Of a DNA stretch of 64,000 bases, positions 1 through 64,000 are shown in pieces. Below the pieces are notes generated by a model that was not told the DNA's origin, did no database searches, and saw nothing but the letters and a program-made list of their open reading frames with translations. The DNA lies in NCBI RefSeq assembly GCF_000021645.1, contig NC_011661.1:1396723-1460722 (forward strand), in the 5' to 3' direction. Each line of letters starts with the position of its first letter. The first letter of the stretch is position 1. This DNA is from Dictyoglomus turgidum DSM 6724 (lineage in GTDB: Bacteria; Dictyoglomota; Dictyoglomia; Dictyoglomales; Dictyoglomaceae). Made by a program: the position numbers and the translations under genes.

Positions 1-738
1 TCCATTCTTCCATGCTTGCTCTACTATAAGATCAAAAAGCTCTTTAGCCCTTATCCTCTTAACCACTTCTTTATTCCGAGGATTTATAAGAGAAAATTCT
101 TCATCATTCAACACTGCCTCCATAAAACCATCAGTTACAGCTACAGAAATATTAAAATTAGAAAGGACACCTTCTTGATCCTTACAGGTTACAAATTCCC
201 AGATATCAGGGTGGTCTACCCGAAGAATTCCCATATTAGCCCCTCTTCTAACACCACCCTGTTTTATAGTATCTGTTGCCGCATCATATACTTTCATAAA
301 ACTAACCGGTCCTGAAGCTATTCCTCCTGTACTTCTAACGATATCTCCCTTAGGACGAATTTTAGAAAAGGAGAAACCTGTACCTCCACCTGACTGATGT
401 ATTAAAGCTGCATACTTCAGGCCATCAAAGATACTCACTAAGGAATCTTCAATAGGTATTACAAAACATGCTGAAAGTTGGCCTAAAGGCCTTCCTGCAT
501 TCATCAAAGTAGGAGAATTTGGTAAAAACTCCAGAGAAGACATCATTTCATAAAAGATATCTTTTACAGCTTCTACATCTGCATTAGGATCATAAATCAA
601 ATCCACCTTTGCAATGGTCTCTGCTACTCTTTCAAACATCTCCTCAGGAGTCTCAATTACATTACCATTCTCATCCTTTTTCAGATACCTTTTCTCAAGA
701 ATCATTAATGCTTGTTCAGTTAATTCAACTTTTTTCAT
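1..738 (-). CDS. nrdJ: Adenosylcobalamin-dependent (class II) ribonucleotide reductase, N-terminal part
   Basis: Reduces ribonucleotides to deoxyribonucleotides using adenosylcobalamin. The gene runs off the left edge, so only the first 246 codons are present. The translation contains [12 protein letters not shown], the substrate-binding stretch QLSACFVIP with its redox cysteine, [18 protein letters not shown] and [15 protein letters not shown], all typical of class I/II large subunits; the close match to NrdJ favours class II. The ATG overlaps the upstream TGA as ATGA, so translation is probably coupled to the preceding ligase/TPR gene. Requirement for B12 fits the importer at 52779-55398. 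Seen: motifs and truncation. Inferred: class II rather than class I, because the C-terminal half is outside the window. Confidence 0.9.
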
Positions 739-3347
739 TGTCTCCTCTCCTTTTTAAGCTCCTCTAATTTATTTTTCAATTCTCTTAAATTTGCATCATT
801 AGGAGCGTATTTTAACCCTTCATTTAACACAACTTCTGCAGAAAATAGATCTCCTTTTTGAAGATAGGCATAGACCAAATTTCCGTAAGCTTGTACATAA
901 TCTTTTTTAGTTTCTAAAGCTTTTTTAAACCATAAGATAGCCTCATCATATCTGCCTGACATAAAAAGAACTGCTCCTATATTATTCATAATCTCAGGAG
1001 AATTAGGCTTAAGTTCAAGAGCCTTCTTAAAATAATCAAAAGCCGAGTTATAATCCTTATTCTTGTAAGCTTCAAGCCCCCTTTGGATATAAACTCTCTC
1101 ATCTATTTTTATTTCTTTAAGTTTGTCCTCTTTACCCAGTTGTTTATAAATGACTCTCAAGAGCTCTAAAGCATTTGAGTAGGTAGGGTCAATATTCAAA
1201 CTTTTCAAAAGATATTCCTCTGCCTTATTTAAGTCACCTAATCTGTACATAACTAATCCAAGGTTAAATAATATATTTTTATCATTAGGATTTATGCTCA
1301 AAAGTCTTTCGTAAATTTCTTTAGCTTTTTCAAAATCTCCCTCTTGGAAATAAAATTTTGCAGCGTAGCTTGCTGCCTCAACATGGTAAGAATCTATCTC
1401 AAGAATTCTTTCAGCTATCTCGAGAGCCTTCTCTTCATTCTTCAAATCAGTAGAATACATTTTCAATAGATTTTCCATAGGAGGAACACAATATCTATCA
1501 TAGGATAAAGCCTCATTTAAATATTCTTCCGCTTTTTTAATTAGGGTCTCATCTTTTCTTCCTAGATAATGGTAAGCTTGAGCATAAAAAGCTCCCACAA
1601 GATTATAGGTTAACGACTTATAATAAGCATTTTCCAAAAGTCCTTTAATATGGCTCTCTCCCTTTATGAAAGCCTCCTTTTTAATATCCTCATTTTCAGC
1701 CCCTCCCATAATCCCTAAATATGCTTTTATTACTGCCTCATGAAAAGCTGTTTCTTGAGGGCGTAATTTTATTGCCTCCTCTAATATGGCAGCTGCCCTT
1801 CCAACCTCGCCAGAATTTATATAGTCCAATCCATATCTATAATAAATTTCTGCTCTAAAAAATTGCAAAGAGAACTTTATACTGAAAATACTTACGAAGA
1901 TACACAATATTAGAATAAATAATCTAGCCAAAGAAGAAAGAGAAACTTCCCATACAGAATCTTTCTTTTCCAGCTTAAAAAATATCATAATAAAGGCGGT
2001 CAATATCCAGAAGTATAGATAAGTCGCAGATAAACCAAAAAGAACAAGTCCCTGCACCAAAAAAGAGATCCATCCTGTAAGAGCTCCTAAGAAAAGAATT
2101 CTATTTTCGGGATTAATATGGTGGTAATTTTTAATACTATAGAAGAAAACACTCACTATGATAAAAATAAAGGAGAATAAACCAAAAAGACCTTGAGGAA
2201 AGAGTATATCTAAAAATTCATTATGCTCTCTATCAGGATATCCCTTTCCTCTATCATATCTTGCTAAATCTAAGGATTTGTAAGGGGTGAAATTAAAGGA
2301 AAAGGTTTCTGGACCTAATCCATATATTATTCTTGGCGATTTTAAAATCTTATCTTCAAAAAGTCTTACACTATCTCTCCAAGTCAAGACCCTTGGGTTT
2401 TGTTGAGTTACTCCGAGGCCAGCTCCTATACTTTCAAATCTCTCTTTAAGAGAAAATAACCCTACATCCTTTCTCTCAAGGTACAACTTTGTTTCACTGA
2501 TATAAAAAATACCAACAGTAAAGCCTAAACCTAAAACTAAAGCCAAGGTTATTATCTTGTTTTTAGAAGTAAAGAATTTTTTCTCTTTCAACAACACAAA
2601 AGCGTAATAAAATATAATCCCAACCAAAAAAGCAACCCAAGCACCACGAGTATAACTTCCAAGAAGAACTAAAAAAGATAGTAAAAATAAAAAATAAAGA
2701 GAAATCTTCAAACATAAGTTTTTTACCTGATATATTAGAGCCAAAATAAGAGGCATCACCATTACCAAGAAGTGTCCCAAAAAATCAGCATGTCCCAAAG
2801 TGGAAATTATTCTTGATTCTGTTCTTACTCTCTCATACCAAGGCATTAATCTATACAGTTGCAATGCTCCAAAGAAGTCAACAACAACTGTAGTAATAAC
2901 AATAGTCCAATAGAAATATCTTAATTCTGTATGAGTTTCTATAACATCGTAAAGAAGAAAAAAAGTAGCAAAATAGAAAAAATAAGTTAAAAATCCCATT
3001 TGTCTCATGTATGAACCAAAGAAACTCAAGTAGAAGTTAGTAGAAAATATGGTAGATAAACCCCAAGAGATTAAGAATAGAAAAATTCCAGCAGAAACAA
3101 TTTTGGGAGGTAATCTCAATCTTTTATTTAAAATATACGTCCAAACAGCCCATAACAACAAAGCAAAGCTGCCCAATACTCTAATAAGGGTTACCTTAGG
3201 TATCTCAGATATATCGTGTAATTTAAGAAAAATAGGTTGTGCAATAGGAACTAAAAAGACCATTAAAAGCAAAAAAGCAAAAACAAACAATCTCAAATAA
3301 TGATTTAATGTGATATCTTTATTATTCCTAATAACTCTTTTATTCAT
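735..3347 (-). CDS. O-antigen ligase-like polytopic membrane protein with C-terminal TPR repeats
   Basis: The first ~450 residues carry about ten to twelve hydrophobic segments and a Wzy_C/O-antigen-ligase-like periplasmic region ([28 protein letters not shown]). The rest is a long run of tetratricopeptide repeats (for example [20 protein letters not shown] and [20 protein letters not shown]). Such proteins join or polymerise glycans at the outer face of the inner membrane; the acceptor is unknown here. Start: ATG at 3347 (MNKRVI), preceded by GGGGTAGGAAAAAA. The frame opens further upstream at a TTG (3419), but that TTG is the first half of a TTGACA -35 box. Length is about 870 aa. It overlaps nrdJ by 4 nt. 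Confidence 0.8.
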
Positions 3348-3390
3348 TTTTTTCCTACCCCTCAAGGATTTATTTATGACATGTCTATAA

Positions 3391-3419
3391 AGTCTAACAA
3401 CCTTTAAAAAGCTTGTCAA
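3391..3419 (-). promoter_or_regulatory. Promoter for ligase/TPR-nrdJ operon
   Basis: On the minus strand, TTGACA (3414-3419), a 17-nt spacer and TAGACT (3391-3396) precede the ATG at 3347, leaving a leader of about 35 nt. The -35 is a perfect consensus and the -10 matches at 4 of 6 positions. It shares its -35 bases with the divergent pfp promoter. Confidence 0.55.
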
Positions 3420-3441
3420 TTTTTATTCTAAATAATAAAAT
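3413..3441 (+). promoter_or_regulatory. Promoter for PPi-type phosphofructokinase
   Basis: TTGTCA (3413-3418), a 17-nt spacer and TAAAAT (3436-3441) lie upstream of the ATG at 3483. Both hexamers match consensus at 5 of 6 positions. The -35 overlaps the -35 of the divergent promoter base for base. Confidence 0.55.
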
Positions 3442-3482
3442 CATAATTAATCAAAAAAAACTCTTAAAAAGGAGGAGGAAAA

Positions 3483-4523
3483 ATGAGCAAAATGCGCATT
3501 GGTGTACTAACAGGTGGAGGAGATTGTCCAGGATTAAATCCAGCTATTCGTGGGATCGTAATGAGGGCATTGGATTACGGGGATGAAGTTATAGGTCTAA
3601 AATATGGATGGGCTGGACTTATCAAAGCAGATACGATGCCATTATCCTTGGATATAGTGGAGGATATTCTTGAAGTTGGTGGAACAATTCTTGGAAGTTC
3701 GAGAACAAATCCTTTTAAAAAGGAAGAAGACGTCCAAAAATGTATTGAAAACTTTAAAAAATTAAACTTAGACGCCTTAATAGCCATAGGTGGTGAGGAT
3801 ACCCTTGGAGTTGCATCAAAATTTAGTAAACTTGGTCTTCCCATGATTGGTGTTCCAAAGACCATTGATAAGGACTTAGAAGAGACTGATTATACCCTTG
3901 GTTTTGATACTGCCGTTGAGGTAGTTGTTGATGCAATTAAAAGACTTAGAGATACTGCAAGATCTCATGCCAGAGTTATTGTGGTAGAAATAATGGGGAG
4001 ACATGCAGGATGGTTAGCCCTTTATGGAGGACTTGCAGGTGGCGCAGATTATATCTTAATTCCTGAAGTAGAACCAAATCTTGAAGATCTCTACAACCAT
4101 ATAAGAAAACTCTACGCCAGAGGAAGAAATCATGCAGTTGTAGCCATTGCAGAGGGAGTACAACTTCCAGGCTTTACCTATCAAAAAGGTCAAGAAGGAA
4201 TGGTCGATGCCTTTGGTCATATCCGCTTAGGTGGTGTAGGAAATGTTCTTGCTGAAGAGATACAGAAAAACTTAGGAATTGAGACTAGAGCGGTAATTTT
4301 AAGCCATCTTCAAAGGGGTGGAAGTCCCTCAATAAGAGATAGAATCATGGGACTTCTTCTTGGTAAAAAAGCTGTAGATTTGGTACATGAAGGAAAATCC
4401 GGACTATTTGTAGCTGTAAAAGGAAATGATTTAGTACCAGTAGATATAACCCTGATTGAAGGAAAGACAAAGAATGTTGATCCAGAATTTTATGAAAGTG
4501 TAAAGACATTCTTTAATAAGTAA
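3483..4523 (+). CDS. pfp: Phosphofructokinase, PPi-dependent type
   Basis: Phosphorylates fructose-6-phosphate to fructose-1,6-bisphosphate; 346 aa, normal group A PFK length. GGGDCPGLNPAIRG is at residues 11-24. The phosphoryl-donor residues are diagnostic: GGEDT (103-107) has Asp where ATP enzymes have Gly (E. coli 104), and PKTID (125-129) has Lys where ATP enzymes have Gly (E. coli 124). Both are hallmarks of PPi use; Asp129 is the expected catalytic base. A PPi-dependent PFK has, as I recall, been characterised from Dictyoglomus. Start ATG follows AAGGAGGAGGAAAA. Monocistronic, with its own promoter and terminator. The reaction is reversible, so it may also serve gluconeogenesis (inference). 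Confidence 0.93.
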   Translation: MSKMRIGVLTGGGDCPGLNPAIRGIVMRALDYGDEVIGLKYGWAGLIKADTMPLSLDIVEDILEVGGTILGSSRTNPFKKEEDVQKCIENFKKLNLDALIAIGGEDTLGVASKFSKLGLPMIGVPKTIDKDLEETDYTLGFDTAVEVVVDAIKRLRDTARSHARVIVVEIMGRHAGWLALYGGLAGGADYILIPEVEPNLEDLYNHIRKLYARGRNHAVVAIAEGVQLPGFTYQKGQEGMVDAFGHIRLGGVGNVLAEEIQKNLGIETRAVILSHLQRGGSPSIRDRIMGLLLGKKAVDLVHEGKSGLFVAVKGNDLVPVDITLIEGKTKNVDPEFYESVKTFFNK

Positions 4524-4528
4524 AAAAT

Positions 4529-4984
4529 TTAAGAAGAGGAGGGTTTGTGCCCTCCTCTTTTTTTTCTATAAGTTGTTACTATTTTCTTTACAACAAGATA
4601 AGAAATTACTGAAAATGTAGTTGATACAATAAAGTTTCCCAATAAATAGGATATGGCAAAAACCTTAAAGCTTCCCCTCTCAAACCCTCGCCATTCAAAC
4701 TTACCAGTTAAAATAAAATCTCCTACAAAATAACTCAAAGCCCAAAAGAATGGAGAGGTAAAATAATTCATTATAAAAGTTCCAAGTAGCCCTGCTAAAT
4801 AATTTAGTTTGAAAATATAAGAAATCAATATCACTAAGATTCCTCCAACCCCAAAGGTTGGAAAAATACCTATAAAAACGCCTATACTAAAACTTAAAGC
4901 GATTTTTTCAGGTGGATCTTTAAATCTGAGTAACTTAAGATAGATATACCTAAGAAGACTCTTGAGATTTCTTCTCTTCTTCAT
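4529..4984 (-). CDS. DUF2062 membrane protein
   Basis: 151 aa with a basic N-terminus (MKKRRNLKSLLRYIYLKLLR), the DUF2062 signature PPEKIALSFSIGVFIGIFPTFG and about three to four hydrophobic segments. Family members are small membrane proteins of unknown biochemical role, sometimes found near lipid or glycan genes. The gene starts 35 nt inside the end of the HIT gene, so the two are probably cotranscribed and translationally coupled. Its last codons (RGGHKPSSS) are the sequence of the convergent terminator hairpin, so its C-terminal tail is constrained by that structure. Function is not known. Confidence 0.8.
   Translation of the reverse strand: MKKRRNLKSLLRYIYLKLLRFKDPPEKIALSFSIGVFIGIFPTFGVGGILVILISYIFKLNYLAGLLGTFIMNYFTSPFFWALSYFVGDFILTGKFEWRGFERGSFKVFAISYLLGNFIVSTTFSVISYLVVKKIVTTYRKKRGGHKPSSS
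4536..4565. terminator. Intrinsic terminator between convergent genes
   Basis: Perfect 8-bp stem GAGGAGGG/CCCTCCTC (4536-4543 and 4550-4557), 6-nt loop, then eight T on the plus strand. It ends pfp. On the minus strand the same hairpin lies inside the last codons of the DUF2062 gene and is followed by a broken T-run (TTCTTAAATTTTTT), so it may act in both directions. Confidence 0.85.
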
Positions 4985-5468
4985 ATAGTCTATCTAAAAC
5001 TGGCTTTAGTTTTTTATATGTACTCTGCAAGTCTTCAGGAATTACCTTTGTTTCACCTAAAACAAACATGAAGTTAGTATCCCCATTCCACCTTGGAACT
5101 ACGTGCATATGCAAATGTTCAGCTATTCCTGCTCCAGCTACTTCTCCTATGTTGAAACCTATATTAAACCCGTGAGGATTCATAGTCTCTTTTAAAGCTT
5201 TGACAGACAATTGAAGAAATCTCATCATTTCCATAAGAGTTTCAGTATCCAATTTAGTAATATCATTGGTATGTTCATAAGGCACAATCATGAGATGTCC
5301 GTTATTGTAAGGATATAGATTCAATATGATAAAATTAAACCTTCCCCTCAACAGAATTAGATTTTCTTCGTCTTTATTTTCTAAAAGTTTTTTACAAAAA
5401 ATACAGTCCTTTTCTTTCTCTGATACAACATACTTTATCCTCCAAGGACAAAATAACCTTTTCACCAA
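4950..5468 (-). CDS. HIT-family nucleotide hydrolase/phosphorylase
   Basis: 172 aa. The histidine triad HLHMHV at residues 118-123 is intact, preceded by NIGEVAGAGIAEH and followed by VPRW. DCIFC (21-25) is the usual N-terminal cysteine pair, and FCPWRIKYV resembles the WAPWRxxYV opening of Ap4A-phosphorylase-like HIT proteins. The likely role is hydrolysis or phosphorolysis of dinucleoside polyphosphates or nucleotide adducts; the substrate cannot be told from sequence. Start is ambiguous: TTG at 5468 or the adjacent GTG at 5465, both served by AGGGGG. It heads a two-gene unit with DUF2062. Confidence 0.85.
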   Translation of the reverse strand: MVKRLFCPWRIKYVVSEKEKDCIFCKKLLENKDEENLILLRGRFNFIILNLYPYNNGHLMIVPYEHTNDITKLDTETLMEMMRFLQLSVKALKETMNPHGFNIGFNIGEVAGAGIAEHLHMHVVPRWNGDTNFMFVLGETKVIPEDLQSTYKKLKPVLDRLYEEEKKSQESS

Positions 5469-5500
5469 AGATTTCCCCCTTCTTCAATTGGATTTAGATC

Positions 5501-5530
5501 TTGACAAAAGCTTATACTAAAAGTTATCAT
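5501..5530 (+). promoter_or_regulatory. tRNA-Leu promoter
   Basis: TTGACA (5501-5506), an 18-nt spacer and TATCAT (5525-5530), with the tRNA 5' end 12 nt further on. The perfect -35 and short leader are as expected for a stable RNA gene. Confidence 0.7.
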
Positions 5531-5541
5531 TTATCAAGAGT

Positions 5542-5631
5542 GCCGAAGTGGCGGAATTGGCAGACGCGCCAGACTCAAAATCTGGTGGGTGGGTGACACC
5601 CGTGCCGGTTCGACTCCGGCCTTCGGCACCA
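5542..5631 (+). tRNA. tRNA-Leu (anticodon CAA)
   Basis: Acceptor stem GCCGAAG/CTTCGGC, anticodon stem CCAGA/TCTGG with loop CTCAAAA (anticodon CAA, reads UUG), a long class II variable arm (GGGTGGGTGACACCC region), T arm GCCGG-TTCGACT-CCGGC, discriminator A, and an encoded CCA at 5629-5631. Confidence 0.97.
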
Positions 5632-5636
5632 ATAGT

Positions 5637-6596
5637 CTACCACAAACATTCCACCTCCCAATAAAGTTCCGGTGGAACTCTCTTCTTATATTTTGATACT
5701 TCTTCAAGGGAAATAGGAACAGGGGAATTCTTTTGCCATCCTATCATTACTCCGCCTTCCCCATTAAGAAGTCTCTTTATAGCTTCTACCCCCATAAAGG
5801 TAGCCATATTTCTATCAAAAACCGAGGGTGAACCCCCTCTTTGAATATGCCCGAGAACAACTATTCTTGTAGAAATTCCAAGCTTATCCTCAATCTGCTT
5901 ACCTATAAAATAGGCACTTCCAACACCTTCTGCTACTACAATAATATTGTGTCTCTTTTTCCTTTTTTGCCTTTCTCTCAGTTTTTCTGTAATATATGGA
6001 AAATCAATAGGAACTTCTGGAATAAGAATTATATCTGCACCACTAACAAGTCCTGAAGTAAAGGCTATGAAGCCACACTCTCTACCCATGACCTCAATAA
6101 CAAAGGTTCTTTCGTGAGCTGCGGCTGTATCTCTAATTTTGTTTATCGCATCTATTACATTGTTGCAGGCAGTATCAAAACCTATAGAAAAATCAGTACC
6201 CCACACATCATTATCAATACTGCCAGGAATTCCCACCACATTTATACCCTTTTTAAAAAGATCATAGGCACCCTTAAGAGAACCTTCTCCTCCGATCACT
6301 ATTAAAGCGTCTAATCCATGTTTTTCCATATTTTCAATGGCTTTCTTCTGACCTTCTTCTTCTCTAAACTCATCCGATCTTGCAGTACGTAAGATAGTAC
6401 CACCTTTTTGAACTATCTCGCTTACATCATCTCTTGATAATACCTTAAATTCCCCCTCAATTAAACCCTGATATCCCCTCTCTATCCCTATAATTTCTAT
6501 TCCCTTAGATATTCCAAACCTTACAATAGCCCTTATAGCAGAATTCATTCCAGGAGCATCTCCACCACTTGTAAGCACTCCAATTCTTCTAATCAT
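5637..6596 (-). CDS. pfkA: 6-phosphofructokinase, ATP-dependent type
   Basis: 319 aa, the canonical length of bacterial ATP-PFK. N-terminal GVLTSGGDAPGMNSAIRA (7-24). The donor-site residues are ATP-like: GGEGS (102-106) with Gly at the E. coli 104 position, and PGSIDND (124-130) with Gly at the 124 position; Asp128 is the catalytic base. MGRECGFIA and GHIQRGGSPSVFDR are also conserved. It is the last gene of the run dnaE-accD-accA-pfkA, with its ATG overlapping the accA TGA (ATGA). This contrasts with the PPi-type enzyme 1.1 kb away. An ATP-committed, allosterically controlled glycolytic role is an inference. Confidence 0.95.
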   Translation of the reverse strand: MIRRIGVLTSGGDAPGMNSAIRAIVRFGISKGIEIIGIERGYQGLIEGEFKVLSRDDVSEIVQKGGTILRTARSDEFREEEGQKKAIENMEKHGLDALIVIGGEGSLKGAYDLFKKGINVVGIPGSIDNDVWGTDFSIGFDTACNNVIDAINKIRDTAAAHERTFVIEVMGRECGFIAFTSGLVSGADIILIPEVPIDFPYITEKLRERQKRKKRHNIIVVAEGVGSAYFIGKQIEDKLGISTRIVVLGHIQRGGSPSVFDRNMATFMGVEAIKRLLNGEGGVMIGWQKNSPVPISLEEVSKYKKRVPPELYWEVECLW

Positions 6597-7411
6597 TTTT
6601 CTTCCTCCTCAACAAATCTACCATAACTCCTCAATTTTATCCATCTTTCTTCAAGAAGGACTCTTGTCTCTTTATTTTTATACTTCTTCAAAACTCTACT
6701 TAACGCTTTTCTTAGATTTTCGACAGTACCAAGGAAATCCTCATGAGCTCCACCATTAGGCTCTGGAATAATTTCATCTACAAGTCCTAATTTCAAAAGA
6801 TCTTCAGAAGTAATCTTTAAAGCCTCAGCAGCTTCGGGAGCCTTAGAAGAATCTCTAAATAAGATAGAAGCACATCCTTCAGGAGAGATTACAGAATAAT
6901 AAGCGTTCTCAAGAATCATAATATAATCTCCAACACCTATTCCCAAAGCTCCTCCACTTCCGCCCTCACTTAAAACTACTACAATTATGGGTGTTTCTAA
7001 GAGGGACATTTCTTTTAAATTATTAGCAATTGCCCAAGCCTGTCCCCTTTCTTCTGCCCCTATTCCTGGATAAGCTCCAGCAGTATCAATAAAAGAGATA
7101 ACAGGCAGAGAAAATTTTTCTGCCAACTTCATAACTCTCAAAGCCTTCCTATATCCTTCTGGATGGGGCATACCAAAATTTCTTTTCATCTTCTCTTGAA
7201 TAGACTTTCCCTTCTCCTGTCCTATAATAACTACACTCTCATTTTCAAAACTTCCAAAACCAGCAATTATTGCAGGATCATCTCCAAAAAGTCTATCACC
7301 ATGAAGTTCTAAAAAATTATCAAAAAGCTCATTCAAAAAATCAGTAAAAGTAGGTCTTTTAGGATGCCTCGCTATTAAGATTCTCTCCCATGGCGACAGC
7401 TTATTTACCAT
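6593..7411 (-). CDS. accA: Acetyl-CoA carboxylase carboxyltransferase alpha subunit
   Basis: Forms malonyl-CoA with AccD in fatty acid synthesis. Recognised from ARHPKRPTFTDF, LHGDRLFGDDPAI, MPHPEGYRKALRVMKLAEKF, FIDTAGAYPGIGAEERGQ and LSEGGSGGALGIGVGD. Start chosen at ATG 7411 (MVNKLSPW), which has GGAGGAAGG just upstream; an ATG at 7423 has no ribosome site. About 272 aa, somewhat shorter than E. coli AccA (319) because the N-terminal helical region is reduced. The start overlaps the accD TAA. No accB or accC is in the window. Confidence 0.95.
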   Translation of the reverse strand: MVNKLSPWERILIARHPKRPTFTDFLNELFDNFLELHGDRLFGDDPAIIAGFGSFENESVVIIGQEKGKSIQEKMKRNFGMPHPEGYRKALRVMKLAEKFSLPVISFIDTAGAYPGIGAEERGQAWAIANNLKEMSLLETPIIVVVLSEGGSGGALGIGVGDYIMILENAYYSVISPEGCASILFRDSSKAPEAAEALKITSEDLLKLGLVDEIIPEPNGGAHEDFLGTVENLRKALSRVLKKYKNKETRVLLEERWIKLRSYGRFVEEEEK

Positions 7412-8247
7412 ACCTTCCTCCATAGGTGGTTTAGTATGGAATACAATACACTTTTAAGTTTCTTTCTTTCTACAACCATATCTATCATACCATGCTCTAA
7501 AAGAAATTCAGACTTTTGGAAACCCTCAGGAAGTTTCTGCTTTATTGTCTGCTCAATAACCCTTGGTCCTGTAAACCCAATTAAAGCTCCTGGTTCTGCA
7601 ATAATTACATCTCCAAGCGAACCAAAACTAGCAAGAACCCCCGCGGTAGAAGGATGAGTAAGAATGTTTATATAAGGTATCTTAGCTTTGCTAAGTCTCC
7701 CTATAGCTGCACTGGTCTTTGCCATTTGATAAAGCGAAAATAAACCTTCTTGCATTCTTGCTCCACCTGAGGCAATTACAGAGACCACAGGAAATTTATC
7801 AACTATTGCTCTTTCAACAACCCTCACTACTTTCTCTCCTACTACCGATCCCATACTTCCACCTATAAATCTAAAATCCATGACCATGATATAAATAGGA
7901 ATACCATTAACTTCTCCTTGTCCAGCAAGAATGGAATCTTTTAACCCTGTAGCTTCCTGAGCTTCCTTTAATCTCTGAGTATATGGCTTCGTATCAGTAA
8001 ATCCCAAAATATCAACTGGAGCAACATTCTTGTATATCTCTTTGAAAGTTCCATAGTCTATTAACAGATCTATTCTTTCCCATGCGGTCAACTGGTCATG
8101 ATAACCACATTTAATGCAAACTTTATAGTTCTCATTCCAATCTTTAGAGTATATAATTTGAGAACACTGAGGACATTTTATCCATAAACCATCAGGAATA
8201 TCTCTTGAGTTATTTTTCTCATCTTTTTTAAACCAATCCCTGAACAT
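7405..8247 (-). CDS. accD: Acetyl-CoA carboxylase carboxyltransferase beta subunit
   Basis: About 280 aa. An N-terminal zinc ribbon has two CxxC pairs (CPQC and CIKC), followed by the crotonase-fold carboxyltransferase with GQGEVNGIPIYIMVMDF, GGSMGSVVGEK, ASGGARMQEG and PSTAGVLASFGSLGD. Partner of AccA in the heterotetramer. Start is ATG 8247 (MFRDWFKK), preceded by AGGAGGGGAC; the frame extends 16 codons upstream, but that stretch has no ribosome site and overlaps dnaE. Directly downstream of dnaE (gap 44 nt), suggesting replication and lipid synthesis share a transcript. Confidence 0.95.
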   Translation of the reverse strand: MFRDWFKKDEKNNSRDIPDGLWIKCPQCSQIIYSKDWNENYKVCIKCGYHDQLTAWERIDLLIDYGTFKEIYKNVAPVDILGFTDTKPYTQRLKEAQEATGLKDSILAGQGEVNGIPIYIMVMDFRFIGGSMGSVVGEKVVRVVERAIVDKFPVVSVIASGGARMQEGLFSLYQMAKTSAAIGRLSKAKIPYINILTHPSTAGVLASFGSLGDVIIAEPGALIGFTGPRVIEQTIKQKLPEGFQKSEFLLEHGMIDMVVERKKLKSVLYSILNHLWRKVW

Positions 8248-8291
8248 GTCCCCTCCTAATAAAATACAAATTTTGATTATTTTACCATAAA

Positions 8292-11200
8292 TCACAAAAG
8301 TTTTTGCATACTTTCAAGTTTACATTCGATCCCATATTTCTTAAGATTATCTAAATTTTTCTTAAGTTCTTCATCATAAGTAATCCAAAAATCTGGAGCT
8401 GTAAGAATAGCATTCTCATCAAACCTTATGATTACAGGAACAAGTCCTTTCTTATTTTTCAAAATTTCCTTTATTCTAAATAGTACTTCATAACCAATTC
8501 TGTTATCCAATTGAATCAGCAAAATATTTCCCTCTAAATCTCCTACCTGATCCACAATTATTTTTATTCTCTCTTCAGACTCATCCTTATCAACTTCTAA
8601 TCTTCCACTAATAATTACTTTTTTACCTTCTCTTAGAATATCCTTATGATTACTATATACACTGGAAAACACAGTAATTTCCGCCTCTCCAGTAAAATCT
8701 TCGAGGGTAGCAAAAAGCATTTTTTGATTCTTTCTATCAATAACTTCTCTCACATTTTTCAAGATACCTGGAACAACCACCTGAGAACCAGATTCTATTT
8801 CGAGGAGATCATCAATGGTATAATCAAAGAGTTTCTCTGAAAGTTTCCTCAATTCCTCTTGAGGATCATAAGATACATAAAATCCTAACATTTCTTTTTC
8901 CATGTCAAGAATTTCATCTATAGAAAATTCAGGCATATTATTTATAAACTCATCTTGAGGTAGAGCCTCTAAATCAATAAGAGAAACCTGCCCTACGTGA
9001 GCTTTCTTTATCACTTGAGCAGATTCAAGAATCTTATCTATATTAGCCAAAAGCGCCCTCCTACTATATCCAAAACTATCAAAAGCTCCACTCTTTATGA
9101 GACTTTCCAAAGTCCTTTTGTTAATGACCTTTGAACTCAATCTTTTTATAAAATCAAAGATAGACTTGAATTTACCTTTCTCTCTTTCCTCCACTATAGC
9201 TTCTGCCACATTCTCTCCTACATTCTTAATAGCTGATAAGCCAAATCTTATCCCTTGTGGGGTAACTGTAAAATCTACCATACTTTCATTAATATCTGGA
9301 GGCAATATCTTTATACCTATTCTTTTAGCCTCAGCTATATATTTACTTAGCTTAGTAGTATTGTTTTTAACGCTCGTAAGGAGTGATGCCATATATTCCT
9401 TGGGATAATAAACTTTTAAATAAGCTGTCTGAAAAGAGACAAAGGCATAAGCTGCGCTGTGAGATTTGTTGAAACCATATTCTGCAAATTTTGCCATATC
9501 CTCAAAAATTTCTACTGCTACCTCTTCTGGTATTCCTCTTTCTACAGCCCCTTTTACAAAAATCCCTCTCTGTTCCTCCATAACCTCTGGCTTTTTCTTA
9601 CCCATTGCTCTTCTCAAAACATCTGCTTGACCCAAAGTAAATCCTGCAAGTTTATGAGCAATCTCCATAACTTGCTCCTGATAAATTATTACTCCATAAG
9701 TCTCAGATAGTATTGGTTCTAATGCAGGATGCATATATTCAACCTTTTCTTCCCCCCTTTTTCTTTTTATATAACTCTCCAATCTACCAAGAGGACCAGG
9801 CCTATACAAGGCAAGAACTGCTATAAGATCTTCAAATTTTTCAGGTTTAATATCCCTTAGAAGATTTCTCATACCCCTACTTTCTAACTGGAAAACTCCA
9901 ATAGTGTCTCCTTTTTGCAAAAGCTCGTATACTTTTTCATCAGTTAGAGAAATATTACTGATATCTATTTCAATACCATAATTTTCTTTAATTTTCTTAA
10001 CAGTATCGTAAATTACAGTAAGAGTTCTTAGCCCTAAAAAGTCCATCTTTAAAAGTCCTAATTCTTCTAAATTAGTCATAGGAAACTGAGTTACCACATC
10101 ATTACCGTTCATAACTTGCAAAGGAACGTATTCCATTAAAGGATCCTTAGAAATTACTATTCCTGCAGCATGAATTGATGCATGCCTTGCATTACCTTCT
10201 ATCCTCTTCGCAATTTCTATGATTCTTTTAGCTTGTGGATTGCTTTCTACCAAATTTCTTAACTCTTCTGAAGTGCTTAAAGCCTCTTCAATACTAGTAT
10301 TTGGAGGTATGAGTTTTGCTATTCTATCTACCTCATTATAAGGTACATCAAGAACTCTACCCACATCCCTTACAGAAGCTCTTGCAGCCATAGTTCCAAA
10401 GGTTATAATTTGAGCTACATGTTCCCTTCCGTATTTATTTCTAACATATTCAATAACCTCTTCTCTTCTCTCAAAACAGAAATCAATATCTATATCTGGC
10501 ATCGTTACCCTTTCAGGATTTAAAAACCTTTCAAAGATTAAACCCCATCTTGTAGGTTCTATATTAGTTATACCTAAAACATAAGAAACCAAGGAGCCAG
10601 CTGCTGATCCTCTCCCAGGTCCCACAGGAATACCTTTACTTTTTGCATAATTAACAAAGTCCTGAACAATTAAGAAATAACCTGAAAACCCCATTTGTTT
10701 TATAACTGAGATCTCATAAGATAATCTCTCTTTAATCTCCTGAGGAATATTTTCTCCAAACCTCTTCTTTGCACCTTCCCAGCATAACTTCTCAAAATAA
10801 GAATCTAAGGTTTCGCCTTCTGGAACTTCAAATACAGGAAGGATGATATTGTTAAGGGGAATTTCTACATTGCATCTTTCAGCAATTTTAAAAGTATTCT
10901 CTATAGCTTCAGGCACATCCTTAAATAGGTTTATCATCTCATCAGGAGACTTAAAATAAAATTCGTTAGTTTTAAATCTTAATCTATCTTTATCATTCAA
11001 CTTAGATCCTGTCTGTATACAGAGGAGTATATCGTGAATCTCTGCGTCTTCTTTTCTAAGATAATGAACATCATTGGTTGCCACGAGAGGAACATTAAAT
11101 TCTTTAGCAAGCCTAATTAAGTAATTGTTTACATATTCTTGCTCCTCCATCCCATTATTCTGCAATTCTAAGTAGAAATCCTCTCCAAAAATATCTAAGT

Positions 11201-11675
11201 ACTCTTTTATTGCATTTTTTGCCCTCTCTATATTGTTTTGTAAAATGTAAGTTGGTATTTCACCAGCTAAACAACTTGATAAAGCAACAAGCCCTTTGGA
11301 ATATTGTCTCAATAAATCCTTATCCACCCTCGGTTTATAATAGAATCCCTCTAAAAAAGATAAGCTCACTAACTTTATTAAATTTTTATAACCTTCAAAG
11401 TCCTTTGCAAGAAGAATTAAATGAAAAAGATCAGTCCTTTGTTTTTTATCAAATCTTGAAGCTGGAGCCACATATACCTCACATCCAATAATAGGTTTTA
11501 TTCCTTTCTCTATGGCCTTCTTATAAAAATCTACAACTCCATACATTACTCCATGATCAGTAATAGCTACAGCAGGCATATTAAAAGCAACAGCTTGGTC
11601 TATTAATTCATCAATACGACAAGCCCCATCGAGCAAACTATACTCTGTGTGCACATGCAAATGCACAAAACTCAT
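8292..11675 (-). CDS. dnaE: DNA polymerase III alpha subunit
   Basis: Replicative polymerase, 1127 aa, the usual DnaE size. N-terminal PHP domain begins HLHVHTEYSLLDG with further metal ligands (TDHGVMYG, GCEVYVAP). The polymerase active site is PDIDIDF near residue 392, with the third Asp in KMDFLGLRT near 543. GRGSAAGSLVSY, RHASIHAAGIVI and YQEQVMEIAH are conserved. A helix-hairpin-helix region and a C-terminal OB fold (VPGILKNVREVIDRKNQKM) follow. GQVSLID near residue 885 sits where DnaE proteins usually carry a clamp-binding motif. ATG start. It is DnaE, not PolC: there is no exonuclease insertion. Confidence 0.97.
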   Translation of the reverse strand: MSFVHLHVHTEYSLLDGACRIDELIDQAVAFNMPAVAITDHGVMYGVVDFYKKAIEKGIKPIIGCEVYVAPASRFDKKQRTDLFHLILLAKDFEGYKNLIKLVSLSFLEGFYYKPRVDKDLLRQYSKGLVALSSCLAGEIPTYILQNNIERAKNAIKEYLDIFGEDFYLELQNNGMEEQEYVNNYLIRLAKEFNVPLVATNDVHYLRKEDAEIHDILLCIQTGSKLNDKDRLRFKTNEFYFKSPDEMINLFKDVPEAIENTFKIAERCNVEIPLNNIILPVFEVPEGETLDSYFEKLCWEGAKKRFGENIPQEIKERLSYEISVIKQMGFSGYFLIVQDFVNYAKSKGIPVGPGRGSAAGSLVSYVLGITNIEPTRWGLIFERFLNPERVTMPDIDIDFCFERREEVIEYVRNKYGREHVAQIITFGTMAARASVRDVGRVLDVPYNEVDRIAKLIPPNTSIEEALSTSEELRNLVESNPQAKRIIEIAKRIEGNARHASIHAAGIVISKDPLMEYVPLQVMNGNDVVTQFPMTNLEELGLLKMDFLGLRTLTVIYDTVKKIKENYGIEIDISNISLTDEKVYELLQKGDTIGVFQLESRGMRNLLRDIKPEKFEDLIAVLALYRPGPLGRLESYIKRKRGEEKVEYMHPALEPILSETYGVIIYQEQVMEIAHKLAGFTLGQADVLRRAMGKKKPEVMEEQRGIFVKGAVERGIPEEVAVEIFEDMAKFAEYGFNKSHSAAYAFVSFQTAYLKVYYPKEYMASLLTSVKNNTTKLSKYIAEAKRIGIKILPPDINESMVDFTVTPQGIRFGLSAIKNVGENVAEAIVEEREKGKFKSIFDFIKRLSSKVINKRTLESLIKSGAFDSFGYSRRALLANIDKILESAQVIKKAHVGQVSLIDLEALPQDEFINNMPEFSIDEILDMEKEMLGFYVSYDPQEELRKLSEKLFDYTIDDLLEIESGSQVVVPGILKNVREVIDRKNQKMLFATLEDFTGEAEITVFSSVYSNHKDILREGKKVIISGRLEVDKDESEERIKIIVDQVGDLEGNILLIQLDNRIGYEVLFRIKEILKNKKGLVPVIIRFDENAILTAPDFWITYDEELKKNLDNLKKYGIECKLESMQKLL

Positions 11676-11698
11676 GTATTAATCACCTAAACCAAAAT

Positions 11699-11998
11699 TT
11701 ATAGTTGAGATGGATCTATTCCTACTAAGACAAAAAAACTTTCTAAAGCTCTTTTTTTACCCCTTGCTACGGGATCATTTTCCTCCTTGAGACTTTTATA
11801 CTCCTCAATAGTCTTCTCAATAGCCATATCTAAGCCTACCTCTTCCACTAACTTATATAACTCTTTATATTTATCATGTCTTGCTTCGGCATTTTTTCTC
11901 CAATATTCAGGATTTTCAGTATGAACACTCATTAACATATCCTGCTTTGCCAATTTCGAAAAACCATCTAATCCCTTTAATATGGATTCCTTATCCAT
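11699..11998 (-). CDS. Small helical protein of unknown function
   Basis: 99 aa (102 if the ATG at 12007 is used). The 11998 start is preferred because AAAGGGG sits 9 nt upstream of it and directly against the earlier ATG. The protein is charged and predicted mostly helical, with no cysteines and no membrane segment: KLAKQDMLMSVHTENPEYW, RHDKYKELYKLVEEVGLDMA and the C-terminal FFVLVGIDPSQL. I do not recognise the family. It lies between a uracil-DNA glycosylase and dnaE in the same operon, which hints at, but does not show, a DNA-related role. Confidence 0.65.
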   Translation of the reverse strand: MDKESILKGLDGFSKLAKQDMLMSVHTENPEYWRKNAEARHDKYKELYKLVEEVGLDMAIEKTIEEYKSLKEENDPVARGKKRALESFFVLVGIDPSQL

Positions 11999-12031
11999 GA
12001 TAATCATCCCCTTTCACAAGTTTTTAATTGT

Positions 12032-12664
12032 CTACCAGAAAGAAAGCTGTTCTTTCTCCTTTTTATTAGGTAAATTCTGCTCTTTTTCTGACTTTAACAC
12101 TGCTTCATATAATTCTTTTAGTTTTTCAAAGTCCTTTTTAATATTTTCAAGAAGTTTACCATGATAAAGAGCTGCTGCAGGATGATAAGTAACAAAAACT
12201 CTTCTTCCATCCACGTAATAATCCTTTCCATGAGACGTAGAAATATTTACAGAATGTCCTAATATGGCATAAGCAGCATACCTACCTAAGGTACATATAA
12301 TTTTGGGATTTATAATCTCAATTTGCTGTCTCAAGAAGGGAAAACATACTCTTATCTCTTCAGGAAGAGGTTCTCGATTATTAGGAGGACGACATTTCAA
12401 GACGTTGGCTATATATACATCTTCTCTCTTAAGTCCTATGGATTCTATGAGCTCTGTAAGAAGTTTTCCAGCTGCTCCTACAAAAGGTTTTCCTTGTTGA
12501 TCTTCATGAAAACCTGGAGCTTCTCCTACAAACATTATAAAAGCATCTGGATTACCTTCTCCAAAAACTAAGTTAGTCCTTTCCTGCCACAAGGAACAAT
12601 TTCTACAACCCTCTGCCTCTCTTCTTAAAATTTCAAGCTTACCCACTTTATTTAATCTTTCCAT
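12032..12664 (-). CDS. Uracil-DNA glycosylase, family 4 (Fe-S type)
   Basis: 210 aa. Removes uracil from deaminated DNA, an important task in hot-living cells. GEAPGFHEDQQGKPFVGAAG is the catalytic/binding motif of family 4 enzymes, and VTYHPAAAL is the second motif. Four cysteines in two pairs (CRNC near the N-terminus; KCRPP and VCFPF later) are placed to bind a 4Fe-4S cluster. The extreme C-terminus is QLSFW, resembling a sliding-clamp binding peptide. ATG start overlaps the pcm stop by 13 nt. Expected in the cytosol with an AP endonuclease (not in window). Confidence 0.93.
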   Translation of the reverse strand: MERLNKVGKLEILRREAEGCRNCSLWQERTNLVFGEGNPDAFIMFVGEAPGFHEDQQGKPFVGAAGKLLTELIESIGLKREDVYIANVLKCRPPNNREPLPEEIRVCFPFLRQQIEIINPKIICTLGRYAAYAILGHSVNISTSHGKDYYVDGRRVFVTYHPAAALYHGKLLENIKKDFEKLKELYEAVLKSEKEQNLPNKKEKEQLSFW

Positions 12665-13314
12665 CCATATTCTCCTTTCAAAGGAACAAATCTCACCCCA
12701 CCTAAATTTTCTCTATAAAAATTTCCATTTTTTTTTGTTATTTTATACAAATACTGAAAATCTCTTCCTCCTATAGGTATAACCATCACTCCTCCATCTT
12801 TCAGCTGTTCTTTTAAAGGATTCGGAATATCATAAGAAGCAGCCGTAACTATAATTCTATCATAAGGGGAAAATTCCTCCCATCCTAAGGTCCCATCTCC
12901 CACTTTGAAATAAACATTACTATACCCTAATAGTTTTATTCTTTTCTTTGCTTCTTCAGATAATTCTCTTATCCTTTCTATGGTATAAACCTCCTTAGCT
13001 AGTTCTGCAAGTATAGCAGTCTGATATCCAGATCCTGTTCCTATCTCTAAAACCTTCTCATCACCTTTAAGATCTAAGGCTTCTGTCATTAAAGCCACAA
13101 TATAAGGTTGAGAAATAGTTTGTTCATATCCTATAGGTAAAGCTTCGTTCTCATAGGCAAGATCCAAATATTCAGAAGGAACAAAGATATGCCTTGGTAC
13201 TTTAAGAATAGCATCTAACACTTTTTGAGATTTTATACCCTCATTTTTTAAAATCTCAACTAAACTTTTTCTTTTATATTTATATTTTGGAGCATCAAAA
13301 TCTTTAAAACTCAA
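12652..13314 (-). CDS. pcm: Protein-L-isoaspartate O-methyltransferase
   Basis: Methylates isoaspartyl residues in damaged proteins using AdoMet, starting their repair. 220 aa, full length. Motifs: VPRHIFVPSEY, QTISQPYIVALMTEAL (substrate region), VLEIGTGSGYQTAILAEL (AdoMet site) and IVTAASYDIPNPL. The start is a TTG at 13314 with no clear ribosome site, 5 nt after the speE stop, so expression probably depends on coupling. Pcm activity suits a thermophile, where deamidation is fast. Confidence 0.93.
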   Translation of the reverse strand: MSFKDFDAPKYKYKRKSLVEILKNEGIKSQKVLDAILKVPRHIFVPSEYLDLAYENEALPIGYEQTISQPYIVALMTEALDLKGDEKVLEIGTGSGYQTAILAELAKEVYTIERIRELSEEAKKRIKLLGYSNVYFKVGDGTLGWEEFSPYDRIIVTAASYDIPNPLKEQLKDGGVMVIPIGGRDFQYLYKITKKNGNFYRENLGGVRFVPLKGEYGWKD

Positions 13315-13319
13315 GGCTT

Positions 13320-14177
13320 TTAGATCAATTTTCTTAGATACTTAGGCAAATGAAAAAGATGATTATGGGTCTCTCCATCGTAATATTTTAATTCACCTTT
13401 TATTTTTTTACCAATCAATTCATTAATAACTTCTACAGGCTTAAAAGGATTTAACTCATCTCTTGAACCTATAAGGAAACCCCAACTTCCATCAAAAGAG
13501 GGAATAAAAGTTTGATAAGAGTGAGAACTCTTAAAAACTGCAGAAAAATTCTTTTTAATGTTAAAATGTTTATATTCCTGCCCTAGCTGAACAGTTTCAG
13601 CCTGAGTAACTACTATTCCTGAAGGGTTAAGGATATGATAAATCATCTTATAAAATTCTTCGGTATATAATCTATAGGCTGGGGTATCAGGATAAGGCTC
13701 TGGTAAATCAAGGACTACTATATCAAATTTTTCACAGGTATCTCTAACAAAATTCCAACCATCCTCAAAAATTAACTTCACCCTTTCGTTCCTAAAAGCT
13801 CCTTGATGCCATTCCCAGAGGTATTTTTCAGCAAAATCTACCATGTTAGGATCTATCTCTATAGCTGTAATGTTTACATTCTCATACTTTAATAACTCTC
13901 TTAAGGTTGCTCCCTCTCCAGCCCCTATAACAAGAACCTTTTGAGGATTAGGATGTAATATTAAGGCAGGATGAATAAGGACCTCATGATAAATAAACTC
14001 ATCCTTTTCAGTAGATTGCATTTTACCATCTATTATTAAGCATTTACCATAAGTAGGATTCTTAATAATTTGTATCCTTTGATAAGGAGATACTAAATCT
14101 ACTATGACTTCTTCTATCTTATAACAGTGCAATTGATCTTCTGCAACCAAATCCACATACCATTCGTAATCATACAT
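13320..14177 (-). CDS. speE: Polyamine aminopropyltransferase (spermidine synthase)
   Basis: Transfers aminopropyl from decarboxylated AdoMet to a diamine acceptor. 285 aa. Conserved LIIDGKMQSTEKDEFIYHE, VLVIGAGEGATLRELLKY (cofactor site) and VLDLPEPYPDTPAYRLYTEEF (catalytic Asp loop). Start ATG follows AAGGTGAG. Its metabolic partners SpeD and SpeB are encoded 18 kb away (31246-32521). The acceptor may be putrescine, or agmatine as in some thermophiles; the sequence does not settle this. Confidence 0.92.
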   Translation of the reverse strand: MYDYEWYVDLVAEDQLHCYKIEEVIVDLVSPYQRIQIIKNPTYGKCLIIDGKMQSTEKDEFIYHEVLIHPALILHPNPQKVLVIGAGEGATLRELLKYENVNITAIEIDPNMVDFAEKYLWEWHQGAFRNERVKLIFEDGWNFVRDTCEKFDIVVLDLPEPYPDTPAYRLYTEEFYKMIYHILNPSGIVVTQAETVQLGQEYKHFNIKKNFSAVFKSSHSYQTFIPSFDGSWGFLIGSRDELNPFKPVEVINELIGKKIKGELKYYDGETHNHLFHLPKYLRKLI

Positions 14178-14183
14178 TTTTTC

Positions 14184-14456
14184 TCACCTTATTTCAAAGT
14201 CCATAAATATATTTTTACATTCTCCCCAGATAACTTCAACTCTTTCAACTACCGCTCCTAAAGGACCCTCCTCTAATTTTTTAATAAATTCTCTCAGAAC
14301 ATCTTCTTCTCCTTCAGCCTCAACTTCTACTCTTCCATCTCTTAGGTTTCTCACATACCCAGAAATACCTAATCTTTTTGCCCATTTATAGGCAAAATAT
14401 CTAAATCCAACTCCTTGGACTATCCCTGAAATATAAGCATGGATATACTTTTTCAT
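14184..14456 (-). CDS. acyP: Acylphosphatase
   Basis: 90 aa, the standard small acylphosphatase. The catalytic Arg is in GIVQGVGFRYFAYKWA and the catalytic Asn in GYVRNLRDGRVEVEAEG. Hydrolyses carboxyl-phosphate bonds in the cytosol. The ATG lies 10 nt after the encoded CCA of tRNA-Pro(CGG) and has no Shine-Dalgarno sequence. After tRNA 3' processing the mRNA would be nearly leaderless. It is 6 nt upstream of speE. Confidence 0.93.
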   Translation of the reverse strand: MKKYIHAYISGIVQGVGFRYFAYKWAKRLGISGYVRNLRDGRVEVEAEGEEDVLREFIKKLEEGPLGAVVERVEVIWGECKNIFMDFEIR

Positions 14457-14466
14457 TGCTTAGAAG

Positions 14467-14543
14467 TGGTCGGGGCGACTGGACTTGAACCAGCGACCTC
14501 CTACTCCCGAAGCAGGCGCGCTAGCCAACTGCGCTACGCCCCG
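14467..14543 (-). tRNA. tRNA-Pro (anticodon CGG)
   Basis: Acceptor CGGGGCG/CGCCCCG, anticodon stem CCTGC/GTAGG with loop TTCGGGA (anticodon CGG), T arm with GTTCAAGTC, encoded CCA at 14467-14469. Ten nt downstream of the other tRNA-Pro. Confidence 0.96.
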
Positions 14544-14553
14544 ATTAAAAAAG

Positions 14554-14628
14554 TGGTCGGGGCGACTGGACTCGAACCAGCGACCTTCCGCACCCCAAAC
14601 GGACGCGCTTCCCCTGCGCTACGCCCCG
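14554..14628 (-). tRNA. tRNA-Pro (anticodon GGG)
   Basis: Acceptor CGGGGCG/CGCCCCG, anticodon stem TCCGT/GCGGA with loop TTGGGGT (anticodon GGG), T loop GTTCGAGTC, encoded CCA at 14554-14556. First of a tandem proline tRNA pair that shares the acceptor and T arms. Confidence 0.95.
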
Positions 14629-14643
14629 ACTCTTTCTGGAGAT

Positions 14644-14649
14644 ATTATA
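14644..14649 (-). promoter_or_regulatory. -10 box of the tRNA-Pro pair
   Basis: Perfect TATAAT on the minus strand, 15 nt before the 5' end of tRNA-Pro(GGG). No strong -35 is visible 16-18 nt upstream; the corresponding bases lie in the end of the helicase gene. Confidence 0.5.
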
Positions 14650-14660
14650 CCATAAATTAT

Positions 14661-16538
14661 CTATTTTTTAACACTTAAAAGATGACTAATCTCCTCAATA
14701 AATCTTGAGGGTTCTTGATATCTATTATATCTCTTTACAGCATAAGAAAGATAAAGTTTTTCTTTTGCTCTTGTTATTCCTACATAACACAACCTTCTTT
14801 CTTCCTGTATTTCTTCCCTTGTAGCTGCGTTGTAATGGGGTAATAGACCTTCTTCCATACCAACTAGGAAGACTACTTCAAATTCCAACCCCTTCACACT
14901 ATGAAGAGTTATTAGTGATACCTTTCCTTCTTCTAAACTACTTTCAAGTTTACTACTAGTCAAACTCAGATGACTTAGAAAATCTCCTAAGGTATCTTGT
15001 GTTTTACCTGGAAAATTATCTGCAAAATCCATCAGTTCCATTAGATTGTCCATTCTAATTGTTAATTCCTCTTTTCCTTGGTTCTGAAACTCTGATAAAT
15101 AATTGGTCTTGTCAATAATAGTAGCAATTAGCTCTCTTATATTCAAACTACTTTTTAAATCCAAGAAATACTTCCAAAGATCGTAAAAAGATTTAACTTC
15201 TCTCTTAATTCTTGAAACTTCTCCTATTGCCTCCAACAAAGAGTAGCCTTTGTTATAGTATTCTCTTATCATATTAAAAGTAGCTTCGCCTATTCCTCTT
15301 TTTGGAACATTAATTATTCTCTTTAAGCTTATTAAATCGTTGGGATTGTAAATTATATTTAAATAGGCTACTATGTCCTTTACTTCTTTTCTATCAAAAA
15401 AACTCAGTCCTCCTATTACTTTATAGGGTATATTATTTCTTATCAAGGCTTCCTCGAAAGGCCTTGATTGACGATTAGTCCTATACAGTATAGCTATTTC
15501 AGACAATTTCCTCCCTTTTGCTAACTCAAGCCTTATTTGACGTATAACAAAATTAGCCTCATCCTCTTCGTTTAGTGCCCTAAAAAGTATGGGATAAGTA
15601 CCATCTCTTTTATCACTCCACAACTCTTTTGGATATCGCTTATCATTATTAGCAATAAGAGCATTTGCAATTTCAAGTATCTGCTGAGTCGACCTGTAAT
15701 TTTTGGTCAGAAAAATAATCTTTAAATTTTTAAAATCCTTTTCAAGTTTAAATATATTCTGATAATCTGCACCTCTAAAGCTATATATGCTTTGGTCGTC
15801 ATCTCCTACTACTGAAAATTTTTGCTTATCAAGGACAATTATTTTAAATAGTTCATACTGGGCTTTATTAGTATCTTGATACTCATCCACCAACACATAT
15901 TCAATCTTATCTTGTAAAAAGCCACATATAGCTGGCTTCTCATAAAGCAAATTTATAGAATATAAGAGTAAATCAGCAAAATCCAGAGCATTATTTTTTC
16001 TTAATTCTTTCTCATACTTTTTATACACTTCTAAAACTATTTCATCAAAAGAATTAGAAATAATATTAGAAAATTCTTGGGGAGTAATCAACTGATCCTT
16101 TAATCGGGATATCTTTTCCTTTATGTCTCTTGCACTATATTCTTTTGATCTATTTAGATCTTTTAAAATATCTTTTATCAAATCTTCCTGATCATTCTCA
16201 TCATAGATTACAAAATTAGGACATAGATTCCAATATCTACCAAAATTTTTAAGGAGATACAAGCCAAATCCATGAAAAGTACCTGCCCAAACTTTATCTA
16301 CATTCTTCACCCCTAACAGGTTATCTATTCTTCGCTTCATTTCCTCTGCTGCTTTATTTGTAAAAGTCAGTGCAACAATATTTTCGGGCTTAGCAAAATT
16401 ATTTTTTATCAAATAAGCTATCTTATAGGTAATAACTCTGGTTTTTCCAGAACCAGCACCTGCTAAGATTAGAACAGGTCTTTCTATCTCAAAAACAGCC
16501 TCTAATTGCTCTTTATTTAACTCGTTAAGAAAATCCAT
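14661..16538 (-). CDS. pcrA: UvrD/PcrA/Rep-family DNA helicase
   Basis: Superfamily 1A 3'-5' helicase, 625 aa. Motifs in order: LNKEQLEAV (Q motif), AGAGSGKTRVITYK (Walker A), VDEYQDTNKAQYELF (Walker B), VGDDDQSIYSFRGAD (III), LTKNYRST (IV), VSLITLHSVKGLEFEVVFL (V) and EERRLCYVGITRAKEKLYL (VI). The protein ends about 25 residues after motif VI, so the variable C-terminal extension of PcrA/UvrD (RNA polymerase-binding Tudor domain) is missing; the length is nearer Rep. Five nt after minE. Likely works in repair or replication restart; the exact subfamily is uncertain. Confidence 0.92.
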   Translation of the reverse strand: MDFLNELNKEQLEAVFEIERPVLILAGAGSGKTRVITYKIAYLIKNNFAKPENIVALTFTNKAAEEMKRRIDNLLGVKNVDKVWAGTFHGFGLYLLKNFGRYWNLCPNFVIYDENDQEDLIKDILKDLNRSKEYSARDIKEKISRLKDQLITPQEFSNIISNSFDEIVLEVYKKYEKELRKNNALDFADLLLYSINLLYEKPAICGFLQDKIEYVLVDEYQDTNKAQYELFKIIVLDKQKFSVVGDDDQSIYSFRGADYQNIFKLEKDFKNLKIIFLTKNYRSTQQILEIANALIANNDKRYPKELWSDKRDGTYPILFRALNEEDEANFVIRQIRLELAKGRKLSEIAILYRTNRQSRPFEEALIRNNIPYKVIGGLSFFDRKEVKDIVAYLNIIYNPNDLISLKRIINVPKRGIGEATFNMIREYYNKGYSLLEAIGEVSRIKREVKSFYDLWKYFLDLKSSLNIRELIATIIDKTNYLSEFQNQGKEELTIRMDNLMELMDFADNFPGKTQDTLGDFLSHLSLTSSKLESSLEEGKVSLITLHSVKGLEFEVVFLVGMEEGLLPHYNAATREEIQEERRLCYVGITRAKEKLYLSYAVKRYNRYQEPSRFIEEISHLLSVKK

Positions 16539-16543
16539 AATCT

Positions 16544-16786
16544 TTAATCTTTTAAGGGTATGTCAATTCTAAGAATTGATTTATTGTCTTCACTTGATAA
16601 TTCTATTTTTATATTATTTGAATCAAAAGTTAAATATTTTGAAACTGTATTTACAAGATCTTCTTTCAACTTCTCTACAAGCTGAGGTTCAATCTTAGCT
16701 CTATCATAAACTAAAACTACTTGAAGCCTTTCTTTTGCAACATCTTTAGAAGTAATTTTCCTTCCCCAAATTGTATTTAATAGCAT
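16544..16786 (-). CDS. minE: Cell division topological specificity factor
   Basis: 80 aa. N-terminal anti-MinCD region with KERLQVVLVYDRAKIEP, then a dimerisation domain ending KSILRIDIPLKD. MinE stimulates the MinD ATPase and drives the oscillation that keeps the MinC inhibitor away from midcell. Full length for the family. Last of the min genes, 12 nt after minD. Confidence 0.93.
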   Translation of the reverse strand: MLLNTIWGRKITSKDVAKERLQVVLVYDRAKIEPQLVEKLKEDLVNTVSKYLTFDSNNIKIELSSEDNKSILRIDIPLKD

Positions 16787-16798
16787 CTTCCCCTCCTC

Positions 16799-17593
16799 TT
16801 ACCCTCTTAAAAATTTAAAGATTCTTTCTAAAAAAGACTCACCTTTCTCAAGTTCATCCCAAGATACATCTTCTCCAAGAAGTCTCTTTACTATGAGACT
16901 AAAAGCAAGTCCTGCCTTACACTTATCAGAATTGTATATTATAGGTTCTCCCTTATTTACACTAATTATTAAATTTTCATCTTCGGGCACAATACCCAGA
17001 AGTTCGATAGACAGGATTTCTAAAAGATCATCAACCCCAAGCATATCTCCATTTTTTACCATATCAAATCTTACTCTATTGACAATAAGACTCAGATTTT
17101 CAAAACCATTAGCCTCAAGCAGACCAATAACCCTATCAGCATCTCTAACCGAAGAAACTTCCGGAGTAGTAATCACTATTGCCTCGTCAGCTCCTGATAT
17201 AGCAGATCTAAATCCATGTTCTATTCCAGCAGGAGAATCAATCAACACAAAATCAAAATCCTTTTTGAGATCGTTTATGAGCGCTCTCATTTGTTCTATT
17301 GTTACTGACTCTTTTTCTTTGGTCTGAGCTGCAGGTAAAAGATAAAGATTATTTAATCTTTTATCCCTCACAAGAGCCTGTTTTAAATTGCATTTTCCTT
17401 CTACCACATCTACAAGATTATAGACTATTCTGTTTTCAAGTCCGAGAAGAAGATCTAAATTTCTCAGTCCAATATCGGTATCCACAAGAACTGTTTTAAA
17501 CCCCCTCATTGCAAGACCAGTACCAATATTCGCTACAGCTGTTGTCTTTCCCACACCACCCTTTCCTGAAGTTATTACAATAGCTTTACCCAT
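16799..17593 (-). CDS. minD: Septum site-determining ATPase
   Basis: 264 aa ParA-type membrane ATPase. Deviant Walker A TSGKGGVGKTTAVANIG, VDTDIGLRNLDLLLG (switch I) and LIDSPAGIEHGF (Walker B). The C-terminal FLERIFKFLRG is the amphipathic membrane-targeting helix. Recruits MinC and MinE to the inner membrane. Overlaps minC by 8 nt. Confidence 0.96.
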   Translation of the reverse strand: MGKAIVITSGKGGVGKTTAVANIGTGLAMRGFKTVLVDTDIGLRNLDLLLGLENRIVYNLVDVVEGKCNLKQALVRDKRLNNLYLLPAAQTKEKESVTIEQMRALINDLKKDFDFVLIDSPAGIEHGFRSAISGADEAIVITTPEVSSVRDADRVIGLLEANGFENLSLIVNRVRFDMVKNGDMLGVDDLLEILSIELLGIVPEDENLIISVNKGEPIIYNSDKCKAGLAFSLIVKRLLGEDVSWDELEKGESFLERIFKFLRG

Positions 17594-18194
17594 TCTTTTT
17601 ACCCCCTGAATATCTATTTAATTTTACCTCTCCATTCTCTACATAGACCCAATAACCAACTCCAGTTTTTTCCTTTTTAATTTTAGATAAATCTAATATA
17701 TACCTTGCTATCTGTATTTTTTCAGGTTCAAGTTCGAGAGCAAAAATAGTTGCCTTATCATTATTCTCATATCCTGCCCAGATAGAGCCTCTAACCTTTC
17801 CCAACACAAAAACATTTTTATTGCAAATTATTTCTGATCCTGAATTAACATCTCCTATAACAAGTAAATTATCTTTTACATTTAAAGATTTACCACTTCT
17901 TATAGGACCTAAGACTATCTTAGCATTGTTAGAATTTGAAATCCTTAACCTATATAGTTCTTTGCTTAGCATTATACCATATTTTTCATAGATTTCCTTC
18001 CGGAATTCCTGCCAATCTTCATCTTTTATGTCCTTACCTTGAAAATCCACATATATACTACTTCCTTTCAAAAAACCTTCCTTGCTTTTTATTTCATCGA
18101 CGATCAAATTTCTTATCTCATCCCAATTAAGATTAGGATCAATAATAATTTTTATTCCTTCTTTTAAATCACCTTTAAAAGATATTTTACTCAA
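17586..18194 (-). CDS. minC: Septum site-determining inhibitor of FtsZ
   Basis: 202 aa. The N-terminal region (about 1-90) is a divergent FtsZ-binding domain. The C-terminal beta-helix carries GPIRSGKSLNVKDNLLVIGD and VFVLGKVRGSIWAGYENND, the MinD-binding signature region. Position between mrdA and minD supports the call, since the N-terminal half alone is weakly conserved. ATG overlaps the mrdA stop (ATGA). Confidence 0.92.
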   Translation of the reverse strand: MSKISFKGDLKEGIKIIIDPNLNWDEIRNLIVDEIKSKEGFLKGSSIYVDFQGKDIKDEDWQEFRKEIYEKYGIMLSKELYRLRISNSNNAKIVLGPIRSGKSLNVKDNLLVIGDVNSGSEIICNKNVFVLGKVRGSIWAGYENNDKATIFALELEPEKIQIARYILDLSKIKKEKTGVGYWVYVENGEVKLNRYSGGKKNG

Positions 18195-19915
18195 TTTTTA
18201 ACTCCCCCTTTGACTATGTATTCTATTACCTTTTTAGCTATAGGAGCTGCTCTACCACCACCACTTTTACCATGTTCCACAAATACCGTAACCACATATT
18301 GAGGATTTTCTGAAGGAAAAAAACAGGAGAACCACGCATGACTTTCCCCATGAGGATTTTCTGCGGTCCCAGTCTTTCCAGATATATTAACTCCAGGTAT
18401 ACGAGTTGCCAAACCTGTTCCCTCATCAACTACTTTTTTCATACCCTTTTTCAATACTGCCCAAGAATTTTGGCTTATACTTACCTTCCCTACCACTTCA
18501 GGGTTAATAACTTCTTCTTTACCATCCATCCCTATAATTTTAGAGACCAAATGAGGTTTATATAAAATCCCTTCTGTAGCAATCATACTCATCATAGCAT
18601 GTATCTCCATAGGCGTAACAAGAATATATCCTTGACCAATAGAAAGATTAAGGGTATCTCCAGGATACCATGGTTCTCTCAATCTTTCCATCTTCCATTC
18701 CCTAGAAGGAATAAATCCCTTTAGCTCTCCAGGTATATCAATACCAGTCTTAGAATCCAAAAAAAACCTTTTAGCATAATCTTCAATGCTTTTATCTCCA
18801 ATCCTTAACCCTACATTAAAAAATACAACATTACAAGACTGAGCTATTCCCTCAATGAAATCTAAATGACCATGTCCTCCTTTTTTCCAACACCTAAATG
18901 TATATTTACCTATCTTATACTCCCCAGGACAATAAAATCTATCTTCTGAAGAAACTTTATTATTTTCAAGAGCAGAAAGAGCAACTACAAGTTTAAAGAT
19001 TGAACCCGGAGGATAAAGAGAGGAAATAGCACGATTATTTAAAGGATTATCAGGATTTTTAATTAATTCTTCCCATTCTTTCTTAGTAAAACCTTCAATA
19101 AATTTGTTAGGATCAAAAGAGGGATGACTAACAAGAGCCAATATCTCTCCAGTCCAAGGATTAGAAACAATAACTACTCCTTTCTCTTCTCCTAATGCCT
19201 CTTCTGCAACTTTTTGAAGTTCAATATCAATAGTTGATACTATTGACCTACCTGGAATAGGATCTTTTTGGGCAGTAATAATCTTTTTCTCTCTATAAGC
19301 ATACAAAGAAATCCCTCTAAAACCCTTTTTACCCCTTAATATTTTTTCATAACTCGCCTCTAAACCATATTTTCCACTCTTTTCTCCTAAGGAATAATCT
19401 AATTCTTCATTTTCTAATTCGTCTTTACTAACCTCTCCCATATAACCGATTATATGAGAAGCTATACTTCCATATGGATAAAATCTATCAAACTCCATAT
19501 TTATGGTAAAGGAAGGAAGGTAATCTCGACTTACCTCTAATAAAATAATTTCCTTTGGGGTAAGTTTTCTTTTTAACAAATAAGCTGGCATATAAGGTGA
19601 TATTTTAGAATAAATTTTTTGGAGATCTTCCATCTTGAGCCCTAATATCTCTGCTAAGTTTTTTACTTTTTCTTTGTCAAACTTATAAGGAGGAATTAAA
19701 TATACAGAATAAACTATTTTATTCTCCGCTAACACATTATTATTCCTATCATAAATTAAACCTCTAGGAGCAGGAAGCACCATTGATTTTAAATAATTTC
19801 TTTGGGAAAGATCCACATAAAAATCCTTGTTATAAACTTGCAAATAGAAAAACCGTAACAAGATTATTACCAAACAGAGTTCTATGATTCTTTTGAAAAT
19901 TAATTCCCTACTCAT
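18191..19915 (-). CDS. mrdA: Penicillin-binding protein 2 (rod-shape transpeptidase)
   Basis: 574 aa class B PBP that cross-links peptidoglycan during elongation. An N-terminal membrane anchor (LCLVIILLRFFYLQVY) is followed by the dimerisation region (APRGLIYDRNNNVLAEN). Transpeptidase motifs: YPPGSIFKL (SxxK serine), SCNVVF (SxN) and ISGKTGTAE (KTG). Position after mreD is the usual mreBCD-mrdA order. No rodA follows; minC does. ATG overlaps the mreD stop. Confidence 0.96.
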   Translation of the reverse strand: MSRELIFKRIIELCLVIILLRFFYLQVYNKDFYVDLSQRNYLKSMVLPAPRGLIYDRNNNVLAENKIVYSVYLIPPYKFDKEKVKNLAEILGLKMEDLQKIYSKISPYMPAYLLKRKLTPKEIILLEVSRDYLPSFTINMEFDRFYPYGSIASHIIGYMGEVSKDELENEELDYSLGEKSGKYGLEASYEKILRGKKGFRGISLYAYREKKIITAQKDPIPGRSIVSTIDIELQKVAEEALGEEKGVVIVSNPWTGEILALVSHPSFDPNKFIEGFTKKEWEELIKNPDNPLNNRAISSLYPPGSIFKLVVALSALENNKVSSEDRFYCPGEYKIGKYTFRCWKKGGHGHLDFIEGIAQSCNVVFFNVGLRIGDKSIEDYAKRFFLDSKTGIDIPGELKGFIPSREWKMERLREPWYPGDTLNLSIGQGYILVTPMEIHAMMSMIATEGILYKPHLVSKIIGMDGKEEVINPEVVGKVSISQNSWAVLKKGMKKVVDEGTGLATRIPGVNISGKTGTAENPHGESHAWFSCFFPSENPQYVVTVFVEHGKSGGGRAAPIAKKVIEYIVKGGVKN

Positions 19916-20361
19916 TCTTTTTCTTCATTAGAATATATCTCAGGAATTAGAAAATAAAGAGGAATAAAAAATAAAAGATTAATACTCAAATATTTTAAAA
20001 AATTCAGCCAGTAATTAACATCAACTCTATAACCTGTTCTCCAAAAGATAAAAGAATAAACACTTAAGCTTATTACCAGAAAAAAAGAGGCACTCTTATG
20101 TATATAGATGAAACTTCTTCTCCATATGCCTATTATTACTTCCATGATTGCCCAATATAGCACTATTCCTACCACAGGGGCTGAGGAAAACATCCTTGAG
20201 ATTAAGATAAAAATCAAGGAAATTCCTTGAAAGTATTTTTTCTTAAAAACTAAAAAAACAAAAAATATCACTAAAAAATCAGGAACAACACCTAAAACTC
20301 TTATTTGGGTTTGCAATATTCCTATCAAAAATGCAAAAACAAAAATTAAAACTTTACGCAA
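19912..20361 (-). CDS. mreD: Rod shape-determining membrane protein MreD
   Basis: 149 aa, very hydrophobic with about four to five transmembrane segments; sequence conservation is low, as usual for MreD. Opening [19 protein letters not shown] and VVPDFLVIFFVFLVF fit the family. Identity rests largely on its place between mreC and mrdA. Overlaps mreC by 16 nt. Confidence 0.85.
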   Translation of the reverse strand: MRKVLIFVFAFLIGILQTQIRVLGVVPDFLVIFFVFLVFKKKYFQGISLIFILISRMFSSAPVVGIVLYWAIMEVIIGIWRRSFIYIHKSASFFLVISLSVYSFIFWRTGYRVDVNYWLNFLKYLSINLLFFIPLYFLIPEIYSNEEKE

Positions 20362-21152
20362 ATCGCAACTCCCTCGATATTAGAAATATCCTCAAAGGGC
20401 AAAATTTTCATATTTGAAAAAGAGAATATTGCTTTTTCTTTTAAATCAGCAATGTACCCAATCTTAAGCCCATAAGGAATGTTATCCTCTGTTCCAGACG
20501 TTATTATTGTATTTCCTTCTTTTATACCGTGATCAGAGAAAAGATAAGCCATCTCCATATGGTCGTATCCCCCTCTTAATATTCCTTGATCCTTAGTCTC
20601 TAAAACAGTGACTCCAAGTACAAAGTTAGGATCATATATGGTCCTAACTATTGAATAATGCTTTTCGGTCCTTACAACTCTACCAACCACTTGATCTTTG
20701 TATAAAACAGGCATTCCTACCTTCACCTTATCCAAATACCCTTTATTTACTTTTAATTCTAAATTCCATTTAATAGGATCTCTTCCTACAATATCCGCAT
20801 AGATTATCTCTATATTTTTATCTGCCAAGTCTTTTAACCAAGGGATATAATCTTCTCTTTTCTTTATATTTTCTAAAATTAGCTTCAAATTTTGATTTTC
20901 CTTGTATAAACTGAGTATTTCTGTTTGTAATTCTGCAATCTCTTTTTGTAAACTTTCTGTCATAGTTATGTATGACTTAATATCGTCAAAAGTTCTTTGA
21001 AGATTATAAAAAAAACGATTAAAAGAGTATTGTATTCTAAAGGCTATACTTTCCAAATAACCAGCAGACCATAGAATTATGGTTAAAAAGAGCAAAAATA
21101 GAATTATCCTCCATATATTTTTATTTTTTCCATCAATAATTTTCCGATGCAT
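20346..21152 (-). CDS. mreC: Rod shape-determining protein MreC
   Basis: About 268 aa: short cytoplasmic tail, one transmembrane helix ([18 protein letters not shown]), coiled coil ([20 protein letters not shown]), then a periplasmic beta domain ([29 protein letters not shown]). Start is not certain: ATG at 21152 lies 20 nt before the mreB stop with no Shine-Dalgarno, implying coupling; the frame is open further upstream inside mreB, but that would give an unusual long tail. Scaffolds the elongation complex. Confidence 0.92.
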
Positions 21153-22179
21153 TAGAAAGTACTTGTTTATATCTTTCAAATTCTTCAATGATTTTTCCTG
21201 TACCCTTAACCACACAAAGAAGAGGCTCCTCTGCTACTATGGTTGAAACACCTATCTGTTCAGAAATATAAGTATCTAATCCTCTCAAAAGTGCTCCTCC
21301 ACCTGCAAGGACTATACCTTTATCAATTATATCTGCAGCAAGTTCTGGTGGAGTCTTTTCAAGAGTTTCTCTTATTGACTCCACAATAATGTCAACAGTA
21401 TCTTTTAAAGCATCCCTTATCTCTTCAGAACTAAGTTCCACGTTTCTTGGAACACCTGTCAGAAGATCTCTACCCTTTACCTCTATATACTCCTTCTTTT
21501 CTTCTCCAAAAGCAACATTTCCGAGTTTAATTTTAATCTCCTCAGCAGTACGTTCTCCGATGAAAAGATTGTACTTCTTTTTAATATAATGAATTATTGC
21601 TTCGTCCATCTCGTCTCCAGCAACCTTTATTGATGTACTTACCACTATTCCTCCCAAAGAAATCACTGCTATTTCCGTAGTACCACCACCAATATCTACA
21701 ATAATATTCCCAGAAGGCTCCCAGATAGGAAGATCTGCGCCAAGAGCACTGGCTATAGGCTCAGTGACCAGTAGTACATCTCTTGCTCCAGCAGAATAAG
21801 CCGTGTCAATAACAGCCCTTCTCTCTACAGGTGTAGTACCTGAAGGGATACCTATGACCATCCTAGGACTTACTAAGAAATCTCTTTTATTATGTACTTT
21901 ATCGATAAAATAACGTATCATCTTTTCTGCTGCATCAAAATCAGCTATAACACCATCTTTTAAAGGTCTTATAGTTATTATCTCTTCTGGGGTTCTTCCA
22001 AGCATTCTCTTTGCTTCTTCCCCTACTGCGACAACCTTCTTATCGCTTCTTCTTATAGCAACCATTGAAGGTTCAAAAGCAACAATTCCTTTTCCTCTCA
22101 CATATACTACTGTATTAGCAGTTCCAAGATCAATTCCTAGATCTTTTGAAAAAAGCCCTGATAAAAAGTTAAATGCCAT
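21133..22179 (-). CDS. mreB: Actin-like rod shape protein MreB
   Basis: 348 aa. [20 protein letters not shown] (phosphate 1), [36 protein letters not shown] (phosphate 2) and [15 protein letters not shown] (adenosine motif). Forms membrane-associated filaments that guide lateral wall synthesis. Well-placed AAGGAGGAG before the ATG. First gene of the mre-min cluster. Confidence 0.98.
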
Positions 22180-22217
22180 AACTCCTCCTTCTTTCCATTT
22201 TAGGATTTTTTTAATTT

Positions 22218-22223
22218 ATTATA
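22218..22223 (-). promoter_or_regulatory. Possible -10 box for mreB
   Basis: Perfect TATAAT on the minus strand at the end of maf, about 40 nt before the mreB ATG. No good -35 at normal spacing, so this is only a candidate for an internal promoter of the shape/division cluster. Confidence 0.3.
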
Positions 22224-22800
22224 AAAGGCTATATCCAAATCTATTCAAAAGAGAATTTAGCCTTACCAAAGGCAATCCAACTATATTATAGTAATCGCCC
22301 TCTATTTTTTCAACGAGCAAAGCTCCTTTCCCCTGAATTCCATAAGCACCTGCTTTATCCATAGGTTCCCCTGTAGCTACGTACCTTTCAATCTCTTCAT
22401 CAGAGTAATCTCTCATCTTAACCTTACTTCTTACTACAGAAGTTAGTACTTTCTCCTCAGGAGTTTCCATAACAGCAACCCCTGAAAAGACAAAGTGATA
22501 TCTATCTCTTAATCTCTTTAATATCCTTATGGCATCCCTCTCATCCTTAGGTTTTCCTATAATTTCTCCATCAAGTACCACTACAGTATCAGCCCCAATT
22601 ATTATTGCATTTCTATACTCTTCAGCAACTTTTTGAACCTTTTTAAGGGCATTACTTTTAACTATGTCCACAGGAGACCTTCTCTCACTATTACCCTCCT
22701 CTTCAACATTAGGCGAAACTACTTTGAAATCTATGCCTATTTGACCTAATAAATAAATTCTTCTTGGTGAATTAGATGCTAATATTATTTCTTTTCTCAT
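22219..22800 (-). CDS. maf: Maf-family nucleoside triphosphate pyrophosphatase
   Basis: 193 aa. ILASNSPRRIYLL at the N-terminus, IIGADTVVVLDGEIIGKP and PMDKAGAYGIQGKGALLVEKI are the family motifs. Hydrolyses noncanonical or modified dNTP/NTP (dTTP/UTP class likely) to the monophosphate. Frequently placed just upstream of mreB, as here. ATG overlaps the yitT stop. Confidence 0.95.
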   Translation of the reverse strand: MRKEIILASNSPRRIYLLGQIGIDFKVVSPNVEEEGNSERRSPVDIVKSNALKKVQKVAEEYRNAIIIGADTVVVLDGEIIGKPKDERDAIRILKRLRDRYHFVFSGVAVMETPEEKVLTSVVRSKVKMRDYSDEEIERYVATGEPMDKAGAYGIQGKGALLVEKIEGDYYNIVGLPLVRLNSLLNRFGYSLL

Positions 22801-23633
22801 CTTTGAAAAGATTTGAATCCCTCCCCTAATACTTCATGGGCTGGAGAAATTACCACAAAAGCTTTCGGATCACAATTATGAATAATCTCTTTTAGTTTTG
22901 CAACTTCCGATTGACTCACTACACAGTATAAAATCTCTCTATCCTTTCCTGTATACATACCTTTACCGTAAAAAATGGTTACTCCTCTTCCGAGATCTCT
23001 AAGTATTCTTTCCCCAATCTCTCTGGGTTTATCAGAAAAAACCAAGGCTGCCTTAGTATAAGATAAACCTTGTTGCACCAAATCAATAGCATATCCTTGA
23101 ATCAAGATTACAAGTAAAGCATAAAGCGCTAAAACAAAATCAAAAATAAAACCAGCAGAGAGTACAATCATACCATCAATAATAAGTAAAGCTTGTCCAA
23201 GATTAAGTCCTGTAAAATGAGATAAAACTTGAGCAAGTATATCAGTTCCCCCAGTAGACCCTCCATATTTAAAAACAATTCCAAGACCAATACCTCCTAA
23301 AATACCACCATAAACGGTAGCAAGAATAGGATCTCTCACTTGAGGAAGTCTAAAGATGGTTAGGAAATCAATAAATAAGGAAAGAATCACAGTGCCGTAA
23401 ACAGTCTTTATCCCAAAATGAATTCCAAGAACTTTAATTCCAAGTAAAAATATAGGTATATTCAAAAGAAGCATCATGATTCCAACAGGAGTTTTAAAAA
23501 TGTGATATAAAATAATAGCAATACCACTAACTCCCCCTCCAACAAGTTTATTGGGTACTAAAAAGATATCTATACTTAAAGCTATAAGAAAAGCTCCAAA
23601 AGAAATACCCAAAAAATTAATTAACTTCTTCAT
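22797..23633 (-). CDS. yitT: YitT-family membrane protein (DUF161/DUF2179)
   Basis: 278 aa. Five to six membrane segments with GGGVSGIAIILYH, GGSTGGTDILAQVL and FVLALYALLVILIQGYAIDLVQ, then a cytoplasmic DUF2179 domain (LGRGVTIFYGKGMYTGKDRE). A broadly conserved family whose substrate is not established. It sits between a cell-wall glycosyltransferase and maf, and overlaps the former by 17 nt. Confidence 0.88.
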   Translation of the reverse strand: MKKLINFLGISFGAFLIALSIDIFLVPNKLVGGGVSGIAIILYHIFKTPVGIMMLLLNIPIFLLGIKVLGIHFGIKTVYGTVILSLFIDFLTIFRLPQVRDPILATVYGGILGGIGLGIVFKYGGSTGGTDILAQVLSHFTGLNLGQALLIIDGMIVLSAGFIFDFVLALYALLVILIQGYAIDLVQQGLSYTKAALVFSDKPREIGERILRDLGRGVTIFYGKGMYTGKDREILYCVVSQSEVAKLKEIIHNCDPKAFVVISPAHEVLGEGFKSFQR

Positions 23634-24357
23634 GATCCTTATACCTAAAATAAAATCTTATAAATCTTATAAGATTTGGAAATCTGCTTAATATTCTTTT
23701 TGGATCTTGTAATAACCTATAGAACCACTCCAAATTTAACTCTCTTATTATTTTGGGAGCCCTTTTCTTTTTTCCAGAAAGAACATCAAAACTTCCTCCA
23801 ACCCCTATAGCTATATTCACTTTCAATTTATCCTTATATTTATCAATAAAAAACTCCTGCTTAGGAAATCCCAAAGCAACGAATAATATTTTTGCACCCG
23901 AATTATTGATTTCGCTAATAATATTTTCTTCTTCCTCCCTTTTAAAATAGCCATCCCTATATCCTGCAATCACTAAGTTAGGATATCGAATCTTAATTCT
24001 ATTCACCATACTCTCAACAACTTCTTTTTTTGCTCCGAGAAAATATATAGGAATTTTTAAGTCTTCTGCTAACTTTAAAATTTCAAGCATCGCTTCAATT
24101 CCAGGAAATCTATTTATTCTAATTCCTTTCTTCTTAGCAAGGAGAAGTATTCCAACTCCATCTGGTAAATTAACTTCAGATCTTTTTAAAACTTCTCTAA
24201 AACTCTTATCCTCAACAGTTCTTGCAATCATCTCTGCATTTGGGGTAAAAATACTTTTACAATTATCCGTACTTAAAAAGTTTTTAATATGATTTCTAAA
24301 CTCATTCATATTATCATATGAACTAAATTTGATGCCAAATATTTTTATAATCTGCAT
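23617..24357 (-). CDS. tagA: WecG/TagA/CpsF glycosyltransferase (probable ManNAc transferase)
   Basis: 246 aa GT26 enzyme. TPNAEMIARTVEDKSFREVL, NLPDGVGILLLAKKKG, FLGAKKEV and FVALGFPKQEFFIDKY are the conserved blocks. The family adds N-acetylmannosamine to lipid-linked GlcNAc. WecB, which makes UDP-ManNAc, and the pyruvyl transferase CsaB are in the same gene run, supporting a ManNAc-containing wall polymer. No membrane segment; expected peripheral at the inner membrane. Confidence 0.9.
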   Translation of the reverse strand: MQIIKIFGIKFSSYDNMNEFRNHIKNFLSTDNCKSIFTPNAEMIARTVEDKSFREVLKRSEVNLPDGVGILLLAKKKGIRINRFPGIEAMLEILKLAEDLKIPIYFLGAKKEVVESMVNRIKIRYPNLVIAGYRDGYFKREEEENIISEINNSGAKILFVALGFPKQEFFIDKYKDKLKVNIAIGVGGSFDVLSGKKKRAPKIIRELNLEWFYRLLQDPKRILSRFPNLIRFIRFYFRYKDHEEVN

Positions 24358-25370
24358 ATTTCTCTCTCAAAATCAAGTATATCCTCTCTAATTTTCTTTC
24401 TCAGACTCTCCCTCTTTGAAAGTAAATAATTCCTATAATACTGATAATCCTCCTCTATTTCATTAACATAACATAAAATTTTATCCTGTGAAAAGTCTTT
24501 TATTACAAATTTCCAATCTATTTCATAACAAAAAGCCTCCACTTTTTCATCATAGGATATAGCAATAAAGGGAATACCTAAAAGCACACTTAAAATACAA
24601 CTGTGAAGTCTCATTCCTATAAACAATCTGCAGGATGAAAAATAACTCAAAAATTCCAGGTCAGTGGGGTTAATCAACCTAATTTTTGACTTAAAGTCAT
24701 TTTCTATAAGTTCATAAATTTGTGAGTCTTTATCTTGAAAAGAAAAAAAATAAAATTCTCCGTATTTCTGGATTAAATTTTCAAGAATAGGATTAAATTC
24801 TTCAAACTTAAATCCTCTCCACTCTCTGAGACTTATTCCTACTGCCCTACTATTATTTTTTAACTCAAAAGGAAAATCCAACAAAAATACCAAATCTGCA
24901 GAAAGAACTATTTTCTCAGGTTTAACCCCCAACTTCACAAGATACTCTTTTGAAAAAGAATCTCTCACATATATCTTTTCAATTCTATTAAGAAAAACTC
25001 TTAAGAAAACCTCGTTTATCTTACTCTCTAAGGGAGAAAAACTCTGTCCAAGAAGATAAACTCTTTTTCCAAAAAGTAAAGATAAAAACAAAACAAAAAT
25101 ATAGTAGTAAAAAGATCTACTACTGGTTTTATCCTGAAATATTCCCCCTCCCCCACCTACCACCACATCAGCCCATCTTACACCCTTGAAAACATCAGTA
25201 GAAAACTTATAAAATTCTCTGATACCTTTTTGTTGCTGTTTTCTATCACTTCTATTTGTTAAAACCCCAAGATTATATTTATCTCCAAAGACTGTGATTA
25301 GACTTTTTAAAAGAAGATCATCCCCTAAATTTCCTTCACCATAATATCCAAAAAAGAGTAGCTTCAGCAT
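24345..25370 (-). CDS. csaB: Polysaccharide pyruvyl transferase (CsaB-like)
   Basis: 341 aa. FFGYYGEGNLGDDLLLKSLI near the N-terminus, VVGGGGGIFQD, YLLGQSFSPLES, and a C-terminal GMRLHSCILSVLLGIPFIAISYDEK are characteristic of CsaB. It adds a ketal-linked pyruvate to wall-polymer sugars, the ligand for SLH domains. Two nt downstream of prfB and overlapping tagA by 13 nt. Confidence 0.9.
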   Translation of the reverse strand: MLKLLFFGYYGEGNLGDDLLLKSLITVFGDKYNLGVLTNRSDRKQQQKGIREFYKFSTDVFKGVRWADVVVGGGGGIFQDKTSSRSFYYYIFVLFLSLLFGKRVYLLGQSFSPLESKINEVFLRVFLNRIEKIYVRDSFSKEYLVKLGVKPEKIVLSADLVFLLDFPFELKNNSRAVGISLREWRGFKFEEFNPILENLIQKYGEFYFFSFQDKDSQIYELIENDFKSKIRLINPTDLEFLSYFSSCRLFIGMRLHSCILSVLLGIPFIAISYDEKVEAFCYEIDWKFVIKDFSQDKILCYVNEIEEDYQYYRNYLLSKRESLRKKIREDILDFEREICRL

Positions 25371-25372
25371 GT

Positions 25373-26483
25373 TTAAGACTTATTTTTCTTTTTAAATTCA
25401 TTAAAAAGGTAAGCCTCTATGAAGGGATCTATTTCCCCATCAATAACCGCTTGGACATTCCCAATTTCAAGACCTGTTCTATGATCTTTAACCAAAGTAT
25501 AAGGGTGAAAAACATAAGATCTTATTTGATTGCCCCAACTTATCTCTTGAACTTCCCCCTTTAAAGATGCAATTTTTTCTCTTCTTTTTCTCTCTTCAAG
25601 CTCTTCCAATCTCGCCTTTAAAACCCTTAAAGCCATCTCTTTATTAGCATGTTGAGATCTCTCATTTTGACATTGAACCACTATACCTGTAGGGATATGG
25701 GTGATTCTTACAGCCGATTCTACCTTGTTTACATGTTGTCCCCCTGCACCCCCAGCTCTAAAGGTCTCTATTTTCAAATCCTCAGGCTTTATCTCTATAG
25801 TACTCTCGGGAAGTTCAGGAATTACTTCAACCAACGCAAAAGATGTATGTCTTCTGTGATTAGCATCAAAGGGTGATATCCTCACTAATCTATGCACTCC
25901 TTTTTCACCCTTTAGATAACCATAAGCCTTATCACCTTCAATTAACAAAGTAGCACTTTTTATTCCTGCTTCTTCCCCAGGTGAGATATCAAGAATTTTC
26001 ACTTGGTATCCTTTTCTTTCAGCCCATCTTATATACATTCTCAAAAGAATCTCAGTCCAGTCTTGAGCATCAGTACCGCCCGTTCCCGCATGCAAAGACA
26101 AAACAGCATTTGCCTCATCATGAGGATCCTGCAATACCATTTCAATCTCAAAATTTTTTAAACTTTTCTCTACTTCTTTTAACTTTTTTTCAAATTCCTC
26201 TTTATATTCATCTCCTTCCTCTAACAAATCTTTCCATTCAGAAAGCTCCTCTATATCGGTTTTGAGTTTTTCCCAACTTTCAATTTCCTTTTGTAACTTA
26301 TTGAATTTAGTAAGAATAGGTTTTACCTTTTCTGAATTATCCCATCTATGATTAGCAATTTCCATTTCAAGAGCTTTAAGGTCTTTTTTCTTACTTTCAA
26401 GGTCAAAGATAACCTCCTAACTTGTTGAATGTTTCAATTATCTCTTCATATTTGATTATTAGATCATTTATAGATACTACCAA
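25373..26483 (-). CDS. prfB: Peptide chain release factor 2, programmed +1 frameshift
   Basis: Ends translation at UGA and UAA. The zero-frame part starts at TTG 26483, directly after the secA TAA and served by GGGAGGAGA, and runs 26 codons to CTT-TGA (TGA at 26403-26405). A +1 slip at CTT TGA C, with the internal Shine-Dalgarno AGGAGG at 26413-26418 just upstream, continues into the main frame ([20 protein letters not shown]), giving about 369 aa. The main part has the GGQ loop [20 protein letters not shown] and the UGA-recognition region with [12 protein letters not shown]. The frameshift is the classical RF2 autoregulation: low RF2 favours slipping. Confidence 0.96.
26403..26418 (-). promoter_or_regulatory. 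prfB: Programmed +1 frameshift site of prfB
   Basis: Minus-strand sequence AGGAGG-TTAT-CTT-TGA-C: an internal ribosome-pairing element, slippery CTT and the weak context TGA C. Upstream frame is open for 26 codons from TTG 26483; the downstream frame continues as RF2. Confidence 0.95.
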
Positions 26484-28847
26484 TTAACTTCTCCTCCCTT
26501 TTGTGGTAGTCTTAGTCTCTTGAGTAGAAATATGAATATTAAATAGATATCTTATACTTTCCCATTCAAAACTTTCTACCATATCTTGAAACATTTGATA
26601 AGCTTCTTTTTTATATTCCACTAAAGGATCATGATGAGCTATGGCTCTAAGTCCAATACCATCCCTTAATGCCTCCATATCATTAAGATGTTCTATCCAT
26701 AGTTTATCTATAACATAAAGAAGTACAATTCTTTGAATTTCTTTCCACATCTCCTCTCCAAATTCTTCTTTCCTTTTTTCGTATCTCTCTCTTATTCTAC
26801 CCTCTAATTTTTCTCTTACCTCAGTGTAATCCTCTTCTTTAATTATCTCTTCCCAATCGAAGGGTAAAAAGCCAAAGGTCTCCAAAAACATATTTTTCCA
26901 ACTCTCTCTATTCTCTTGATTAAACATAATGGTGAAGAACTTATCAAGAACTCTGTTCATTATCCTTTGTACAATCTCTTCTAAGTTATCCATAAGTAGG
27001 ATCTTTCTTCTTTCTTTATAAACTATATCCCTTTGAGTATTTAACACATCGTCATATTCAAGTAACTGTTTTCTTATTTCAAAATTCATTCTCTCTACCT
27101 TTGCCTGACTGTTCTCAATGATTCTTGTAAGAAGAGGAGACTCAATAGGTTGTCCTCTTTCCATACCTAACCTTTCCATAAGAGCTTTTATTTGATCTCC
27201 ACCAAAAAGCCTAAGCAGATCATCTTCAAGAGAAAGATAAAACCTTGAAGATCCTGGATCTCCTTGTCTTCCTGCCCTACCTCTTAGCTGATTATCAATC
27301 CTTCTACTCTCATGTCTTTCTGTTCCAATCACATGAAGACCTCCAAGTTCCGCTACACCTTCACCTAATACTATATCTGTCCCTCTTCCAGCCATATTTG
27401 TAGCTATAGTCACTGCATACTTTTGCCCCGCTTTAGCTATAATTTCAGCTTCTTTTTCGTGATATTTAGCATTTAAGACATTGTGGGGAATTCCCTTCTT
27501 TTTAAGCATTTTACTTAACCGTTCAGATTTTTCAATAGAGGTAGTTCCCACAAGTACAGGTCTTCCTATTTTATACATTTCTTCAATTTCCTTTACAACT
27601 GCCTCAAATTTTTCTTCTTCTGTTCTAAAAATAACATCAGGATAATTTATTCTCCTCAAAGGTTTGTTAGGAGGTATAACTACTACTTCTAATCCATATA
27701 TTTTGACAAATTCTTCCTCTTCAGTTGCCGCAGTACCTGTCATACCTGCAAGCTTTTTGTACATTCTAAAATAATTTTGAATAGAAATTGTAGCAAGGGT
27801 AACATTTTCTTCTCTTATTCTTACTCCCTCTTTAGCTTCTATTGCTTGATGAAGCCCATCACTATATCTTCTTCCAAACATCAATCTACCAGTAAATTCA
27901 TCTACTATTATTACTTCCCCATCTTTAACTATGTAATCTCTATCCCGATGATAGAAGTTCAAAGCCTTTAAACATTGTAAGAGAGCATGAGCAAGCCCCA
28001 TGTTTTTAAAATCATATAAGTCTTTAACGCCAAGAAAACTTTCAGCTTTTCTCAACCCCTCCTCGGTAAGAGACACGGTCTTTGTTTTTTCATCAGTAGT
28101 ATAATCTACATCCTTTTTCAAATATCTTGCAGCCCTTATAGCAAGCTTATAAATGTGACTTTCTCCTTTAGCAGGACCAGAAATAATCAAAGGTGTTCTT
28201 GCCTCATCTATTAGTATGCTGTCTACCTCGTCCACAATGGCATAATTAAGCTCTCTTTGAACAAGTTGATCAGGTGATAAAGCTATATTATCTCTTAAAT
28301 AATCAAAACCAAATTCATTATTAGTACCATAAGTAATATCTGCCATATAGGCTTTTTTTCTTTCAAGAATAGGAGTATCATTTTGCAAAAGCCCTACCTT
28401 TAATCCCAAAAATTCATATATAGGACCCATCCAATATCTATCCCTCTTAGCAAGGTAATCGTTCACTGTAACTATATGTACACCCTTTCCTTCTAAAGCA
28501 TTTAGATAAGCAGGAAGAGTTGCAACCAAAGTCTTTCCTTCACCTGTCTGCATTTCTGCAATCTTTCCTTGATGAAGGACAATTCCTCCCATAATTTGAA
28601 CATCAAAATGCCTCATTCCTATAGTTCTCTTAGCTACTTCTCTTACTACAGCAAAGGCTTCAATCAAGAGATCATCCAAAGTCTCTCCTCTCTCTAATCT
28701 CTGCTTAAATTCGGGAGTCTTCCTTTTTAAATCCTCATCCGATAATTTGCTTATTTCAGGCTCTAACGCATTAATCCTTTTTACGTATTCTTCTAATTTC
28801 TTTAACGTACGAGCGTTGGAATCAAACAATTTTGACAAAAATCCCAT
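26484..28847 (-). CDS. secA: Preprotein translocase ATPase SecA
   Basis: 787 aa motor that drives proteins through Sec[20 protein letters not shown] (Walker A, MQTGEGKT), [20 protein letters not shown] (Walker B region), [24 protein letters not shown] and [24 protein letters not shown] are all intact. The C-terminus ends [12 protein letters not shown], without the cysteine-rich zinc tail that binds SecB in proteobacteria. This fits short SecA forms. ATG overlaps the hpf stop by one base. Confidence 0.98.
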
Positions 28848-29386
28848 TATTCCTCCTCACTTACAATTAATCCATACTTTCCATCTTTTCTTTTATACAC
28901 TACTTCTATTTTATCAGTTTCTGCATCTCTAAAGATGAAAAAGTCATGTCCTAAAAGTTCCATCTGCAAAATAGCTTCCTCAAGATCCATAGGTTTCAAC
29001 AAGAATCTCTTTACTTTTACCACCTCTGGTTTTTCTTCTTTGGTCTCCTCTATTAAAATCCCTCTAATACTTTCGGTTCTTCTTCCTTTATCTACCAACT
29101 TTTCTTTTAACTTCTTTAGCTGAGCTTCAAGTTTGTCTACTACAAGATCCACACTACTCCTAAAATCCTGATTTGCCTCCGAAGCCTTTATTATTTTTCC
29201 ATTAGCCTTTAATGTGACTTCCACTCTATGTCTTTTGCTTCCATCTCTCCAATCCTCTTCAGAAAAGACCACCTCAATATTTTCAATATTATCAAAAAAC
29301 CTTGATAGCTTAGAAAGTTTTTTCTCTGCATATTCTTGAAGATTCTCAGTAATATTCACGTTCTTACTCACATAGTTTATCTGCAT
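28847..29386 (-). CDS. hpf: Ribosome hibernation promoting factor, long form
   Basis: 179 aa. N-terminal HPF/YfiA domain ([36 protein letters not shown]) joined to a C-terminal dimerisation domain ([40 protein letters not shown]), the architecture that makes 100S ribosome dimers. AAGGAGG precedes the ATG. The secA-downstream arrangement is common in bacteria. Confidence 0.95.
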
Positions 29387-29411
29387 AATAAAACCTCCTT
29401 ACAAAAATTTT

Positions 29412-30107
29412 TTAAATCAGAACTCTTACAGCAGTGAATATATAAACTTTATCTAAATTAAAACTCTTTTTCAAAGTTCTTGTACACTCCTTCAAGGTAG
29501 TCCCTGTTGTATAGACATCATCTACAAGAAGGATATTCCCATTAATCTCTCTATTTTCAATTACTCCAAAAGCATTCATCATATTTTCTTCTCTTTCTTT
29601 CAAATTTAATGTTTTCTGGGGTTTTATATTCTTTTTCAAATAGAGTAAAGGACCATAAGCAACCTTTAGACTCTTACTTAAAAAATAAGCAAGATATTCT
29701 GATTGATTATATCCCCTCTCTTTTAAAGTTTTATAACTTAAAGGAACATAAGTTATATAATCAATTTTCCATTTTTTTCTTAAAATCTTTTTGCTTCCAA
29801 TTTGTGAGAAAAAATCTGCTATATAAGGTTTATTTTTAAACTTAAATAAGCTTATAATGTCTTTCCATCCATCTTCATAGTAAGCCACAAACTCATAACC
29901 ATCCCATTTCCTCTCCTCTTTATTACAATTATAACAAATTTGCAAATCCACAGTAAGAGGCTGTCCACAGCTTAAGCAGTAATACTCAGGAAATTTCAAC
30001 TTTTTCAAACAATTTTTACACACAAAACCCTCAGAATACCTACCACAAAACACACATTTCTTGGGAAACAAAACATCTAATAGAAAATTTTCAAAAAAAG
30101 AGATCAT
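29412..30107 (-). CDS. comFC: ComFC-like phosphoribosyltransferase-fold protein
   Basis: 231 aa. An N-terminal zinc region has four CxxC pairs (CVFC, CKNC, CLSC, CYNC). The C-terminal PRTase fold has the PRPP loop ILLVDDVYTTGTTLKECTRTL; YVPLSYKTLKERGYNQSEYLA is the family signature. Associated with DNA uptake (ComF); the biochemical role is not settled. ATG overlaps the wecB stop (ATGA). Confidence 0.9.
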   Translation of the reverse strand: MISFFENFLLDVLFPKKCVFCGRYSEGFVCKNCLKKLKFPEYYCLSCGQPLTVDLQICYNCNKEERKWDGYEFVAYYEDGWKDIISLFKFKNKPYIADFFSQIGSKKILRKKWKIDYITYVPLSYKTLKERGYNQSEYLAYFLSKSLKVAYGPLLYLKKNIKPQKTLNLKEREENMMNAFGVIENREINGNILLVDDVYTTGTTLKECTRTLKKSFNLDKVYIFTAVRVLI

Positions 30108-31249
30108 GGATTAAATTCCACTGGAGGAAAATCTCTAAATCCAAAGTAATAAAGAAGTATGTCTCTTATTCTTTCACTTGCCCTACCATCTCCATAAGGG
30201 TTTATTGCTTTAGACATGCGAGTGTATTCTTCTTTATCAAGGATAAGAGTTCTCAATTCTTTTATAATATTCTCCTTATACGTCCCAACAATCTTCACAG
30301 TCCCCGCTTCTACTGCCTCAGGCCTTTCTGTAACTTCTCTTAAAACAAGAACAGGCTTTCCTAAGGATGGGGCCTCTTCTTGCAATCCACCAGAATCGGT
30401 CAAAACAAGATAACACTTATCTAATAGATATACCATAGTTATATAGTCTACTGGAGGAATCAATATAGCCTTTTTATTTTTTCCAAGTATTGAATATACT
30501 TGTTCTTTTACTATGGGGTTAGGGTGAACTGGAAATACCACATAAAGATCATCAAACCTTCTTAAAATCTCGTCTAAAGCTAAGACAATGTTTTTAAGGG
30601 GTTCTCCCCAATTTTCTCTTCGATGAGCAGTAACGAGAATAAATTTTTCCGGAAGTTCTTCGACTAATTTTGAGGGTTTTAGTTTATCCATATTCTTATG
30701 GACAAAGAGTAATGTATCTATGACAGTATTTCCTGTTATAAATATGTTTTTTTCAGATATTCTTTCATTTATTAAATTCTCTTTTGCCTTTTTAGTTGGA
30801 GCAAAATGTAAGTCTGCAAGAACTCCAGTAAGATGCCTATTCATTTCTTCAGGATACGGCTGATATTTATCATAAGTTCTTAATCCAGCTTCTACATGTC
30901 CTACAGGGAGTTTTTTATAAAATGCTGCAAGACTCGCAGAAAAAGTTGTAGTAGTATCTCCATGAACAAGTACCATATGAGGAGGATCTTTCTGCCATAT
31001 AAAATCAAGACCCTCAAGAACCTTTACAGTAATTTGGGTAAGAGTTTGTTTCTCTTGCATAATATTTAAATCATAATCCCCTTTTAAGTCAAAAATTTCC
31101 ATCACTTGATCTAAAAGCTCTCTATGCTGAGCTGTTAATATAATCTGAACCTCAAAAAATTCAGAATCCTTTAAAGCCTTTGCTACAGGTGCCATCTTTA
31201 TGGCTTCGGGTCTTGTACCAAATACAAGAGATATCTTCTTTTTACTCAT
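30104..31249 (-). CDS. wecB: UDP-N-acetylglucosamine 2-epimerase (non-hydrolysing)
   Basis: Interconverts UDP-GlcNAc and UDP-ManNAc. 381 aa, GT-B fold: VFGTRPEAIKMAPVAKAL, TAQHRELLDQVMEIF, VHGDTTTTFSASLAAF, HVEAGLRTYDKYQPYPEEMNR and the C-terminal LTDSGGLQEEAPSLGKPVLV are complete. It supplies ManNAc for the TagA-type transferase in the same run. ATG overlaps the speB stop. Confidence 0.96.
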   Translation of the reverse strand: MSKKKISLVFGTRPEAIKMAPVAKALKDSEFFEVQIILTAQHRELLDQVMEIFDLKGDYDLNIMQEKQTLTQITVKVLEGLDFIWQKDPPHMVLVHGDTTTTFSASLAAFYKKLPVGHVEAGLRTYDKYQPYPEEMNRHLTGVLADLHFAPTKKAKENLINERISEKNIFITGNTVIDTLLFVHKNMDKLKPSKLVEELPEKFILVTAHRRENWGEPLKNIVLALDEILRRFDDLYVVFPVHPNPIVKEQVYSILGKNKKAILIPPVDYITMVYLLDKCYLVLTDSGGLQEEAPSLGKPVLVLREVTERPEAVEAGTVKIVGTYKENIIKELRTLILDKEEYTRMSKAINPYGDGRASERIRDILLYYFGFRDFPPVEFNP

Positions 31250-32133
31250 GCTCTTAAAGAATATTTTTTATAATAACCTATAGTTTTATAAATTAGCCTT
31301 GCTGCCATATAATCAGGATACACTAATCCTGGAATTGGAGAAAATTCCACAAAATCGGCCCCTATAACTTTTTTATTTTTGAAAACCTCTCTTAACAAAT
31401 AAAGTACTTGATACCAAGAAAGTCCTCCAGGCTCCGGCGTACCCACAGCAGGCATTTCTGAAGGATTGAACACATCAAAATCAAGAGTTATATAAACTTC
31501 TTCCTCTAAATTCTTTAAGATATCCTCAACTACAAAGGCATCAAATTTCTCTTGAAGTTTGTAGTCAAAATATATTTTTATGTTCTCTCTCTCTTTAACA
31601 TAATCTTTTTCTTCCTCAGACATACTTCTTATACCAACCTGAACTATCTTAATTTTCTCCGAAGCCTCTCTTAAGGCACAAGCATGGCTATTTTCTGTCC
31701 CCTCGTATTCACCTCTTAAATCCGAGTGAGCGTCAAGATGTAATATAGAAAAACTATCATATTTCTTAGTATATGCTCTTAATATCGCCTTAGTAATTGT
31801 ATGCTCCCCACCTAAAAAAACAGGAAAATGTTTGTAATCAATAATATTGAAGGTAAAATTTTCTATTTCTTCAAGAGCTTTTTTTAAATTCCCTAAGGAT
31901 AAAGAAAGATCTGGGTGAGTATATATCCCTACTTCAGCAGGAATATCATCGAGCTCCTCATCATAAAGCTCTAAATTATAAGAAGCCAACAATATTGCTT
32001 GGGGACCTTCCCTGGTACCCTTTTTATAGGTAGTTGTTGTTTCAAGAGGACATGAGATAATGAGTACTTTTGAATCTTCAGGATTTCTAGAGGGAAGGCC
32101 CCCAAAGGAGGGTGTATATCTATACTGCTGCAT
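31246..32133 (-). CDS. speB: Agmatinase-like ureohydrolase
   Basis: 295 aa. Metal-binding motifs FLGGEHTITKA, LHLDAHSDLRGEYEGTENSHA and YITLDFDVFNPSEMPAVGTPEPGG mark an agmatinase/arginase-family enzyme; the last two favour agmatinase. It would yield putrescine from agmatine, or spermidine from N1-aminopropylagmatine if SpeE acts first. Overlaps speD by 14 nt, consistent with a polyamine unit. Confidence 0.9.
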   Translation of the reverse strand: MQQYRYTPSFGGLPSRNPEDSKVLIISCPLETTTTYKKGTREGPQAILLASYNLELYDEELDDIPAEVGIYTHPDLSLSLGNLKKALEEIENFTFNIIDYKHFPVFLGGEHTITKAILRAYTKKYDSFSILHLDAHSDLRGEYEGTENSHACALREASEKIKIVQVGIRSMSEEEKDYVKERENIKIYFDYKLQEKFDAFVVEDILKNLEEEVYITLDFDVFNPSEMPAVGTPEPGGLSWYQVLYLLREVFKNKKVIGADFVEFSPIPGLVYPDYMAARLIYKTIGYYKKYSLRA

Positions 32134-32521
32134 TCCTTCCTCTTTTAAGGAGATTGATAGGAAATTCTCTACCTCTTACCAAGATTTCCCACTCTGTTTT
32201 TTGGGCAGAAAGTTTCTTTTCGATTAATTCTTTTGCAAGGTCAATGTTAAAGGTCTTACAAGAAAAGATATCTACACTAGCATAGTTTAAATCTGGCCAG
32301 GTATGAATCGCTATATGGCTCTCAGCAATCAATACCACACCTGATATTCCCCAATCCAATGGATCATCCTCAGGAACATACCTCATCACATAAGGTGGCA
32401 TGATTTTTTGCATGCCAATCTGTTCTGGAAGCTCATCCAGGAGATCGTAAATAAATTTTACATCTTCCAACTTCTCTTTTGGACAACCATATAAATCTAA
32501 AACTAAGTGCGGTCCTAACAT
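32120..32521 (-). CDS. speD: S-adenosylmethionine decarboxylase proenzyme
   Basis: 133 aa prokaryotic class 1b proenzyme. Self-cleaves before Ser in VLIAESHIAIHTWPDLNYAS to make the pyruvoyl group; His and Cys of the motifs HTWPD and DIFSCKT follow. Produces decarboxylated AdoMet for SpeE. ATG follows AAGGAG. It is the first gene after a strong promoter and so heads a long run down to maf. Some SpeD homologues decarboxylate arginine instead; presence of SpeE favours AdoMet here. Confidence 0.94.
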   Translation of the reverse strand: MLGPHLVLDLYGCPKEKLEDVKFIYDLLDELPEQIGMQKIMPPYVMRYVPEDDPLDWGISGVVLIAESHIAIHTWPDLNYASVDIFSCKTFNIDLAKELIEKKLSAQKTEWEILVRGREFPINLLKRGRNAAV

Positions 32522-32566
32522 CTTTTCTCCTTACTTCCCCTTTCTTCAAAATGATGTTCAACGCTA

Positions 32567-32595
32567 AATATAATACAATTAACCCCCTATGTCAA
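32567..32595 (-). promoter_or_regulatory. Strong promoter for the speD-led operon
   Basis: Minus strand TTGACA (32590-32595), exact 17-nt spacer, TATATT (32567-32572), about 45 nt before the speD ATG at 32521. Perfect -35 and 5 of 6 at -10. Confidence 0.8.
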
Positions 32596-32613
32596 TAATT
32601 TTTGGAGAAATTT

Positions 32614-33855
32614 TTATAGATTTTCCACCTCAAGGGCAATGTCTTTCCGGTAATACATGTTCTCAAAGCTAATATTATTGATATTTTTATAGACCTTATC
32701 TCTTGCCTCTTTAAAACTCTCTCCAAGAGCAACCACATTTAACACTCTACCTCCAGCAGTAACGAGCTTACCATCAACCCATTTAGTACCCGCATGAAAT
32801 ATAATTACTTCTTCACTTTCCCTTATTTTTATCTCTCGTCCCACTTCGTAGTTCCCAGGATACCCTTTTGAAGCAAGCACTACACAAACAGCTTTTTTAT
32901 CCTTTATCTTTTTGTCTTTCCATGTCCCCTCTTTAAAGGAAAGAAAGGAAAAATCTAAAAGTGGTAAGATAACTTGTGCTTCTGGATCTCCAAGTCTTAC
33001 ATTAAATTCAAGAACATAAGGCTCTCCATCCACCAATATAAGCCCACCATATAAGAAACCTTCGTATTGAAGTCCCATTTTATGAATTTCATCCATAAGA
33101 GGCTTAAAAATCTTTTCATCACATACCTTAATAAGCCTCTCATCTATCCAAGGTACAGGAGCGTAAGACCCCATTCCTCCAGTATTAGGTCCAGTATTAC
33201 CCTCTCCTATTCTTTTATAATCCTGAGCAGGTGGTAAATAATAAATCTCCTCCCCCTTAATTGCTGCAATAAGAGAAAATTCTCTACCATTAAGAAATTC
33301 TTCAACAACCACTTTCTTTCCAGCCTCTCCCAAAATCTCTTCGTTAAAAAGTTTATTAGCAATTTCTAATCCTTCCTCTACATTATTTACAATAAACACG
33401 CCCTTTCCTGCAGCAAGTCCATCAGCCTTTATTACCAATGGATATCTTTCCTTTTTTAAAAATTCTTTTATATCACCAAAATTATCAAAAATTCTAAAAT
33501 TTGCAGTTGGTATTCCAGCCTTCCTCATAATCTCCTTTGCAAAAGCCTTGCTAGCTTCAAGTTTTGCCAAATTTTTAACAGGACCCCATATCTCTAATCC
33601 ATTTTCTTTAAATTTGTCAGATATCCCAATAGCAAGAGGTAATTCTGGTCCCACTATCGTCCAATCTATTCTATTTTCTTTAGCAAACTTTACTATAGAG
33701 TCTATATCTTCAACCTTAAAAGGTAGACAATTAGCAATACTACTTATCCCTGCATTTCCAGGAATAGCATAAATCTTATCCACATTACTATCCTGTGAGA
33801 GTTTCCAACAAATAGCATGCTCTCTTCCCCCACTTCCTACAACTAAAACTTTCAT
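32614..33855 (-). CDS. purD: Phosphoribosylamine-glycine ligase
   Basis: 413 aa ATP-grasp ligase making GAR from phosphoribosylamine and glycine. VVGSGGREHAICWKLS, GPELPLAIGISDKF, ADGLAAGKGVFIV, GPNTGGMGSYAPVPW and EFNVRLGDPEAQVILP are present. Last gene of the pur operon, 5 nt after purN. Confidence 0.97.
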   Translation of the reverse strand: MKVLVVGSGGREHAICWKLSQDSNVDKIYAIPGNAGISSIANCLPFKVEDIDSIVKFAKENRIDWTIVGPELPLAIGISDKFKENGLEIWGPVKNLAKLEASKAFAKEIMRKAGIPTANFRIFDNFGDIKEFLKKERYPLVIKADGLAAGKGVFIVNNVEEGLEIANKLFNEEILGEAGKKVVVEEFLNGREFSLIAAIKGEEIYYLPPAQDYKRIGEGNTGPNTGGMGSYAPVPWIDERLIKVCDEKIFKPLMDEIHKMGLQYEGFLYGGLILVDGEPYVLEFNVRLGDPEAQVILPLLDFSFLSFKEGTWKDKKIKDKKAVCVVLASKGYPGNYEVGREIKIRESEEVIIFHAGTKWVDGKLVTAGGRVLNVVALGESFKEARDKVYKNINNISFENMYYRKDIALEVENL

Positions 33856-33860
33856 AATCT

Positions 33861-34478
33861 TTACCCCCTCTTCTTAAAAACTACTCTCCTTCCAATTATC
33901 TCAAAATCTTCCGTTAATATTTTTTTCACCGACTCAACTATAAGCTTATGTTCCTCTTGAAGAATTCTTTCTGCTAAAGTCGCAGGAGTATCATCATCAT
34001 AGACAGGAACTGCTCTTTGTCCAATTATAGGACCCGAGTCTATACCTTCATCCACAAAATGCACAGTACAACCCGAGATTTTTACTCCATACTCCCAAGC
34101 TTGTCTCTGAGCTTCAAGTCCAGGAAAAGAAGGGAGAAGAGATGGATGAATATTTATAATCCTATTGGGAAAAGCTTCAAGTAGGGTCTTACCCACAATC
34201 TTCATATACCCAGCAAGAACTACTAGATCTACTTTAAAATTCTGTAGAACCTCTTTTATTTTCTCTTCATACTCCTTTTTGCTTTTATAATCTTCCCTTC
34301 TTATTACAAATACAGGAATATTTTCTCTTTTTGCCCTCTCTATAGCATAAGCAGAAGGATTATTACTTATAACCACTACAACCTCTGCAGGATAATTCTC
34401 ATCCTTAGATGCATCAATCAATGCCTGAAGATTCGATCCTCTCCCTGAGACTAAAACTCCAAGACGTTTTCTTTCCAT
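33861..34478 (-). CDS. purN: Phosphoribosylglycinamide formyltransferase
   Basis: 205 aa. Transfers formyl from 10-formyl-THF to GAR. GVLVSGRGSNLQALIDA, VVLAGYMKIVGKTLLEAFP, NIHPSLLPSFPGLEAQRQAW (catalytic Asn/His) and GCTVHFVDEGIDSGPIIGQ. Overlaps purM by 28 nt. Confidence 0.97.
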   Translation of the reverse strand: MERKRLGVLVSGRGSNLQALIDASKDENYPAEVVVVISNNPSAYAIERAKRENIPVFVIRREDYKSKKEYEEKIKEVLQNFKVDLVVLAGYMKIVGKTLLEAFPNRIINIHPSLLPSFPGLEAQRQAWEYGVKISGCTVHFVDEGIDSGPIIGQRAVPVYDDDTPATLAERILQEEHKLIVESVKKILTEDFEIIGRRVVFKKRG

Positions 34479-35536
34479 GCGATCTTTACTCCTCTTTCTC
34501 CCTTATTTAATTCACCAATAATATAAGCTTTCTCTCCCAAATCTTTTAAGTCTATTAAAATCTCCTCTGCTCTTCCTGAAACAATAAGTATTAGTCCTAT
34601 TCCCATATTAAATACTCTAAAGGCTTCCTTCCAAGTTAAATTACCCTTTTTAATAAAGAATTTAAAAATCCAAGGTATATCCCAAGAAGAAGAATCTATT
34701 TCTGCCTGAATATTTTTAGGAAGAATCCTGGGGAGGTTTCCGGGTATGCCACCCCCAGTTATATGGGCTATTCCCAAAATATTATCCCTATATTTTTCTA
34801 ACAAGGGCAGAACTACAGGTGGGTAAATTTTAGTGGGCCTTAGTATTTCTTCAAGCAAATCATATCCATCTATCTTTTTTTTGAGGGAGATTCTCTTTTT
34901 CCTCAAAATATATCTTACTAATGAATACCCGTTACTATGAAGTCCAGAAGAAGCTACTCCTATTAAAACATTTCCTTCTTTAATTCTATCCATCTTAGGG
35001 AGTAAATTTTCTTCTTCAACAATACCAACTACGAATCCTACAAGATCTATTTCTTTACCTCTATATATTCCTGGCATTTCTGCAGTCTCTCCTCCGACAA
35101 GACTACAATCTACCTTCTTACAAGCATTAGCAATACTTATGATAACCCTCTTATACACCTCTGGATCTATCTTACTTCCTGCAAAGTAATCCATAAAAAT
35201 CAAAGGCTTCGCTCCTGCGGTAAGTATATCATTAACATTCATTGCTAAAAGATCATCTCCTATGGTGTCTAAACGGTTATGTTTCAAAGCTATAATAAGT
35301 TTTGTCCCTACCCCATCAGTACTTGTAATAATAAGCGGATTCTTATACTCCTGAAAAGGAATTTTAATAACACTAGCAAAACTGTTCCAATAATTAAATA
35401 CGTAAGGTTTATAAGTAGAGACAATGTATCCTTTAACTTCTTCAAGAGCTCTTTCAACCTTATTTATACTTACTCCACTTAAACTATAAGTAATAGCTTT
35501 CCCTTTTCTTTTTTTACCATCTTCTTTCCAAAACAT
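34451..35536 (-). CDS. purM: Phosphoribosylformylglycinamidine cyclo-ligase
   Basis: About 361 aa. ITYSLSGVSINKVERAL near the start, STDGVGTKLIIALKHNR, MNVNDILTAGAKPLIFMDYF, LVGGETAEMPGIYRGKEIDL and AHITGGGIPGNLPRILP. Makes AIR from FGAM. Start is uncertain: ATG 35536 or TTG 35545, both inside the end of purF and without a well-spaced ribosome site, so coupling is likely. Confidence 0.95.
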   Translation of the reverse strand: MFWKEDGKKRKGKAITYSLSGVSINKVERALEEVKGYIVSTYKPYVFNYWNSFASVIKIPFQEYKNPLIITSTDGVGTKLIIALKHNRLDTIGDDLLAMNVNDILTAGAKPLIFMDYFAGSKIDPEVYKRVIISIANACKKVDCSLVGGETAEMPGIYRGKEIDLVGFVVGIVEEENLLPKMDRIKEGNVLIGVASSGLHSNGYSLVRYILRKKRISLKKKIDGYDLLEEILRPTKIYPPVVLPLLEKYRDNILGIAHITGGGIPGNLPRILPKNIQAEIDSSSWDIPWIFKFFIKKGNLTWKEAFRVFNMGIGLILIVSGRAEEILIDLKDLGEKAYIIGELNKGERGVKIAWKENVLEF

Positions 35537-36864
35537 TCTCCGCAATATCCCCTTTCTGGAAGAATACTTAAAAGTCCTTCCATGCTTAAAAAAGCCACAG
35601 AATCAAAGCCTAGAATTTTTGAAATCTCCTCTGGAGAATAGTAATAACTAATTAGCTCCTTGGTATTGGGGATGTCTACTCCATAATGGCAAGGATGAAT
35701 AAGAGGTGGAGAGGAAAGTCTTAAATGTACCTCTTTTGCACCCTCTTCCCTTAACTTTTCAGCAAGAATTCTACCAGTAGTTCCCCTCACCAAAGAGTCA
35801 TCTACAAGAACAATTCTTTTCCCTTTGATTAAATCACCTATAAAAAGAAACTTCATTCTTACCCCCGACTCTCTTTCTTTTTGTTTTGGCTGGATAAAAG
35901 TTCGTCCCACATAATGACTTCTCATAAGTAACATTTGCAAAGGAATGCCAGATTCTTCACTGTATCCTATTGCTGCAGGAATACCTGAGTCGGGCACTGG
36001 AACAACCCAATCTGCATCAACGGGAGATTCTTTGGCCAGAACCTTTCCCATTTCTTTTCGATAGTAATATACCGTCTTCCCATCATATATACTATCAGGT
36101 CTTGAGAAATAAATGAACTCAAAAAGACAAAATCTTGAAATACTACTTTCTAAAAATCTTTCTCTATTTATCTCCCCATTTTTATTGATATAAATTATTT
36201 CACCCGGCTCTATTTCTAAAAGATCAACCAAATGATATTCTTTTAAAGCACAAGTCTCAGAGGCAAAAATAAAGGTACCATCATAAAGTCTCCCTAAGAA
36301 AAGAGGTCTAAAACCATAAGGATCTCTAATTCCATATATGCCTTCCTCAGACCCAATAACCAGAGAATAACTACCTTCTAATTTTGATAAGGCTTCTTTT
36401 AGTCTTTCTTTTAATGTAGTCTTTTGAGATTTGGCTATAAGATGTAAAATCACTTCTGTATCAGAACTGCTTTGAAAAATAACTCCATCCTTTTCCAAAA
36501 CTCTTCGCAAAGAATCCGAATTAGCTATGTGTCCATTATGAGCAAGGGCAACATAACCATATCTTGGCAAATTAACTAAGAAGGGCTGTATATTTTCTTC
36601 CTTTGACTTTCCAGAGGTAGAGTATCTTACATGTCCTATAGCAATTCTACCTTTTAATCTCTTCAATATCTCCTCATTAAAAACTTGAGAGACAAGTCCA
36701 AAATTTTTATGCAAATAATGATCATTACCGGAAAAAGTCACAATACCAACACTTTCTTGTCCTCTATGTTGCAATTTCAAAAGTACCCTATAGGCTATAA
36801 AACTTGCCTGTCCTTTTTCTTTAGTAACTACACCTACAACCCCACACTCCTCTCTTATCTTCAT
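35479..36864 (-). CDS. purF: Amidophosphoribosyltransferase
   Basis: Commits PRPP to purines. 461 aa. The short propeptide MKIREE precedes Cys7, the glutaminase nucleophile after processing, as in the Bacillus-type enzyme. GHVRYSTSGKS, ALAHNGHIANSD and the PRPP loop IVLVDDSLVRGTTGRILAEK are clear. The C-terminal GYCGECFG with an internal Cys fits the Fe-S-containing type. PRPP, its substrate, is the presumed ligand of the riboswitch upstream of the operon. Confidence 0.97.
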   Translation of the reverse strand: MKIREECGVVGVVTKEKGQASFIAYRVLLKLQHRGQESVGIVTFSGNDHYLHKNFGLVSQVFNEEILKRLKGRIAIGHVRYSTSGKSKEENIQPFLVNLPRYGYVALAHNGHIANSDSLRRVLEKDGVIFQSSSDTEVILHLIAKSQKTTLKERLKEALSKLEGSYSLVIGSEEGIYGIRDPYGFRPLFLGRLYDGTFIFASETCALKEYHLVDLLEIEPGEIIYINKNGEINRERFLESSISRFCLFEFIYFSRPDSIYDGKTVYYYRKEMGKVLAKESPVDADWVVPVPDSGIPAAIGYSEESGIPLQMLLMRSHYVGRTFIQPKQKERESGVRMKFLFIGDLIKGKRIVLVDDSLVRGTTGRILAEKLREEGAKEVHLRLSSPPLIHPCHYGVDIPNTKELISYYYSPEEISKILGFDSVAFLSMEGLLSILPERGYCGECFGKKMVKKEKGKLLLIV

Positions 36865-36870
36865 AATATT

Positions 36871-39009
36871 TCACCTTCTTCGTAAAAATTCATTAATATT
36901 CCTTTTAATAAAAGGCTCTACTATAAATTCCTTCTCTTTTACTATACCAATTTTTTGAGTTTTTAATCCGTATTTCTCTATAAAATCTAAATACTTTATT
37001 TCTTTGTCTTTATTAATCTCAACTACTATTAAACCTGAGCCTTCTCCAATTAAATTCTCAATTTTATCTGAGGGCAAAACTATTTCTACTCCTTTCTCTC
37101 CCCAGAAGCTCATCTCAAGAAGAGTACTAAGAAGCCCACCCTCACTTATATCATGAGCTGACAGGACAATATCCCTTTCTTTTCTTATCTCCTCCATGAA
37201 AAACTTTAGTTTTCTCTCCCATATGAGATCTACATAAGGAGGTTCTCCTTCTATCTTACCAAATATGTCCTTTATGAATTTAGATCCTCCTAAGGATAAC
37301 CAAGAAAAATCCCCTATTAAATAAACAGGATTTCCAACCACTTTAAATCCAGGTTTTATTAAATAACTTAAATCTTCCAGAATACCAACCATACCTATAA
37401 TTGGAGTTGGAAATATAGTATTTTCAGCTTGTCCATTATAAAAGCTAACATTCCCACTTACTATTGGTATTTCAAGAGCCCTTGAGGCAAGGTCTATCCC
37501 TTTTATCGTTTCTCTAAACTGATAAAACACTTCTGCTTCATCAGGATCACCAAAGTTAAGTCCATCAGTAATTGCTAAAGGTCTTCCTCCAACACATAAA
37601 ATATTTCTACATGCTTCTGTAACAGCATACATGGCACCTCTCTTAGGATTAAGGTAACAGTATCTTCCATTTCCGTCAACGACTACAGCAATACCCTTAT
37701 TAGTTCCCTTTATTCTTAAAACAGCGGCATCTCCGAATCCAGGAGAAAAAACCGTATTAGTTTGTACTGAATAATCATACTGACGATATATCTTCTCTTT
37801 TATAAATAGATCATTAACAAGCTCTTCCAAAAATCTATTCACATGCTCTTTCTTGACTCGAGAGCCGAAATCGAAAGCTAAATTTGGAACCTCATAGTCT
37901 TTATAAGGAGGATCAAAAATCAAAGATCCATCCACAAGAAGCTCCGTAGGAAGATCGACAACTTTTTCTCCCTTGAAATAGACAACAAACTTTTCCTCCT
38001 CTATTACTTCGCCTATAATTTCTGCCTCTAAATCCCATTTCTTAAATATACTTATTATCTCCTCTGCTTTCTCTGGTTTTATAACAAGAAGCATTCTTTC
38101 TTGAGATTCTGAAAGTAATATCTCTTCTGCAGTCATATTCTCTTCTCTTTGAGGAACTTTATCTAAATATACCTTCACTCCACTTCTTCCCCTTCTTGCA
38201 GATTCTGAGAGGCTGCTAACCAGTCCTGCAGCACCAAGATCCTGAATTCCGATTACCCCCTCAGTAGAGGCTGCTTCTAAGCAAGATTCAATCAAAAGCT
38301 TCCCCAAAAAAGGATCTCCTACTTGAACAGAGGGTCTTTTCTTATGTACCTCATCATCTAACTTCTCTGAAGCAAAACTTGCACCTTGTAAACCATCTCT
38401 TCCTGTTTTTGCTCCTACAAGAAGTAGAAGATTTCCCTTGCCTTCAGCTTTACCTCTATATGATTTTTGTCCTGGAGTCAGTAAACCAATACACATCACA
38501 TTTACTAAAGGATTTGAGGAATAGCAATCCTCAAAGACAATCTCTCCCCCTACCACAGGAACTCCTATACAGTTCCCGTAAAAACTAATTCCACCTACAA
38601 CTCCCTCAAACAAATATTTATTTCTTCCTTTTTCAATAGGTCCAAATCTAAGAGAATCAAGCAAAGCTATAGGTCTTGCTCCAATAGCAAGTATATCCCT
38701 TACTATACCTCCAACTCCTGTTGCCGCTCCCTGAAAAGGTTCTACAGCTGAGGGATGATTATGACTTTCTATCTTAAAAACTACTCTATATCCATCCCCT
38801 AAATTTACTATTCCAGCATTCTCTCCTGGACCTTGTTCTACCCACTCTGCTTTAGTAAGAAAATCCTTCAGATATTTCCTTGAATGTTTATAACTACAAT
38901 GTTCTGACCATATAACCGATATTACAGACCACTCTAAATCATTAGGTTCCCTTCCCAGTAGTTTAATAGCATGCTTTATTTCTTCCTCTTTAAGCCCAAA
39001 TACACCCAT
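36871..39009 (-). CDS. purL: FGAM synthase, synthetase subunit (small PurL)
   Basis: About 712 aa, the small type that works with separate PurQ and Pur[67 protein letters not shown]-like [10 protein letters not shown] and [20 protein letters not shown]. Start at ATG 39009 ([10 protein letters not shown]) with GGAGTGA upstream; a GTG at 39021 sits on top of that site. Confidence 0.97.
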
Positions 39010-39031
39010 TTTTCTTATCACTCCTTGAATT

Positions 39032-39688
39032 TTATTCTAATAAAGTTAAAAATAGATTTAAACCTGAGGTGCTACCAAGAATCTCTTCTACAGCTCTCTC
39101 AGGATGAGGCATAAGTCCCATAACATTTCCTTTTTTATTTATAATACCAGCAATATTCTCCAAAGACCCATTAGGGTTTTCACCGTAATATTTAAGCACT
39201 ATTTGGTTATTTTCCTTTAATTCTTCAAGTTCCCTTTTAGAGATGTAATATCTTCCCTCTTTATGAGCTATGGGCATCTTAAGAATCTCACCAACTTTGT
39301 AATTTTTTAAAAACAGAGTATTATTGTTAATTACCTCTAAGAAAACTTCCTTACATATAAAAGAATTAGTAATATTAGGAAGCATAGCCCCAGGAAGAAG
39401 ACCAGCCTCAAGAAGAATTTGAAAACCATTGCATATTCCCAATACATAGCCACCCTTTTTAGCAAAATCTATAATTTCATTCATTATAGGAGAAAACCTC
39501 GCAATAGCTCCTGCCCTCAAATAATCCCCATAAGAAAAACCGCCAGGAAGAATAACTACATCTACATTTTTTAAATCGTGTTCTTTATGCCATAAATAGA
39601 CTGGATCATGTCCTACCAATCTCAAAGCATGATAAGTATCCATATCACAATTTGTGCCTGGAAAAACTACAACTCCAACCCTCATCAT
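39032..39688 (-). CDS. purQ: FGAM synthase, glutaminase subunit
   Basis: 218 aa class I glutamine amidotransferase. [53 protein letters not shown] (nucleophile Cys) and the catalytic His/Glu in [10 protein letters not shown]. Delivers ammonia to PurL. ATG overlaps the purS stop. Confidence 0.97.
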
Positions 39689-39936
39689 TCTTCCACCCTT
39701 ATAACAAAATCTTCAGTAACAGGATTTGCAAGAAAGATTTCACTCATTTTTTTTACCTTACTAATAATCTCTTCCTTGTTCTCTCCAAGGATATCTATCT
39801 TGAGTACTTTTCCTATTCTTACCTCTTCCACTTCCTTAAAACCCAAATTATGGAGAGCATCTTTAACCGTCTTTCCTTGAGGATCAAAAATACCCTCTTT
39901 CAAAAATATCTCTAAAATTACTGTCCACTTTTTCAC
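39685..39936 (-). CDS. purS: FGAM synthase, PurS subunit
   Basis: 83 aa. [22 protein letters not shown] and [11 protein letters not shown] are the family blocks. PurS bridges PurQ and PurL. Confidence 0.95.
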
Positions 39937-39955
39937 CTTTTTAAATCCTCCTTAT

Positions 39956-41263
39956 CTAAACCTCTTGTTTATATATTCCAGATCTTTCAAAAATCACATC
40001 AATATTTTTGAGAAAAACCTCTGGAGAAAAGCATTGTTTAATTTCTTCCTCACTCAAATACTCTCTAATACGATTGTCCTCTAAAACAATATCCATAAAA
40101 TCCCTTTTCTGTTCTACAGCCCTAAAAGCATCTTCCTGGACCCACCCATATGCCACATCTCTTAATACTCCTTTTTCTGTTAGTGCTAAAAGAAGATTTT
40201 GAGAATAATAGATACGATAATTCATTGACATGTTTTCTTTTATTCTCTCCTCATTTATCCTCAAATTATTAATAATTCCAATAAGGAGATTAAGTATGTA
40301 ATCTGTTAAAGAAGTGGAATCAGGAAAAATAACCCTTTCTACCGACGAATGACTTATATCTCTTTCATGCCATAACGGTATGTTTTCTAAAGCAGAATTT
40401 ATATATCCTCTTATTACCCTTGAAAGGCCACAAATTCTCTCAGAAAGAACAGGATTCCTTTTATGAGGCATAGCGGAGGAACCTTTTTGCTTTTCCCTAA
40501 AAGGTTCTTCCAATTCTCCCACTTCAGTTTTTTGAAGATGTCGTATTTCTAAGGCTATTCTTTCACATGTGGAAGCAATCATGGAAAGAGCATAAATCAC
40601 CTCTGCATGTCGATCCCTTGGTATAACTTGAGTTGCTACAGGTTCGGGTTTCAGTCCTAAGATTTTACATGCTTCTTCTTCAATTTTTGGAGATAAATGA
40701 GCCAGAGTACCAACTACACCAGAAAATTTCCCAAAACTAATATTTTCCTTAGCTACTCTTAATCTTTCTAAATCTCTCTTTAATTCCGACCACCAACTTA
40801 AAAATTTAAACCCAAGGGTTATTGGTTCTGCATGCATTCCATGAGTTCTCCCCATCATTGGAAGGTTTTTATACTGTATAGCTTTTTTCTTAATTTCCTC
40901 CATTAACCTTTTTAAGTCGTCTTCTATAAGATTTAACGCCTCAATAATCTGCAAAGAGAAAGCAGTGTCCATAACATCAGAAGAAGTCAATCCTTGATGG
41001 ATATACTCCGAGCCTTCTCCTACATACTGAGCAACATTGGTAAGAAATGCTATCATTTCGTGGTTGTTTTCCTTTTCTATCTCTATTATCTCCTCAACAC
41101 TAAATCTTGCTTTTTCTTTTATTTTTTTCAAAATTTCATAAGGAATTTCGCCAAATTTTGCTCTTGCCTCTAAAACAGCCTCCTCCACCTTCCACCACAA
41201 AAAATACCTGTGCTCGTCTGACCATATCTCTCTTAATTCTTTTCTACTGTACCTTAATAACAC
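39956..41263 (-). CDS. purB: Adenylosuccinate lyase
   Basis: 435 aa. Cleaves SAICAR and adenylosuccinate. TSSDVMDTAFSLQIIEA, GRTHGMHAEPITLGFK and the signature GSSAMPHKRNPVLSERI. Start is GTG 41263: AAGGAGG lies 8 nt upstream, while an ATG at 41270 sits one base from it and is in another frame. First gene of the operon, just after the riboswitch terminator. purC, purE, purK and purH are not in the window. Confidence 0.97.
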   Translation of the reverse strand: MLLRYSRKELREIWSDEHRYFLWWKVEEAVLEARAKFGEIPYEILKKIKEKARFSVEEIIEIEKENNHEMIAFLTNVAQYVGEGSEYIHQGLTSSDVMDTAFSLQIIEALNLIEDDLKRLMEEIKKKAIQYKNLPMMGRTHGMHAEPITLGFKFLSWWSELKRDLERLRVAKENISFGKFSGVVGTLAHLSPKIEEEACKILGLKPEPVATQVIPRDRHAEVIYALSMIASTCERIALEIRHLQKTEVGELEEPFREKQKGSSAMPHKRNPVLSERICGLSRVIRGYINSALENIPLWHERDISHSSVERVIFPDSTSLTDYILNLLIGIINNLRINEERIKENMSMNYRIYYSQNLLLALTEKGVLRDVAYGWVQEDAFRAVEQKRDFMDIVLEDNRIREYLSEEEIKQCFSPEVFLKNIDVIFERSGIYKQEV

Positions 41264-41278
41264 TTTTCATACCTCCTT

Positions 41279-41340
41279 AAAAACAAAAGCCCAAGCTTAT
41301 AGGTTCTCCATACGAGGGAACCTACCCGCCTGGGCTTTTA
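41279..41340 (-). terminator. Conditional terminator of the pur riboswitch
   Basis: Minus strand: AAAAGCCCA (41331-41339) pairs with TGGGCTTTT (41285-41293), with an inner stem TAGGTTC/GAACCTA around a 10-11-nt loop, then GTTTTT. The 5' arm is also part of the PRPP-like aptamer (GGGATAAAAGCCC), so ligand binding should block terminator formation. Confidence 0.8.
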
Positions 41341-41405
41341 TCCCTTCGGTGTAGCAAGACCTTTAATCTTGCCCGCTCCGCTTGGATCTTTTGACCCTGA
41401 GGAGC
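41319..41405 (-). promoter_or_regulatory. PRPP (ykkC-class) riboswitch aptamer, probable
   Basis: Minus strand elements in order: GCTCC (41401-41405) closing with GGAGC (41375-41379); TCAGGGTC-AAAA-GATCCAAG between them; P3 GCAAGA/TCTTGC (41367-41372 with 41354-41359); TACACCG; GGGATAAAAGCCC (41332-41344); AGGCGGGTAGGTT. The last two blocks match my memory of PRPP riboswitches closely. The region between GGGTC and GATCC is much shorter than the usual P2 arm. Position before a pur operon and overlap with a terminator fit a PRPP-activated switch. Confidence 0.72.
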
Positions 41406-41412
41406 GCTTCCG

Positions 41413-41479
41413 CTCGTAGTCAGGCAATTTACGGTTGCCTGGTAGAGACTCCCGAGCCATATTCCCGGGATTATACGAG
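41413..41479 (-). promoter_or_regulatory. Guanine (purine) riboswitch aptamer
   Basis: Minus strand: P1 CTCGTA/TACGAG, the core TATAATCCCGGGAATATGG, P2 CCCGGG/CTCGGG-type stem, GTCTCTACC, P3 CAGGCAA/TTGCCTG with loop CCGTAAA, then GACTACGAG. The base after GA is C (equivalent to C74), predicting guanine or hypoxanthine rather than adenine. Together with the downstream aptamer it forms a tandem element. Confidence 0.95.
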
Positions 41480-41489
41480 ATCTTAGTCA

Positions 41490-42802
<1,313 letters not shown>

Positions 42803-42822
42803 TTAAATAAACTTACAAAAGT

Positions 42823-42828
42823 ATTATA
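42823..42828 (-). promoter_or_regulatory. -10 box for enolase
   Basis: Perfect TATAAT on the minus strand about 48 nt before the enolase ATG. The -35 region is A-rich and only weakly matches. The divergent PRTase gene starts at 42924. Confidence 0.45.
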
Positions 42829-42923
42829 ACATTAAAGAAAAAATTGTTTTTTAAAATTTCTTTTAAATTCATTTTTATTAGGATAGAATAAAATTAATAC
42901 AAAACTTTGAAAGGAGGTAAAAG

Positions 42924-43511
42924 ATGGAATTTATAGCACCAAGTTGGGAAGAAATTTACAATCTATGTCTTGATCTTTCAGATAGAATAAAGCAACAAAA
43001 ATACGAACCTGAAATAATCGTAGGAATAGCAAGAGGAGGCTGGATACCTGCAAGAATCCTTTCAGACCTTCTTGGTAATTCTTATACTGCAAACCTAAAG
43101 ATTGACTTTTATAGAGGAGTAGGAGAAACAAAAGATAGACCTGTAATAACTCAAACCATTTCCACAATAGTAGAAGGTAGAAAAGTACTAATCACCGATG
43201 ATGTAGCAGATAGTGGAAAAAGTCTTAAAGTAGCAAGAGAACATCTGGAACAATGTGGAGCCTCCCAAGTAAAAATAGCTACCATTTATTACAAACCATG
43301 GTCTATAGTGAAACCTGACTTTTACATAAGCGAAACTGAAGCCTGGATAGTCTTTCCTTGGGAGAGAAAAGAATTTGTCTATAAAATGTATGAGAGCTTA
43401 AAGTCAAAAGGTCTAAATTCAAAAGATGTTTTAAGGGAACTTCTTAAAACCGGACTTCCTGAAGACCTTCTTAAGAGATTTCTTAAAGATATCACAGGAG
43501 AAGAATTATGA
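42924..43511 (+). CDS. Purine-type phosphoribosyltransferase
   Basis: 195 aa. PRPP-binding loop VLITDDVADSGKSLKVAREH, and IIVGIARGGWIPARILSDLL near the N-terminus. The fold resembles the xanthine/hypoxanthine-guanine salvage enzymes found in archaea and some bacteria; KPDFYISETEAWIVFPWER is typical of that subgroup. A C-terminal extension (YESLKSKGLNSKDVLREL) is of unknown role. AAAGGAGG precedes the ATG. Its TGA/ATG overlap with the next gene indicates an operon. The base substrate is not decided by sequence. Confidence 0.82.
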   Translation: MEFIAPSWEEIYNLCLDLSDRIKQQKYEPEIIVGIARGGWIPARILSDLLGNSYTANLKIDFYRGVGETKDRPVITQTISTIVEGRKVLITDDVADSGKSLKVAREHLEQCGASQVKIATIYYKPWSIVKPDFYISETEAWIVFPWERKEFVYKMYESLKSKGLNSKDVLRELLKTGLPEDLLKRFLKDITGEEL

Positions 43512-45118
43512 AGAAAGCATTAGCATCTGGAGGAGTAATTATAAACAAGAATTCAAAAAAAATATTAATCCTTAAAAGAAAAAATGGAAACTGGGTACTT
43601 CCAAAAGGTCACGTAGAAGATGAGGAAAAGCCTGAAGACACAGCCATAAGAGAGGCAAAAGAAGAAACAGGCTTAAATGTAAAAATCATAGATTACGTTG
43701 GAAAAACCCATTATTTTGCTCCCGCTACCGAAAAGCATCCCGATGAAGAAAAAACAGTAATATGGTTCTTAATGGAAACGGAAGAAGATAGTATTAAAGT
43801 AGAAGAAGGCATCTTTTCTGACGGAAGATTTTTTAATTTCCAGGAAGCTCATAATTTTCTCACTTTTAATCAAGAAAAAGAGATCCTAAAAAGGGCCTAT
43901 GAATTATACCTCATAAAAAATAACGAAAAAAAACTACATGTTCTAATGTTAACATGGGAATATCCTCCAAGAATTGTAGGCGGACTAAGTAGACATGTCC
44001 ATGACCTAAGTAGACATTTAGCGAAACAAAATGTAAAAGTATCCGTCATAACCTGTGAAGCTCCAAATGTCCCTTTTGAAGAGCATTTTGATAACTTGTC
44101 CGTATATAGGGTGCCTGAAAAATTAATTGATTCTTATAATTTTATATCATGGATCTATCTTCTTAATATATCCATGATTGTTAAAGCTATGGAGATAAAC
44201 TCAAAGGAATCTGTGGATATTATCCACTCCCATGATTGGCTTACTACTTTTTCTGCTTATACTCTAAAGCATTCTTTAAAAAAACCTCTAATCTCCACTA
44301 TACATGCCACAGAGTATGGCAGAAACCAAGGTATATATACTGACGAGCAAAGGTTTATTCACAACGTAGAATGGTGGCTTACTTACGAATCTTGGAAGGT
44401 TATTGTCTGTAGTCTTAATATGAGGGAGGAAGTAAAAAAACTTTTCAATCTTCCTGAGGATAAAATAATCGTGCTTCCTAACGGGATAGATATAGAAAAC
44501 CTAAAGACAAATCTCAATATTGAAGAAATAAAAAATATATATGCTCCAAATAAAGAAAAAATTATCCTCTTTATTGGGCGAATGCATCCCCAAAAAGGTG
44601 CCGAATATCTCTTAAGGGCAATCCCTATAGTTCTCAATAGAATTCAAAATGTAAAATTTATATTTGTAGGTACAGGTCCTCAACTTGGTAGTCTTATAGA
44701 AGAAGCTAAATACTTAGGAATAATTGAAAAAACTATATTTACTGGATTTATAGATGATAATTTAAGAAATGCTTTGCTACATACCGCTGACATATGTGTA
44801 TTTCCAAGCATTTACGAGCCATTTGGAATTGTAGCCTTAGAAGCTATGGCTCTTGGAAAGCCTGTAATAGCAAGTAGGGTTGGGGGTTTTTCTGAAATAA
44901 TTGAAGACGGAAAAGATGGAATTCTTTTTGAACCAAAAAATGTTTATGACTTAGCAGAAAAAATAATATTTACTTTAACCAATGAGGAGCAGATCCAGGT
45001 AATTAAAAATAATGCAGTACAAAAAGTAAGAGAAAAATATCTCTGGGATAAAATAGCACAAGAAACTAAAAATCTGTATTTTAATGTTTACCAAGAATAT
45101 TTAAAAACTGATTGGTAA
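43508..45118 (+). CDS. Nudix hydrolase fused to GT4-type glycosyltransferase
   Basis: 536 aa, two domains in one frame. Residues 1-138 are a Nudix hydrolase with a perfect box at 34-56 (G, x5, E, x7, REAKEETGL). From about 143 a GT-B glycosyltransferase begins (LHVLMLTWEYPPRIVGGLSR), with the nucleotide-sugar site IVLPNGID, FIGRMHPQKGAEYLL and EPFGIVALEAMALGKPVIAS near 437. The GT half resembles glycogen-synthase-like GT4 enzymes. The Nudix half could hydrolyse dinucleoside polyphosphates or nucleotide sugars. Next gene is a sugar nucleotidyltransferase. Product and substrate are unknown; I do not recall this fusion as common. Confidence 0.85.
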   Translation: MKKALASGGVIINKNSKKILILKRKNGNWVLPKGHVEDEEKPEDTAIREAKEETGLNVKIIDYVGKTHYFAPATEKHPDEEKTVIWFLMETEEDSIKVEEGIFSDGRFFNFQEAHNFLTFNQEKEILKRAYELYLIKNNEKKLHVLMLTWEYPPRIVGGLSRHVHDLSRHLAKQNVKVSVITCEAPNVPFEEHFDNLSVYRVPEKLIDSYNFISWIYLLNISMIVKAMEINSKESVDIIHSHDWLTTFSAYTLKHSLKKPLISTIHATEYGRNQGIYTDEQRFIHNVEWWLTYESWKVIVCSLNMREEVKKLFNLPEDKIIVLPNGIDIENLKTNLNIEEIKNIYAPNKEKIILFIGRMHPQKGAEYLLRAIPIVLNRIQNVKFIFVGTGPQLGSLIEEAKYLGIIEKTIFTGFIDDNLRNALLHTADICVFPSIYEPFGIVALEAMALGKPVIASRVGGFSEIIEDGKDGILFEPKNVYDLAEKIIFTLTNEEQIQVIKNNAVQKVREKYLWDKIAQETKNLYFNVYQEYLKTDW

Positions 45119-45137
45119 AGGAGGTTTTTACTTTAAA

Positions 45138-47621
45138 ATGAGAGCCGTAATAATGGCTGGGGGTGAAGGTACCAGATTAAGACCGCTTACTATAACTCGA
45201 CCAAAACCTATGACCTATGTGGTAGGTAAGCCCATAATGGAGCACATAATTAATCTTCTTTCGGAACAAGGATTTAGGGAGCTAACAGCTACTTTATATT
45301 ATCTTCCTGAGATAATTCAAGAGTATTTTGCTGACGGTTCAAATTGGAATGTAAATCTGGATTATTCTATAGAAGAATCTCCTCTTGGAACAGCAGGTAG
45401 TGTGAAGTACGCTTTAAAAAATAAACCCAAGGAAAGAATATTAATAATAAGTGGAGATGCTCTTACCGATTTTAATCTCAATGAAGCAATAAAATTTCAC
45501 GAAGAAAAAGAAGCACTAGTTACAGTTGTACTTACAAGTGTAGAGAACCCTTTAGAGTATGGAGTAGTGATAATTAACGAAGATGGAAGAATAATAAAAT
45601 TTCTTGAAAAACCAAGTTGGGGAGAGGTGTTTAGTGATAATGTAAATACAGGAATCTATATTCTTGAGCCAGAAGTGTTAGATTATATTCCTGAAAATCA
45701 ACCTTTTGATTTCAGTAAAGACTTATTTCCAATGTTGCTTGAGAAGGGTGCTCCTATATATGGGTATTTAGCACAAGGATATTGGTGCGATATAGGTAAT
45801 TTAGAACAATTTTTACAAGCAAATTTTGATGTTCTAAACAAGAAAGTAAAAATTAAAATTCCAGGAAGGGAAATTTTACCTGGTATTTACACAAACGAAG
45901 ACGTAGAAATTGATCCTTCAGCTTTCATAAGACCCCCTGTATATATAGGACAATTCACAAAAATTAACAATAATGTAACTGTATTAGGACCTACAATAAT
46001 TGGAGATTCTGTTTATATAGATAACGAAGCTAAGCTCCAAAGGTGTGTAGTTTTTAATAATACCTATATAGGCAAAAAGGTTACAATTTTTTCCTCCATA
46101 ATAGGAAGCAAATGCAACATCAAAACTGCAACAAAAATTGAGGAAGGTGTAACTATAGGTGATAACACAACTATTGGAGAAAGGGTATTTATAAACAGTG
46201 GGGTCAAAATATGGCCCAATAAAACCGTTGAAACAGGGACCATTGTCAACAACAGCATAATTTGGGGAAGCCAATGGAGAAAATCTTTATTTGGATATAG
46301 AGGCATTTCAGGCAAAATAAATATTGATATAACTCCAGAAATTGCTACCAAGATTGGAGCAGCTTTCGGAACTATTCTTCCAAAGAACTCTTTCGTAGTA
46401 ATGAGTAGAGATGAGAAGCCTGCTTGTAGAATGATTAAAAGAGCAATATTAACAGGTATACTTTCCACAGGAGTAAATGTTTTTGATATAAGAACTCTCC
46501 CTATACCTGTATCTAGATATTCCATAGAAAACCTTCACGCCATCGCTGGGGTGCACATAAGAATTTCTCCATATAATTCTGAAAAAATACTAATAGAGTT
46601 CTTAGATAAAAAGGGTACAAATATAGATAAAAATACTGAAAGAAAAATAGAGAACATATTTTTCCGTGAAGATTTTCGAAGAACTTATACTGAGGATATA
46701 GGAGTCATTAGGTTTCCCCCTCATATAATTGAATATTATGTGGAAGGTCTACTTAACAGAGTAGACATATCATTGATTAGAAAAAAAGACTTCAAAATTG
46801 TAATAGATTACCAAGGTAATAGTTCCTCTTTATTTTTGCCCAATGTATTTTCACGACTGGGAATAGAAAATATATCTTTAAACCTATACGGAGAAGAGAC
46901 TAAAAGATTTTTAGTACCTGAAGAAGAAGTATTAAAAATAACTCAATCTATAGGAGCTGATTTTGGGATTATCATAAATAATGACAGTGAAGGTTTTTCT
47001 CTAATAACCAACGAGGGTAAGATTATAGCAAAGGATGATTTAATTTCATTAATAACTTACTTGATTTTAAAAAGAGATCCCAAGTCACAAATTGTAATAC
47101 CAGTAACCGTATCAAAAGCGGTAGAAAAAGTAGCCGAAATCTTAGGAGGAAGCATAATACGAAGTAAAACATCCCCATCAGAACTTACAAAAACCATATT
47201 AAGATCTGAGGCAAGATTTGGTGCAAGTGAAGATGGATTTATCTTCCCTGAATTTCAACTATCGTTTGATGGAATTTTTGCCTTAATAAAATTCCTCGAA
47301 CTATTTTCTATGGTTAACATAACTATAACGGAAATAGTTAACACTGTTCCTAAGTACTATAAAGTCAGTGGTACTGTAGATTGCTTCTGGGAAAATAAAG
47401 GCAAAATAATGAGAAAACTTATAGAAAAATTTGCTGAAAAACAAATTGATTATATTGATGGAATAAAAATTTATTTTGACCATTCTTGGGTCTTAATTTT
47501 GCCCCATCCTGAAGACTCTTCCTTTATAGTTTATGCCGAATCTTCTACCCTTAAAGAGGCACAAGATTTGTTAGAAGAATTTACGAATATTATTAAAGAA
47601 CTTAATTCCATTTTAAACTAA
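45138..47621 (+). CDS. Sugar-1-phosphate nucleotidyltransferase with phosphomutase-like C-terminal domain
   Basis: 827 aa. Residues 1-235: nucleotidyltransferase (MRAVIMAGGEGTRLRPLTIT, GTAGSVKYAL, ISGDALTDFN, NTGIYILEP). About 240-380: hexapeptide-repeat beta helix (IGPT/IGDSVYI-type repeats). From about 384: a phosphomannomutase/phosphoglucomutase-like region. In that part the expected TASHNP phosphoserine loop is replaced by GVHIRISPYN (near 467-477), with no serine at the phospho position, and the metal loop DxDxDR by NNDSEGF (near 610). The mutase part therefore looks inactive. Similar guanylyltransferase-like fusions exist in other phyla. Likely makes GDP-mannose or a related NDP-sugar for the upstream transferase (inference). 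Confidence 0.85.
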   Translation: MRAVIMAGGEGTRLRPLTITRPKPMTYVVGKPIMEHIINLLSEQGFRELTATLYYLPEIIQEYFADGSNWNVNLDYSIEESPLGTAGSVKYALKNKPKERILIISGDALTDFNLNEAIKFHEEKEALVTVVLTSVENPLEYGVVIINEDGRIIKFLEKPSWGEVFSDNVNTGIYILEPEVLDYIPENQPFDFSKDLFPMLLEKGAPIYGYLAQGYWCDIGNLEQFLQANFDVLNKKVKIKIPGREILPGIYTNEDVEIDPSAFIRPPVYIGQFTKINNNVTVLGPTIIGDSVYIDNEAKLQRCVVFNNTYIGKKVTIFSSIIGSKCNIKTATKIEEGVTIGDNTTIGERVFINSGVKIWPNKTVETGTIVNNSIIWGSQWRKSLFGYRGISGKINIDITPEIATKIGAAFGTILPKNSFVVMSRDEKPACRMIKRAILTGILSTGVNVFDIRTLPIPVSRYSIENLHAIAGVHIRISPYNSEKILIEFLDKKGTNIDKNTERKIENIFFREDFRRTYTEDIGVIRFPPHIIEYYVEGLLNRVDISLIRKKDFKIVIDYQGNSSSLFLPNVFSRLGIENISLNLYGEETKRFLVPEEEVLKITQSIGADFGIIINNDSEGFSLITNEGKIIAKDDLISLITYLILKRDPKSQIVIPVTVSKAVEKVAEILGGSIIRSKTSPSELTKTILRSEARFGASEDGFIFPEFQLSFDGIFALIKFLELFSMVNITITEIVNTVPKYYKVSGTVDCFWENKGKIMRKLIEKFAEKQIDYIDGIKIYFDHSWVLILPHPEDSSFIVYAESSTLKEAQDLLEEFTNIIKELNSILN

Positions 47622-47628
47622 TTTTAAC

Positions 47629-47657
47629 TTGACATTAATATGTTTAAACTTATTATA
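47629..47657 (+). promoter_or_regulatory. Promoter for hppA
   Basis: Perfect TTGACA at 47629-47634; -10 candidates TATTAT (47651-47656, 16-nt spacer) or the overlapping ATTATA. hppA starts at 47695 behind GAGGGAGG. Confidence 0.6.
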
Positions 47658-47694
47658 AACTAAGGAGAATTCTTTTTAAGAGGGAGGTTGAAAA

Positions 47695-49686
47695 ATGCAA
47701 AATCTACTCTGGATTGTTCCCCTTTCAGGTTTCATTGGTTTTATCACTGCTTATTTCATTGCTCGCGGAATTTTAAGAGAAGAAGAAGGACCAGAAGAAA
47801 TAAAAAAGATCATGAAAGCAATACAACAGGGAGCAGATGCGTTCTTAAATCGTGAAATTAGAACTGTATCAATTTTCGTAATCTTATTTGGAATCTTTAT
47901 GGCTATAGTCTTACAACCTCTTTTAGGGCTTTCCTTTGTTATAGGTGCATCTTTCTCGATGTTAACAGGATACATTGGAATGAAAATTGCTACAAGAGCC
48001 AATGGTAGAACCACTTATGCCGCAGCTAAATATGGTACTGGAAGAGCATTAGATATTGCCTTCTCTGGCGGATCTGTTATGGGACTTATGGAGGCAAGTT
48101 TAGGAATCTTTGGATCAAGCTTAATATACCTGATCTTAAGTAGATTTATGCCCGATCCAAGGTTAAAACTTGAGATCATCAGTGGATATGCTTTAGGGGC
48201 AAGTTTTATTGCTCTCTTTGCCCGTGTAGGTGGTGGTATTTATACCAAAGCTGCTGATGTGGGAGCTGACTTGGTAGGTAAAGTTGAGGCAGGAATTCCA
48301 GAAGATGATCCAAGAAATCCAGCGGTCATAGCAGATAATGTGGGAGATAATGTAGGAGATGTGGCAGGAATGGGGGCAGATCTCTACGAGTCTTACGTAG
48401 GTGCTATTCATGCGGGGGCTGTATTAGGATTTGCATATGCAGACTTAAAAGGCTTACTCTTCCCCTTCCTCTTAGCAGTAATAGGCTTATATGCATCCAT
48501 TATTGGGATAATATTTACAAAAGTTTATGCATCAAGAAAGAATGCTGATCCAGCCAGTGCATTGAGGAATGGAACCTTCCTTTCTGCAGGGATAACTATA
48601 GTTGGGTCCTATTTCCTTTCCCTAAGTTTGGTAGGGAATTCAGGTCCTTTCTGGGCATCTCTGATAGGTATTCTTGCAGGAATTGGGATAGGACTAATAA
48701 GCGAGTATTACACTTCTAATAAGCCTATTGAAAGAATTGCTTATGCAAGCACTACAGGTCCAGCTACTAATATCATTACAGGTCTTTCTGTTGGAATGGA
48801 AAGCACTTTCTTAACTATTGTTATCCTTGCCATTGGAACTTATTTATCCTACATTGCCAATGGTATGTGGGGTGTAGCAATAGCAGGTGTTGGAATGCTT
48901 GCAACCTTAGGCATTACATTATCTGTTGACGCCTATGGACCTATTGCAGATAATGCCTCAGGTATAGCTGAAATGGCTCATCAAGGAGAAAGAGTAAGAG
49001 AAATAACAAGTTCTCTTGATGCCTATGGAAACACAACTGCAGCAATGGGGAAAGGATTCGCCATTGGATCTGCAATACTCACAGCTCTATCTTTGTTTGC
49101 TGCATTTAAAGAATGGGCAGGAATAAGTTATATTGATATCTCTAAAGCAAGTGTTCTTGCAGGTGCTCTTATTGGAGGTATGCTTCCTTTCTTATTCTCA
49201 TCTTTAGCTCTTAAGGCTGTGGGTGAGGCAGCAACTCATATGGTAGAAGAGGTAAGAAGACAATTTAGGGAAATAAAAGGTCTACTCGAAGGAAAAGCAG
49301 AACCAGACTATGCAAGGTGTGTAGACATAAGTACAAAAGGAGCATTAAAAGCCATGGTTCTCCCAAGTTTAATTATGATTCTCTCGCCTTTTGTAATTGC
49401 TTTTATCTTTGGAAAAGAAGCTCTTGGTGGAATGTTAACAGGTGCAACCATATCAGGTGGCTTACTCGCTATATTTATGGCAAATGCAGGTGGGGCATGG
49501 GATAATGCTAAGAAACTCATAGAACATGGTAAATTCGGTGGAAAAGGATCTGATGCTCATAAAGCAGCAGTGGTAGGAGATACTGTAGGGGATCCTTTCA
49601 AAGATACAGCTGGTCCTTCCATAAACATCTTGATTAAGCTTATGTCTGTAATCTCCTTAGTATTCCTCCCTATATTCTTCCATTAA
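47695..49686 (+). CDS. hppA: Membrane-bound ion-translocating pyrophosphatase
   Basis: 663 aa, about 16 transmembrane segments. Couples PPi hydrolysis to pumping H+ or Na+. The substrate loop [40 protein letters not shown] and the C-terminal [20 protein letters not shown] are intact. [10 protein letters not shown] has Ala and Gly at the positions that distinguish K+-dependent enzymes (K+-independent ones have Lys and Thr), so K+ dependence is predicted. I cannot tell H+ from Na+ transport by eye. Own promoter and terminator. Fits the PPi-type PFK in the same window. Confidence 0.97.
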
Positions 49687-49698
49687 ACTATACTAGAT

Positions 49699-49738
49699 AA
49701 AAAAGGTGAGGGATTACTTATCCCTCACCTTTTTTATT
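49699..49738 (+). terminator. Terminator after hppA
   Basis: Stem GGTGAGGGA/TCCCTCACC (49705-49713 and 49721-49729), 7-nt loop, preceded by A-run and followed by T6. Ends the hppA transcript just before the ileS promoter. Confidence 0.88.
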
Positions 49739-49756
49739 TTTAGAAACTTATAAAAC

Positions 49757-49784
49757 TTGACATAGGTTCTTTTTGTAATATACT
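49757..49784 (+). promoter_or_regulatory. ileS promoter
   Basis: TTGACA (49757-49762), 16-nt spacer, TATACT (49779-49784), about 45 nt before the TTG start at 49828. The short leader excludes a T-box. Confidence 0.72.
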
Positions 49785-49827
49785 TAAACCTAAATTGAGA
49801 GCTTTAAGATTTGGAAGGAGGGATATT

Positions 49828-52755
49828 TTGTTTAAGAAATTACCGTCGCTAATAAACTTCCCAGAGATGGAAGAAGAAATATTAAAATTCTGGAAAGATA
49901 ACGATACTTTTAAGAAGTCTTTAGAAATAAGAAAAGGTTCTCCAAGATTCAATTTTTATGAAGGACCTCCTACTGCTAATGGAAAACCACATGCTGGACA
50001 CGTTTTACCCAGAATATATAAAGATCTTTTCCCTCGCTATAAGACTATGCAAGGATATTATGTGCCAAGAAAAGCAGGATGGGATACCCATGGTCTGCCT
50101 GTAGAGTTAGAAGTAGAAAAAGAACTTGGTCTTAATAGCAAGCAAGATATAGAAAAATATGGGGTAGAAGAATTCAATAAAAAATGCAAGGAAAGTGTGT
50201 TTAGATACGAGAGAGAGTGGAGAAGATTTACAGAAAGAATTGGCTTTTGGATAGACATGGACAATCCCTATATTACTCTAAGTAATGACTATATAGAATC
50301 GGTTTGGTGGCTTATTAAAAAAATATGGGAAAAAGGACTTTTATATAAAGGCTATAAAATAGTTCCTTGGTGTCCAAGGTGTGAGACAGCTCTTTCAGAT
50401 CACGAGGTGGCTCAAGGTTATAAAGAGACAGAAGACCCATCTATTTTTGTAAAATTTAGAGTTAAAGATCAGGAAAATACATATTTTCTTGCATGGACCA
50501 CTACCCCTTGGACTTTAATCTCTAATGTAGCCCTTGCAGTCCATCCTGAAGAAGAGTATGTAAAAGTTAAACATAATAATGAGTATTACATTCTTGCTGA
50601 AAAAAGGCTTCCCTACATATTCGAAGAAGGAACCTATGAAATTGTAGAAAAGAAAAAGGGAAAAGAAATAGAAAAAGCTTACTATGAACCACTATTTACT
50701 TTCCTTCCTGTAGATAAAGATGCTTACTACGTGGTCTTAGGTGATTTTGTCACATTAGAGGATGGAACAGGAATTGTACACATTGCTCCAGCTTTTGGAG
50801 ATGAAGACTTCCAATTAGGTAAAAAGTACGACCTTCCTTTCTTACAGCCCGTAGATCAAAATGGTAAATTTATAAAAGAAATAAAGCCTTGGGCAGGAAT
50901 GTTCATAAAAAAGGCAGATCCTCTAATAATTGAGTATTTAAAAGAGAGAAATCTCTTACTTAAAGAAGAAAAGTATACCCATACTTATCCTTTCTGTTGG
51001 AGATGTGACACTCCTCTTATATATTATGCAAGATCTTCATGGTATATAAAAACCACAGCTATAAAGGAAGATCTACTCAATAACAATAGAAAAATAAATT
51101 GGTATCCAGAACATATAAAGGAGGGAAGATTTGGAAACTGGCTTGCTAACAATATTGATTGGGCATTATCAAGGGAAAGATATTGGGGTACACCCCTTCC
51201 TATCTGGGTATGTGACTCTTGTGGCCACGAAGAATGTATTGGAAGTTATGAAGAATTAGGTATTACTGATACTAAGAATTTTGATCCTCATAAACCATAT
51301 ATAGATCAGATTACCCTTAAATGTCCTAAATGTGGAGGGACTATGCACAGAGTTCCCGAGGTTATTGACTGCTGGTTTGATTCAGGAGCAATGCCTGTAG
51401 CCCAATGGCACTATCCTTTTGAAAACCAAGAGGAATTCAAAGCATCCTTTCCCGCTGACTTTATATGTGAGGCTATAGATCAAACAAGAGGATGGTTCTA
51501 CAGTTTACTTGCTATCTCAACCCTTGTATTTAATGAACCAGCTTACAAAAATGTACTTGTTACCGAATTAGTTCTTGATGAAAAAGGCGAAAAAATGAGC
51601 AAACACAAAGGAAACGTAGTAGATCCATGGATAATTCTGAACAAATATGGAGCTGACGCTCTTAGATGGTATATCTTTACAGTAAGCCCACCATGGGTAC
51701 CACTAAGGTTTGCACCTGACGCTGTAAATGAAGCTCTTAAAAAATTCCTATTAACTTTGTGGAATACTGTATCTTTCTTCTCTATTTATGCGGAAATTGA
51801 TGGCTTTGATCCCAATTCCCATTTTGTACCTTTCAATGAACTCGAAGATCATTCTGACAAATGGATCATCTCACGTTTAAACTCATTAATTGTAAAAGTG
51901 AAAAATGATATGGAAAATTTCAATGCAACCCAAGCAGCAAGATCAATTCAGTCCTTTGTTATTGATGATCTGAGTAATTGGTATATCCGCCTTAATAGAG
52001 AAAGATTTTGGAAGTCTGAAAAGGACAAAGATAAATGGACTGCTTATACTGTTACTTACACTGTAATAAAAGAACTTTCTAAATTAATAGCTCCTTTTAT
52101 TCCATTTACTGCTGAAAAGATTTACCAAGAAATAGTAAGAGTAGCCGAAAAAAACTCACCAGAAAGTGTCCATCTATGTGACTATCCTGAGGAAGCAAAA
52201 GAATTAATTGATACTACCCTTGAAGAAAACATGGAAATTATAAAAGAGATTGTAACAGCAGGAAGAATGCTAAGAAATCAAGCTAACATAAAGATTAGAC
52301 AACCTCTATCTAAAATATGGATAAAAGTTGATCCTAAGTTGGAAAAGGACATAGAAGCTCTTAAAAAGTATGTACAACAAGAATTAAACGTTGAGGAAGT
52401 GATTATGGGAAGTGCTGAAAGTAAAGAGGGAGTACTCTATCATAAAGAAGACGCTTTTGAAATTGAACTTGACACAAAACTGACTGAGGAACTATTAAAC
52501 AAAGGTATCTTAAGAGAATTAGAGCACAAAATTCAAATGTTAAGAAAAGAAGCCAAATTAGATTATACCGACAGAATAAAATTCTACTATGAAGGTTCTC
52601 AAAGGATAAAAAATATTATAGAAAATAATAAGGAAGAATTTGCTGAAGAAATTTTAGCTATAGAGATCAAAGAAGGAAATATACCAGACTCCGCATACAA
52701 GAAAAACATCAAAGTATATGATGAAGAATTAACAGTGGGCTTTGAAAAGGCATGA
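49828..52755 (+). CDS. ileS: Isoleucyl-tRNA synthetase, type 2
   Basis: About 975 aa class I synthetase. HIGH-type motif ANGKPHAGH, editing domain with AWTTTPWTLISNVALAV, and KMSKHKGNVVDP. RSSWYIKTTAIKEDL and DWALSRERYWGTPLPIWVC, and the long C-terminal region, mark the eukaryote/archaea-like IleRS2 form, a form often tolerant of mupirocin. Cysteine pairs CPRC, CWRC, CDSC and CPKC are present. The start is TTG 49828: GGAAGGAGGG is 5 nt upstream; an earlier TTG at 49795 has no site. Confidence 0.95.
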   Translation: MFKKLPSLINFPEMEEEILKFWKDNDTFKKSLEIRKGSPRFNFYEGPPTANGKPHAGHVLPRIYKDLFPRYKTMQGYYVPRKAGWDTHGLPVELEVEKELGLNSKQDIEKYGVEEFNKKCKESVFRYEREWRRFTERIGFWIDMDNPYITLSNDYIESVWWLIKKIWEKGLLYKGYKIVPWCPRCETALSDHEVAQGYKETEDPSIFVKFRVKDQENTYFLAWTTTPWTLISNVALAVHPEEEYVKVKHNNEYYILAEKRLPYIFEEGTYEIVEKKKGKEIEKAYYEPLFTFLPVDKDAYYVVLGDFVTLEDGTGIVHIAPAFGDEDFQLGKKYDLPFLQPVDQNGKFIKEIKPWAGMFIKKADPLIIEYLKERNLLLKEEKYTHTYPFCWRCDTPLIYYARSSWYIKTTAIKEDLLNNNRKINWYPEHIKEGRFGNWLANNIDWALSRERYWGTPLPIWVCDSCGHEECIGSYEELGITDTKNFDPHKPYIDQITLKCPKCGGTMHRVPEVIDCWFDSGAMPVAQWHYPFENQEEFKASFPADFICEAIDQTRGWFYSLLAISTLVFNEPAYKNVLVTELVLDEKGEKMSKHKGNVVDPWIILNKYGADALRWYIFTVSPPWVPLRFAPDAVNEALKKFLLTLWNTVSFFSIYAEIDGFDPNSHFVPFNELEDHSDKWIISRLNSLIVKVKNDMENFNATQAARSIQSFVIDDLSNWYIRLNRERFWKSEKDKDKWTAYTVTYTVIKELSKLIAPFIPFTAEKIYQEIVRVAEKNSPESVHLCDYPEEAKELIDTTLEENMEIIKEIVTAGRMLRNQANIKIRQPLSKIWIKVDPKLEKDIEALKKYVQQELNVEEVIMGSAESKEGVLYHKEDAFEIELDTKLTEELLNKGILRELEHKIQMLRKEAKLDYTDRIKFYYEGSQRIKNIIENNKEEFAEEILAIEIKEGNIPDSAYKKNIKVYDEELTVGFEKA

Positions 52756-52778
52756 ATCTTAATAGGGGGTGATGGTTT

Positions 52779-53681
52779 ATGTTTAAAAAGAGAGCCTTAA
52801 AATTAATAATTTCAATAGTAATTTTAATATTTATCTTTTCCATTTCTTTTTCTAAAACCCTCCCTATTACTTTAAAAGATGATTTAGGAAGAACCATAGT
52901 TATAAATAAATACCCAGAAAGAATCATATCTCTTGCTCCATCCTCTACGGAAATTTTATTTTCCATAGGTGCAGGAGACAAAGTCATCGGAGTGACAGAT
53001 TTTTGTAACTATCCTAAGGAAGCTTTAACTAAAGAAAAAGTTGGAGGATTTAGTAACCCTAATGTAGAAAAGATTATTTCCTTAAAACCCGATCTTGTAG
53101 TTCTTTATAAGAGTTTTCCCAAGGAGGTATTTATTCAACTTGAAAAGAATTTACCTGATACCAATTTTATTGTATTAGACCCTAAAACATACGAGGATGT
53201 GATGAAGAATATAATTTTAATAGGAAAAGCTGTAGGAAAGGAAGAGGAAGCAAGAAGAGTCTATAACAACATGCTTAAGACATGGCTAGAAATTCAAAAA
53301 AAGACCATTTCTATAAAAAAATCCCCCAAAATTTTATTCCTTGTGTGGAATGATCCCTTTATTTCTGTTTCTCCATCAACCTTTTTAGGGGACCTTATAA
53401 AGAAGCTTAAAGCCATCAATATTGTTGAAAATAAAGAACCAGAATATCCCGTACTGAGCATAGAATTTATCGTTTCTAAAAACCCTGACCTGATAATTAT
53501 AGGGGAGATGTCAGGAATTTCAATTAATTCCATATTAAATCACCCTTTACTAAGAGAAACAAATGCAGCTAAAAATAAAAGAGTTTACTTAATCAATGAC
53601 GATCTTGTTTTTAGACCAGGACCAAGACTTGCAGAAGGCTTGAAGGAATTATTTAAGATAGTTTATCCTAATCTAAATTGA
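52779..53681 (+). CDS. btuF: Periplasmic cobalamin/metal-chelate binding protein (BtuF-like)
   Basis: 300 aa. N-terminal signal peptide (LKLIISIVILIFIFSISFS) without a lipobox cysteine, so a soluble periplasmic protein rather than a lipoprotein. PERIISLAPSSTEILFSIGAG, GVTDFCNYP, VEKIISLKPDLVV and FRPGPRLAEGLKEL are typical of BtuF-type class III binding proteins. Delivers substrate to the adjacent permease. Cobalamin is likely given the B12-dependent reductase, but iron chelates cannot be excluded. Confidence 0.85.
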   Translation: MFKKRALKLIISIVILIFIFSISFSKTLPITLKDDLGRTIVINKYPERIISLAPSSTEILFSIGAGDKVIGVTDFCNYPKEALTKEKVGGFSNPNVEKIISLKPDLVVLYKSFPKEVFIQLEKNLPDTNFIVLDPKTYEDVMKNIILIGKAVGKEEEARRVYNNMLKTWLEIQKKTISIKKSPKILFLVWNDPFISVSPSTFLGDLIKKLKAINIVENKEPEYPVLSIEFIVSKNPDLIIIGEMSGISINSILNHPLLRETNAAKNKRVYLINDDLVFRPGPRLAEGLKELFKIVYPNLN

Positions 53682-54619
53682 TGAGACTAAAAATTGCACT
53701 TTTATCTGCAGTTCTTATAATCTTAACATTCTTATCAGTTTATGTAGGAGGAGTTAAAAAACTCTCAGATGAAGTCCGGGGAAAGATAATATGGAACATA
53801 AGACTCCCCCGGACTCTTCTTTCAACTTTGGTAGGTGGGAACTTAGGACTTGCTGGGGCAATCTTGCAAAGTCTTTTTCATAATCCTTTAGCAGAACCCC
53901 ACATAATTGGCCTTTCTTCGGGAGCCTTATTGGGAGCAACTTTATATTTTATTCTTTCTGGAAGCACATGGGATATTGATCCTTTATTGACTCCATTGTT
54001 TGCTATAACAGGTTCCGTAATAGTGCTTATTTTACTTATTTTGTTAAACAAAAAATTCCAATCATCATATACTTTGATTCTCCTTGGAATTTCATTAAAC
54101 TCTCTCCTTTCATCTGTTATTGCTTTAATACTCTTTTTAAAACAAAAAACCTTTCAGGGAGTTTACTTTTGGCTCCTTGGGGGATTTAATGGTAAAACCT
54201 GGAACCATTTTTGTTTGTTAGCTTCTTACTCTAATATTGGAATTCTATGGGCTTTCTTATGGAGAAATAAATTTAACTTATTATTCTTAAGCGAAGAAGA
54301 AATGTACAGCTTAGGTTTTTCGCTAAGAAAATATCAACCTCTTATAATAATACTTCTCTCTTTTCTTATATCTCCATCGGTAGCTGTATCTGGAAGTATC
54401 GGATTTGTAGGACTTATAGCCCCCCACTTAATGAGAGTATGGGAAACCTCTGATTATAAATGGTTGATACCATCAAGTTTTCTTGCTGGCGCAAATTTAC
54501 TTCTTGCTTCAGATATATTATCGAGGATACTTTTTTATCCTACCGAAATTCCTGTGGGTATCATTACCTCTTTTTTAGGAGTTCCATTTTTTATGTATCT
54601 CCTAATCAGAAAAAAATGA
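53678..54619 (+). CDS. btuC: FecCD/BtuC-type ABC transporter permease
   Basis: 313 aa with about nine to ten transmembrane segments. IRLPRTLLSTLVGGNLGLAG, LAEPHIIGLSSGALLGA and SGSIGFVGLIAPHLMR are the family motifs. Overlaps the btuF stop (ATGA). Confidence 0.9.
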   Translation: MMRLKIALLSAVLIILTFLSVYVGGVKKLSDEVRGKIIWNIRLPRTLLSTLVGGNLGLAGAILQSLFHNPLAEPHIIGLSSGALLGATLYFILSGSTWDIDPLLTPLFAITGSVIVLILLILLNKKFQSSYTLILLGISLNSLLSSVIALILFLKQKTFQGVYFWLLGGFNGKTWNHFCLLASYSNIGILWAFLWRNKFNLLFLSEEEMYSLGFSLRKYQPLIIILLSFLISPSVAVSGSIGFVGLIAPHLMRVWETSDYKWLIPSSFLAGANLLLASDILSRILFYPTEIPVGIITSFLGVPFFMYLLIRKK

Positions 54620-55398
54620 TTAAATTTATAAACGTTTCTGCTGGATATAAAAATAAGATCGTTATAAAAGATTTTTATTGGGAAACTCCAAATCAAGGAT
54701 TCGTAGGAATCATAGGTCCCAATGGCGCTGGAAAAACTACACTTTTTAGATTACTAATTAAGTATATAGAGCCCACAAAAGGAGAAATCTTTATTGAAGA
54801 TCAAAACCTAAAATATATTAAACAAGAAGAAATAGGAAAAAAAATAGCTCTACTACCCCAAAAACCTTTTTTTGAGATAAATCTTGCGGTGGAAGAATAT
54901 GTCTCCTTAGGAAGGTACCCTCATCATCCCTATTGGAGACCTTTGAGTAAAGAAGACATAAACAAGATTAATGAGAGCTTAAATATTACTAATACCATGC
55001 ACCTTAGAAAGAAAAAATTGGCCGAGCTTTCAGGAGGAGAACAACAAAGAGTTTTACTTGCGAGAGTATTAGCGCAGAATCCTCGTATTTTACTCCTCGA
55101 TGAACCAACCAACAGTTTAGATCCCTTTTATCAAATACTTTTTTTAAATTTTGTAAAAAAACTTAGTTCAAAAATCCTCGTTATTTCAAGCCTCCATGAT
55201 ATAAATATGGCTTCCATTTATTCTGATCATATTCTCGCAATTAAAAATGGAAGATTAATAACTTATGGAGAAACCAATAAAGTACTTTCTAAAGCACTTT
55301 TAGAAGAAATTTTTCATGTAAAATATACCGAGATAAATTTTGAAGGGAAAAAATTCTTCCTTCCCACAACGTTACCAATCGGGAAGACTGATCTTTGA
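54616..55398 (+). CDS. btuD: ABC transporter ATPase (BtuD/FecE type)
   Basis: 260 aa. Walker A GPNGAGKTT, Q loop LLPQKPFF, signature ELSGGEQQRVLLARVLAQ, Walker B ILLLDEPTNSLD and the H-loop in SLHDINMAS. Start is ATG 54616 (MIKFINVSAGY), overlapping the btuC TGA; the frame opens earlier inside btuC, but that part is not ABC-like. The last 27 nt overlap the convergent gene. Confidence 0.92.
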   Translation: MIKFINVSAGYKNKIVIKDFYWETPNQGFVGIIGPNGAGKTTLFRLLIKYIEPTKGEIFIEDQNLKYIKQEEIGKKIALLPQKPFFEINLAVEEYVSLGRYPHHPYWRPLSKEDINKINESLNITNTMHLRKKKLAELSGGEQQRVLLARVLAQNPRILLLDEPTNSLDPFYQILFLNFVKKLSSKILVISSLHDINMASIYSDHILAIKNGRLITYGETNKVLSKALLEEIFHVKYTEINFEGKKFFLPTTLPIGKTDL

Positions 55399-55959
55399 TA
55401 GTCTTCTATCAATAAACCAGACCCTTATAATAAGAGCAAAAATAGCTCCCAAAATAATATTGGACAAAGTCATAAGATAATAGAAAAATGAAATTATTAA
55501 GAATATCTTTGCTTCATTCTTCTTTGAAGAGTAAATAAAATGCTTGCTTAAGGTTATCTCGCCTTTTACACTTCCCGGATATTCTCTGTAAGTCCAGATA
55601 TTACTTATATACCCAGGAATATCCAAATAGAAGAAATAAAGGGCTATAGTAAACCCTGCGATTATTTCATACACCTCTTTGCTGAAGCCATGATATCTTG
55701 TAAGCACCCATACAAAAAGAACATAAAGTATCAATATGATGTTTAAAAGCCAAAAACCAAAACCTCTCTTAGGCTTTTCTGCCTTTTTCTCTCCCTGCTT
55801 TCGCCAAGGAGGAACAACTTCTTCGCTTCCCTCTACTTTTATATACTTCTTAGCATCCTCCTGATAATGTAATTCTTCTTTTTTTTCTAAATAACTTCTT
55901 AAAATTATAAAGAAAATTATAGTTATAGGAATAAACCAGGGCTGATATACCAATCCCAT
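55372..55959 (-). CDS. Membrane protein of unknown function
   Basis: 195 aa with one N-terminal transmembrane segment (FIPITIIFFIILRSYLE), a charged cytoplasmic stretch (about residues 25-68, rich in Lys/Glu with VVPPWRKQGEKK), then three to four further segments (FWLLNIILILYVLFVWVL, IAGFTIALYFFYL, IFLIISFFYYLMTLSNII). I do not recognise the family. It lies 1 nt downstream of rpe and its end overlaps btuD convergently by 27 nt without a separating hairpin. Confidence 0.7.
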   Translation of the reverse strand: MGLVYQPWFIPITIIFFIILRSYLEKKEELHYQEDAKKYIKVEGSEEVVPPWRKQGEKKAEKPKRGFGFWLLNIILILYVLFVWVLTRYHGFSKEVYEIIAGFTIALYFFYLDIPGYISNIWTYREYPGSVKGEITLSKHFIYSSKKNEAKIFLIISFFYYLMTLSNIILGAIFALIIRVWFIDRRLSKISLPDW

Positions 55960-55960
55960 T

Positions 55961-56623
55961 CTACACCTCCTTATATCTTATAGATTTCATCTTTATAATA
56001 ACTTCTCTTGGATTTTCCGAATTAAATATACTATTACCACTAATTAATACGTTAGCTCCTGCCTCTATCACTAAGGGAGCAGTATGAAGATCTATACCTC
56101 CATCTACCATAATGTCAAGGTTAATTCCTTCTTTAACAGCCATCTCTCTAAGAGATTTTATTTTTTTTAAAGAGAAATGCAAAAATTCCTGTCCTCCATA
56201 GCCAGGATTTACAGTCATGATTAACACCATATCCAACTCTCCTAATAGATACTCTATGGTATTTAAAGGAGTCGCAGGATTTAAAGTAATAAAAGGACGA
56301 ATATTATGATCTCTTATGTACTTTAAGAGTCTTTGAGGATGGTGGGTAGCTTCAACATGAAAACCAAGGTGACTTGCTCCAGCTTCTATAAACATATCCA
56401 CAAAATTCTCGGGTTTTTCCACCATTAAATGCACATTTAATGGAATGCTGTACCTATTTCTTAAAGCTTTTACTAAGGAAGGTCCATAACTCAAATTAGG
56501 GACAAAATGTCCATCCATGATATCTACATGAAGAGCATCAGAAAGATCTTTTACTATCTCTATTGACCTCTCCATATTAAGAAGATCCGCAGAAAGAAGG
56601 GAAGGATAAACTTTTATCTCCAT
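55961..56623 (-). CDS. rpe: Ribulose-phosphate 3-epimerase
   Basis: 220 aa TIM barrel. YPSLLSADLLNMERSIE, LHVDIMDGHFVPNLSYGP, VNPGYGGQEFLHFSLKKI and VDGGIDLHTAPLVIEAGANV hold the metal and phosphate ligands. Pentose phosphate pathway. Downstream of the PASTA and rlmN genes. Confidence 0.96.
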   Translation of the reverse strand: MEIKVYPSLLSADLLNMERSIEIVKDLSDALHVDIMDGHFVPNLSYGPSLVKALRNRYSIPLNVHLMVEKPENFVDMFIEAGASHLGFHVEATHHPQRLLKYIRDHNIRPFITLNPATPLNTIEYLLGELDMVLIMTVNPGYGGQEFLHFSLKKIKSLREMAVKEGINLDIMVDGGIDLHTAPLVIEAGANVLISGNSIFNSENPREVIIKMKSIRYKEV

Positions 56624-56626
56624 TTT

Positions 56627-57190
56627 TTATTGTCCCCCTGTATAAGGCTCTGTGGTGTAAGAGGTATAAGTAGGTTCCTGAGGTGTATAAGAATAAAGAA
56701 TAACTGTAGCATTTTTCTCTATAAAAAAGCCTGATTCAGGTATTTGCCTTACAATATAGCCATTTTCTCCATTAATAATTTCTACTCTTAGTCCTAACTT
56801 CTCAAGAATATTTCGTGCTTCCCCTGTATCCTTGTGTATTAGGTCAGGAATCTTAACAATTTGAGGCATATTTATCCAAAGAAATATTATGCTTCCTAAA
56901 GGTACTTTTGTATTTAAAGGGTTTTGATCTAACACCATAAGTGGGTCTTTATTTTTATCAATTAAAATTCCTCCTATGACTACTTTGAAATTATTTTTTG
57001 CCAAAATATCAGTAGCCTCTACTAAATTTTTGCCCCGAACATCGGGTGGGAAAACCAAATTAGGATTGCTGTTTATAGACTTCTGCAAAAAGAAAATTAA
57101 AAAAACTAAAACAGCAAAGTTTACAAAAATAAGTAAATATAGAATTAATTCTCTTATAGAAATTTTCTTAAATATTTCCCACTTTCTCAT
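56627..57190 (-). CDS. Single-pass membrane protein with two PASTA domains
   Basis: 187 aa: cytoplasmic start MRKWEIFKKISIRELI, one transmembrane helix (LYLLIFVNFAVLVFLIFFL), then two PASTA repeats (VFPPDVRGKNLVEATDILAK; KIPDLIHKDTGEARNILEKL) and a Thr/Tyr/Pro-rich tail. PASTA domains bind muropeptides. The usual partner kinase is not fused and not in the window; in many bacteria rlmN, rsmB, a PP2C phosphatase and a PASTA kinase are neighbours, so this may be a kinase-less remnant or a stand-alone wall sensor (inference). Confidence 0.85.
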   Translation of the reverse strand: MRKWEIFKKISIRELILYLLIFVNFAVLVFLIFFLQKSINSNPNLVFPPDVRGKNLVEATDILAKNNFKVVIGGILIDKNKDPLMVLDQNPLNTKVPLGSIIFLWINMPQIVKIPDLIHKDTGEARNILEKLGLRVEIINGENGYIVRQIPESGFFIEKNATVILYSYTPQEPTYTSYTTEPYTGGQ

Positions 57191-58233
57191 ATTGTTTCCC
57201 CTTTATTTTTCAAATACAAAGCTCTAAGCTGACCACACCCTGCTTTTATTTTACTACCATAGGAAATTCTTAGAGTAACATTAATACCACTATTAGCAAG
57301 AATTTCCTTAAATCTAAATATATCTTTTAGATCAGAGGTCTCCCAAGGATACTCTCTAACTTTATTCCACGGTATAAGATTTACATGAGCAGGTTTACCT
57401 TTCAAAAGCCTTACAAGTTCCTTAGCATCTTCTCTTCTATCATTAAAATTCTTTATTAAAACATATTCAAAGGTTACCCTTCTCCCAGTCTTTTCAGCAT
57501 AATAAAAGGCGCTTTCCAAGAGTTCTTCAATAGGATACTCCTTATTTATTGGTATAATTTTACTCCTTAATTCATTATTAGAAGCATGAAGAGATATAGC
57601 AAGCCTAATTTTTAGATTCTCTTCCGCTAATTGATATATCTTAGGAATTATCCCAATAGTGGATAAGGTTATATGTTTTGATCCTATATTAAAGCCCCAT
57701 TCTTCCTTTATAATTCTTATAGACTTAATCACATTATCATAATTTGCAAGAGGCTCTCCCATACCCATGTAAACCACATTAGAAATTTTTTCTTCCTTTT
57801 TCTCTAAATCTTCTTGAATTACCATTAATTGACCTATAATCTCATGAGTCTCTAAATTTCTTTTAAGCCCAATAAGCCCAGTAGCACAAAATTTACAACC
57901 TATAGGACAACCTACCTGAACTGAAACACACACTGTATTTCTATTCTTATGAGAGATAAGCACTGTCTCAATATTCTCTCCGTCCTCAAGTTCTAATAAA
58001 TATTTTTTAGTGTTTCCATCTCCAGTGATCCTAACAACTTTAGGAATTTGAAAAGAAAAATATTCTAAAAGTTTTTGTCTCAAAGTTTTAGAAAGATTAG
58101 TCATATCCAAGGGGTTTAAAACTAACTTCTTATAAATCCAATCAAAAATTTGATCAGCCCTATAAGAGGGCTCTCCCCATCCTTGCAATATATTTCTTAT
58201 TTCATTTATTTCAAAGGAAAGAATGTTATTCAT
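57187..58233 (-). CDS. rlmN: 23S rRNA A2503/tRNA A37 C2-methyltransferase
   Basis: 348 aa radical SAM enzyme. Cluster motif GCKFCATG, YMGMGEPLANYDNVIKSI, RLAISLHASNNELRSKI and GRRVTFEYVLI. The C-terminal Cys in GCGQLRAL is the second methyl-carrier cysteine. Overlaps rsmB by 8 nt and the PASTA gene by 4 nt. Confidence 0.97.
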   Translation of the reverse strand: MNNILSFEINEIRNILQGWGEPSYRADQIFDWIYKKLVLNPLDMTNLSKTLRQKLLEYFSFQIPKVVRITGDGNTKKYLLELEDGENIETVLISHKNRNTVCVSVQVGCPIGCKFCATGLIGLKRNLETHEIIGQLMVIQEDLEKKEEKISNVVYMGMGEPLANYDNVIKSIRIIKEEWGFNIGSKHITLSTIGIIPKIYQLAEENLKIRLAISLHASNNELRSKIIPINKEYPIEELLESAFYYAEKTGRRVTFEYVLIKNFNDRREDAKELVRLLKGKPAHVNLIPWNKVREYPWETSDLKDIFRFKEILANSGINVTLRISYGSKIKAGCGQLRALYLKNKGETI

Positions 58234-59518
58234 AACCTATTAACGCAATAAAAAATCCGTCAGTATTATACTTATGAGGAAGTACCTTCATTATTCCTGG
58301 AAAAAGTTCTCCTTTATACTTAAAGTTAACTAACTTAAATTCAGGATTTCTCTGTAAAAATTGTAGCAATACACTTTCATTCTCATGCCAGGTAATAGTA
58401 CAGGTGCTATACACCATCCTTCCTTCTCTCTTAAGCAGTTTTCCTGCCCTTTCAAGCATCTTCACCTGCATCTCAGAAAGATTATAAATATCATCTCTTT
58501 TCAATCTCCATTTTATTTCAGGTTTATGACTTATCACCCCTAAACCAGAGCATGGAGCATCTAAAAGTACTCTATCAAAAGATCTATCCAAGGAGGAGGG
58601 CAAGTTTAAGACATCTTGAGAGAAAGTCTCAATTATTGAAATTCCAAGTCTTTTAGCATTTTCTTCTACCAACCTCAATCTGTTCTTGTTAATATCTACT
58701 GAGATAATTTTACCCTGATTCTTCATCAATTCTGCTAAATGGGTACTTTTTAATCCTGGAGCAGAACAAAGATCAATCACTCTATTTCCTGGTTTAGGAT
58801 TTAAAATTAATGCAGGCAACATAGATGCCTCACTTTGAATCACAAAATAACCTTCATTAAATAGATCAGATCTCTCAAAATCAAAGCCATCCTCAATTAT
58901 GAGGGCCTGATCTACAAGATTACCATCTTTGAACTTAATCCTTCTTTCCAACAGTTTTTCCTTTAAATCTTTTTTAGAAATTTTTAAAGTATTAACTCTT
59001 ATAGAAACGTTATGACTTCTATTTAACCAACTTAAAGCCTTTACAGCCTCCCCTCTACCTATATAATCAAACCATTCCTCCAAAATAAAATCTGGAACCC
59101 CATAACGGATATGGAGAGGGATAGAATTTAAATTCAAATTATTTTTCTCTCTTATTATATTTCTTGAAACCGCATTTATTAATTTTGCTTCCTTAGGAAC
59201 CTTTTTTTTAGCTATTTCTACAATCTCATTAACAGCAACAGGCAAAATAGTATCTTTTAAAAAGTAAACATGATATACCACTAATCTCAAAAGGACTTTA
59301 CTAAAAAGGCTAAGGTTATCTCTTCTTACAAATCTTGACCATATATAATCAAGAGTTATTTTCCATCGAGTTACCCCATAAACAAGTTCAGTAATGAAAT
59401 GCTTCTCTTTTAAAGATAAGTCATAAAAGGGAAGCCTATTCCTTAAAAGAATATTTAAATAAGCTTCCCTCCTCTCCAAGTCATACAGAATTTCTGCAGC
59501 TCTTAATCTTACTTCCAT
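58226..59518 (-). CDS. rsmB: 16S rRNA m5C967 methyltransferase
   Basis: 430 aa. N-terminal NusB-like domain (LKEKHFITELVYGVTRWK), then the Rossmann methyltransferase with VIDLCSAPGLKSTHLAEL, RVLLDAPCSGLGVI (first catalytic Cys) and MVYSTCTIT (second Cys). One base overlap with the peptidase gene. Confidence 0.96.
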   Translation of the reverse strand: MEVRLRAAEILYDLERREAYLNILLRNRLPFYDLSLKEKHFITELVYGVTRWKITLDYIWSRFVRRDNLSLFSKVLLRLVVYHVYFLKDTILPVAVNEIVEIAKKKVPKEAKLINAVSRNIIREKNNLNLNSIPLHIRYGVPDFILEEWFDYIGRGEAVKALSWLNRSHNVSIRVNTLKISKKDLKEKLLERRIKFKDGNLVDQALIIEDGFDFERSDLFNEGYFVIQSEASMLPALILNPKPGNRVIDLCSAPGLKSTHLAELMKNQGKIISVDINKNRLRLVEENAKRLGISIIETFSQDVLNLPSSLDRSFDRVLLDAPCSGLGVISHKPEIKWRLKRDDIYNLSEMQVKMLERAGKLLKREGRMVYSTCTITWHENESVLLQFLQRNPEFKLVNFKYKGELFPGIMKVLPHKYNTDGFFIALIGYE

Positions 59519-60207
59519 TAGTCTCTTCTTCTCATATTTGCAAGAAGTATCAAACGAAGTAGATTTAATAATGCTGTCAAAGCAGCAGCAAGATACGTAA
59601 GAGCAGCTGCATTTAATACCTTTTTTACCCCTTCAGCCTCTCTTTGAGTAACAAGACCAAGAGATAGTAAAACTTCTTGAGCTCTCTTACTAGCATTAAT
59701 TTCTACAGGAAGAGTTATTAAATAAAACAAAACAGCCAATGAAAAAGCTAAAATACCTATATTCATTAAGCTTGAACTTCCAAATATAAATCCTAAAAAG
59801 AACAATGGAAAAGCAAGATTAGTACCAATATTAGCCACAGGTACGAGAGAGGATCTTAAAGCCAAAGCGTAATAACCTGTAGCATGTTGTATTGCATGTC
59901 CAATCTCGTGAGCCGCAACTCCAAGAGCTGCAACTGACGGCTCTGAATACACAGGTTCAGAAAGTCTCAAAACCTTTGTGGTAGGGTCATAATGATCAGT
60001 TAAAGTCCCTGGAATAGGTTCTATTCTAACATTATCTAATCCTATACTTCTTAAGATTATTTCTGCAGCTTCCCTTCCTGTAAGCCTACGAGAATTAGGT
60101 ATCTCAGAGTAGTATGCAAAGGTGGACCTCACTTTCATACTTGCATATATGGAGAGAATTAAAGCAGGCAAAAGTAAAATATAGGTAGGATCCCACCAAA
60201 ATAACAT
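59518..60207 (-). CDS. YugP-type membrane zinc metallopeptidase
   Basis: 229 aa. N-terminal membrane segment, zinc motif AAHEIGHAIQHATGYYAL, and two C-terminal hydrophobic stretches separated by LPVEINASKRA. The family is placed by Rsm/Def context in many genomes but has no defined substrate. Membrane quality control is possible (inference). Confidence 0.9.
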   Translation of the reverse strand: MLFWWDPTYILLLPALILSIYASMKVRSTFAYYSEIPNSRRLTGREAAEIILRSIGLDNVRIEPIPGTLTDHYDPTTKVLRLSEPVYSEPSVAALGVAAHEIGHAIQHATGYYALALRSSLVPVANIGTNLAFPLFFLGFIFGSSSLMNIGILAFSLAVLFYLITLPVEINASKRAQEVLLSLGLVTQREAEGVKKVLNAAALTYLAAALTALLNLLRLILLANMRRRD

Positions 60208-60222
60208 AGTATATTCACCTCC

Positions 60223-61167
60223 CTAACTATTTTCAAATCTTTCACCAATATTTAAACGGTATCCGTTCATAAATTCCAAGAAGCTCATTCTCTTCTTACC
60301 CTCTGGCTGAAGTTCCAGAAGCCATAATATTCCATTATTTACTTTGACTCCTATACCTCTTTTTTTATTCTGCTCAATTATTGTACCATTTATTATCTCC
60401 TCATTAAAAATTTTTTCTTCGAAATCTGCCTTAAATATCTTTAAAATCTTACCCCTAAAAAAAGTCATAGCTCCAGGTTCAGGAGAAAGAGCTCTTATTT
60501 GACACCATATCTTCTCGCCCCTCATATTCCAATCTATTATCTCCTCTTCTTTACTTAATTTAGGTGCGTAAGTTGCTAAGGATTCTTCTTGAGGTACTGG
60601 ACTAAGTTTTCCGTCTTTTATAAGAGGCAAAACCTCAAGCAAAAGTTCTGCACCTAAATGGGCAAGTTTTATTGAAAGAGTACCTCTGTTATCATCAGGA
60701 AGTATCGGAATTTTTCTTATAGCGTAAACAGGACCAGTATCAAGACCTCTTTCCATCTTCATTATAGATACCCCTGTTTCCTTTTCACAATTCATTATTG
60801 CTCTTTCTATAGGAGCAGCACCACGATACTTAGGAAGAACAGAAGCATGTACGTTTATTCCGCCATATGGAGGAATATTCAGAATATCTTCAGGAATGAT
60901 CTTGCCATAAGAAGCTACAACTAAAGCTTCAGGATTTAAGCTTCTAATAATTTCAAAAAATTCCTTGTTTCCTTTAAGCTTTTCTGGCTGATATACAGGA
61001 ATACCCTTAGAAATAGCAAAATCCTTTACAGGAGAACACATTATTCTTTTGCCTCTTCCTTTTGGCTTATCAGGTTGAGTTACCACAGCAATTATATTAA
61101 GATAGGGAGATATCCTTTCCAGAATTATTCTTGAAAATTCGGGAGTCCCAAAATATATAATTCTCAT
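60223..61167 (-). CDS. fmt: Methionyl-tRNA formyltransferase
   Basis: 314 aa. IIYFGTPEFSRIILERI, VVTQPDKPKGRGKRI, NVHASVLPKYRGAAPIERAI, GVSIMKMERGLDTGPVYA. Formylates initiator Met-tRNA. ATG overlaps the def stop (ATGA). Confidence 0.97.
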   Translation of the reverse strand: MRIIYFGTPEFSRIILERISPYLNIIAVVTQPDKPKGRGKRIMCSPVKDFAISKGIPVYQPEKLKGNKEFFEIIRSLNPEALVVASYGKIIPEDILNIPPYGGINVHASVLPKYRGAAPIERAIMNCEKETGVSIMKMERGLDTGPVYAIRKIPILPDDNRGTLSIKLAHLGAELLLEVLPLIKDGKLSPVPQEESLATYAPKLSKEEEIIDWNMRGEKIWCQIRALSPEPGAMTFFRGKILKIFKADFEEKIFNEEIINGTIIEQNKKRGIGVKVNNGILWLLELQPEGKKRMSFLEFMNGYRLNIGERFENS

Positions 61168-61625
61168 TTCTCCTCCGCTAAAGTAGATTCTTCCACAGCT
61201 CTATCTAAAATTAATATTCCTTCAAGATGATCAACTTCATGCTGAATCACTCTTGCAAGAAGACCTTTTGCTTTATATCTTTTTGTCCTTCCCTGTAGAT
61301 CCTGTGCTTTAAAAATTATTCTTTCAGCCCTTTTTATAGGTACCTCAACTCCAGGAACACTTAAGCATCCCTCATAATCCAGAACTTCACCATCCATTTC
61401 TAAAATCTCTGGATTAATAAAAGCTATAGGATTTTCTTCGTAATCCACCACAATAATTCTTAGACTTTCTCCCACCTGAGGGGCTGCCAACCCAACCCCA
61501 TTAGAAAATTTCATTGTTTCTATCATGTCTCTAACTAAATTTTTGACTTTTTCATCAATTTTTTCTACCTTTTTTGCCTTAATTTTTAAAATTGGATCAC
61601 CTATTTTTCTTATCTCCATAATCAT
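61164..61625 (-). CDS. def: Peptide deformylase
   Basis: About 153 aa. GVGLAAPQVGESLRIIVVDY, YEGCLSVPGVEVPI and VIQHEVDHLEGILI are the three metal/catalytic motifs. Start uncertain: ATG 61625 follows GAGGTGA at 5 nt; ATG 61619 and GTG 61634 are alternatives. Works with Fmt on nascent proteins. Confidence 0.96.
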   Translation of the reverse strand: MIMEIRKIGDPILKIKAKKVEKIDEKVKNLVRDMIETMKFSNGVGLAAPQVGESLRIIVVDYEENPIAFINPEILEMDGEVLDYEGCLSVPGVEVPIKRAERIIFKAQDLQGRTKRYKAKGLLARVIQHEVDHLEGILILDRAVEESTLAEEK

Positions 61626-61635
61626 ATCCTTCACC

Positions 61636-63747
61636 TCATGTTAGAATTTCTTCCATATCTATATTAATTATAAATCTCAAGTTTGAAAATGGAGCTTTAC
61701 TTTTTTCACATATCCCTCGCAAAAAAGCACCATCTATTAAACCTTCCTTATCTTTTATTATAATCTGATATCTGTATTTATCCCTAATAAAATAAGGAAA
61801 ATATGGTGCAGGTCCAAGAACATCCAAAGTAACAAAATTACTCCTTATCTCCTCAACAATCCTACCTCCTTCTTCTAATATCTCCCTCTCATCTATATCC
61901 TCCAGAAGTATTTGATGAATCTTAGAAAAAGGAGGATAATTCAAAGACTTCCTATTAGAAAGTTCTCTATTCAGAAAATCCCCAAAGGAATTGATTTTTA
62001 AAGCTTTCACTACATAATGAGAAGGATTATAAGTTCTAATTATTATCTCTTTTCCTTTATACATACCAACTATTCTCTTCATCATATTGAAAGTCTTTTC
62101 AGGACTTGCAAAATCAGGAATATGCAAGAAATTATCTAAATTATATATAATCAAAAGCCCAATTCCATTATCGTCAAGCCAAGGTTCTATCAACCTTGTA
62201 CCTACTATTATATCCGCTTCATGAATCAAAGTCTCATCTTGTAATTCTATCTCACTGTCAACCCTTAAGACTTTTGCCCATCTATACGTATTGACAATAT
62301 AGCGATACAATTTTTCCGTCCCGATTCCGCTTTGTATAAAACTGTATCCTTCACAAACTGGACATCTTTCAGGAGGCAACATCTCAAACCCACAATAGTG
62401 ACACTTCATAATTCTTTCCTCTAAGTGATAAACAAGTGAAGATTTACAATGAGGACACATAAATATGTAACCACAATCCTGACATTGAACATAGGGAGAA
62501 TATCCAAGCCTATTCAATAAGATAAAAACCTTTTTTTTATTCTTGAGGTTTTCCTCGGTCTTTCTTAAAGAATAAAAATCAAGGATATCATGGGTTTTTT
62601 CTCTTCTCAAATCAACTACTGTAATCTGAGGTCTATTTAAGAGAGGTTTTCTGTAAAGCTCCAAATCCTTATAATTTATAGCTCTATAAAAGGATGCTAT
62701 TGAAGGAGAACTACTACCTAAGACTATAGGTATTCCCTCTAACTGAGCCCTTTTTAAGGCCACAACTACTGTATCATATCTTGGTTCCTTCTCACGCATA
62801 TTGTAAAATTCATTTTCTTCCTGATCTACTATTATCAATCCAAGGTCTTTAAAGGGCAAAAATAGACCTTTACTTGTACTTAAAACCACAGATTGCTCCG
62901 TATTAGTGGTCTTAAAAACAGAATAAGCCTGAGCCTCAGTAAGAAAACTGTGATAAAAATATATAGAAAAAGGTACATATTGAGAGAGAAAATCTCCAAA
63001 TTGAATCAAACTTTTGATAGTAGGAAAAACAAAAAGCACACTTTTCCCTTTTTGATAAATATGTTTCATTATCTCATGATAAATCTTCCACCTTTCCTCT
63101 CTTGCTTCAACAAATAAAAGAAGAGGTTTTTGCATTAAATCCAGAATTTTCCTCTCTATAAGAAAACTTCCCCACGAATCCCCCTTCTTTTCACTCAAAT
63201 ACACATGTTTTCTTGGCTTTTTCTCCTTCAGTTTTATTTCAAATCTTTCCTCAATAGCTCCTTTCTTAAGTAGACTTTTTATAATATTTTCAGAAATTTT
63301 TAACTCTTTCTTTAATTTTTTTTCCTCTATCTCACTTTCAACTAAAGCCAAAAATACTTTTTCCTGTTTCTTAGACATATCTACCGCCACATCTTTTGCT
63401 TTTAAATAACGATCAATTTCTAATTCAACACCTGATGGAAATATATAATTTGCAGTTTTATATAGGGAGTTAGAATAATAATTGCTTATCCAATTCACAA
63501 GAGTTATAAGAGATTTAGAAATAGGCGGTATATTTTCTAATACGCTAAGAATTGGATACACCTCAAATTTAGGATCTTCAATTTCTACAATATCCCAAAT
63601 ATACCCTAATTTCTTGGATTTTTTAAGAGGTACAATAACCGCCTTTCCAATATCAACTAATGAAATAAATTCATCAGGAATAGAGTAATACAAAAAATCC
63701 TTTTCTGGAATATATGTGTCAAAAAGTACTACTTTACTCGCTTTCAC
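61636..63747 (-). CDS. priA: Primosomal protein N' (PriA), ATPase motifs degenerate
   Basis: 703 aa. The N-terminal DNA-binding region and the helicase fold are both present. The eight zinc cysteines are complete (CQDC, CPHC, CHYC, CPVC at 422-465), followed by GIGTEKL. But Walker A (GxTGSGKT) is replaced by VEAREERWK (213-221), DEEH by DQEE (308-311), and the motif VI QVAGRAGR by KRIVGMYKG (557-564). It should bind forks and help load DnaB but not unwind by ATP. Helicase-dead PriA is known in some other phyla (for example Deinococcus, actinobacteria). Confidence 0.92.
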   Translation of the reverse strand: MKASKVVLFDTYIPEKDFLYYSIPDEFISLVDIGKAVIVPLKKSKKLGYIWDIVEIEDPKFEVYPILSVLENIPPISKSLITLVNWISNYYSNSLYKTANYIFPSGVELEIDRYLKAKDVAVDMSKKQEKVFLALVESEIEEKKLKKELKISENIIKSLLKKGAIEERFEIKLKEKKPRKHVYLSEKKGDSWGSFLIERKILDLMQKPLLLFVEAREERWKIYHEIMKHIYQKGKSVLFVFPTIKSLIQFGDFLSQYVPFSIYFYHSFLTEAQAYSVFKTTNTEQSVVLSTSKGLFLPFKDLGLIIVDQEENEFYNMREKEPRYDTVVVALKRAQLEGIPIVLGSSSPSIASFYRAINYKDLELYRKPLLNRPQITVVDLRREKTHDILDFYSLRKTEENLKNKKKVFILLNRLGYSPYVQCQDCGYIFMCPHCKSSLVYHLEERIMKCHYCGFEMLPPERCPVCEGYSFIQSGIGTEKLYRYIVNTYRWAKVLRVDSEIELQDETLIHEADIIVGTRLIEPWLDDNGIGLLIIYNLDNFLHIPDFASPEKTFNMMKRIVGMYKGKEIIIRTYNPSHYVVKALKINSFGDFLNRELSNRKSLNYPPFSKIHQILLEDIDEREILEEGGRIVEEIRSNFVTLDVLGPAPYFPYFIRDKYRYQIIIKDKEGLIDGAFLRGICEKSKAPFSNLRFIINIDMEEILT

Positions 63748-63755
63748 TAAACTTT

Positions 63756-63959
63756 CTAATCTTCTAAATCATCTCCTTCTCCATAAGCAATTTTCTCCTG
63801 AGCAATCTCTTCCATAGCAAGGATTAGAGGATCCCTCGCGATAGTTTTCAAAAACTTTAACTCCTCAAAAAGTTGCCTTGCTCTTTTTGATATTACAACA
63901 GTCAAAACATATTTGTTAGGTATTTTAGAAATAAGTGTATCAATATTTACTTCCTTCAT
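63756..63959 (-). CDS. rpoZ: RNA polymerase omega subunit
   Basis: 67 aa. [20 protein letters not shown] and [20 protein letters not shown] are omega motifs. GGAGGTGTAAAAG precedes the ATG. In the typical order it follows gmk, which would lie just beyond the right edge. Confidence 0.92.
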
Positions 63960-64000
63960 CTTTTACACCTCCAAAGATTCTTAAAAAATGTTCTACTTTT
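63940..64000 (-). CDS. Possible C-terminal end of the gene upstream of rpoZ
   Basis: A frame open from the right edge reads [19 protein letters not shown] and stops at 63940-63942, overlapping rpoZ by 20 nt in another frame. Gene order would suggest gmk, but 19 residues are too few to identify; a second frame also reaches a TGA overlapping the rpoZ ATG. Confidence 0.3.

Follow-up and report, generated by a model that had tools for sequence, protein, structure and literature searches.

The tandem guanine-PRPP riboswitch has been described as an IMPLY gate, and the codA example from B. megaterium was tested experimentally (Sherlock et al. 2018, PMC5912903). The 257 PRPP riboswitches of that study were placed in Firmicutes (PMC5912903). 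In the tandem of T. mathranii, helix P0 of the PRPP sensor and helix P1 of the guanine sensor have been proposed to be mutually exclusive (Knappenberger et al. 2018, PMC6031431). The exact conformational changes of the tandem are still regarded as not established in a 2022 review (PMC9481103). We analyzed a leader in front of purB in Dictyoglomus turgidum, for which a tandem guanine-PRPP arrangement before the purine operon had been predicted. Its aptamer order, close spacing, single terminator overlapping the PRPP aptamer and downstream purine-related genes match the published gate (PMC5912903), as predicted; in contrast, the host here belongs to Dictyoglomota and not to Firmicutes. A tandem guanine-PRPP riboswitch very probably controls the transcription of purB-purSQLFMND through one terminator.

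D. turgidum is a hot-spring bacterium and an extreme thermophile. Its genome is a single contig of 1,855,560 bases, and the window, namely the 64 kb stretch of DNA that was analyzed, corresponds to positions 1396723-1460722. The leader (41498-41279, minus strand; about 220 bases) lies between eno (42802-41501) and purB (41263-39956), contains two structured elements and is much more stable in its fold than shuffled sequences (z -6.4, 0 of 200). The purB gene encodes adenylosuccinate lyase (TIGR00928, 512.6 bits) and begins with GTG; its ribosome-binding site, AAGGAGGT (41271-41278, minus strand), is not within the terminator hairpin described below. Downstream of purB, seven more purine genes, purS, purQ, purL, purF, purM, purN and purD, are present as open reading frames on the same strand (32614-39936), and their NCBIfam equivalog matches are above the cut-offs. 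Promoter-like boxes TTGAAT (41518-41513) and TATAAT (41495-41490), separated by 17 bases on the minus strand (41490-41518), overlap the 3' end of eno. These boxes have 10 of 12 consensus bases, and 2 such sites were found in the region as compared with 0.7 expected. In two relatives with a different upstream sequence, TTGACA and TATACT stand immediately 5' of the aptamer. Two neighboring loci should be mentioned. A phosphoribosyltransferase-like gene (42924-43511), divergent from eno, lies near the purine operon, and Rfam gave no riboswitch match upstream of it. In addition, about 90 bases after purD on the same strand, there are speD, which encodes adenosylmethionine decarboxylase, and a gene resembling agmatinase (31246-32521).

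The first element is a guanine (guanine-I) aptamer, which extends from P1 to P1 at 41413-41479 on the minus strand. The Rfam Purine model (RF00167) matched 41498-41397 over its entire length with 90.5 bits (cut-off 37; E 3e-15 for a search of all 64 kb). Thus, the covariance search proposed with the original prediction gave a clear guanine aptamer, and the predicted equivalent of C74 was found at 41419. The contact bases of guanine riboswitches are U22, U51 and C74 (PMC9295807). Because all three are present and J2/3 is without the insertions of the xanthine-II and guanine-II variants, guanine is the expected ligand. The 5' strand of P1 is CTCGTA (41474-41479, minus strand). The 3' strand is TACGAG (41413-41418, minus strand), which is also the outer part of the 5' strand of PRPP P0 and is therefore a shared switch strand; it is unchanged across four Dictyoglomaceae genomes.

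The second element was not recognized by Rfam in the same manner. At curated cut-offs there was no ykkC match in the window, and these cut-offs alone would overlook the second aptamer: the Guanidine-I (ykkC) model RF00442, with a cut-off of 63 bits, gave 36.3 bits (E 4e-5 when 361 bases were scanned). Because this match was sub-threshold, we gathered relatives and built our own covariance model. A sequence pattern based on the conserved 3' core was found in at least 119 stretches of GTDB genomes, and among the matches listed nearly all were labeled as Bacillota. An alignment of 25 PRPP-like stretches from this pattern scan, none of them from Dictyoglomus, was the basis of the model, termed R1. 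Its consensus fold comprises helices P0, P1, P2 and P3, with both-sided changes in 14 pairs. R1 matched 41411-41315 on the minus strand with 86.6 bits (E 8.7e-22), and this was the sole R1 match within the window. In three other Dictyoglomaceae, R1 gave 84-88 bits. Because the search pattern prescribed the 3' core of the training sequences, the fit in this part is to some extent predetermined; the 5' half and P0-P3 were free. The element at 41315-41411 is assigned as a PRPP (ykkC subtype 2b) aptamer with P0, P1, P2, P3 and the conserved 3' core, and the proposed ykkC/PRPP search had two outcomes, a sub-threshold match with Rfam and a strong match with our PRPP model. The blocks TACACCG, GGGATAAAAGCCC and AGGCGGGTAGGTT, from which a second structured element had been predicted, are all found where they were placed.

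The ligand of this element was considered from the bases that contact PRPP, which include A5, G6, G48, C49, C77, C78, G96, G104 and G105 (PMC6031431). We mapped the positions of the crystal paper through the order of the named bases on the alignment; the text of the paper holds no full sequence. By this mapping, all nine bases are present in the Dictyoglomus aptamer. The PRPP core ACACCGAAGGGATAAAAGCCCAGGCGGGTAGG (41321-41352, minus strand) contains C75 at 41351, C77 at 41349, C78 at 41348, G96 at 41330, G104 at 41322 and G105 at 41321. Base 49 sets PRPP and ppGpp aptamers apart from guanidine-I (PMC6031431). The equivalent base is C, a pyrimidine, at 41380, and guanidine-I is excluded on this point. 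The element resembles guanidine-I (RF00442) in the ykkC fold and the 3' core, whereas its sub-cut-off score, the C at base 49, the presence of P0 and the purine genes, which are not guanidine-related, set it apart. Guanidine-I-like elements before small multidrug-exporter-like genes received 33-37 bits from R1.

The distinction from ppGpp is finer. The aptamers of subtypes 2a (ppGpp) and 2b are closely alike, and the R1 score alone does not split PRPP from ppGpp elements: a gltB-linked control element of another genome scored 67.7 bits. This ykkC element (G083:C1:368036-368148) precedes a gene similar to gltB in a GC-rich genome of 2.2 Mb. Its base 96 is A or absent, as is expected of ppGpp types, and it is probably a ppGpp riboswitch. 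Because R1 does not separate the two classes, the assignment to PRPP relies on the identity of base 96 and on the location before purB. If the second aptamer of D. turgidum sensed ppGpp, guanine and the stringent response would be coupled in this leader. This is very improbable, since a G stands at the position of G96, and the single substitution G96A turns the PRPP aptamer into a ppGpp aptamer (PMC6031431). Moreover, purB and the de novo purine set are the usual context of PRPP elements, and the excerpted text of the 2022 review (PMC9481103) contains no guanine-ppGpp tandem.

The same tandem stands before purB in D. thermophilum and in two genomes of a sister genus. Single guanine riboswitches upstream of purine genes are common. 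Together with the ykkC score below the Rfam cut-off, this would agree with an ordinary guanine off-switch, in which the guanine aptamer is functional and the second element has lost ligand binding and is a mere part of the switch. We consider such a loss highly unlikely, because every PRPP-contact base that was checked is kept and the helices vary in compensatory fashion among the four Dictyoglomaceae: compensatory changes were found in 8 pairs of guanine P2, of PRPP P1, P2 and P3, and of the terminator. Furthermore, the 32-base PRPP core has only one difference between the two genera (G to A before CCC). PRPP remains the expected ligand of the second aptamer, its binding being predicted from the homologous B. 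megaterium gate, which has been assayed.

An intrinsic terminator hairpin (41285-41339, minus strand; -35.0 kcal/mol at 37 °C) is formed by a 5' arm at 41339-41318 and a 3' arm at 41306-41285, and is followed by the U tract GTTTTT (41279-41284, minus strand). Its 5' arm and the 3' region of the PRPP aptamer (41411-41315) overlap, which bears out the prediction that the terminator shares this arm with the second aptamer. A consensus terminator scan with a loop limit of 8 bases did not list this terminator; the loop here is longer. In the relatives, one terminator pair changes from G-C to A-U in compensatory fashion, and the U tract of the sister genus is interrupted (UUUUAAAAUUU).

The two aptamers are also wired to each other through one strand, a point that was absent from the original prediction. 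The 3' strand of P0 consists of TTCC followed by CTCGTA (41311-41320, minus strand); its CTCGTA part is a repeat of the 5' strand of guanine P1 and is located in the terminator loop. UACGAG (41418-41413) can pair either with CUCGUA at 41479-41474 (P1) or with the identical CUCGUA at 41316-41311 (P0), and the two bound states are therefore mutually exclusive. In P0, UACGAG-c-GGAA pairs with UUCC-CUCGUA to form 10 pairs with one bulged C (-12.8 kcal/mol). Only 1 base separates guanine P1 from the GGAA of P0, there is no terminator between the aptamers, and one terminator is shared. When the RNA extends no further than P0, folding into P0 is favored over folding into P1 by 6.1 kcal/mol at 37 °C and by 3.1 kcal/mol at 75 °C, where folding energies are rough. 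Once the complete hairpin is transcribed, the folding energies favor the terminator state. As compared with the T. mathranii PRPP aptamer (PMC6031431), the ligand-contact bases are identical and the exclusion of P0 and P1 is likewise predicted, whereas sequence and host differ; the Dictyoglomus P0 contains a single bulged base and is extended by six pairs, all of them from guanine P1.

Over the two strands of the window there are 15 occurrences of CTCGTA, and the repeat after the PRPP core might have arisen by chance beside two independent, non-competing aptamers. This explanation is improbable. The probability that CTCGTA would fall by chance at exactly this position is about 2e-4, and the repeat is kept in all four Dictyoglomaceae while the adjoining bases of the terminator loop vary. 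In addition, other tandem loci have an equivalent overlap of P1 and P0 with different sequences, such as CTCAT, CTTATA and ACCGTA.

These other loci were used for a strand-swap comparison of 83 tandem loci, four from Dictyoglomaceae and 79 others. In a large majority of them, P0 includes part of the 3' strand of guanine P1; for a few loci, the automated extraction or the best duplex was located elsewhere. The loci's own P0 duplexes had a mean of -8.1 kcal/mol, as compared with -6.8 (sd 0.27) when 3' strands were swapped among loci (0 of 500), and 4.05 bases of P1 were re-paired with own strands versus 3.69 with swapped strands (5 of 500); these controls keep the kinship between loci in the statistic. 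TATGAG strands have CTCA or CTCT as a partner, never CTCG. TACGAG strands have CTCG in five loci, including the four Dictyoglomaceae, and CTCA or CTCT in six. The overlap is partial in most of the other loci examined, whereas the Dictyoglomus P0 re-pairs the whole 3' strand of guanine P1. In Dictyoglomaceae the re-pairing covers all six bases of P1, and complete re-pairing is also seen elsewhere, for example in L003, L093, L100 and L111. P0 is strongest in Dictyoglomaceae, at -12.8 to -13.0 kcal/mol, the next among the 83 loci being -11.6 kcal/mol.

On the preferred reading as a guanine-PRPP gate, we propose the following mechanism, in which the direction of control and the logic are taken from the B. 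megaterium gate. When guanine is bound, P1 of the first aptamer (CUCGUA/UACGAG) would be locked. UACGAG would then be withheld from P0, the PRPP aptamer would be unclosed and the terminator would form. When PRPP is bound, the 10 pairs of P0 would be locked and guanine P1 would be opened. P0 and the PRPP core would sequester the strand needed by the terminator, and transcription would continue. In other words, the operon would be off only at high guanine and low PRPP, which is IMPLY logic. The leader may act as a timing-dependent switch, which is on unless guanine is bound.

In a survey of 389 genomes, R1 found outside Dictyoglomaceae one variant tandem, one ppGpp-like element linked to gltB and otherwise weak matches only; the weak matches that were examined were guanidine-I-like. 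In the variant tandem (G058:C1:6600515-6600628), a guanine aptamer is followed by a variant ykkC-type element (ACACCACTAAGGGACAAAAACCCAGAAGG; R1 53 bits), the core of which departs from the PRPP consensus. Genes similar to xpt and pbuX follow it immediately, in a genome of 6.8 Mb. Of the matches to the 3' core pattern, two with non-Firmicute labels were set aside. One, on a record labeled Desulfovibrio (L010), encodes a PurB that lies within a Syntrophomonadaceae/Dethiobacter group, and the record is probably a stray contig. The other, on a record labeled NPL-UPA2 (L020), has a single PRPP element and a PurB near Bacillota sequences. Elsewhere, a possible decayed guanine aptamer was seen upstream of the PRPP core in L055 (near 410-500) and L012 (near 5950-6066), and these leaders perhaps represent an intermediate between the tandem and the single form.

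A quick tree was built from 71 PurB proteins, and those of Dictyoglomaceae did not fall among the Bacillota PurB encoded downstream of PRPP elements; the tree has long branches and bears on the sampled Bacillota, not on deeper placing. Because of this placement, a recent joint transfer of purB and leader from the sampled Bacillota is unsupported; the leader may have been transferred separately or long ago. A wider reading, that the tandem gate is old in Dictyoglomota instead of a recent import from Firmicutes and carries a full strand-swap toggle in which P0 copies the entire P1 strand, is tentative and on balance doubtful. The longer helices of the toggle are perhaps due to the hot-growing host.

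In the literature examined, we found no report that connects Dictyoglomus to purine riboswitches, and the sequence lists of 2018 may already include these genomes. As far as this literature shows, Dictyoglomota is a new phylum for a known tandem gate, the published description of which is confined to Firmicutes. The system is of a known type and not a new kind; its strand swap is unusually complete, and its function would be that of the B. megaterium gate. The range of a rare all-RNA logic gate would thereby come to include a further phylum and an extreme thermophile. In a third sister-genus genome, which is 99% complete, purB-purS-purQ-purL are present and their leader is without a riboswitch (G004:C1:369261-373547). 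This absence is a loss, and the retained purB operon provides a natural comparison. The Dictyoglomaceae copies have an unusually clean strand swap, which makes them a good test RNA for the proposed opposition of the two aptamers.
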